32,119 nucleotides of DNA from an uncultured Actinomycetes bacterium. GTDB lineage: Bacteria > Actinomycetota > Acidimicrobiia > Acidimicrobiales > RAAP-2. A model generated the notes under the pieces. It worked only from the letters and a program-made list of their open reading frames with translations, ran no database searches and was not told where the DNA came from. The position numbers and the translations under genes were made by a program. Positions 1 to 32,119 of the stretch are shown here, one piece after another (the stretch's first letter is position 1; the number at the start of each line of letters is the position of its first letter). The stretch covers positions 1 to 32,119 of the forward strand of contig CAINFA010000098.1 in the NCBI GenBank assembly GCA_903847955.1, read 5' to 3'.

Positions 1-146
1 GCCACCATGGAGCTTGGTGCGCTGCAGCGAGTGATGGTGGTGACGGGGGCCGCGTTGGCAGCCGGGGCAACCAAGAGCACGGCTCCTGCGGTGAAGCCCG
101 ATGCGGCGATGCGTGCAGCAGTGTTCAGCGGTGCCCTGTGCGACAT
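1..146 (-). CDS. N-terminus of a secreted protein (partial, runs off window start)
   Basis: Only the first 48 codons are visible. Reading leftward from ATG at 146-144 gives a protein starting MSHRAPLNTAARIAASGF, followed by a hydrophobic core (GAVLLVAPAANAA, about residues 21-33). This is a textbook Sec signal peptide: arginines in the n-region, a hydrophobic stretch, and an Ala-x-Ala cleavage site (ANA|A) near residue 32. A purine-rich ribosome binding site (AGGGGGGG on the minus strand, 151-158) sits 4 nt before the ATG. The mature part begins with PVTTITRC and is then cut, so no function can be assigned. It is divergent from the acyl-CoA-ligase-like gene, with 85 bp between the two starts. 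The reading frame is open to the edge. The main uncertainty is how long the gene is and what it does. Confidence 0.6.
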   Translation of the reverse strand, partial: MSHRAPLNTAARIAASGFTAGAVLLVAPAANAAPVTTITRCSAPSSMV

Positions 147-231
147 GGTTCCCCCCCTGGGACGCGTCTGCGCACCTTATTACAGTGGTGGAGGTGACGC
201 TGGGTCACGTGATCGGTCAGCGAGGAGCGCC

Positions 232-1686
232 GTGGACGTCGAACCCTTGGTGGAGCCACAGCCCTTCCACTACCTCGCCCACCAGGCGCAGCTCCGACCG
301 GGCAGCATCGCCATCTCGAGCGCCGAAGGTGACCTCACCTACGCCACCACCTACACCGCCGCCAAGGCGCTCGCCCAGCTGTTGCGCCTTCGCGGGGTCA
401 CCCCAGGGCAGGTGGTGGCCTGCTGGGTGGCCAACCACCTGCAGCTGCTCGCGGTGGAGGCCTGCTTCCACGAGGCGGCGATCTGGTGCAACCCGCCGTC
501 GGTGGAGGCGATGACCACCTCGGTCGAGGTCAACTGGCTGCTCTCGCACCGTCTCGTCGAGGGCTTCGATCCCGAGCGCACCATCGTCGTTGACGACGAG
601 GGGGTGGCTGCGTTGACCACCACCTCCTCCACCGATGCGCCGAGGACCTACCCCTCGATGGACGCCGTGTGCCGCTTGGCACTCTCGAGTGGCACCACTG
701 GCGCCCCGCTGGCGGTGCCGTCCAAGATCGACCGCATCTGGCACGTCAAGAGTCCGGTCACCGAGGCCTACCCCTACCTCTCCCTCATGCGGGGCTTCAC
801 CGGCTCCTCGGCCAAGGCCGCCCTCAATGCGGTCTGTGAGGGGCGGACCTTCATCTGCGCAGGCAGTCCCGAGGAGAACGTGGCCTTGGCCCAACGCAAC
901 CACGTCGCCACCCTGCACGGCTCACCCCTGCAGCTCGGCGCCTTCCTCGATGCCTTGGAAAACCAACCTGACACTGAGCTCTCCATCGTCGACGTGCAGT
1001 TCATTGGCAGCTACCTCCCCCAGCCGCTCCTCGATCGGCTCCGCGAGGTACTCGGCGCCTCGGTCACCGCCCTGTACGGCTCCACCGAGGTGGGCATCGT
1101 CACCATGCGACGCGACGTGGTGGACGACACCTTCAACGTCGGCACGCCGCTTGAGGGCATGGCCGTCGAGATCGTCGACCAACACCACGAGGTGCTCCCT
1201 GTTGGCCACGAGGGCACCATCCGGGTCCGTAGCGCCCGTCCCTCCCGGCCCTACTTCGGCAACGACGCAGCCTCGGCCCAGCACTACCACGACGACTGGT
1301 TCTACCCCGGTGACCTCGGGCGGCTGAACACCCGAGGCGAGCTCGAGCTGGTCGGTCGGGTCTCCGAGGTCATCAATGCTGGTGGCGTGAAGTTCAACCC
1401 CGACGTGCTCGACGCCACCGTGGTGGATGCCGAGGGCATCGACGACGGCGCCATCATCTCCTGGCTGGCCGAGGACGGCACCTCGAGCTACGCCGCCCTC
1501 GTGGTGTGTGAGCCAGACGTCGACCTCTCCCAGCTGGTGGCGCCGCTCGAGGCGGCCTCAGGGGGTGCCCAGCCCGCTGCCATCTTCCGGGTCCAGGGCA
1601 TCGAGCGAGGACCGACCGGCAAGGTCCGGCGCAGGTCCATGGCCGACGCCATCGCCGTCGCTCTCGGACGAGCGGGCGAGGCTTGA
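232..1686 (+). CDS. AMP-binding acyl-CoA synthetase/ligase-like protein (ANL superfamily)
   Basis: Predicted cytosolic ATP-dependent adenylating enzyme, most likely activating a carboxylic acid as acyl-AMP or acyl-CoA. The 484-residue product shows the ANL motifs in order: the phosphate loop LSSGTTGAP (about 151-158), YGSTE (282-286), the GDLGR and VGR segments before the hinge, and the C-terminal GPTGKVRR with the catalytic lysine at K464. The phosphate loop lacks the usual PK ending: after GTTG comes APLAVP. The protein is somewhat shorter than typical family members (500-550 aa). I chose GTG 232 because GAGGAG lies 4 nt upstream. The frame stays open further up to 7, but those residues are low quality and lie opposite the divergent signal-peptide gene. 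It ends 4 bp from the facing DUF1905 gene. Substrate unknown. Confidence 0.85.
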   Translation: MDVEPLVEPQPFHYLAHQAQLRPGSIAISSAEGDLTYATTYTAAKALAQLLRLRGVTPGQVVACWVANHLQLLAVEACFHEAAIWCNPPSVEAMTTSVEVNWLLSHRLVEGFDPERTIVVDDEGVAALTTTSSTDAPRTYPSMDAVCRLALSSGTTGAPLAVPSKIDRIWHVKSPVTEAYPYLSLMRGFTGSSAKAALNAVCEGRTFICAGSPEENVALAQRNHVATLHGSPLQLGAFLDALENQPDTELSIVDVQFIGSYLPQPLLDRLREVLGASVTALYGSTEVGIVTMRRDVVDDTFNVGTPLEGMAVEIVDQHHEVLPVGHEGTIRVRSARPSRPYFGNDAASAQHYHDDWFYPGDLGRLNTRGELELVGRVSEVINAGGVKFNPDVLDATVVDAEGIDDGAIISWLAEDGTSSYAALVVCEPDVDLSQLVAPLEAASGGAQPAAIFRVQGIERGPTGKVRRRSMADAIAVALGRAGEA

Positions 1687-1690
1687 GCGG

Positions 1691-1978
1691 TCAGGCATCG
1701 AGGTAGACCGAGAGCTCTACCGCATCACCCAACCCCACCTGCTCGGCCGCCCGCACCGCGGCCTTGATCGGCACGAGGTAGCGACCGTTTCGGGGGAAGA
1801 GGGACGTGGTCCAGGTGGTCGAGCCGAGCCGCACCTGGGCCGGGATCGCCCCCCAGCCGTAGGTGAGGACCCGGGCCACGGCGCTGACCGCGTCGCTCTG
1901 GGCGGCGCTGAGCTCAACGAAGTGGTGAGGGGATGGTCCCCGCCACTCGATGATGGTGCCAACCTCGGTGAGCTCCAC
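1691..1978 (-). CDS. DUF1905 domain protein
   Basis: Small protein (95 aa) that fits the DUF1905 family: the start region IIEWRGPSPHHFVEL, a central GWGAIPAQVRLGSTTW and a C-terminal SLFPRNGRYLVPIKAAVR are characteristic. The molecular role of the family is not established. The GTG at 1978-1976 is 5 nt after the TGA of the upstream SGNH hydrolase, so the two are probably translationally linked and it would be the last gene of a leftward operon (PPOX, VOC, SGNH, DUF1905). The frame is open further upstream to a GTG at 2035 inside the SGNH gene; that longer form would overlap by 52 bp and adds residues not typical of the family. No clear ribosome binding site precedes either start, consistent with coupling. 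Confidence 0.75.
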   Translation of the reverse strand: MELTEVGTIIEWRGPSPHHFVELSAAQSDAVSAVARVLTYGWGAIPAQVRLGSTTWTTSLFPRNGRYLVPIKAAVRAAEQVGLGDAVELSVYLDA

Positions 1979-1983
1979 CGTGT

Positions 1984-3132
1984 TCAGCCCAACCCGGCGA
2001 AGGGCCCACCAGGTCCAGCCAAGGCCTCGAGGCACCGTTCCGCCATCCGGGCATTGCCGGCGTCGTTGGGGTGCAGCCGATCGGGAAGGTCGGCGAAGTC
2101 CTCGACGTCGAACAGCTGGCGGCCGTCGAGGTAGTGCAGGTTGGCATCACCAGCGGCCTGGCGTCGGGTCACCACCTCGGCGATGCGGCTGCGCATGGAC
2201 CCCAAGGTGAGCACACCCAGCTGGAGGTCGTCGGGACGGGGAACAGGCTCGGCCATGCCCTCTGGGTCGTAGCGGAGGGGACCGGGGGTGTCCTCGCCGA
2301 CCGGGAGCCCGATGGGGGAGATCACCACCATCGGCGTGGTGGGCTGGCCTTCTCGGATGGTGTCGAGGAACCCGTCGAGGGCGGGGCCGAAGGTCCGCAG
2401 CGCCATGGTGTCGGCCGCGTAGAGGTTCGCCGCGACCTTCAAGCTGATGACCTCGGCCGGGTGGTCCCTGATCGTGCGGGCCACGAAGGGGTCGAGCATG
2501 CACTGTCCCCCGAAGCCGAGGTTGGTGCCGTCGAGCCCCAGCCGGCGCGCCACCTGAGCGGGCCAAGTGCGCGTCGGGCTCTGGGCAGCGACGCAGTGGC
2601 TGATGGAGCTGCCGTAGTGGGTCCAGCGTGGCCCACCTCGATCTGGCCGTTCCCAGCTGGCGCCCTCATCGATCTCGAGGGACAGGACCTCCACCGCGGT
2701 GCCCTGGGGGAGCCACAGCTCGATCGCCTTGCGCCCGGACTCCAAGGCATCGAAGGTGATCGTGGTCGCCGGGCCCTCGGTGAAGACCACCGCCCCTGGG
2801 GCGGGGCCCACCTCAATCAGGTGGCCGGTGGTGGTCGCAGCGCTGTGCACGACCTGCCCGTCGACCACCAGGTCGAAGGCGGCCGTGGTGCGCTCCTTCG
2901 GGAGCTGGTGCAGGTGGGTGAGCTGCACGGTGAGGCGGATCGAGGTGGTGGTGGTGGACGCACAGAGCCGAACCCCCGCAGGGAGCTGCTGCACCACGTC
3001 CATGGTCAGATCCGGCAGCTGGGCCCGGGCCCAGGCGGGGAGGCGACGAGCTGCCGCGCCACCTGGGGTGGCCACGACCTCGAGGGCACCCCTCCCCTCG
3101 AGGGGGCCGCCGAGGAGCTCGACCTCAACCAT
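1984..3132 (-). CDS. SGNH/GDSL-type hydrolase (esterase-like)
   Basis: Predicted serine hydrolase of the SGNH fold, probably an esterase or deacylase on a small or carbohydrate ester. The N-terminal ~170 residues are beta-rich and look like an accessory domain. The catalytic domain then starts with HYGSSIS (block I, nucleophile serine), followed by NLGFGGQ (block II glycine), VAANLY (block III asparagine) and DRLHPND (block V Asp-x-x-His) near the C-terminus. All four landmark blocks are visible. There is no signal peptide, so it is probably intracellular. ATG 3132 is chosen; a GTG directly before it (3135) is equally possible. It is third in a leftward operon, 15 bp after the VOC gene and 5 bp before the DUF1905 gene. 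Substrate unknown. Confidence 0.8.
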   Translation of the reverse strand: MVEVELLGGPLEGRGALEVVATPGGAAARRLPAWARAQLPDLTMDVVQQLPAGVRLCASTTTTSIRLTVQLTHLHQLPKERTTAAFDLVVDGQVVHSAATTTGHLIEVGPAPGAVVFTEGPATTITFDALESGRKAIELWLPQGTAVEVLSLEIDEGASWERPDRGGPRWTHYGSSISHCVAAQSPTRTWPAQVARRLGLDGTNLGFGGQCMLDPFVARTIRDHPAEVISLKVAANLYAADTMALRTFGPALDGFLDTIREGQPTTPMVVISPIGLPVGEDTPGPLRYDPEGMAEPVPRPDDLQLGVLTLGSMRSRIAEVVTRRQAAGDANLHYLDGRQLFDVEDFADLPDRLHPNDAGNARMAERCLEALAGPGGPFAGLG

Positions 3133-3147
3133 CACCGCACCCCTCGG

Positions 3148-3570
3148 TCATGCGCTGGCACCTCGTGCTGGGCCCAGGAGATCCCAGCGGTTCCCGACGC
3201 AGTCCTCGAAGACCGCCACGGTGCCGTAGGGCTCGTCACGCGGCTCCTCGCAGAAGTGCACGCCGGCGGACTCCATGTGCGCGTAGCTGCTGGCGAAGTC
3301 CTCTACCTCGTAGAACAAGCCCACCCGGTCGCCCGCCTGGCGTCCGAGCGCCGCTCGCTGGGCGTCTGAGGTGGGGAGGGCGAGGACCAGTGCCGTGCCG
3401 CCTCGGGCCGGCGCCACCACCACCCAGCGCTTGGGGGCGCCCGCCGAGGACGGGAGCTCGAGGTCCTCGACCAGCACGAAGCCCATCGCAGCGGTGAAGA
3501 AGGTGATGGCGACATCGAGGTCCTCCACCAGCAAGGTCACCTTGGCGATCGCCCCAGAGGGTGCCGTCAC
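3148..3570 (-). CDS. VOC/glyoxalase-fold protein
   Basis: Protein of about 140 aa with a glyoxalase/bleomycin-resistance (VOC) fold. It begins with a beta strand and helix, AKVTLLVEDLDVAITFFTAAMGF, followed by a short strand-rich middle and a second half carrying HFCEEPRDEPYGTVAVFEDCVGNRWDLL, the typical end of a single VOC domain pair. VOC members are metal enzymes or small-molecule binding proteins, and nothing here fixes the substrate. The start is uncertain. GTG 3570 removes residues that would overlap the upstream PPOX gene and places the fold immediately at the N-terminus, but the frame is open to 3633. It lies between the PPOX and SGNH genes in the same leftward operon. Confidence 0.75.
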   Translation of the reverse strand: MTAPSGAIAKVTLLVEDLDVAITFFTAAMGFVLVEDLELPSSAGAPKRWVVVAPARGGTALVLALPTSDAQRAALGRQAGDRVGLFYEVEDFASSYAHMESAGVHFCEEPRDEPYGTVAVFEDCVGNRWDLLGPARGASA

Positions 3571-3590
3571 CCGAGGAGGCTCGGTCGCGC

Positions 3591-4046
3591 TCAGAGCGAG
3601 CCCGCCATGCGCTCGGTGAAGTCGAAGCTCCACAGCGACACCGGGGTGATCCGCACCACCACCTCATCGTGGGCCCGGGCCAACAGCCGCTTGGACAGCG
3701 GCACGTCGGTGGAACCCAGGTAGCGGGTCAGCAGCCGCTCGAGCAAGGCTCCGCCGCCCTCGCTCTCGACCTCGGCGATGCCCCGGCCCCGCACGCCTCG
3801 GTAGGGCGGGTGGTCCGCCACCACCTCGAAGCTGCAGCGTGGCTCGGCACTCAGGCACGAGACCACCATGGCGTCGGGCCTGGTGGACAGCAAGAGCTCT
3901 CCGCCCTCCAGCACGAACCACAGCGACAGCCCGAGTGGCCAGCCTGAGGGGGTGACCACCGACAACCGCAATGGGATCGCGGTGTGATCGAGGTAGCGCT
4001 CGACCTCGGTAGCGCTCCAGGGTCCCGTCGAAAGCACGTCGTCCAT
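3591..4046 (-). CDS. PPOX-type flavin/F420-binding oxidoreductase family protein
   Basis: 151-residue protein resembling the pyridoxamine 5'-phosphate oxidase-like split-barrel family. The strand pattern PLRLSVVTPSGWPLGLSLWFVLEGGELLLSTRP followed by PRCSFEVVADHPPYRGVRGRGIAEV is typical of actinobacterial FMN- or F420-dependent members that reduce or sense small molecules. It heads a leftward operon with VOC, SGNH and DUF1905 genes. Its ATG at 4046 is preceded at exactly 6 nt by TAGCCT (minus strand, 4058-4053), so the mRNA probably starts at the ATG itself (leaderless). No Shine-Dalgarno sequence is present, in line with that. Cofactor and substrate cannot be read from the sequence. Confidence 0.78.
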   Translation of the reverse strand: MDDVLSTGPWSATEVERYLDHTAIPLRLSVVTPSGWPLGLSLWFVLEGGELLLSTRPDAMVVSCLSAEPRCSFEVVADHPPYRGVRGRGIAEVESEGGGALLERLLTRYLGSTDVPLSKRLLARAHDEVVVRITPVSLWSFDFTERMAGSL

Positions 4047-4052
4047 GCTCTG

Positions 4053-4058
4053 AGGCTA
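4053..4058 (-). promoter_or_regulatory. -10 element of leaderless PPOX operon promoter
   Basis: TAGCCT on the minus strand, 6 nt before ATG 4046. It has the same hexamer class and spacing as the starts at 5508, 13496, 17484, 17545 and 19811. Confidence 0.6.
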
Positions 4059-4184
4059 CGTCGCTTGGACCCACCCACCAAGCAGGCGCGCTGCTCTCAT
4101 CCTGCTCCCTCTCGGCAACGGATTTACAACTTGGGCTTGGAAGACTGGTCCCGCAGAGGTGGAGGCTGAGGGAGTCGAGGCACC

Positions 4185-4544
4185 ATGAACACCCCGGTGA
4201 AGCCGTGGAAGGGAGCGCTGGCCATTCGGCTCCGTGACGCGCCCCCGAACCCAACCTTCGCGGTGACCTGCCTCGATGACTGCACCGAGGGCGAAGGAGC
4301 AGCCACGTGCTGCATCAAGGCGGTGGAGACTTGCCTCGTGCGCGATGACGGCTCGAGGATCGCCGACGTGGCCATCGTGGGATGGCTCGACGACACGGTG
4401 GACCCACCCCTTGAGGCCCTCTACGACGGCTACTCCACCCAGGTCCACGAGTACGACGCCGACCTCGGGTGCTGGCGCCGTGACGGCGACGTCACCCCGG
4501 GCCAGCCCCTGTGGGACCTCAAACGGGGACGCTCCGCTCGCTGA
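4185..4544 (+). CDS. Hypothetical small protein with clustered cysteines
   Basis: 119-residue protein that I do not recognise. It reads like a real gene: third positions are G/C rich, composition is balanced, and GAGG lies 6 nt before ATG 4185, with more purine-rich sequence just upstream. A cluster of five cysteines falls in about 30 residues ([25 protein letters not shown]), followed by an acidic stretch ([32 protein letters not shown]). No signal peptide or membrane segment is visible. The short lower-GC stretch at 4120-4135 may hold its promoter. The last 26 bp overlap the end of the facing luciferase-like gene. A metal-binding or disulfide-containing role is possible but unproven. Confidence 0.55.
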
Positions 4545-5508
4545 AGCGCTCGAGCTGGGCGACCAGTTCGAGGGACGCCAACCGGTCACTCGGCGCGTAG
4601 CACCGCGTCGACACCAAGAGCTCATCGGCCGAGGTTCGCTCGAGGAGCTGCTCAATTCCTTGCGCCACGAGCGTCTGGTCACCGATGAGTTGGGTAGCCG
4701 CCATGGCTGCCACCTGGGAGGCCTCCGCCTCGGACCACGCTCGAGCCGCCACCACCTCGGGGGCTTCGAGCTGGGTTGGGCGACCCTGGCGCAGCGAGAG
4801 CATGGCGGCATGGGAGGGTCGGGCGAGGAACTGCGCCTCCTCGGTGCTCTGGGCGCACAGCACCGAGACCGCCACCATCACCTTGGGCGCCTCGAGGAGT
4901 GCGGAGGGGGTGAACCTCGAGCGGTAGGCCTCAAGGGCGGCATCGAGGAGCTCGGGCGCGAAGTGGTAGGCGAAGCTGAAGGGGAGCCCGAGGTGCCCCG
5001 CCAGCTGGGCGGAGTAGGTGGAGGAGCCGAGCAACCACAGCTCTGGCAAGAGCCCCCTGGCGGGGGTAGCCAGCACCTGGGAGGTGCCGGTGAAGTACGA
5101 GGCCAACTCCACCACCTGCTCAGGGAAGGAATCGGCGTCGTAGCGGCCGAGGGCTCGTGCCGTGGCGGCATCGGTACCAGGCGCCCGACCAAGCCCGAGG
5201 TCTACTCGACCAGGATGCAGTGCCTCCAAGGTGCCGAACTGCTCGGCGATCACGAGCGGTGCATGGTTGGGCAGCATGACCCCTCCCGCGCCGATGCGGA
5301 TGCTCGTGGTGCTGGCGCCAATCTGGGCCAACACCACTGCCGGTGCCGAGCTCGCCACCCCGGCCATGCCGTGGTGCTCGGCCACCCAGTAGCGGTGGTA
5401 GCCGAGCGCCTCGGCTCGCTGGGCGTAGGCGGTGGCATCGGCCAGCGCTTGGCTCGGGCTGGTGCCGGAGGGGACCGTGACGAGGTCGAGGACCGAGAAC
5501 CGTGCCAT
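4519..5508 (-). CDS. LLM-class (luciferase-like) flavin-dependent oxidoreductase
   Basis: 329-residue bacterial-luciferase-like monooxygenase. The N-terminal half has [24 protein letters not shown] and then [44 protein letters not shown], the signature of the MsnO8-like 'group 1' luciferase family. Members use reduced FMN (or F420 in related groups) and oxygen, and the substrate is not predictable. A TIM barrel of this length is complete. The ATG at 5508 is preceded by TAGGTT exactly 6 nt upstream (minus strand, 5520-5515), indicating a leaderless transcript. It appears monocistronic; the next leftward gene, the facing PPOX operon, starts nearly 500 bp away beyond the small rightward gene. 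The 3' end overlaps the small rightward gene by 26 bp. Confidence 0.85.
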
Positions 5509-5514
5509 GGCTCC

Positions 5515-5520
5515 AACCTA
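5515..5520 (-). promoter_or_regulatory. -10 element of leaderless LLM oxidoreductase promoter
   Basis: TAGGTT on the minus strand with a 6-nt spacer to ATG 5508 and no Shine-Dalgarno sequence. Confidence 0.65.
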
Positions 5521-5562
5521 AGGGTGGGACCCCTCCGTCCCACCCGCTCTCGACGAGGGTGT

Positions 5563-6069
5563 TCAGATGGTGGGGATGGCCACCGGCTCGACGCCGTGCC
5601 CCGCCGGCAGCACGTAGGGGCGGTCGATGACCTCGTCGAGGGCGAAGATGGTGACCGTCGAACGCACCTCCTCCATCTCCTCGAGGCGCTCCAAGATGAC
5701 GTGCCGGAGGGTCTGGATGTCGTCGGTGCGGACCTGGACGATGAGGTCGAACTCGCCGGTCACCACCGCGCAGTACTCCACCTCGGGGATCTCGGCCAGC
5801 TTCTCGGTGAGCTCCCGCCAGCGGTGCTGCTGACCGGAGATCAAGATGAACGCCGCCAAGCCATTGCCCGCAGCGGCGGCGTTGACCCGGGCGGTGAACC
5901 CTTGGAGCACCCCAGAGGTCCGCAGCCGCTCCATGCGGGCGTAGCAGGTCGCTCTCGAGATCCCGACCTTGTCGGCCAAGGAAGCCATGGGAATCCTGCC
6001 GTCCTCCCGGAGATGCGCGAGGATGGACCAGTCGACGTCGTCGAGCTTGGCTGAGGCGGTGGTGTCCAT
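5563..6069 (-). CDS. Lrp/AsnC-family transcriptional regulator
   Basis: 168-residue regulator with the two standard Lrp/AsnC parts. The N-terminal helix-turn-helix is LDDVDWSILAHLREDGRIPMASLADKVGISRATCYARMERLRTSGVL, and a C-terminal RAM/ligand-binding domain follows with FILISG, EVEYCAVVTGEFDLIVQVRTDDI and STVTIFALDEVIDRP. Such proteins bind DNA as octamers or dimers and respond to amino acids. It is divergent from the tyrosine/homogentisate catabolic operon, so control of that operon by an aromatic amino acid or its keto acid is a reasonable inference. ATG 6069 is chosen because GGGAAGG lies just upstream; the frame stays open for another 20 codons. A 12-13 bp inverted repeat in the divergent intergenic region (6132-6171) is a candidate operator. 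Confidence 0.9.
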   Translation of the reverse strand: MDTTASAKLDDVDWSILAHLREDGRIPMASLADKVGISRATCYARMERLRTSGVLQGFTARVNAAAAGNGLAAFILISGQQHRWRELTEKLAEIPEVEYCAVVTGEFDLIVQVRTDDIQTLRHVILERLEEMEEVRSTVTIFALDEVIDRPYVLPAGHGVEPVAIPTI

Positions 6070-6131
6070 GGTGACCTTCCCGGCAGAACCTCTCGCTCGA
6101 AGGACTTCGAGCGATGGTGTTCTACACACTC

Positions 6132-6171
6132 TGCTCGTAGATTAGCCTGTTCTCCGGCAATCTGTCGAGCA
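6132..6171. promoter_or_regulatory. Candidate Lrp/AsnC operator: interrupted inverted repeat
   Basis: TGCTCGTAGATT at 6132-6143 is matched by AATCTGTCGAGCA at 6159-6171. The arms are reverse complements apart from one extra base and share AATCT and CGAGCA. The 15-bp centre contains TAGCCT (6143-6148), a possible -10 for the rightward operon. A shorter symmetric element, GTGT-TCT-ACAC, lies beside it at 6117-6127. Confidence 0.5.
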
Positions 6172-6243
6172 ACTTCACCTTCTCCTGCACTCCGTGCGTA
6201 GAAGCGGCACACTGCGTGAGCGGCAACGCCGATGGGGGGATCG

Positions 6244-7095
6244 ATGACGAGCACGATGGAGCAGCAGCGCCAACGAGCAGAGGGCGACTTCGAGCGCTTC
6301 ACCGCGCGGGTCAATGCCTTGGTGGAGCGCCACCCGGTGGTGACCGACAACCGCTACTGCACCTGGTTTGCCCAAGGCCAGGCGAGTGCGGCCCAGGTCA
6401 AGGACCTGCTGGTCCAATTCTCGGTGTTCTCGAACCTGTTCATCGTGGCCCAGCTGCTCAAGACCATCAACGCTCCGAGCCTGGCCCAGTCCCGACAGAG
6501 CTGCGAGATCTTGGTGAACGAGCTGGGCGTCATCTTCAACGGCACTCGAGCTTCTGGTATAGACCACGATGCGGCCGGCGACCCCGCGCTCGTCGCCACC
6601 GAGGGGACCGTCGATGGCGGGACCTACCGCTTCGGCGCCCGTCACTTCGAGTGGCTGCTGCGGGTGGGCGAGTCGGTCGGGCTCGGGTTCGACGACCTGG
6701 GCAAGCGCCGGCACGGGACCGAGGCCACGTTGTTCTTCTGCGACGAGCTGGCCCGAATCTACGGCAGCGACGATCCCGACCTAGCCGAGGGTGCCAGCTA
6801 CGCGGTTGAGCACTGGGCCGCAGCCGGATTCTGGAAGCAGCTGATCGCTGGCCTCGAGGCCTACAAGGCGCAACAGTGCCCGAGTCTGCGGCTGAGCTTC
6901 TTCACCTGGCACGACCGGGTCGAGGCCAACCACGCCGCCCACACCGATGACGAGCTGGCGGAGGCCTTCGTGCGACCCGGCTTCGACGAGGAGCGCTTCT
7001 GCCTCGGCGCCACCGAGATGCTGCACGCAGTCGAGGTCTTCTGGAATGGCCTCGACACCAACCGAGTGACCCTTGGAGGAGCACACCATGGCTGA
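6244..7095 (+). CDS. Heme-oxygenase-fold diiron-type (HDO/TenA-like) protein
   Basis: 283-residue mostly helical protein that resembles 'iron-containing redox enzyme' members of the TenA/PqqC/CADD superfamily. Candidate metal ligands are present in the expected arrangement: a glutamate in CEILVNELG, a histidine seven residues or so before a helix in GARHFEWLL, and the C-terminal cluster WHDRVEANHAAHTDDE. These match the heme-oxygenase-like diiron oxidase pattern of glutamates and histidines. It is the first gene of the hppD-hmgA-aminotransferase operon, and its TGA overlaps the hppD start by 8 bp, so expression is tightly coupled. ATG 6244 has GGGGGGA just upstream; ATG 6232 is an alternative. 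Its chemistry in tyrosine degradation is unknown to me. Confidence 0.75.
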   Translation: MTSTMEQQRQRAEGDFERFTARVNALVERHPVVTDNRYCTWFAQGQASAAQVKDLLVQFSVFSNLFIVAQLLKTINAPSLAQSRQSCEILVNELGVIFNGTRASGIDHDAAGDPALVATEGTVDGGTYRFGARHFEWLLRVGESVGLGFDDLGKRRHGTEATLFFCDELARIYGSDDPDLAEGASYAVEHWAAAGFWKQLIAGLEAYKAQQCPSLRLSFFTWHDRVEANHAAHTDDELAEAFVRPGFDEERFCLGATEMLHAVEVFWNGLDTNRVTLGGAHHG

Positions 7096-8179
7096 GTACC
7101 CCGCACCCCGACTGCTCGGGACCGACCACCTCGAGCTGTGGGTGGGCAACGCCAAGCAGGCGGCCTACTTCTACACCCACGGCTTCGGCTTCGACCTCGT
7201 CGCCTACGCCGGTCCCGAGACCGGGTTGCGGGAAGAGGCCAGCTACGTCGTTCGACAGGGCTCCATCTGCCTCGTGCTGACGGGGTCGATGGGACCTCAA
7301 GGACCCATCGCCGCCCACGTCGCCCGCCACGGTGACGGGGTCAAGGTCATCGCACTGGCCGTCGACGACGCGGTGGCGGCCTATGAGCAGGCCACCGGGC
7401 GTGGTGCGGTGGGGGTCGAGGAGCCCACCAAGCACGAGGATCCACACGGGGTGGTGCTCTCCTCGGCGGTGGCCACCTACGGCGACACCGTCCATCGGTT
7501 CATCGACCGCTCGGCCTACCACGGCCCCTTCCTGCCCGGGTTCACCGAACGGCACCAACGCGGCGGTGGCGTCGGGGTGACCTCGATCGACCACGTGGTG
7601 GGCAACGTCGAGGAGGAGCGGATGGAGACCTGGGCGGCCTACTACCGCACCGTGTTCGACTTCGACGTGTTCATCGAGTTCGACGAGCACGACATCGCCA
7701 CCCAGTACTCCGCCCTGCGCTCGAAGGTGGCTCGCGACCCCAGGTCCTTCATCACCTACCCCCTCAACGAGCCCTTCGAGGGTCGTCGTCGCTCCCAGAT
7801 CCAGGAGTACCTCGACTTCTACGGCGGACCCGGCGTGCAGCACATCGCCATGTCCACCACCGACATCTTCGCCACCGTGGCCGAGCTCAAGGACCGGGGG
7901 ATTGAGTTCCTCGCCACGCCCCACAGCTACTACGAGGAGCTGGGAGACCGGGCCGACGGCCTCGAGGTGGACCTCGGGCGACTCGAGGAGCTCTCGATCC
8001 TGCTCGACCGTGACGACGCCGGCCACCTCCTGCAGATCTTCACCAAGCCGGTCACCGACCGCCCCACCATGTTCTTCGAGATCATCGAGCGGCGCGGTTC
8101 AGCCGGGTTCGGCAAGGGCAACTTCAAGGCCCTGTTCGAAGCCATCGAGCGCGAGCAAGAGCGCCGCGGGAACCTCTAA
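7088..8179 (+). CDS. hppD: 4-hydroxyphenylpyruvate dioxygenase
   Basis: Converts 4-hydroxyphenylpyruvate to homogentisate, the second step of tyrosine breakdown. The 363-residue product has two VOC-type halves. The iron ligands are visible as H169 (SIDHVV), H252 (GVQHIAM) and E331 (MFFEIIERRG), a spacing close to that of characterised bacterial enzymes. The C-terminal signature GFGKGNFKALFEAIEREQ is diagnostic. ATG 7088 is supported by GGAGGAGC shortly upstream and overlaps the end of the preceding HDO-like gene. The hmgA gene follows after only 2 bp. There is no sign of truncation. The family also contains hydroxymandelate synthases, but direct linkage to homogentisate dioxygenase favours this assignment. 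Confidence 0.95.
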   Translation: MAEYPAPRLLGTDHLELWVGNAKQAAYFYTHGFGFDLVAYAGPETGLREEASYVVRQGSICLVLTGSMGPQGPIAAHVARHGDGVKVIALAVDDAVAAYEQATGRGAVGVEEPTKHEDPHGVVLSSAVATYGDTVHRFIDRSAYHGPFLPGFTERHQRGGGVGVTSIDHVVGNVEEERMETWAAYYRTVFDFDVFIEFDEHDIATQYSALRSKVARDPRSFITYPLNEPFEGRRRSQIQEYLDFYGGPGVQHIAMSTTDIFATVAELKDRGIEFLATPHSYYEELGDRADGLEVDLGRLEELSILLDRDDAGHLLQIFTKPVTDRPTMFFEIIERRGSAGFGKGNFKALFEAIEREQERRGNL

Positions 8180-8181
8180 CG

Positions 8182-9336
8182 GTGCGGTCGTATCGAAGCC
8201 AGGGCATCGTTCCGCCCAAGCGCCACACCTTGATGGCCCACGGCGAGGGCTACCTGTTCGAGGAGCTCTTCGGCCGTCACGGCTTCTCAGGCCCCTCGAG
8301 CCTGCTCTACCACCAGCACCTGCCGGAGTCCCAAGATCGCTCAACGGCCGGACCTGACCTCTCGCCCCGCTATCGCATCGAGCACCCGCTGCGCCAAGGG
8401 CACCTCGTGGCCACCGCCCTCGAGCGCACCGGCACCATGGCGGAGGGTCGCCAGTGGCTGCTCGGCAACGAGCAGGTTCTTCTCGGCATATGCCTGCCGG
8501 TAGCCAACCAAGCAGTCCTCACCGTCAACGGCTCGGCCGATGAGCTGCTGTTCCTCCACGAGGGCCGAGGGGTGTGTCGGACGCAGTTCGGCACCTTGGC
8601 GATCGGCCCAGGGGACTACCTCGTGCTCCCCCGGGGCACCATCTCCCAACTGGTGTTCGAGGACCCCATGGAGGCCCGCGTGCTGTGCATCGAGACCGCC
8701 TCCATGCTCGACAGCCCAGCCCGCTACCGCACCCGAACCGGTCAGCTCCACGAGGGGGCGCCCTACTGCGAGCGCGACGTGCACCCGCCCGTGCTCGGCC
8801 CACCCGAGGAAGGCCCCGCCACCGTGTGGCTTCGGCGAGGTGGCCTCGTCACCATCATCGAGCTCGAGCACCACCCCTTCGATGTGCTCGGCTGGGATGG
8901 GTCGCTCTACCCCTACACCTTCAACATCGCCGACTTCGAGCCACTGGCGGGGAGGGTCCACGTGCCTCCCCCGTTCCACCAGACCTTCGAAGCCGACGGG
9001 GTGGTGGTCTGCAGCTTCGTGCCCCGCCAGCTCGACTGGGACCCCGAGGCCAATGCCCTGCCCTACCACCACTCGAACCTCGACTCCGATGAGGTCCTGT
9101 ACTACGTCGACGGCACCTACGCCGCCCGCCGAGGGGTGGGTCGCGGCTCGTTCACCCACCACGTCATGGGCCTGGCGCACGGTCCCCAGCCCGGCGCCCT
9201 CGAGGCGTCGATCGGTCGCGAGCGCCGCACCGACGAGGTGGCGGTGATGCTCGACACCTTCGCCCCCCTTCTGCGCACCGAGCTGGCCACGACCATCCTC
9301 GACCCCGCCTACCCGAGTTCGTGGTCCACCCGGTGA
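8182..9336 (+). CDS. hmgA: Homogentisate 1,2-dioxygenase
   Basis: Opens the homogentisate ring to maleylacetoacetate using ferrous iron and oxygen. The 384-residue cupin-type protein carries HGEGYLFEELFGRHGFSGPSSLLYH near the N-terminus. The C-terminal iron site is spread over LPYHHSNLDSDEVLYYVDG (likely H297 or H296, and E304) and GLAHGPQPGALE (H333). This matches actinobacterial homogentisate dioxygenases, which are shorter than the ~430-residue proteobacterial form. It starts at GTG 8182, 2 bp after hppD, with no strong ribosome binding site, so translation probably depends on coupling. Its TGA overlaps the GTG of the aminotransferase (GTGA). Confidence 0.92.
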   Translation: MRSYRSQGIVPPKRHTLMAHGEGYLFEELFGRHGFSGPSSLLYHQHLPESQDRSTAGPDLSPRYRIEHPLRQGHLVATALERTGTMAEGRQWLLGNEQVLLGICLPVANQAVLTVNGSADELLFLHEGRGVCRTQFGTLAIGPGDYLVLPRGTISQLVFEDPMEARVLCIETASMLDSPARYRTRTGQLHEGAPYCERDVHPPVLGPPEEGPATVWLRRGGLVTIIELEHHPFDVLGWDGSLYPYTFNIADFEPLAGRVHVPPPFHQTFEADGVVVCSFVPRQLDWDPEANALPYHHSNLDSDEVLYYVDGTYAARRGVGRGSFTHHVMGLAHGPQPGALEASIGRERRTDEVAVMLDTFAPLLRTELATTILDPAYPSSWSTR

Positions 9337-10502
9337 GCACCTGGCCGCTGGCCCAGGGTCACCACGAGCCTGCGGGAGGTGGCTGGATCCGGGCCATGTT
9401 CGCCGAGGGGGCGCGGCTCAAGGCGCTCCATGGGCCCTCAGCAGTGGCGGACCTGTCGCTCGGACAGCCCCTCGAGGCCACTGCGGAAGTCCGCGCCGCC
9501 TTCGCCCGAGCTGCCGCCCAGGACTGGCCTGGGCGCTTCGGCTACCTCGACAACCTGGGGCACCCCGCCACCAGGGCCCACGTGGCTGCCGCCTGCGGGC
9601 TCGAGGGGATCCCCCCAGAGGCGGTGGTGATGACCTGTGGTGCAGCCGGTGCGCTGGTGCTGGCCTTGGCCGCCTTCTGCCCGCCAGGTGGAGAGGTCCT
9701 CGGCACCGGGCCCTACTTCCCCGAGTTCACCGCCTACGCCCGCAGCGCCGGCGGCAGCTTCGTCGCCCTCGACGCCCACCCCACCGAGCCCCTCGACCTC
9801 GAGGCCCTCGGCCAAGCCCTGTCGCCCTCGACGGCGGTCCTGCTCCTCAACAGCCCCAACAACCCGAGCGGCAGGGTCCTGACCGACGACCACTACGCCC
9901 AGCTGGCGGCCACCTTGGCTGCGCATGAGGCCACCACCGGTCGCACCGTGGTCCTCGTGGTCGACGAGGTCTACACCGCCCTGCACTACGACGGCGCCCG
10001 CAGTGGCCGGCCATTCGACCACTGGCCCGCCACCCTCCTCGTGCGCAGCTACTCAAAGGACCTCGGCATCGCTGGCGAGCGCTTGGGGTACCTGGTGGCC
10101 AACCCGGCCCTCGACCTCGACCAGCTCACCCAGCGCCTGCGCCAACTGCTGCGGGCCTACGGCTTCGTCAATGCTCCGAGCACTGCCCAACTGGCCATCG
10201 TCGAGCTCGGCGCCCACCAGGTGCGCCTCGACCCCTACCTCGAGCGCCGCAAGCTCCTGGCCCAGGCCCTGCAGGGAGCAGGGATCGAGGCCAGCCTGCC
10301 CGACGGTGGGCTCTACTGCTTCTTCGATGCGCCAGGCGGAGATGACGTCAGCTTCGTCACCGCCATGGCCGAGCAGCGACTGCTGTTCGCACCGGGGGTG
10401 GCCTTTGGGCAACCGGGCAAGGTGCGTGCCTGCTTCTCGGTCGAGCTCGAGACCCTCGAGCTGGCGACATCGATCCTCGACCGGACCCACCGCACCCGCT
10501 GA
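9333..10502 (+). CDS. Class I/II PLP-dependent aminotransferase (probable aromatic aminotransferase)
   Basis: 389-residue fold-type I aminotransferase. NSPNNPSGRVLT contains the conserved asparagine, VVDEVYTALHY the aspartate that contacts the pyridine nitrogen, and SYSKDLGIAGERLGY the Schiff-base lysine (K242). An arginine near the C-terminus (KVRACFSVE) would bind the substrate carboxylate. Being last in the hppD-hmgA operon, it most likely removes the amino group from tyrosine to give 4-hydroxyphenylpyruvate, the substrate of HppD; specificity is inferred from context only. GTG 9333 forms a GTGA overlap with the hmgA stop; the frame is open back to GTG 9321. It ends 2 bp from the facing fumarylacetoacetate hydrolase gene. 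Confidence 0.88.
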   Translation: MSTWPLAQGHHEPAGGGWIRAMFAEGARLKALHGPSAVADLSLGQPLEATAEVRAAFARAAAQDWPGRFGYLDNLGHPATRAHVAAACGLEGIPPEAVVMTCGAAGALVLALAAFCPPGGEVLGTGPYFPEFTAYARSAGGSFVALDAHPTEPLDLEALGQALSPSTAVLLLNSPNNPSGRVLTDDHYAQLAATLAAHEATTGRTVVLVVDEVYTALHYDGARSGRPFDHWPATLLVRSYSKDLGIAGERLGYLVANPALDLDQLTQRLRQLLRAYGFVNAPSTAQLAIVELGAHQVRLDPYLERRKLLAQALQGAGIEASLPDGGLYCFFDAPGGDDVSFVTAMAEQRLLFAPGVAFGQPGKVRACFSVELETLELATSILDRTHRTR

Positions 10503-10504
10503 GC

Positions 10505-11407
10505 TCAGCCGACGCGGTTGGCCAAGGTCCCGAGCTGCTGCACCTCGAGCTCCACGAGGTCACCGGGTGCGAGCCAGGGGTAGCGATCCGAGCCGTGGGT
10601 CAGGGCCAGCTCCAAGATGCACCCTGTGCCGCAGGTGCCCGACCCGAGCACGTCACCGGGGCGAATCACCGTCGAACGGCTGGCGTAGGCGACCATCTCC
10701 TCGAAGCTCCAGTAGAGCTCGTCGAGGTTGGCGGTGGAGTAGCGCACGCCATTGACCGAGGCGGTCATCTCGAGGTGGTACGACGAGCCCGACCGGAAGT
10801 CCTCGAGCTCGTCGGCGCTGACGAACACCGGCCCGAGGGAAGTGGCGAAGTCCTTGCCCTTCACCGGCCCCATCTGCAGCTGCATCTCTCGGCGCTGGAG
10901 GTCACGGGCCGACCAGTCATTCATGACCATGAAGCCCGACACGTGCTTGCTGGCGTCCCCTACTGAGACGGAGTTCCCAGCTTTGCCCACCACGAGGGCC
11001 ACCTCGAGCTCGAAGTCGAGCTCGACCGAGCCCTCGGGAGCGGTGACCGTGGCCTCGGGACCAACCACGGCGTAGGGGTTCGAGAAGTAGAAGACGGGTA
11101 GCTCGTACCACAGTGGCTCCATCTCGAGGCCCCTCGAGCGACGGGCGGTGGCCACGTGGCGCTCGAAGGCGTAGAAGTCCCTGATGGTGGGTGGGTCTGG
11201 CAGCGGCGAACCCAGCGCGCATCCCTCAAGCTCGAGCACCCGCCGTGGCTGGGCCAGCGCCCGCTGGGCGGCGTCTTCCAGCGCGGTGCCGCCGGTCTCG
11301 AGCAGGCGACGCAGGGTCACGGTGTCGTCGAGCTCGAAGACCTCCTCGGCCCGGAGCAACCCCAGTCGGACCTCGCCGTCCTCACCTGCATTGGCGACGA
11401 ACCGCAC
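10505..11407 (-). CDS. Fumarylacetoacetate hydrolase family protein
   Basis: 300-residue FAH-family protein. The metal-binding acidic motif is in SVELDFELEVALVVG, followed by NDWSARDLQRREMQ and GPVKGKDFATSLGPVF, all hallmarks of the family. In this context it would cleave fumarylacetoacetate to fumarate and acetoacetate, closing the tyrosine pathway. The wider family also contains hydratases and decarboxylases, so the exact reaction is inferred from the facing hppD-hmgA operon. It is the last gene of a leftward operon, starting at GTG 11407, 6 bp after the DUF2505 gene. Stop codons of this gene and the aminotransferase are only 2 bp apart. No maleylacetoacetate isomerase is seen in the window. 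Confidence 0.88.
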   Translation of the reverse strand: MRFVANAGEDGEVRLGLLRAEEVFELDDTVTLRRLLETGGTALEDAAQRALAQPRRVLELEGCALGSPLPDPPTIRDFYAFERHVATARRSRGLEMEPLWYELPVFYFSNPYAVVGPEATVTAPEGSVELDFELEVALVVGKAGNSVSVGDASKHVSGFMVMNDWSARDLQRREMQLQMGPVKGKDFATSLGPVFVSADELEDFRSGSSYHLEMTASVNGVRYSTANLDELYWSFEEMVAYASRSTVIRPGDVLGSGTCGTGCILELALTHGSDRYPWLAPGDLVELEVQQLGTLANRVG

Positions 11408-11413
11408 CTCAGC

Positions 11414-11902
11414 TCACCGACGGCAGAAGCGCTCGAGGGCGGCCGCCTCGGCGGCCAGGTGGGCTTCGAAGCCCCGTGCGATGGCTTGCTCCGCAGCGCG
11501 CGCCACGAAGGGGAAGTGCACCTCCAAGGTGGCGTCGACCTGCTCCAAGGTGGCCTCGCCCTCGAGCAGGAGGTCGTAGCCCCCGCTGCAGCTGAGGAGG
11601 TCTTGGTAGTGGTCGGGGACCACCTCAAGAGACGCGGTGGCGGCCTCGAGGTCGAGGGTGGTGTGGATCACCCAGGTCAGCTTGGCGGCATCGAGGGCCG
11701 CCTTGGCTGGGCCCGAGAGCTCACCGGAGAAGCCGTAGCGCACCTCGAGCTGGGCGGTGGAGCCCTGCACCGAGATCTGCAGGACCTCAGGGGCGGCCAC
11801 GTTGTTGACCGAGCCCACCGAGGCGTAGAAGTCGGGGTCCACCAGCGCCTCGAGCACCTGGGCCCGGGGTGCGGCGATGCGTTGATCGAGGTGCAGCTCC
11901 AT
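11414..11902 (-). CDS. DUF2505/SRPBCC-fold protein
   Basis: 162-residue protein resembling the actinobacterial DUF2505 family, a START/SRPBCC-like ligand-binding fold. It opens with MELHLDQRIAAPRAQVLEALVDPDFYASVGSV, the usual first strand and helix of SRPBCC proteins, and ends with a long amphipathic helix (FVARAAEQAIARGFEAHLAAEAAALERF). Such proteins bind hydrophobic ligands; no reaction is known for the family. It sits between a PPOX protein and the fumarylacetoacetate hydrolase, 2 bp after the former, so the three form one transcript. A link to aromatic catabolism is only suggested by position. Confidence 0.75.
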   Translation of the reverse strand: MELHLDQRIAAPRAQVLEALVDPDFYASVGSVNNVAAPEVLQISVQGSTAQLEVRYGFSGELSGPAKAALDAAKLTWVIHTTLDLEAATASLEVVPDHYQDLLSCSGGYDLLLEGEATLEQVDATLEVHFPFVARAAEQAIARGFEAHLAAEAAALERFCRR

Positions 11903-11904
11903 GC

Positions 11905-12396
11905 TCAGCGCTCCGTGCCCAAGCCGAGCTTGCGGTGGTCCCAGGTGACCACCCGATCAACGGCCACCTTGACCGCCACCCGCTTGTGGAGCATGGCCTT
12001 GACGAAGGGCTCCATGGCCTCGGTGTAGGGGCCGTAGTAGCGCTCGCAGATGCTGACCCCGAGCGCCCAGAGCTCCTCGGGGTCCTCGGAGAGCTCGGCG
12101 TGGCCCACCAGCTCCACGCCTCGGAGCTCCTCGTAGGTCTCACCGGCTTCGAACAGCAAGGTGAGCTGGGGGTCGCGCCGGAGGTTCTGCACCTTCTGGG
12201 CCTTGGCCTTGGTCTCAATCGCCAAGGTGGAGCCGATGAAGCCGTACCACATGGCCACCGCATGGATGGTGCCGTCGTGGTTGATGGTGCACATCGACAC
12301 CGTCTGGCGCTCGGCTAAGAACGCCTCGACCTCCGTCTCGGTCATCTTGATGAGGTCACGCTGGTTGACCCCACGTCCAAAGGCCTCGTTCGCCAT
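11905..12396 (-). CDS. PPOX-class flavin/F420-dependent oxidoreductase family protein
   Basis: 163-residue split-barrel protein. VEAFLAERQTVSMCTINHDGTIHAVAMWYGFIGSTLAIETKAKAQKVQNLRRDPQLTLLFEAG is the typical PPOX/F420-type N-terminal barrel, and ELRGVELVGHAEL continues it. Members bind FMN, F420 or heme-breakdown products. ATG 12396 is clearly the start: GGAGGGGAC immediately precedes it, although the frame is open far upstream with poor-quality residues. It is the first gene of the leftward PPOX-DUF2505-FAH operon. TACGAT (minus strand, 12423-12418) is a possible -10. The PHO-box-like repeats at 12457-12511 lie upstream and could affect this promoter as well as the divergent regulator gene. 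Confidence 0.82.
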   Translation of the reverse strand: MANEAFGRGVNQRDLIKMTETEVEAFLAERQTVSMCTINHDGTIHAVAMWYGFIGSTLAIETKAKAQKVQNLRRDPQLTLLFEAGETYEELRGVELVGHAELSEDPEELWALGVSICERYYGPYTEAMEPFVKAMLHKRVAVKVAVDRVVTWDHRKLGLGTER

Positions 12397-12456
12397 GTCC
12401 CCTCCGAGCTCTGGCGCATCGTACCTGCTCAGCTGGGATGTTTCCCGAGCCCAACA

Positions 12457-12511
12457 GTTCACACCACGGTTACCTCGCTGTTGCTCGAACGCAGCCTCCC
12501 GTTCACCTCGC
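12457..12511. promoter_or_regulatory. PHO-box-like direct repeats between PPOX operon and response regulator
   Basis: GTTCAC at 12457, GTTACC at 12469, GTTGCT at 12480 and GTTCACC at 12501 are spaced 12, 11 and 21 bp apart, close to one or two DNA turns. Actinobacterial PhoP/RegX3-type regulators bind GTTCACC units at about 11-bp spacing. The last unit ends 9 bp before the TAGGTT hexamer at 12517-12522. Confidence 0.45.
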
Positions 12512-12516
12512 ACCCC

Positions 12517-12522
12517 TAGGTT
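12517..12522 (+). promoter_or_regulatory. -10 element preceding a leaderless upstream ORF
   Basis: TAGGTT followed after exactly 6 nt by GTG 12529, the same arrangement as the other leaderless starts in the window. Confidence 0.5.
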
Positions 12523-12528
12523 GGCCAT

Positions 12529-12741
12529 GTGGTCGGGTTCCCCCCTGCAGCATCTGGCGACCGGCAAGGGCACCGTGCCGTGTCGCCGCAGGCTCCTCCC
12601 CTCCCTTGTGACGCCGATGGGGGCCCGACCGCTGCTCCTTGTCCCGCCCGTCGTCGCCGCAAGGGCCCGACGCGGTGCACCGCGAGGTGGCACCTGAACA
12701 CCCGCGCCCAGCGGCACGGCACCTGGGCCACCCCCCGATGA
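12529..12741 (+). CDS. Putative leaderless upstream ORF coupled to the response regulator
   Basis: A 70-codon reading frame whose GTG lies 6 nt after TAGGTT and whose TGA overlaps the response-regulator ATG (ATGA at 12738-12741). The product is rich in Pro, Arg and Ala (for example APCPARRRRKGPTRC) and resembles no family I know, so it may act through being translated rather than as a protein. The regulator start has no ribosome binding site, which fits reinitiation from this ORF. Alternatively this is simply a 5' untranslated region with a chance open frame. Confidence 0.4.
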   Translation: MVGFPPAASGDRQGHRAVSPQAPPLPCDADGGPTAAPCPARRRRKGPTRCTARWHLNTRAQRHGTWATPR

Positions 12742-13448
12742 CCCAGGTCACCGCCCAGCTGACCGGCCACCCCTCGGTGCTCGTGGTCGACGACGAGGGC
12801 TCCTACCGCGACGCCCTGTCCTCGGGGCTGTCAGCCCAGGGGTTCACCGTGACCACCGCGGCCGATGGCTCAGAGGCGGAGTCGCTCTTCATGGCCGAGT
12901 CCTTCGACCTCGTGCTGCTCGACGTCATGCTGCCCGACACCTCGGGCATCGAGCTGTGCCAGCGGTTGCGGGCCGCTCGCAAGGTGCCGATCATCATGGT
13001 CTCGGCTCGAGATGGCGAGATCGACGTCGTCTTGGGACTCGAGTTCGGCGCGGCGGACTACGTGGCCAAGCCCTTCCGGCTGCGGGAGTTGGTGGCTCGG
13101 ATGCGGGCCGTGCTGCGTCGCGACGGGGACCCGAGCCCCGCCACCAACGACGTGCTGAAGGTCGGTCCTCTCGCACTCGACCTCGACCGCCGTGAACTGC
13201 GAGTCGACGGTGAGCTGGTGGAGGTCTCCCGCCGGGAGTTCGATCTCCTGAGCTTGCTGATGGCCCGACCCGGTCAGGTGGTGACCCGCGAGGAGTGCAT
13301 CGACCAGCTCTGGTTCGACGCCGATCTGTGCGACACCCGCACCTTGGACACCCACATGAAGCGACTGCGCCGCAAGGTGGAGGCCGACGCGGCGAACCCC
13401 CGACACCTCGTCACCGTCAGAGGCATCGGCTTCCGCTGCGATCCCTGA
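12738..13448 (+). CDS. OmpR/PhoB-family response regulator (RegX3-like)
   Basis: 236-residue two-component response regulator. The receiver domain has VVDDE with acidic pocket residues D18-D19, the phospho-acceptor D62 in LVLLDVMLP, the switch serine in MVSARDGE and the lysine in VAKPFRLREL. The C-terminal winged helix (about 135-236) ends in TRTLDTHMKRLRRKVEADAANPRHLVTVRGIGFRC. The receiver most resembles RegX3/PhoP-type regulators, where phosphate control is known, but no histidine kinase, phoU or pst gene is nearby. ATG 12738 has no Shine-Dalgarno sequence and overlaps the stop of an upstream frame. PHO-box-like repeats upstream suggest autoregulation. Confidence 0.9.
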   Translation: MTQVTAQLTGHPSVLVVDDEGSYRDALSSGLSAQGFTVTTAADGSEAESLFMAESFDLVLLDVMLPDTSGIELCQRLRAARKVPIIMVSARDGEIDVVLGLEFGAADYVAKPFRLRELVARMRAVLRRDGDPSPATNDVLKVGPLALDLDRRELRVDGELVEVSRREFDLLSLLMARPGQVVTREECIDQLWFDADLCDTRTLDTHMKRLRRKVEADAANPRHLVTVRGIGFRCDP

Positions 13449-13483
13449 TCGTCCTCGCCCGTCCAGATCGGCCCGCTGATCAC

Positions 13484-13489
13484 TAGGTT
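13484..13489 (+). promoter_or_regulatory. -10 element of leaderless bcp promoter
   Basis: TAGGTT with a 6-nt spacer to ATG 13496. The gap to the response-regulator stop is under 50 bp, so the peroxiredoxin can be transcribed on its own. Confidence 0.65.
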
Positions 13490-13495
13490 GGGGCC

Positions 13496-13948
13496 ATGGA
13501 CATCGGTGACGTGGCAGCAGACTTCGAGCTCAAGGACCAGACCGGGACGACTCGCTCGCTCTCCGAGCTGTGCAGCACCGGACCGGTGGTCCTCTTCTTC
13601 TACCCCGCGGCGATGACCAAGGGCTGCACCGCCGAGAGCTGCCACTTCCGAGACCTCGCCAAGGAGTTCACAGAGGTGGGCGCCCAGCGGGTAGGGATCA
13701 GCCTCGACAGCGTCGAGAAGCAGAAGGCCTTCTCGGACCTCCACGGCTTCGACTACCCCCTGTTGGCCGACACCGAGGGGGTCGTCGCTCGCCAGTTCGG
13801 GGTCAAGCGAGCCATCTCGTTGCTCAAGACCAAGCGGTCGACCTTCGTGCTCGACACCGATCGCACCGTGCTCGGCCGCTTCACCTCCGAGCTCAACATG
13901 GAGGCGCACGCCGACCAAGCGCTGCAGCTCCTCCGCTCGAGGCGCTAG
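13496..13948 (+). CDS. bcp: Bcp/PrxQ-type thioredoxin-dependent peroxiredoxin
   Basis: 150-residue peroxiredoxin that reduces hydrogen and organic peroxides using thioredoxin-like donors. The active site FFYPAAMTKGCTAESCHFRD contains the P-x3-T-x2-C motif (P37, T41, peroxidatic C44) and a resolving C49 five residues later, as in Bcp/PrxQ. An alanine stands where many members have aspartate after the proline. It is probably leaderless: TAGGTT lies 6 nt before ATG 13496 and there is no ribosome binding site. The TAG stop overlaps the stop of the facing DUF1543 gene by 3 bp. Confidence 0.92.
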   Translation: MDIGDVAADFELKDQTGTTRSLSELCSTGPVVLFFYPAAMTKGCTAESCHFRDLAKEFTEVGAQRVGISLDSVEKQKAFSDLHGFDYPLLADTEGVVARQFGVKRAISLLKTKRSTFVLDTDRTVLGRFTSELNMEAHADQALQLLRSRR

Positions 13949-14214
13949 TCCCCCTCGTCGAAGGGGGTGTCGTTGTCGTCGACCACCTGGCGCTCGGTCA
14001 CGAGCCCACCTTGGGCCAAGGTGATGGCGTAGCCGTCGACGTGCTCCAGCCGCTCGTACGCGTCGACGTGGGGGCGCCCCACCCCAGCCCACTTGGCCTT
14101 GGCCTTGCGCTTCATCTCGGCTACATCGTCGGCCACGACGAAGACCACCTCGTGGTCCTCTCCCATGCGACCCTTGCCCTGGTTCCCTCCGAGGTACACC
14201 GCGTACAGCTCCAC
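13945..14214 (-). CDS. DUF1543 family protein
   Basis: 89-residue protein fitting DUF1543. It starts MELYAVYLGGNQGKGRMGEDHEVVFVVADDV and continues with KAKWAGVGRPHVDAYERLEHVDGYAITL, both family hallmarks. The function of the family is not known. GTG 14214 is preceded by AGGAGGGG on the minus strand, a strong ribosome binding site that begins inside the stop of the alkyl-sulfatase gene. Only 8 bp separate the two, so this is the fourth and last gene of the Fe/2OG-Fae-sulfatase operon. It overlaps the end of bcp by 3 bp. Whether it contributes to the operon's chemistry is unknown. Confidence 0.78.
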   Translation of the reverse strand: MELYAVYLGGNQGKGRMGEDHEVVFVVADDVAEMKRKAKAKWAGVGRPHVDAYERLEHVDGYAITLAQGGLVTERQVVDDNDTPFDEGD

Positions 14215-14222
14215 AACCCCTC

Positions 14223-16139
14223 CTAGGGCTCGACGATGGCGAACCAGGGGTCTGGCGTGTCGAGCATGGAGAACAGCTCGAGCAGCGCCTCGAGGTCGCC
14301 GGTGATGGTGATGGTGCCCTTGGCCAGCTCGTCGAGGAGCTGGACCTGGCCGGTCAGTGCCGCCTTGAGCAGGGACACGCTGGTGGTGACGGTGGCCACC
14401 GCGCCGTCGTCGGTCACCCCCTTGTGGGCGTGCAGGACGCTGTGGATGAGCTCGAGGACGTAGTCGGCATCATCGGAGAAGACGAAGTTGATGCGGAGCC
14501 GACGCCCGGCCGAGCGCTCAGGGTTCAGCCGAATGGCGAGGAGGTCGAAGAGCATCTCGGTCGACAGCGAGCTGGCCATGGATCGAGCATTGGCCGGCGA
14601 GCCTCCACCGGTGGGCCGGGGCTCGAGCAGCTCCTTGGCACCGGTGAGGTAGAAGTTGCGCCACACGCCGTTCTCTTGGGCGTAGCCCAGCTGGACGAAG
14701 GCTCGAGCCAGCAGGTCTCGAGCGCCCTGGTGGCTTGGGTCAGCGAAGACCAGGTGGCTGACGACTTCTGCCACCCAGCGGTAGTCCCCTTGTGCGAAGG
14801 CACCCTCGGCGTGGGCGAGCAGGGCCTCGGGACCCCCGGCCAACTCCACGTAACGACGACCCTGGACCTCTGGTGGGTGGGGGTGGAGGTGGGCCGGGTT
14901 CCCGTCGAAGTAGCCGAGGTAGAAGTTGTAGACCGCCTTGACGTTGTGGCTGACCGAGCCGTAGTAGCCCCGGTTGCACCAGTGCCGTCCGAGGTCCTCT
15001 GGCCAGTCCAGCTGCTCGGCGATCTCGACCATGGTCAAGCCCTGGTTGGCCAGGCGGAGCGTCTGGTCGTGCAAGAAGCGATAGGCATCACGCTGGGCGC
15101 ACAGAAAGCTCCGCACCCGATCGTTGCCCCAGGTCGGCCAGTGGTGCTGGGCGAAGACCACCTCGGCGTCGCCGAAGAGCTCGAGGGTGCGGTTGAGGTA
15201 GTGGCACCACGCCCGGGCGTCCCTCGTCTTCGTACCTCTCGGGCTGTAGAGGTTGTGGAGCACGTGAGTGGCGTCTTCGGCCGAGCACAGCGCGTTCCAC
15301 TGCGGCAGGTAGAACAGCATCTCCGAGGGCGCCTCGGTGTCGGGTGCCAGCATGAAGGTGAACTCGACCCCATCGATCTCGAGGTGCTGCTCGGGCTCGG
15401 TGATCTCGATGGTGGGGGCGATGAGCCCAACGGTGCCCGACGAGGTGGTGAGCCCGAGCCCATTGGAGACCATGCCTTGCTGGGAGACCTCGAGGCGCTG
15501 GCCGTACATGTAGCTCGACCGGCGCAGCATGGCGTTGCCCGCCATCACGTTCTCGGAGATAGCCGCCTCGACGAACCCGGCCGGGGCGATGACCTGCACC
15601 TCGCCGCGCTCCACCGCGGCCTCCTCAATGACGCCCTTGACTCCACCGAAGTGGTCGATGTGGCTATGGGTGTAGATCACCGCCACCACTGGGCGGTGCC
15701 CCCGGTGCTCGCAGTACAGCTGGTAGGCCGCCCGCGCCGCCTCCTCGGAGATCAAGGGGTCCACCACGATGACCCCATGGTCGGACTCGATGAAGTCGAT
15801 GTTGGACAGGTCCGCCCCGCGCACTTGGTAAATCCCACCAGCGACGTGGAACAACCCACCGATGGCCAGCAGCTGGGTCTGGCGCCACAGCGAGGGGTTG
15901 ACGGTCTCGGTGCGCTCTTCGGCCACCAGCGCCTCGAAGCGCTCGAGGTCCCAGATGGTCCGGCCCTCTGGGTTGAGGATCCGACCCGCAGGCCCGAGGG
16001 GGGCGAGGAGGCCCCGGCGGGCGTCGGCGAAGTCGTCCTCGTTGGAGAAGTCGAGATGACCGAGCACCGCCGCATTGGCCGCCACCGTGGTGGCGGTGGG
16101 TGCTCCGGGGATGGCAGGGCCAGCGGTGTCGTCGGTCAT
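14223..16139 (-). CDS. Alkyl-sulfatase-type metallo-beta-lactamase-fold hydrolase (SdsA1-like)
   Basis: 638-residue protein with the three-part structure of SdsA1-type alkyl sulfatases, which hydrolyse primary alkyl sulfates to alcohol and sulfate. The N-terminal metallo-beta-lactamase domain has the zinc motif THSHIDHFGG (H158, H160, D162, H163) and FAQHHWPTWGNDRV. A helical dimerisation segment follows (about 370-510, with WPEDLGRHWCNRGYYGSVSHNVKAVYNFYLGYFDGNP). A C-terminal SCP2-like domain (about 530-638) would bind the alkyl chain. It lacks a signal peptide, unlike Pseudomonas SdsA1, so it probably acts in the cytosol. ATG 16139 is 2 bp after fae, indicating coupled translation. The substrate alkyl group is unknown. 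Confidence 0.9.
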   Translation of the reverse strand: MTDDTAGPAIPGAPTATTVAANAAVLGHLDFSNEDDFADARRGLLAPLGPAGRILNPEGRTIWDLERFEALVAEERTETVNPSLWRQTQLLAIGGLFHVAGGIYQVRGADLSNIDFIESDHGVIVVDPLISEEAARAAYQLYCEHRGHRPVVAVIYTHSHIDHFGGVKGVIEEAAVERGEVQVIAPAGFVEAAISENVMAGNAMLRRSSYMYGQRLEVSQQGMVSNGLGLTTSSGTVGLIAPTIEITEPEQHLEIDGVEFTFMLAPDTEAPSEMLFYLPQWNALCSAEDATHVLHNLYSPRGTKTRDARAWCHYLNRTLELFGDAEVVFAQHHWPTWGNDRVRSFLCAQRDAYRFLHDQTLRLANQGLTMVEIAEQLDWPEDLGRHWCNRGYYGSVSHNVKAVYNFYLGYFDGNPAHLHPHPPEVQGRRYVELAGGPEALLAHAEGAFAQGDYRWVAEVVSHLVFADPSHQGARDLLARAFVQLGYAQENGVWRNFYLTGAKELLEPRPTGGGSPANARSMASSLSTEMLFDLLAIRLNPERSAGRRLRINFVFSDDADYVLELIHSVLHAHKGVTDDGAVATVTTSVSLLKAALTGQVQLLDELAKGTITITGDLEALLELFSMLDTPDPWFAIVEP

Positions 16140-16141
16140 GG

Positions 16142-16651
16142 TTAGGCCTTGTTGAGGTAGTAGCCGTTGAAGGGCCGGTGGCGGGCAGCGAGGAGGTCGT
16201 CGAGCCGAGGCAACCCTTGGGTGCCATTCGAGAGCGCCTCATGGGTGGCGATGCGGTTGTTGTCGTAGACGAGGTCGGCGTCGGCGGCCAAGGGCGCGAC
16301 CCACACCGCTGCCAACAGCACGAGGTCATCGACGATGGCGGGATCGATGACGCCTGCGGCAATGGCTTCGAGCACGCCTGTGGCCACACCTGCTTGGGCT
16401 GGACCCCAGGTCATGGCGGCGTGGGTCTCTGACTCGATCTTGGCCTTGTTGATGAACAAGGTCATCGGCTTGACCGCCAGGTTGGGTTGGAGGCACACCA
16501 CGAAGCTGGCGTGCCCATCTCGTGGGGTGGCGAGCGCGGTGGTCCACGCCACCTCAGCTGCGCTCCCCTTGGGCCCAAGGACGGTGTTGAGGTGTGCCGC
16601 CTCGGCGCCGGACCCCACGAAGGCCTCGCCGTACTGGGTGGCCCGCGTCAC
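16142..16651 (-). CDS. fae: Formaldehyde-activating enzyme (Fae) homologue
   Basis: 169-residue protein, the same length as Fae, which condenses formaldehyde with tetrahydromethanopterin in methylotrophs and archaea. Recognisable segments are GEAFVGSGAEAAHLNTVLG with the catalytic histidine (H20), TALATPRDGHASFVVCLQPNLAVKPMTLFINKAKI, and GPAQAGVATGVLEAIAAGVIDPAIVDDLVLLAAVWV. The start is GTG 16651, which forms a GTGA overlap with the stop of the Fe/2OG oxygenase; the frame is open further up but only as the wrong-frame shadow of that gene. The sulfatase ATG follows after 2 bp. No mtdB, mch, fhc or methanopterin-biosynthesis gene is in the window, so the carrier is uncertain. Some Fae-like proteins have other or unknown roles. 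Confidence 0.85.
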   Translation of the reverse strand: MTRATQYGEAFVGSGAEAAHLNTVLGPKGSAAEVAWTTALATPRDGHASFVVCLQPNLAVKPMTLFINKAKIESETHAAMTWGPAQAGVATGVLEAIAAGVIDPAIVDDLVLLAAVWVAPLAADADLVYDNNRIATHEALSNGTQGLPRLDDLLAARHRPFNGYYLNKA

Positions 16652-17484
16652 TTCGGTGGCCAGTCGAGGGGCGGTGTGGCGAAGGGTTCGGTCCGGCCGT
16701 AGCGGTTCTCTCGCAGCAAGGCCGAGCCAACGGTGCCGGGCTTGGTGTCGTAGGCCAGCAGCCCGACGTGGCGGAGCGCCGACCCGGCGATGGGGCTGAC
16801 CCGGTGGATGGAGTTGCGACCTTCGAAGACGAGGAGGGTGCCTGGGGTCATGGCCAAGGTGACCACCTCGGACTCGTCGCCCTCGAGCAACGCACCAACC
16901 CTGTCGTAGGCCTCGTCTTCGGCGGTTCGGATGCGAGGGACCACGTCGAAGTCCCCGCCTTCGCTGGCGGCTTGGATGGCGAGCGAGACCACGAAGTCGG
17001 TCTGGTCGAAGTGCCACTGCAGTTCGTCGCCGTCGCCCATCACCGCCAGGTTCAACGCCCCGAAGGGGTCGGCGTAGGGGTAGATCGGACCGCGGTCCAA
17101 GATGGCCTCGATGAACCGGGTCACCTCCTCGCACTCGTACAACTGGCGCAAGGGCGAGGTGCGAGGAATCACGTCGTAGGGCACGGCGCGCACCGCGTAG
17201 GGCATGAACCGAAGCCTCGGGTGGTCCTCGGGAAGCGAGAAGTCAGGGAACTCGAGGTACGCCGTGCCCTCGCCCCTCGAGTGGAACGCTCGGGCTGCGA
17301 GCGCTTCAGCGTCGGCCACGAGTTCTGCGACGGCACGAGGGTGGCAGAAGCCCGAGATCTCCGCCGCTCCGCGCTCGGCCATCTGGGCCCGACCTCGGTG
17401 CACGGCCTCGAGGTAGACCGGGCTCTCGGGGTCGTCGAGGGGGTACCGCTCGAGGTCAACCAACTGGAGCGGAGAGGACGCCAC
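16648..17484 (-). CDS. Fe(II)/2-oxoglutarate-dependent oxygenase, BesD/HalD-like
   Basis: 278-residue non-heme iron oxygenase. The metal triad is visible as H158 and D160 in LQWHFDQTDFVVSLAIQ, and H227 in VFEGRNSIHRVSP, with R238 (SALRHVGLLAYDT) as the likely 2-oxoglutarate arginine. The overall layout, including YPYADPFGALNLAVMGDGDELQWHFD, resembles the BesD/HalD group of amino acid halogenases. Halogenases replace the aspartate by glycine; here the aspartate is kept, so hydroxylation or demethylation is expected. It is the first gene of the fae operon. TAGCGT on the minus strand lies 6 nt before GTG 17484, so the transcript is probably leaderless. Substrate unknown; a demethylation would explain the adjacent fae. 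Confidence 0.82.
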   Translation of the reverse strand: MASSPLQLVDLERYPLDDPESPVYLEAVHRGRAQMAERGAAEISGFCHPRAVAELVADAEALAARAFHSRGEGTAYLEFPDFSLPEDHPRLRFMPYAVRAVPYDVIPRTSPLRQLYECEEVTRFIEAILDRGPIYPYADPFGALNLAVMGDGDELQWHFDQTDFVVSLAIQAASEGGDFDVVPRIRTAEDEAYDRVGALLEGDESEVVTLAMTPGTLLVFEGRNSIHRVSPIAGSALRHVGLLAYDTKPGTVGSALLRENRYGRTEPFATPPLDWPPK

Positions 17485-17490
17485 ACCTTG

Positions 17491-17496
17491 ACGCTA
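17491..17496 (-). promoter_or_regulatory. -10 element of leaderless Fe/2OG-fae-sulfatase operon promoter
   Basis: TAGCGT on the minus strand with a 6-nt spacer to GTG 17484. It shares a 60-bp intergenic region with the divergent MFS promoter. Confidence 0.6.
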
Positions 17497-17532
17497 GCCA
17501 ACCTGCGCGGGGTGGGGGTGTGCACGCCCTCC

Positions 17533-17538
17533 TAGGGT
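17533..17538 (+). promoter_or_regulatory. -10 element of leaderless MFS transporter promoter
   Basis: TAGGGT with a 6-nt spacer to GTG 17545 and no Shine-Dalgarno sequence. Confidence 0.6.
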
Positions 17539-17544
17539 GAGTCG

Positions 17545-18783
17545 GTGGCCAAGAGGATCTTCGTCGACACCGCACCCCTCCGCCACAGCCGAGAGTTCCG
17601 CTTGCTCTTCCTCGGGTTCTTGGTCTCGAACCTCGGGAACCAACTGACGCTCGTGGCCATCCCGTTCCAGATCTACCACGCCACCCACTCCAGCTTCCAA
17701 GTTGGCCTGATCAGCGCGGCCCAGCTGGCCCCCCTGATCATCGGGTCGCTCATGGGCGGCGCACTCGGGGATCAGTACGACCGCCGGTCCCTCATGCTCG
17801 CCACAGCGGTGCTGCTGGCGACCACGAGCGCCATCTTGGCCCTCAACGCTGGGTTGTGGCACACCAACTTGGTGGTGCTCTACCTCGTCTCGATGCTGGC
17901 TGCCTTCTTCGCTGGGATCTCGAACCCCCAACGATCGGCTGTGATCCCAAAGCTCGTTGCCCGAGAGCACCTGGTCGCGGCGATGAGCTTCAACCAGTTG
18001 GTGCTGCAGTTCGGCGGCGTGGTCGGACCTGCGCTCGCGGGGCTGATCATCGCGGTGTTCGGCGTGCCCACCACCTACGCCATCGATGCGCTCACCTTCG
18101 CCATCACCATCGTGACGACCGCGCTGCTCGCGTCCATCCCTCCCGCCCCAGGGGCGGCCATGCCCATGGTGGCGTCGATTCGCCAGGGCTTCGGCTACCT
18201 CCGCGGCAGGTCCATCCTCCAAGCGGTGTACCTCATCGACCTCAACGCCATGATCTTCGGCATGCCACGGGCGGTCTTCCCCGCCATGGCAGCCACGGTG
18301 TACCACGTCGGCCCGTCGCTGCTCGGTCTGCTGTACGCCGCGCCAGCCGTTGGGGCGCTGCTCGGCGTGGTCACCACCGGCTGGGCCTCGAGGGTGGTTC
18401 GCCGGGGAATGACCGTGTCGATTGCGGTGAGTATCTGGGGACTCAGCATCGCCGCCTTCGGCCTCGTGCACCTCTTGGTCCTCGGCCTCATCTTCCTCGG
18501 CATTGCTGGTTGGGCCGACGTCGTCTCGGCCGTGCTGCGCAACACCATGCTCCAGACCTCCATTCCTGATCAGTTCCGATCCCGGCTGTCGGCCATCCAG
18601 ATCGCCGTGGTCCAAGGAGGCCCCAAGCTGGGCGACCTCGAGACCGGCGCCGTGGCAGGACTCACCACGCCACAGTTCTCGGTGGTCTCAGGTGGGCTGG
18701 CATGCGTGGTGGGTGTCGGCCTCCTCGCGTTCCTGCGTCCGGGGTTCTGGGCTGAACGTGACCCTCAGGGAACGGCTCGCTAG
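17545..18783 (+). CDS. MFS exporter (EntS/MFS_3-like)
   Basis: 412-residue major facilitator protein with about 12 membrane segments. The first helices read RLLFLGFLVSNLGNQLTLVAIPFQIY, and the cytoplasmic loop 2-3 motif is GGALGDQYDRRSLMLAT, both typical of the MFS_3 group that includes the enterobactin exporter EntS. Transport direction is probably outward, by analogy. Its GTG start is apparently leaderless. It is transcribed divergently from the Fe/2OG-fae-sulfatase operon across 60 bp, so it may export a product or toxic intermediate of that operon, but this is inference. Its stop overlaps the rlmN stop by 3 bp. Confidence 0.88.
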   Translation: MAKRIFVDTAPLRHSREFRLLFLGFLVSNLGNQLTLVAIPFQIYHATHSSFQVGLISAAQLAPLIIGSLMGGALGDQYDRRSLMLATAVLLATTSAILALNAGLWHTNLVVLYLVSMLAAFFAGISNPQRSAVIPKLVAREHLVAAMSFNQLVLQFGGVVGPALAGLIIAVFGVPTTYAIDALTFAITIVTTALLASIPPAPGAAMPMVASIRQGFGYLRGRSILQAVYLIDLNAMIFGMPRAVFPAMAATVYHVGPSLLGLLYAAPAVGALLGVVTTGWASRVVRRGMTVSIAVSIWGLSIAAFGLVHLLVLGLIFLGIAGWADVVSAVLRNTMLQTSIPDQFRSRLSAIQIAVVQGGPKLGDLETGAVAGLTTPQFSVVSGGLACVVGVGLLAFLRPGFWAERDPQGTAR

Positions 18784-19811
18784 CCCAGTGGCTTGGGGCC
18801 CAACCGCACCTGGGTGGCGGCCAGCTGACCGCACGCTGCGTCGATATCGACGCCGCGCGTGCGACGGACGGTGGCGTTCACCCCCGCCGACCGAAGCGCC
18901 GCGGTGAACGAACGCACCACCTCAGGAGCCGAGCCACGGACGAGGTAGCCAGGGGTCGGATTGAGGGGGATGAGGTTCACGTGGGCACGCAAGGGCAACG
19001 CGAAGCTGGCGAGTTCCTCTGCTGCTCGAACGGTGTCGTTGACACCATCGATCAAGGCCCACTCCAGGCTCAACCGGCGACCAGTCGTCTCAACGTAGGC
19101 CTGGCAGGCGTCGGCGAGAGCCTCGAGCGGGTAGCGACGATTGAGCGGCACCAGGGCACTGCGGTCCTCGTTGTTCGCAGCATGCAGGGACACCGCCAGG
19201 TTCACCGGAAGCGCTGCCTCGGTGAGCCGCCTTATGCCCGGCACCACACCTACCGTCGAGACGGTGAGCCTCCGAGCTGACAGCCCGAGGTCGTCGTGGA
19301 GCCGCTCGATGGCCCGGTAGAGCCGGTCGTAGTTCGCCAACGGCTCACCCATGCCCATGAAGACCACATTCGAGAGCCTCCTCGGGAGCGCCGCCCTGGC
19401 GGCCACCACGAACTGCTCGACGATCTCGCCCGTCGTGAGGTTCCTCGTGAAGCCGCCTTGGCCGGTGGCGCAGAAGGTGCAGCCCATGGCGCAGCCCGCT
19501 TGTGAACTCAAGCATGCCGTCACCCGGTCGTCGTACTCCATGAGAACGGTCTCCACCAAGGCCCCGTCGGCGAGCTTGAAGAGCCACTTGGTGGTCTCGC
19601 CGTCGTCGGCCGTGCGCTCGGTAGCGACCTCGAGCGCGAGCGGAAAGCGCTGGGTGAGATCGCGGCGGAGTTCGGTGGGCAACGTGGTGAGCTCCGATGG
19701 GTCGCGAAGCTCTTGGTACAACCCTCGCCACACTTGCTCGACCCGGTAGGTCGGCTGGCCGACCAGCGCGGCGGCGATCTCGCCTCGGTCGGCGTCGTAA
19801 CGAGTTGGCAC
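18780..19811 (-). CDS. rlmN: Dual-specificity 23S rRNA/tRNA adenine-C2 methyltransferase RlmN
   Basis: Radical-SAM enzyme that methylates A2503 of 23S rRNA and A37 of some tRNAs. The 343-residue product has the iron-sulfur cysteines C107-x3-C111-x2-C114 in QAGCAMGCTFCATGQGGFTRN. Two catalytic cysteines are placed as in E. coli RlmN: C100, seven residues before the cluster, and C327 near the C-terminus (DIDAACGQL). GMGEPLANYD and VSLHAANNEDRS are further signatures. I chose GTG 19811 because TACCCT lies 6 nt upstream (minus strand, 19823-19818), the leaderless pattern seen elsewhere here, and the length then fits the family. The frame is open to 20225 but runs through the divergent SDR promoter and gene. 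Confidence 0.93.
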   Translation of the reverse strand: MPTRYDADRGEIAAALVGQPTYRVEQVWRGLYQELRDPSELTTLPTELRRDLTQRFPLALEVATERTADDGETTKWLFKLADGALVETVLMEYDDRVTACLSSQAGCAMGCTFCATGQGGFTRNLTTGEIVEQFVVAARAALPRRLSNVVFMGMGEPLANYDRLYRAIERLHDDLGLSARRLTVSTVGVVPGIRRLTEAALPVNLAVSLHAANNEDRSALVPLNRRYPLEALADACQAYVETTGRRLSLEWALIDGVNDTVRAAEELASFALPLRAHVNLIPLNPTPGYLVRGSAPEVVRSFTAALRSAGVNATVRRTRGVDIDAACGQLAATQVRLGPKPLG

Positions 19812-19817
19812 CTCCAC

Positions 19818-19823
19818 AGGGTA
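19818..19823 (-). promoter_or_regulatory. -10 element of leaderless rlmN promoter
   Basis: TACCCT on the minus strand with a 6-nt spacer to GTG 19811. This choice of start gives a normal RlmN length. Confidence 0.55.
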
Positions 19824-19839
19824 CGTCGGCGGCACAGAG

Positions 19840-19869
19840 TTGGACCCTCTGGTCGATCTTGCGTAACCT
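19840..19869 (+). promoter_or_regulatory. Promoter of the SDR gene
   Basis: TTGGAC at 19840-19845 and TAACCT at 19864-19869 are 18 bp apart, a good -35/-10 pair. Transcription would start near 19876 and give a leader of about 40 nt containing the GAAGGGA ribosome binding site, unlike the leaderless genes nearby. Confidence 0.55.
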
Positions 19870-19916
19870 TGCCCGGTCCCGGCCACCACGGCCGCACGTC
19901 GACGAAGGGAACCACC

Positions 19917-20693
19917 ATGGAGCTCAGCCACACCTCTGCAATCGTGACCGGCGGCGCATCTGGCCTCGGCGAGGCCACGGCCCGCCTGCTCGCCGCCAAG
20001 GGCGCATCGGTCGTCATTGCCGACCTCAAGGCTGAGACTGGTGAGCCGCTGGCCAAGGAGCTCGGTGGCACCTTCGTTCAGACCGATGTCACCAACACGG
20101 ACCAGGTCATCGCTGCCATTGAGGCGGCGAAGGCGCTTGCCCCCCTCAAGAGCGTGGTGAACTCGGCCGGCTTGGGCTGGGCCACCCGCACGATCGGCAA
20201 GGACGGACAGTACGAGAGTGCCCACGACCTGGACCTCTACCGCAAGATCATCGAGGTGAACCTCGTCGGCACCTTCAACGTCTGTCGCCTCGCCGCCACC
20301 GCCATGTCCAACAACGAGCCCGACGAGTTCGGCGAGCGCGGCGCCATCGTCAACGTGGCCTCGGTTGCAGCCGAGGACGGCCAGATCGGGCAGGTCGCCT
20401 ACTCCTCATCGAAGGGTGGCGTGGTGGGCCTGACGTTGCCGCTGGCTCGAGACCTCTCAGCCGTTGGCATTCGGGTGAACACCATCCTCCCAGGGCTCAT
20501 CGACACCCCGATCTACGGCAGTGGCGAAGCCTCGGAGGCCTTCAAGGCCAAGTTGGCAGTCGGCGTGCTGTTCCCCAAGCGCCTCGGACGAGGCGACGAG
20601 TTCGCCACGCTGGCCATCGAGCTCCTGACCAACAGCTACATGAATGCCGAGACTATTCGCCTCGATGCTGGCATTCGCATGCAGCCCAAGTAG
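19917..20693 (+). CDS. Short-chain dehydrogenase, 3-hydroxyacyl-CoA dehydrogenase type
   Basis: 258-residue SDR. The NAD-binding glycine motif is TGGASGLG (11-18), followed by the acidic residue of VIADLKAE suited to NAD. The catalytic residues are S149 (NVASV) and Y162-x3-K166 (AYSSSKGG). The overall sequence, including [27 protein letters not shown] and [21 protein letters not shown], resembles type-2 3-hydroxyacyl-CoA dehydrogenases (HSD17B10-like), which act on short or branched 3-hydroxyacyl-CoAs. ATG 19917 is set by GAAGGGA upstream. It appears monocistronic, with its own promoter, and is divergent from rlmN. Confidence 0.9.
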
Positions 20694-21021
20694 GTCGCTC
20701 TCAGGAGGTTGACCACCAAGGCCATCGCTCACGCTGTCCCACGGCGCGGGCAGGCGTGCACGAACCGTGACCTCCTCGAGGATGGCGCGCGCCTCCCAAG
20801 GCGACGTGCTGGCTTGACGAGTCAGCCAACAGCGGCGTGATCACCACGAGACGAGGATGCTAAAGCGCCCCTCGTTGGTCGGCACCACGCCTCTGTGGCA
20901 GCGTGCTGGTCCCGCTCACCGAGGAGATCGCTGAACCGAACCGGTGCCACAAGAGCGCTTCCATCTGGGCCATCGGCACCAAGGCTGGCGGCCCAACAGA
21001 TCGCTGAGCCCAACGAGGACG
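20694..21021. other. 328-bp convergent intergenic region, no gene seen
   Basis: Lies between the ends of the SDR and polymerase genes. Frames across it are short or composition-poor, and I see no coding signal, RNA gene or clear terminator. It holds an AGGAGGT/ACCTCCT inverted pair (around 20703 and 20771) and a 13-bp near-repeat, AGATCGCTGAACC at 20925 and AGATCGCTGAGCC at 20998. It marks the change from housekeeping-type genes to the polysaccharide locus. Confidence 0.5.
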
Positions 21022-22350
21022 CTAGCGGCGCACGCTCGAGTGCCTGTCGATCGCAGCATCGGTGGGAATCTGCCCCACCACTCCAGCATTCCGATCGAGT
21101 GCACCAATGGTGGCGCCAACGAGACCCCAGTAGATCACCATCAGCACGGTCTCTTGGAAGATGTTGTCCGAGATGCTCACGATGAACAGACCAATGGTCG
21201 CACCAAGCGAGCCCAAGCAGAGTGCTCGAGAGTACGCATCGGTCGTGGACTTCCTGAGGGCGTCCCACGACATTTGGACGATCAAGAGGAGTGCTCCGAA
21301 GTAGAGGAAGAATCCGACGAGGCCTGTCTCAATGAACACCCGGATGTAGTCATTGTGGGCTTGGATGACTTGGTAGATCCCCAGCTGGATGGTTGTTTGC
21401 TGCACCAAGTTGTCGATCTGGCCGAGTCCAATACCGAAGGGGTAGTATTGGATGGTCATGTGGTGGAAGAGGCCCGCCCATAGTTCCTCCCGCCAGTTGA
21501 CGCTCGATACACCACTGACACGAGTGGCGATGTCCTTCGAGGCGACGACCAGTGCGCCGATAACCGCAGCAGAGATGAAGAGGAATGCGGTTCCAGGACG
21601 GCGTCCACGAACCCCGACGACGATCAGCGCAACCGGGAGAGCAATCCACGCCGACCGGCAGTAGGTCGCGAAGGTGATGACCGCACATGCACCAGCGAGG
21701 ACGAGCCACCACCTGCGTTGCGTCTTCGTGCCAATCTTCGTGAAGAGCAAGCCGATCGCGAGACTTCCAATGAGGACCGCGAAGATCGCCAGGGTATTCG
21801 AGTGGTCGAAGGTGCCGAAGGCTCGGATGACGTTCTCTTCACCGGGCGCGTAGATCGACTTCGACAATCCATGACCAGTCGCGAGCTGGTAGACCGCGAC
21901 CAAGAACGGCACGACCGTTGAGAGTGCCAGCGCCTTGATGGGAATCTTCGGATTGATGAGAGCCACTTGGTACATGACGCAGGCAGAACAGAGGATCACC
22001 AACAGGCGGAAGGCTTCGGTGTAGTAGTCGTTCGTGCCCGCCCACAAGAGGCCGATAACTCCGTAGGCAATGGCCAGCACCGCGTAGAGGAGCATGAACG
22101 TGAAGGGTGCGGCGCGGGGATAGGCAAACCTTCGCAGCATGAACTTCGGAACGCAAACGCCAACGATTGCTAAGCCAATGAGGTCCGTTCCGGTGAGGGT
22201 TCCTCCGACGGTTCGAAGAACGTCCAATCCAGGCCGAAGGGCAACGAGGGTGATGACGATCTTCTGGTACGGCCAGAGACTTCCGAACTTGACGTCGCCC
22301 TCCGACTCGTCATAGGAGAACGTCGATCGTAAGTTTGAAACGCTAGTCAC
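21022..22350 (-). CDS. O-antigen ligase/polymerase-like membrane protein (Wzy_C family)
   Basis: 442-residue polytopic membrane protein with about 10-12 hydrophobic segments. The hallmark periplasmic loop and following helix are present: FGIGLGQIDNLVQQTT, then QAHNDYIRVFIETGLVGFFLYFGALLLI, the Wzy_C/WaaL-type signature including the conserved His-Asn. It would polymerise or ligate lipid-linked oligosaccharide repeat units on the outer face of the membrane. GTG 22350 is chosen because GAAGGGA precedes it; the frame is open to 22401. It lies about 100 bp after the BY-kinase gene on the same strand. Codon use is visibly less G/C-biased at third positions than in the catabolic genes to the left. 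Polymerase versus ligase cannot be settled. Confidence 0.85.
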   Translation of the reverse strand: MTSVSNLRSTFSYDESEGDVKFGSLWPYQKIVITLVALRPGLDVLRTVGGTLTGTDLIGLAIVGVCVPKFMLRRFAYPRAAPFTFMLLYAVLAIAYGVIGLLWAGTNDYYTEAFRLLVILCSACVMYQVALINPKIPIKALALSTVVPFLVAVYQLATGHGLSKSIYAPGEENVIRAFGTFDHSNTLAIFAVLIGSLAIGLLFTKIGTKTQRRWWLVLAGACAVITFATYCRSAWIALPVALIVVGVRGRRPGTAFLFISAAVIGALVVASKDIATRVSGVSSVNWREELWAGLFHHMTIQYYPFGIGLGQIDNLVQQTTIQLGIYQVIQAHNDYIRVFIETGLVGFFLYFGALLLIVQMSWDALRKSTTDAYSRALCLGSLGATIGLFIVSISDNIFQETVLMVIYWGLVGATIGALDRNAGVVGQIPTDAAIDRHSSVRR

Positions 22351-22452
22351 AGACGGTCCCTTCAGTAGTTCGCTGCGCTCCTGCCGAGGGCACGCGGCCA
22401 TCGACCCGAACTCCTCGCATTGGTTCCAACCGAGTCGCTACCCGACAGGCCG

Positions 22453-24039
22453 TTACCGCTTGGGATTACTCGAGTACGCGCTCTCGTAGCGGTAGGCGCC
22501 GTACCGGTACCGGTACCGGTACCGGTACCCGCCCGAGCCGAGCTCGGTGCTGTTGATCACCGTTCCTTCGAGCTTTCCACCGACGGCCCGGAGGCGAGAC
22601 ACGGCCTCAGCGATGGCCCTCGCGTGGGTGGCGCCGGCCTTGGCGATGACGATCGATGCATCGGCCGACTGCGTCAGGATCACGGTGTCGGTGATGGGCA
22701 GCACAGGTGGGCAGTCGATGATTACCAGGTCGTAGGTCCCCTTCAGCGCCGCGAGGATGTCATCCATTCGCTTGGATCCGAGGAGTTCCGACGGGTTCGG
22801 GGGGATTGGCCCAGAGGGCAGGATCGACAGGTTCGGGAGCGGCTCGTAGGTGAACGTTGCGTCCTCAAGCGACACCGAGTTCGCCAGCACCGAACTCAAG
22901 CCCTTGTCGTTCACCAAGCTGAAGTACTTATGCACCTCAGGACGCCGAAGGTCACCTCCGACCAAGATGGTGCGCAGCCCACCCACAGCGAGGGTTGCAC
23001 CGAGGTTCACTGCCGTCGTGGTCTTACCTTCGGAGTCATTGGGAGACGTCACGAGGATGACCTTGGTGTCAGACGTGTCGAGGCCAATGAACTGGATGGA
23101 CGTTCGCAGGCTTCGATAGGCCTCTGCCGCGATGGAGTTCGGGCGCTCCAAACTCAAGATCTTGTACTTGTCCTCTTCGGACCACTGCTCAAACGCCGGG
23201 ATGTCGGCGAGCACAGGAAGGCCATCGGATGCCGAGATGAGGCGGTTCTTGTCGCGAATCTTGTCATCGAAGTAGTCGATGATGAAGGTTGCACCGATGC
23301 CGAGCACCAACCCAATGAGTCCAGCGGCCGCCGTGTTGGTGAGCGTCTTGGGCGACGAAGGGGTCGTGGGAGGAATCGCTGCCGAGGTGCTCTGGGCACC
23401 ACTCGAGATGGTTTCCAAGGAAAGCTCAAGCTGGGTCAGGTTCGCCGTCACCGTCTGCAACTGACTCGAGAGCGTCTGCAGCTCGAGGTTCAGTGCCGTT
23501 GCCGCTGGACTCTTCTCGGGTAGGGCTGCAATCTCGGACTCCACTTGCGCGATCTGGGCTTGCAGGTTCGTCCGCTTCTGCTCCAAGACAGACTCTTGGG
23601 CCGCCACCTGTCCAGAGAACCGCTGCTGGGTGTACTCGATGTAGGACTGCACGTAGAGGTTGGCAACACGAGCTGCGTACACCGGATGGGGAGAGGACAC
23701 TGAGATCTCGACCACCGCGGTTTGTCCCACTTCGGTCGCCGTCGCTGGTGGAGCGGGGTGCCCCAGGTGCTTCGACACCAACTTCTGCACCTGGGTCGAC
23801 GTCGCAACTTGAACGCCTGTGGCGATGTCGGTGGCGCTGAGGGGAACGACCGATCCGTTGTAGGTCGACTGGTTCTGCGAGAGCAGCTGCATTTGGGCAG
23901 ATGCTGTGTACTCCTTGGTAGTCGTGAGCGACACGGCGAGGGCGAAGACGATCGCGATGATCGTCGTCACGAGGACCACGATCTTGTGCCGCGAGATTGC
24001 ACTCAAGTAGTCCGTGATGTTGCGCTCTTCGACTTGCAC
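22453..24039 (-). CDS. Wzz-type chain-length regulator fused to BY-kinase (polysaccharide co-polymerase/tyrosine autokinase)
   Basis: 528-residue protein combining both parts of a capsule/EPS regulator. A Wzz domain is framed by membrane helices at about 20-38 and 236-256, with an external coiled coil at about 148-212. The cytoplasmic kinase domain has Walker A SPNDSEGKTT (332-341), a Walker A' region ILVGGDLRRP (358-367) and Walker B LVIIDCPP (438-445). In Walker A' the usual first aspartate is replaced by glycine. The tail has eight tyrosines in the last 24 residues (from Y505), five of them in an alternating Tyr-Arg run encoded by a hexanucleotide repeat. The start is GTG 24039 with AAAGGAA upstream. 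It controls polymer length by cycles of tail phosphorylation, as known for the family. Confidence 0.92.
   Translation of the reverse strand: MQVEERNITDYLSAISRHKIVVLVTTIIAIVFALAVSLTTTKEYTASAQMQLLSQNQSTYNGSVVPLSATDIATGVQVATSTQVQKLVSKHLGHPAPPATATEVGQTAVVEISVSSPHPVYAARVANLYVQSYIEYTQQRFSGQVAAQESVLEQKRTNLQAQIAQVESEIAALPEKSPAATALNLELQTLSSQLQTVTANLTQLELSLETISSGAQSTSAAIPPTTPSSPKTLTNTAAAGLIGLVLGIGATFIIDYFDDKIRDKNRLISASDGLPVLADIPAFEQWSEEDKYKILSLERPNSIAAEAYRSLRTSIQFIGLDTSDTKVILVTSPNDSEGKTTTAVNLGATLAVGGLRTILVGGDLRRPEVHKYFSLVNDKGLSSVLANSVSLEDATFTYEPLPNLSILPSGPIPPNPSELLGSKRMDDILAALKGTYDLVIIDCPPVLPITDTVILTQSADASIVIAKAGATHARAIAEAVSRLRAVGGKLEGTVINSTELGSGGYRYRYRYRYGAYRYESAYSSNPKR
22501..22530. repeat. In-frame hexanucleotide tandem repeat (GTACCG) in the BY-kinase tail
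   Basis: Four perfect GTACCG units plus a fifth ending GTACCC. On the coding (minus) strand it reads as TACCGG repeats, giving alternating Tyr-Arg. Each gain or loss of a unit keeps the frame and changes the number of tyrosines by one. The unit contains the palindrome GGTACC. Confidence 0.9.
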
Positions 24040-24432
24040 GTCGTTCCTTTTCGTTCACGCTCTCGGGCGAAAGGTTGGCTGATCTTGGCTGCCAGCGTGG
24101 GCTGAGGGGCTCCAACGTAGGGCCATCTCACTCAACTGCAACTCTAGACCGAGATGGCTCCGCTCCGGGGCGGTACTCGAGGGGCAAGCGCAGGTCCCCG
24201 CTGGTCGCAGTGGCTCCAAGGACAACCGTTGCTCCGCCTCAGGCGGCGCCTGTGGCGATCCGTTCGACGCGTTGACCGAGCATCTGCGTGTGGTCAGGGC
24301 GCACCGGCCGCAATCGTGGTCGCGTCAGCCATTGGAGTTCGGACAGGGGTACCTCCAACCTGGTTCCCGAGATGGTCAATACCCCGGGGGTCGCCGGGTC
24401 GCGCCACCGCCGATGGCCACGGGGGAAATTCC
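24040..24432. other. 393-bp divergent intergenic region between BY-kinase and flippase
   Basis: No convincing gene: the frame open upstream of the flippase ATG is Arg/Trp/Pro-rich and not membrane-like. It must hold the divergent promoters of the EPS locus. The only clear structure I see is the 8-bp inverted repeat GCCATCTC (24122-24129)/GAGATGGC (24151-24158) with a 21-bp centre, a possible regulator site. Confidence 0.5.
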
Positions 24433-26052
24433 ATGCATAATCTCCCAATGACTTCTGCTGACCCCGATGGGGATCCCACCAACGCTCGGCAGAACAGACA
24501 GGATGCGGGCGCGTCGGCGTCCTCTGCGGCGGGCGGGTCCCCTGACACGGTCACGAAGCTGGCACGTGGTGGCGCGATCTCCTTCGTCGGCATCGTCTTC
24601 AACGCCATCGCCGGATTCGGAACCTTCATCCTCATTGGTCGGTCACTCTCTGTCGCCAACGCGGGCTCGGTGTTCGAAGTCATCGCATTGTTCACCGTCA
24701 TCACTGCATTCGCCGTCTTTGGCGCAGATACCGGGTTGTTGCGCTTCACCCCGATGTACCGCGATGCCCACCCTCAGCATCTGAAGCAGCTCTTCGTCGT
24801 CGCACTGCTACCGGCCACCGCGGTCTCTGCCCTCGCCGCTGGCGTCTTGTTCTGGTTCGCACCGCAGTTGTCCCACGCGCTCGAGGCATCGAGCGGACTC
24901 CACACCGTGAGCTTCCAAACCGAGCTCCGCGTGGTCATCCCGTTCCTACCCATCGCCGTTGCGAGCACGGTGGCCATCGCAGGCACCAGGTGCTACAGCA
25001 TCAAGCTCTCCTCTGGAGTGCAGTACTTCTTCATCCCAACCGCTCGACTGGCCCTCTTCGCCATCATCGGAGCGGTGAGCAAGAACCCGTCGCTGCTGTC
25101 GCTGGCCTGGGTGCTGCCGTACCTCGTGGCGTTCGTCGTGACCTTGGGCTACCTCGTGGGGCAGTCTCGCAAGGCCAGGGCCGGGCGTCACGGCGGAGCG
25201 GCCGTGGGTTGGCGTGCGACGTCGACGCTCTTCTGGAGGTTCAGCGCTCCCCGGAGCGTGTCGCAGACCTTCCAGATTCTCCTCTCGTGGCTCGACGTCC
25301 TGCTCGTCGGCGCGCTCGCCACCGCCAATGCTGCGGCCATCTACACCGTTGCGGGGCGGTACGCCACCGTTGGCATCTTCGCCTTGAGCGCGGTTCTTTT
25401 CGTCATCCCACCGCAGTTCGGAGCCCTGATCCACAGCAAGGACTTCCGAGAGCTCGGCCACCTCTACCAGACTTCGACGTGGTGGGTGATGCTGCTGTCG
25501 TGGCCACTGCTGATCTCGCTGCTGGTCTTCCCCTCCGCGGCCATGGGGATCTTCGGTGAGCACTACCGAGTTGGCGCGGTAGCGCTCGTGATCATCTCGG
25601 TGACGATGATCATCAACACCGCAACGGGCTGCAACGGAACCTTGGTGAACATGCTCGGCGGCGGAACGGTGAACGTCGTTGCCACCGGGGTGACCTTGTT
25701 CGTCAACGTATCGCTGAACCTCCTCCTGATCCCCCACCTCAATGAGACGGGCGCTGCTACAGCCTGGTTGGCTGCAGCGATCGCCAATGGCCTCATCTTG
25801 GCGCTCTACCTGTGGATCAAGAACCGCATCCACCCCTTTGGCAACGAGTACTGGACCATCGCCGTCTCTGTAGCGGTCTGCTACGTCGGGATCGAGGGGA
25901 CCTGCCGGCTGGCCTTTGGGGGCAGCTTGGCCGTGGCCATCTGCTCGGCCGTGGCGTCTACGGCTGCCTTGGCCATTGCGCTCTACGTGCTGCGTGCGCG
26001 GGTGTCGCTGGCACCGCTCCTCGCCATCGCTCGCCGGGCAGGCACGGCCTAG
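24433..26052 (+). CDS. Wzx/MATE-like polysaccharide flippase (oligosaccharide translocase)
   Basis: 539-residue protein with about 13-14 hydrophobic helices after a polar N-terminal tail of some 40 residues. The first helix, ARGGAISFVGIVFNAIAGFGTFILIGRSLS, and a mid-protein RFSAPRSVSQTFQILLSWLDVLLVGAL are typical of the MVF/polysaccharide-transport branch of the MOP superfamily (Wzx-like). It would flip undecaprenyl-linked repeat units outward for the Wzy-like polymerase encoded nearby. ATG 24433 is preceded by GGGGGAAATTCC; ATG 24448 is an alternative. It is the only rightward gene of the EPS locus and converges on the epimerase gene, ending 112 bp away. Confidence 0.87.
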   Translation: MHNLPMTSADPDGDPTNARQNRQDAGASASSAAGGSPDTVTKLARGGAISFVGIVFNAIAGFGTFILIGRSLSVANAGSVFEVIALFTVITAFAVFGADTGLLRFTPMYRDAHPQHLKQLFVVALLPATAVSALAAGVLFWFAPQLSHALEASSGLHTVSFQTELRVVIPFLPIAVASTVAIAGTRCYSIKLSSGVQYFFIPTARLALFAIIGAVSKNPSLLSLAWVLPYLVAFVVTLGYLVGQSRKARAGRHGGAAVGWRATSTLFWRFSAPRSVSQTFQILLSWLDVLLVGALATANAAAIYTVAGRYATVGIFALSAVLFVIPPQFGALIHSKDFRELGHLYQTSTWWVMLLSWPLLISLLVFPSAAMGIFGEHYRVGAVALVIISVTMIINTATGCNGTLVNMLGGGTVNVVATGVTLFVNVSLNLLLIPHLNETGAATAWLAAAIANGLILALYLWIKNRIHPFGNEYWTIAVSVAVCYVGIEGTCRLAFGGSLAVAICSAVASTAALAIALYVLRARVSLAPLLAIARRAGTA

Positions 26053-26101
26053 GCGCACCGAAGGATGCGACGAAGGGTCCTTGGCTCCTGACCTCGACGA
26101 A

Positions 26102-26135
26102 CACCTTCGCCTCTTCGGCGGCGACCACCAAGGTG
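26102..26135. terminator. Possible bidirectional stem-loop between flippase and epimerase genes
   Basis: CACCTT (26102-26107) pairs with AAGGTG (26130-26135), with an inner CGCC/GGCG pairing, in the 112-bp convergent gap. There is no T tract, so this is a weak call. Confidence 0.3.
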
Positions 26136-26164
26136 ATCACCTACGAGACGCGACGAGGGCCTCG

Positions 26165-27145
26165 CTAGTTCCAGAGCTCGTCGGTGTCGAGCAGCTCCGG
26201 GCGTTGCTCGAGCCAGGCAACTTGGTGCACGAGGCCCTCGTGCACTGAGACCTTGGGCTCCCAACCGAGGAGCTGCTTGGCGCGGGAGTTGTCACCACCA
26301 GTACGCAGCACGTCACCCGCAACGGCACCTGACTTCAAGATCGAGGCCGGACGACCGACCGCCTTCTCGATGATGCCGATCGTCTCGATCAACTCGATGC
26401 CGGACCCACCGCAGATGTTGAAGAACACACCGGGCTCGAGATCGGCGGTCAACGACCGCAGGTTGGCGTCCACGACGTCAGAGATGAACGTGAAGTCGCG
26501 CACCTGCGCGCCACTCCCGAACACCCTGATGGTCTCGCCCTTGATCACGCTGGCACAGAACCGCGTGAACGCCATGTCAGGCCGCTGCCAAGGTCCGTAC
26601 ACGGTGAAGTAGCGCAACGACACCGTCGGCACGCCGAAGGTCCGGGCGTAGGCACTCATGAGGTGCTCAGCAGCCAACTTCGACACGCCATAGGGGCTCA
26701 CGGGAGCCGGAAGCTGCGATTCGGTGGTCGGGAACGAGGCGGCATCACCGTAGATCGATGATGACGACGCGTACACGAGCCGTCGCAGCTTGGGTGAGGT
26801 CCGAGCGGACTCGAGGAGTCGCTGGGTAGCCAAGATGTTGTCGCGCACGTACCCGGCGAAGTCGACGCCCCACGACGACCGAACGCCGGGCTGGCCGGCT
26901 TGGTGGAGCACGTAGTCCGCACGGTGGATGATCGGATCGAGGTCGGCTGAGGACAGGTCGACGTCGCACAACTCGAAGTTGTCGACCTCGAGCCGGGCGA
27001 GCGACGAACGCTTCCACGACTGGCTGTAGTACGGGTTGAAGTCATCGACACCGATGACGTGGTTCTCCGGGTTCTTCAGGAGCTCCTCGGCGATGCTGCT
27101 CCCAACGAACCCAGCGGCTCCGGTGATCAAGTAGGTAGTGGTCAC
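26165..27145 (-). CDS. NAD-dependent nucleotide-sugar epimerase/dehydratase
   Basis: 326-residue extended SDR. The NAD-binding motif TTTYLITGAAGFVGSSIAEELL is at the N-terminus, VDDFNPYY follows the second strand, and the catalytic region has SSSSIYGD and then YGVSKLAAEHL (Tyr-x3-Lys). The sequence FTVYGPWQRPDMAFTRF resembles UDP-glucuronate and UDP-glucose 4-epimerases. It would supply an activated sugar for the polysaccharide made by this locus; the sugar is not determined. GTG 27145 has GGAAGG 8 nt upstream and lies 1 bp after the stop of the upstream glycosyltransferase gene, so the two are translationally linked. Confidence 0.9.
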   Translation of the reverse strand: MTTTYLITGAAGFVGSSIAEELLKNPENHVIGVDDFNPYYSQSWKRSSLARLEVDNFELCDVDLSSADLDPIIHRADYVLHQAGQPGVRSSWGVDFAGYVRDNILATQRLLESARTSPKLRRLVYASSSSIYGDAASFPTTESQLPAPVSPYGVSKLAAEHLMSAYARTFGVPTVSLRYFTVYGPWQRPDMAFTRFCASVIKGETIRVFGSGAQVRDFTFISDVVDANLRSLTADLEPGVFFNICGGSGIELIETIGIIEKAVGRPASILKSGAVAGDVLRTGGDNSRAKQLLGWEPKVSVHEGLVHQVAWLEQRPELLDTDELWN

Positions 27146-27146
27146 G

Positions 27147-28358
27147 TCAAGAACCTTCCGGAGACTTCGGCGAGGGATGTGACTCCGAAGGTAGTCCATC
27201 ACCTGAGGTCAACTGAAAGAGCCGTGGGATGATGGTCGACGCCGACAGTTCGTTGACCGAAGAGCGCGCACGCTCAGGTGCACAGGTCGAGGCCGTCATG
27301 ATGCCACGAGCCAAGTCATCTGCGCTTCGAGTCGAGACCGATGCACCGTTGGAGCCGGTTGCAACCAAGGCGCCCGTGTCGCTCCCATCGGTGACTGCCG
27401 CCGGGAGTCCGCTCGCGAGCGCCTCGACCAAGACTCGAGGGAAGCCCTCGTAGCCTGGATGCGAGGTCATCAAGAAGACGCGACCCTCGCGCATGATCTT
27501 CGCGGTGTCTTCGGGGGTGCGACGACCGTGCAAGATGACGTCGTCCTCGAGGCGCAATGCACGGACATGGGCCTGGCACTCGTCGAGGAGTGAACCAGCC
27601 CCGACGAGGTCGAACTTCCAGTCGCTCGCTCCGTCGAGTCGGCGGAGGGCCGCGAAGGCATCGAGGGCGAGCATCGGGTCCTTCGGCTTCTCGGCCCTAC
27701 CCACCCACACCACCCTGTTGGTAGTGGACCGCTCAGTGGCTGGAAAGAACAGCGCCTCGTCGTACCACGTTGGCAGTGAGTGCGTTCGAGTGCTGAGGTG
27801 CTGGGCGCTCTCACCAAAGGTTGGGTTGAAGATGATCGTTGAGTCTGCGGCGGAGATCAACCGCTGCTCGAGCCGGTGGTGGACGTTGCTGGCGTGCTTC
27901 CAGAACGAGTCCGTGCTCCCCGAGGTGAGTCCCGTCTGCTGGGTGTGGATGAAGTACGTGAATCGCCTCGATGCGAACACCTGGTGCACAGCCGTGGCCG
28001 TATCGACCCGGTGCGCCTGCACGAGGGCCGGTCGAACCTTGGAACGCACGCCGAACCGCAGCATTCCGGCGATCAACCGAACCGAGTGGGGAATGCGACG
28101 CACTTGGTCGTTCGGGTCGAGGTTCGCCACCGGCATGAACCGGAAGGCGCCTCCTCCGAGGTCATGCTCCTCCCAGACGCCGAGGGTTCGTGATGAGTCT
28201 CCGTCGGCCACGACACCCACCACCGCGATCTCGGTTCCCGCCGGCTTGTACTTCAACATCCCCCGGAGGCACGTGTCGATCCCGCCCGGCGTGGGTCGCT
28301 GTGGATCGAATTGGTGCACGATCAATCGCTCGACTTCGAAGGAACCAACCTTCGCCAT
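27147..28358 (-). CDS. GT4-family glycosyltransferase
   Basis: 403-residue GT-B glycosyltransferase. The N-terminal acceptor domain contains HQFDPQRPTPGGIDT, a glycine-rich loop typical of GT4 enzymes. The C-terminal nucleotide-sugar domain has RVVWVGRAEKPKDPMLALDAFA and the SHPGYEGFPRVLVEALASGLPAA segment with the E-x7-E type motif. It would add a sugar to the lipid-linked repeat unit at the cytosolic face of the membrane. The ATG at 28358 is the simplest start, but TAGGTT (minus strand, 28366-28361) lies only 2 nt before it, so if that hexamer is a true -10 the start must be further in, for example the TTG at codon 12. It is upstream of and coupled to the epimerase gene. Confidence 0.88.
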   Translation of the reverse strand: MAKVGSFEVERLIVHQFDPQRPTPGGIDTCLRGMLKYKPAGTEIAVVGVVADGDSSRTLGVWEEHDLGGGAFRFMPVANLDPNDQVRRIPHSVRLIAGMLRFGVRSKVRPALVQAHRVDTATAVHQVFASRRFTYFIHTQQTGLTSGSTDSFWKHASNVHHRLEQRLISAADSTIIFNPTFGESAQHLSTRTHSLPTWYDEALFFPATERSTTNRVVWVGRAEKPKDPMLALDAFAALRRLDGASDWKFDLVGAGSLLDECQAHVRALRLEDDVILHGRRTPEDTAKIMREGRVFLMTSHPGYEGFPRVLVEALASGLPAAVTDGSDTGALVATGSNGASVSTRSADDLARGIMTASTCAPERARSSVNELSASTIIPRLFQLTSGDGLPSESHPSPKSPEGS

Positions 28359-28466
28359 GCAACCTACCCAGTCTTGACGGGAAGCGTTTAGGCTACATCT
28401 CGGTTCTCAAAGGCGAAATACCTATTGGCAGATTTCGATGTAGGACGACGCCGATACTGGCGAGCA

Positions 28467-29333
28467 TCAGGACTTCGTTTGCCAACGCCTTCGGAAGTTC
28501 GAGAAGGCGAGGCGAACGAAGAACGGCAGGTCGTAGACGAGGTACCGTGTCGCGAGGCGCTTCGGTTCTTGCACGAGTCGGTACAGCCACTCGAGGCCGG
28601 TGCGCTGCATCCACTCAGGCGCCCGCTCGAATTCCCCTGAAGCAATCGACAGCGAGACACCAATCCCGAGGAACCAGGTGTTGGGGAGCTTGGCGCGCAA
28701 CTCGAGAATCATCTTCTCTTGTTTCGGAAACCCAAGGCCCACGTAGCAAATCGAAGGGCGTGCCGCGACGACCGCATCAACAGCGGCTGCGACTTGCACG
28801 GGATCAAGGTCGAAGTTCCTCGGAGGGCACAGCGCCCCAACGACCTTGAGGGAAGGGAAGCGCTCGGTGAGCACCTCAGCGGCCCCTTCGGCTGCACCTT
28901 CGTTGCCACCGAGCAAGAACACCGACAACCCAGCAGAAGCTGCGGCTTCGCTCAAGCTCCAGATGAGCGAGGACCCGGTCACCCGCTCGGGGAGCTCAGT
29001 GCCGAGGACCTTGGAACTCCAGATGATGGGCATGCCGTCGGGGGCCACGATGTCAGCACACGAAACCATGTCCATGATCTCAGCGTCACCGGTGATCTGC
29101 CGGAGGATGTCGGTGTTGATCGTGAGCACCCAGCCGCCACGCTCCTGGTTCGCGGCTCCCACGATGGTGGCAACGACCGTCTGCTCATCGAGGGCATCGA
29201 AGTCGACGCCGTAGATGTTGACCCGCGGAGGCCTTGGTGCCTGTCCCGCCGAACTTCCGTCGTCTCTCCGCACGATGTCTAGCCTTCCGGCGCAATCGCT
29301 GCGCATACCAACGAACTCAGGATCCAGAGCCAT
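28467..29333 (-). CDS. WecG/TagA/CpsF-family (GT26) glycosyltransferase
   Basis: 288-residue GT26 enzyme. Signatures are VNIYGVDFDALDEQTVVATI, then VLTINTDILRQ, the DIVAPDGMPIIW segment with the conserved Asp, FLLGGNEGAAEGAAEVL and YVGLGFPKQEKMI. Family members transfer N-acetylmannosamine-type or glucose residues to lipid-linked intermediates early in wall teichoic acid, enterobacterial common antigen or EPS synthesis. It would therefore add the second sugar here; the identity is unknown. A membrane-associating basic C-terminus (VRLAFSNFRRRWQTKS) is present, as usual. The start is uncertain: ATG 29333 lacks a ribosome binding site, and a start at codon 18 is possible since the domain begins near residue 38. 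Confidence 0.88.
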   Translation of the reverse strand: MALDPEFVGMRSDCAGRLDIVRRDDGSSAGQAPRPPRVNIYGVDFDALDEQTVVATIVGAANQERGGWVLTINTDILRQITGDAEIMDMVSCADIVAPDGMPIIWSSKVLGTELPERVTGSSLIWSLSEAAASAGLSVFLLGGNEGAAEGAAEVLTERFPSLKVVGALCPPRNFDLDPVQVAAAVDAVVAARPSICYVGLGFPKQEKMILELRAKLPNTWFLGIGVSLSIASGEFERAPEWMQRTGLEWLYRLVQEPKRLATRYLVYDLPFFVRLAFSNFRRRWQTKS

Positions 29334-29407
29334 CAAGCATCGCTCTGACCGTAGCACCGTCGCGAATCACGACGGAAAGACCCTGTCGCCTCGAAGCGAA
29401 CCTCGGC

Positions 29408-31312
29408 TCACTCGTTGGTTGAACGCCGCTCCAAGAGTTCAATGATCTGCTCCGCTGCGTCCTCGGGCGAGGTCACGGTCGTGTCGATCCGCACGTCGGG
29501 CGCCCGCGGGGCTTCGTAGGTCGAGTCGACTCCGGTGAAGTTCGCAATCTCACCACTGCGAACCTTCTTGAACAGACCCTTGGGGTCACGCTGCTCACAA
29601 ACTTCGAGCGGGGTGTCGACGAAGACCTCGATGAACTCTCCTGGCTGCACCCGGGTCTTGGCGAGGTAGCGCTCGGAACGGAACGGTGAGATGAAGCTGG
29701 CGATCACGATGAGCCCGGCATCGAGCATGAGGTTGGACACCTCAGAGACACGCCGGATGTTCTCTACTCGGTCGCCGTTGGTGAAGCCGAGGTCGCGGCT
29801 GAGCCCGTGGCGCACGTTATCGCCGTCGAGCAAGTAGGTGTGCCGGCCGAGGGCGTAGAGCTTGCGCTCGAGCGCGTTGGCGATGGTCGTCTTACCCGCT
29901 CCCGACAGCCCCGTGAGCCACACGAGAGCAGGGCGTTGACCCTTGAGCGCGGCTCGAGCTTCCTTGTTGACCTCGGTGTTCTGCCAGTGGACGTTGGACG
30001 AACGCCGGAGCGAGAACTGCAGCAGGCCGGCCCCGACCGTGGCGCTGTTGAAGCGATCCACCAAGATGAAGCCGCCCATCTGGCGGTTCTCGGTGTAGGG
30101 GTCGAAGGCGATGGTGCGATCGAGGGAGATGTTGCAGACCCCGATGTCGTTGAGCTCCAAGGTGGCGGCGGTGGTTCGCTCGAGGGAGTTCACGTTGACC
30201 TTGTACTTCGGGTGGTCCACGGTGACCCCGACCGTGCGGGTCCCGATCTTGAGCAGGTAGGGACGCCCGGGCAGCATGGGGTAGTCGCTCATCCACACGA
30301 TGTGGGCCTCGAACTGGTCCGCCACGCCAGGGGGGTTGGCGTCGGTGGCGAGCACGTCGCCACGGCTGACGTCGATCTCATCGGTCAAGGTGATGGTGAC
30401 CGATTGGTCGGCCACCGCCTCGGTGACCTCGACGTCACCGACGAAGATCTTGGCCACCGTGCTGCGCTGGCCCGAGGGGAGCACCTGCAGGGCATCGCCA
30501 ACGGCGACGGTGCCCGAGGCGATCTGTCCGGCGAAGCCCCGGAAGTCGAGGTTGGGCCGGTTCACCCACTGCACCGGCATCCTGAAGGGCTCGGCCTGGA
30601 GGTCCACCTCGACGTCGACGGTTTCGAGGTGCTCGATCAGGGTAGGGCCGGTGTACCACGGGGTTGAGCCGGAGCGCTCGGTGATGTTGTCCCCCCGCAG
30701 CGCCGACATCGGAATGGCCACGATCTCGCCCATGCCGAGCTCGTCGGCGAAGGCTTGGTAGTCCGCCACGATCTGGTTGAAGACGGCCTCGTCGTAGTCA
30801 ACGAGGTCGAGCTTGTTCACCGCCAAGACGATGTGACGGATCCCGAGCAGGTTGACGAGGTAGCTGTGCCGACGGGTCTGGGTCAGCACACCCTTGCGGG
30901 CGTCGATCAAGATCACGGCCAGATCTGCAGTGGAGGCCCCGGTGACCATGTTGCGGGTGTACTGCTCGTGGCCGGGCGTATCGGCCACGATGAACTTGCG
31001 GGCTTCGGTGGTGAAGAAGCGGTAGGCCACGTCGATGGTGATGCCCTGCTCACGCTCAGCCGAGAGTCCGTCGACCAACAGGGCGAAGTCGAGCTCACCG
31101 CCTTGGGTCCCGACCGCCTTGGAGTCCGCCTCGAGCGCAGCGAGGTGGTCCTCGAAGACCAACTTGGATTCGTACAGCAGCCGGCCAATCAGGGTGGACT
31201 TGCCGTCGTCGACGCTGCCACAGGTGATCAGCCGCAGCATGGACTTGCCCTCGTGGGCCTTGAGGTACGCCTCGATGTCCTCGGCGGCCAAGTCGCCAGC
31301 GATGTGGCTCAC
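29408..31312 (-). CDS. cysNC: Bifunctional sulfate adenylyltransferase subunit 1/adenylylsulfate kinase (CysNC/NodQ type)
   Basis: 634-residue fusion. The N-terminal part is the EF-Tu-like GTPase CysN, with P-loop GSVDDGKST (32-40), ADTPGHEQYTRNM (G3) and NKLDLVD (G4). It drives APS synthesis by CysD. The C-terminal ~170 residues are APS kinase (CysC), with P-loop GLSGAGKTT (468-476), DGDNVRHGL and FISPFRSER, making PAPS. The start GTG 31312 shares one base with the cysD stop (TAGTG), a tightly coupled pair. Having a kinase domain means PAPS is made, usable for sulfate reduction or for sulfotransferases. It ends about 75 bp from the start of the GT26 gene, on the same strand. Confidence 0.95.
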   Translation of the reverse strand: MSHIAGDLAAEDIEAYLKAHEGKSMLRLITCGSVDDGKSTLIGRLLYESKLVFEDHLAALEADSKAVGTQGGELDFALLVDGLSAEREQGITIDVAYRFFTTEARKFIVADTPGHEQYTRNMVTGASTADLAVILIDARKGVLTQTRRHSYLVNLLGIRHIVLAVNKLDLVDYDEAVFNQIVADYQAFADELGMGEIVAIPMSALRGDNITERSGSTPWYTGPTLIEHLETVDVEVDLQAEPFRMPVQWVNRPNLDFRGFAGQIASGTVAVGDALQVLPSGQRSTVAKIFVGDVEVTEAVADQSVTITLTDEIDVSRGDVLATDANPPGVADQFEAHIVWMSDYPMLPGRPYLLKIGTRTVGVTVDHPKYKVNVNSLERTTAATLELNDIGVCNISLDRTIAFDPYTENRQMGGFILVDRFNSATVGAGLLQFSLRRSSNVHWQNTEVNKEARAALKGQRPALVWLTGLSGAGKTTIANALERKLYALGRHTYLLDGDNVRHGLSRDLGFTNGDRVENIRRVSEVSNLMLDAGLIVIASFISPFRSERYLAKTRVQPGEFIEVFVDTPLEVCEQRDPKGLFKKVRSGEIANFTGVDSTYEAPRAPDVRIDTTVTSPEDAAEQIIELLERRSTNE

Positions 31313-32119
31313 TAGAAGTACCCCTCTTGCTTCTTGCGCTCCATCGAGCCGCTGGAGTCGAAGTCGATCATGCGACCCTGCCGCTCAGAGACCGTGGTCA
31401 AGAGCATCTCTTGGATGATCCCTGGCAGGGTGTCGGCGGTGGACTCTACCGCCCCCGACAGCGGGTAGCAGCCCAAGGTACGGAACCGGATGGAACGCAG
31501 CTCGGGCACCTCACCGGGCGCGAGCGGCATCCGATCGTCGTCGACCATGAGCAAGGTTCCGTCCCGCTCAACCACGGGCCGGCGTTCGGCGAGGTACAGC
31601 GGGACGATCGGGATGTCCTCGGCGTAGATGTACTGCCAGACGTCGAGCTCGGTCCAGTTCGACAGCGGGAAGACCCGCATGGTCTCGCCTCGATTCCGAC
31701 GGACGTTGTAGAGCCTCCACAGCTCGGGCCGCTGCAGCTTGGGGTCCCAGCGGTGCTGCTCAGAGCGCAGCGAGAAGACGCGCTCCTTCGCCCGAGACTT
31801 CTCCTCGTCTCGGCGTGCACCACCGAAGGCGATGTCGAAGCCGTACTGGTCGAGGGCCATCTTGAGCCCTTGGGTCTTCCACATGTCGGTGTGCAAGGCC
31901 GAGCCGTGGTCGAAGGGGTTGATGCCCTTGGCCTTGGCCTCGGGGTTCTGGAAGACGATCAACTCGTGGGTGGCCGCCACCTGGTCTCTGAAGGCGTACA
32001 TCGCCTTGAACTTCCAGGTGGTGTCGACGTGGAGCAAGGGGAACGGCAACTTCGAGGGGGCGAAGGCCTTCTCGGCGAGCCGCAGCATCACCGAGCTGTC
32101 CTTGCCGATGGAGTAGAGC
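31312..32119 (-). CDS. cysD: Sulfate adenylyltransferase subunit 2 (partial, N-terminus beyond window)
   Basis: Catalytic subunit that forms APS from ATP and sulfate together with CysN. The visible 268 codons begin inside the PP-loop [19 protein letters not shown] at the window edge, so roughly 30-40 N-terminal residues are missing. Further landmarks are [37 protein letters not shown] and [26 protein letters not shown]. The C-terminus RKKQEGYF is typical. It precedes cysNC with a 1-bp overlap, so it is likely the first or an early gene of the operon. It is truncated only by the window boundary. Confidence 0.95.

Follow-up and report, generated by a model that had tools for sequence, protein, structure and literature searches.

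A conserved gene pair of a HalD-family Fe(II)/2-oxoglutarate oxygenase and a Fae-family protein in actinobacteria without tetrahydromethanopterin marker genes

We analysed a 32,119-nt stretch of DNA, here called the window, that forms positions 1 to 32,119 of contig CAINFA010000098.1 from an uncultured actinobacterium of the order Acidimicrobiales. Its gene for an Fe(II)/2-oxoglutarate (2OG) oxygenase and the adjoining gene for a Fae-family protein form a module of two genes that is the conserved core of a four-gene operon. Fae normally needs tetrahydromethanopterin (H4MPT). Since the hosts of this Fae appear to be without that cofactor, the module probably handles formaldehyde in an undescribed way.

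Direct reading of the open reading frames (ORFs) in the window places four coupled genes on the minus strand at 13945-17484, in the order oxygenase, Fae, sulfatase and DUF1543. The oxygenase gene (16648..17484, core gene 1) matches the HalD family PF23169 at 47.2 bits (cut-off, 26), and the Fae gene (16142..16651, core gene 2) matches PF08714 at 159.7 bits (cut-off, 27) and TIGR03126 at 138.3 (cut-off, 118.05). The Fae start overlaps the oxygenase stop by 4 nt (GTGA). The two remaining genes are accessories of a sub-clade: an SdsA1/Pisa1-type alkylsulfatase (14223..16139; Alkyl_sulf_dimr, 202 bits; Alkyl_sulf_C, 117 bits) follows Fae after 2 nt, and a DUF1543 protein (13945..14214; PF07566, 46 bits; cut-off, 23), with an AGGAGG site upstream, follows the sulfatase after 8 nt. 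ORFs, strand, spacings and profile matches all agree with the first-pass annotation, which had described a four-gene operon of these families here. The divergent MFS exporter that it named is also present (17545..18783, plus strand; EntS/MFS_3-like, with MFS_3 at 124 bits and the EntS model below cut-off). This exporter lies near the oxygenase in 15 related loci, and the linkage is absent from other families; it is a syntenic neighbour, not part of the core. The divergent promoter region between them (17485..17544) was read directly and compared with relatives. A TANNNT-like hexamer, TAGCGT, lies 6 nt upstream of the oxygenase start in the window, and most of the compared relatives have such a hexamer about 6-8 nt ahead of their first start codon, so that the leaderless transcript proposed earlier is plausible; a sigma-70 consensus scan of the window promoter region gave no match. 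At the other end, a convergent AhpC/peroxiredoxin gene and an OmpR-type response regulator gene (12639-13948) adjoin the module and are kept in about 15 relatives.

The oxygenase was searched in 198 genomes of the order, taking at least 45% identity as the threshold for orthologs. Fourteen were found (45-68% identity, the window's own genome included), besides many more distant ones, and Fae lies directly downstream in 14/14. An independent search for Fae in the same 198 genomes found 17 with a match above cut-off, and 14 of these were the same genomes and the same places as the oxygenase. The hypergeometric probability of this co-occurrence is 6.7e-19, a figure that overstates the association because relatedness among the genomes is ignored. 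Three Fae genomes have no paired oxygenase: in the first the gene is at the end of a contig, in the second it is flanked by genes for a glycine-betaine-type binding protein and an enolase-superfamily-like protein, and in the third it comes after a Zn-alcohol dehydrogenase (Zn-ADH) gene.

Over a wider set of 80 loci (numbered here with the prefix L), Fae is in the flanking DNA of the oxygenase in 46; these come from several phyla, with Alphaproteobacteria and Myxococcota or other proteobacterial records among them. The Fae start falls from -16 to +45 nt from the oxygenase stop in 39 of the 40 pairs measured. In L057 the two genes are divergent and in L069 ABC transporter genes lie in between, arrangements that speak for a functional link over and above gene order passed down by descent. 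Both genes are present about 275 kb apart in IMCC26256 (L094; the contig of L151 has an identical length, 2461858). Fae-bearing loci cluster together in the oxygenase tree. Three loci (L093, L106, L048) come from records labelled Bifidobacterium breve or Acidobacteria yet group with Acidimicrobiia, and these labels are probably wrong. The literature covered, from which subscription journals fall outside, yielded no description of an Fe/2OG-Fae pair, and mentioned Fae in Acidimicrobiia only in metagenome listings.

The first-pass annotation had put forward co-occurrence across genomes as a check; the oxygenase-Fae pair survives it and the four-gene set does not. Among the 80 loci, the sulfatase accompanies oxygenase and Fae only in the window, L041, L043, L044, L045 and L049, which group together on the tree (support, 91; node not starred). 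DUF1543 is found in most of these sulfatase-bearing loci, and in L050, L052 and L055 it adjoins Fae with no sulfatase. Tight four-gene arrays were seen in no loci but the window, L045 and L049; in L041 and L044, DUF1543 is about 0.7-0.8 kb from the sulfatase. The interval there holds an opposite-strand ORF (L041 5073-5896, L044 8764-9458) that by eye resembles an NYN-domain (LabA-like) protein. In several sister loci (e.g. L034, L036, L037) Fae is followed directly by convergent AhpC, the gene that also flanks the window operon; the sulfatase and DUF1543 have therefore been inserted or lost in particular lineages. The sulfatase has the MBL, dimerisation and C-terminal domains and the metal motif of the SdsA1 type. 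It matches the PSdsA, YjcS, Pisa1 and SdsA1 structures over its full length (E from 2e-191 to 1e-167), with the metal-site motifs THSHIDH157, EAPSEM269, AEDATH287 and HHWPTWGN332 intact. It differs from SdsA1 and Pisa1 in that its N-terminus, as read from the sequence, carries no evident signal peptide, and in its place within the oxygenase-Fae operon of a single sub-clade.

Earlier called simply an Fe/2OG oxygenase, the first core protein can be assigned more closely, both profile and fold placing it in the HalD/BesD family of amino-acid halogenases and hydroxylases, with a hydroxylase-type HxD. In the halogenase branch HxG/A replaces HxD, letting halide bind iron. In an alignment of 39 oxygenase homologs, H158, D160, H227 and R238 are invariant, as expected for iron and 2OG ligands in a hydroxylase rather than in a halogenase; with H158-F-D160 in the place of HxG/A, the halogenase reading was ruled out. 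BesD-family enzymes attack side-chain C-H bonds, and we know of no N-demethylation by this family. The structural model (pLDDT, 94.9) has HalD, HalB and a BesD-like lysine hydroxylase as its nearest solved folds (TM, 0.64-0.68), and its first 38 fold matches are all HalA, HalB, HalD, BesD or lysine hydroxylase. An AtsK/TauD-like alkylsulfate dioxygenase was also considered and is absent from the family and fold results. Since the enzymes with the nearest folds take free lysine or ornithine as substrates, the model suggests that the substrate is likely a free, basic or cationic amino-acid-like compound. The window oxygenase thus shares Pfam family, nearest fold, 2OG dependence and, probably, a liking for free basic amino acids with the BesD, HalB and HalD halogenases and the BesD-like lysine hydroxylase (PDB 6nie, 7u6h, 7u6j, 7jsd), but is only 12-18% identical to them, has HxD rather than HxG/A and is partnered by Fae.

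Profile, fold and conserved residues likewise place the second protein in the Fae family. His20, Lys69 and Gln86 are invariant in an alignment of 33 sequences, and we take these positions to be the canonical active-site residues. The model (pLDDT, 94.8) resembles M. extorquens AM1 Fae1 (PDB 1y5y/1y60) in fold, with a TM of about 0.93 (0.92-0.93) to 1y60, and the two proteins share the three conserved residues and, probably, a formaldehyde chemistry. Unlike that enzyme, to which it is about 35-37% identical, the window protein belongs to a host group without H4MPT markers, and its gene is coupled to an Fe/2OG oxygenase. Moreover, the Asp two residues after the His in M. extorquens Fae, the one H4MPT-using reference compared, is Asn in 31/32 homologs and Thr in the other. 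Fae2 and Fae3 of methylotrophs (PMC5023235, PMC3728764, PMC7356819) are also divergent Fae paralogs of unsettled role, but those methylotrophs have the H4MPT pathway and Fae1, and the genomes here are without them. The fae3 gene of M. universalis FAM5 rises 11.7-fold on methylamine, and its deletion causes no growth defect (PMC5023235).

Marker searches found Mch in 0/28 and RFAP synthase in 0/28 Fae-bearing actinobacterial genomes, and Ftr in 0/14 of the Fae-bearing genomes tested for it. Positive controls match in archaea. The genomes searched are mostly of high quality (completeness of 90% or more and contamination of 5% or less in 23/28), and the window's own is 89.6% complete. With Mch and Ftr absent, the canonical H4MPT pathway (Fae-Mtd-Mch-Fhc) was ruled out in these hosts. 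Fae here therefore cannot use its canonical cofactor unless that is imported, and otherwise any carrier must be something else. The first-pass annotation had overlooked this need for H4MPT when it proposed oxidation releasing formaldehyde to be trapped by Fae; the handing of formaldehyde from such an oxidation to Fae is itself reasonable, given an oxygenase-Fae linkage that is very strong and spans phyla. Mycothiol-dependent formaldehyde dehydrogenase was tried as a general partner and rejected, being above cut-off in only 2/14 genomes. In L107, PurH, MetF and a glutamate-formiminotransferase-like gene (named by eye) lie near the pair (3865-6248 and 11743-12558); this is a weak hint at tetrahydrofolate as carrier, and chance synteny is possible.

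The contexts of Fae alone and of the oxygenase alone both point to amino-acid or quaternary-amine catabolism. In Actinomycetota, Fae without the oxygenase adjoins enolase-superfamily genes (L129, L148, L150, L152, L155-L157), Zn-ADHs (L130, L155, L157, L158), and also aldehyde dehydrogenases (ALDHs) and ABC transporters; gene calls in L152, L155 and L157 were checked with Pfam, and the others were recognised from sequence. One Zn-ADH found beside Fae is of the NDMA-dependent/class III type. Tested as the hydroxyproline-betaine epimerase HpbD, the enolase partner gave only generic MR/MLE relatives in a PDB search. Fae adjoins a glycine-betaine ABC transporter in L113, and in Streptomyces clavuligerus the fae gene is the last of an operon for such a transporter and overlaps the gene for the binding protein. 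This megaplasmid fae (L159 9956-10528) encodes a protein 65.6% identical to the window Fae over 93 residues. Where the oxygenase stands without Fae, its neighbours are aspartase-like lyases (Binataceae, Obscuribacterales), betaine-aldehyde-dehydrogenase-like ALDHs, OsmF/ProX-like (quaternary-amine/osmoprotectant) transporters (L075, L086) and methylaspartate ammonia-lyase (above cut-off in L082, below it in L096). In Binataceae locus L064 (8452-11917; L065 is alike) the oxygenase is followed by aspartase-like lyase, mesaconyl-CoA-hydratase-like (MaoC) and HpcH-like genes, which may lead from an amino acid to mesaconate and further. Distant HalD-like oxygenases (36-38%) occur inside an ABC transporter operon on a Shinella plasmid (L162 5971-6828) and near urea carboxylase and DUF2817 genes on Pantoea plasmids (L163 5989-6762).

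The conserved pairing, the intact active sites, the missing H4MPT markers and these contexts are best explained by a two-gene oxidation and C1-capture module, a reading that we hold tentatively, at a little under even confidence. In the first step, the HxD Fe/2OG enzyme, consuming O2 and 2-oxoglutarate, would add a hydroxyl group to a small metabolite of the cationic amino-acid or betaine type. An N-methyl group is the most likely target, and the intermediate formed would be an unstable N-hydroxymethyl compound (a hemiaminal); it is gene context that suggests this N-demethylase role. In the second, the co-translated Fae-family protein would either speed collapse of the hemiaminal or bind the freed formaldehyde and load it onto a nucleophilic carrier other than H4MPT, such as tetrahydrofolate or a thiol. 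In the window lineage, the alkylsulfatase and DUF1543 genes would have joined the same transcript, perhaps since they are needed under the same conditions. Some findings count against this scheme. In many Acidimicrobiia the pair is surrounded by housekeeping genes and has neither a transporter nor a demethylation partner beside it, and the betaine link is drawn from other genomes, not the window. Nor need formaldehyde be a product in every case, as many oxygenase orthologs are without a neighbouring Fae.

Three other explanations were weighed. The Fae-like protein may have lost formaldehyde chemistry and perform a hydro-lyase or imine step on a hydroxylated amino acid made by the oxygenase, with no C1 unit involved. 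The lack of H4MPT markers in all 28 genomes would fit, as would the replaced Asp and the amino-acid lyases (aspartase-like, methylaspartate ammonia-lyase) that other phyla have in the slot downstream of the oxygenase. The fold and the His, Lys and Gln are nevertheless fully conserved, the protein scores above the curated one_C_fae cut-off, and the NDMA-dependent/class III-type Zn-ADH beside one other Fae suits formaldehyde; we consider such a loss unlikely, though it is the strongest of the competitors. In another arrangement, which we think improbable, the oxygenase product is a hydroxylated amino acid that the divergent MFS protein exports, and Fae guards against by-product formaldehyde. Characterised relatives of the oxygenase are biosynthetic, and the exporter is near the pair in 15 related loci, but other families keep the pair linked with the MFS gene unlinked, and no other biosynthetic genes are nearby.

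The least probable, and to our minds very doubtful, is the single pathway around an alkyl or methyl sulfate that the first-pass annotation had proposed, in which the sulfatase hydrolyses the ester, the alcohol is oxidised and the formaldehyde passes to Fae, so that the four gene products work on a single compound. For all the tightness of the operon, the intact metal motifs and the sulfatase directly after Fae in L045 and L049 too, most oxygenase-Fae loci have no sulfatase, DUF1543 can accompany the pair without one, and the oxygenase is HalD-like rather than of the TauD/AtsK sulfate-ester type. The proposal is thus unsupported, the sulfatase being limited to a sub-clade and DUF1543 to a few more loci.

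Betaines such as glycine betaine and hydroxyproline betaine are N-demethylated by Rieske-type or flavin-type pathways. Oxidation followed by C1 capture would resemble these in the quaternary-amine transporters and enolase-type enzymes of the related contexts and in its predicted formaldehyde product, but here an Fe/2OG enzyme would perform the oxidation. More broadly, there may be a widespread H4MPT-independent class of Fae, using another carrier or acting directly on the hemiaminal, whose dedicated role is in the oxidative removal of N-methyl groups from betaines or N-methyl amino acids, carried out here by a HalD-family Fe/2OG enzyme; we regard this generalisation as possible, with more doubt than we attach to the module itself.

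The presence of Fae is usually taken to indicate H4MPT-based C1 metabolism and methylotrophy. In Actinomycetota it recurs in genomes that have no H4MPT marker, linked to an uncharacterised oxygenase, and if it traps formaldehyde by another route, this changes the reading of fae in genomes and metagenomes. S. clavuligerus, with Fae WP_003952931, offers a cultivable test case for this class of Fae. Trapping by another route, if true, would also provide orphan Fae homologs and one group of HalD-like oxygenases with a testable function, and would add a formaldehyde route to freshwater and soil actinobacteria.
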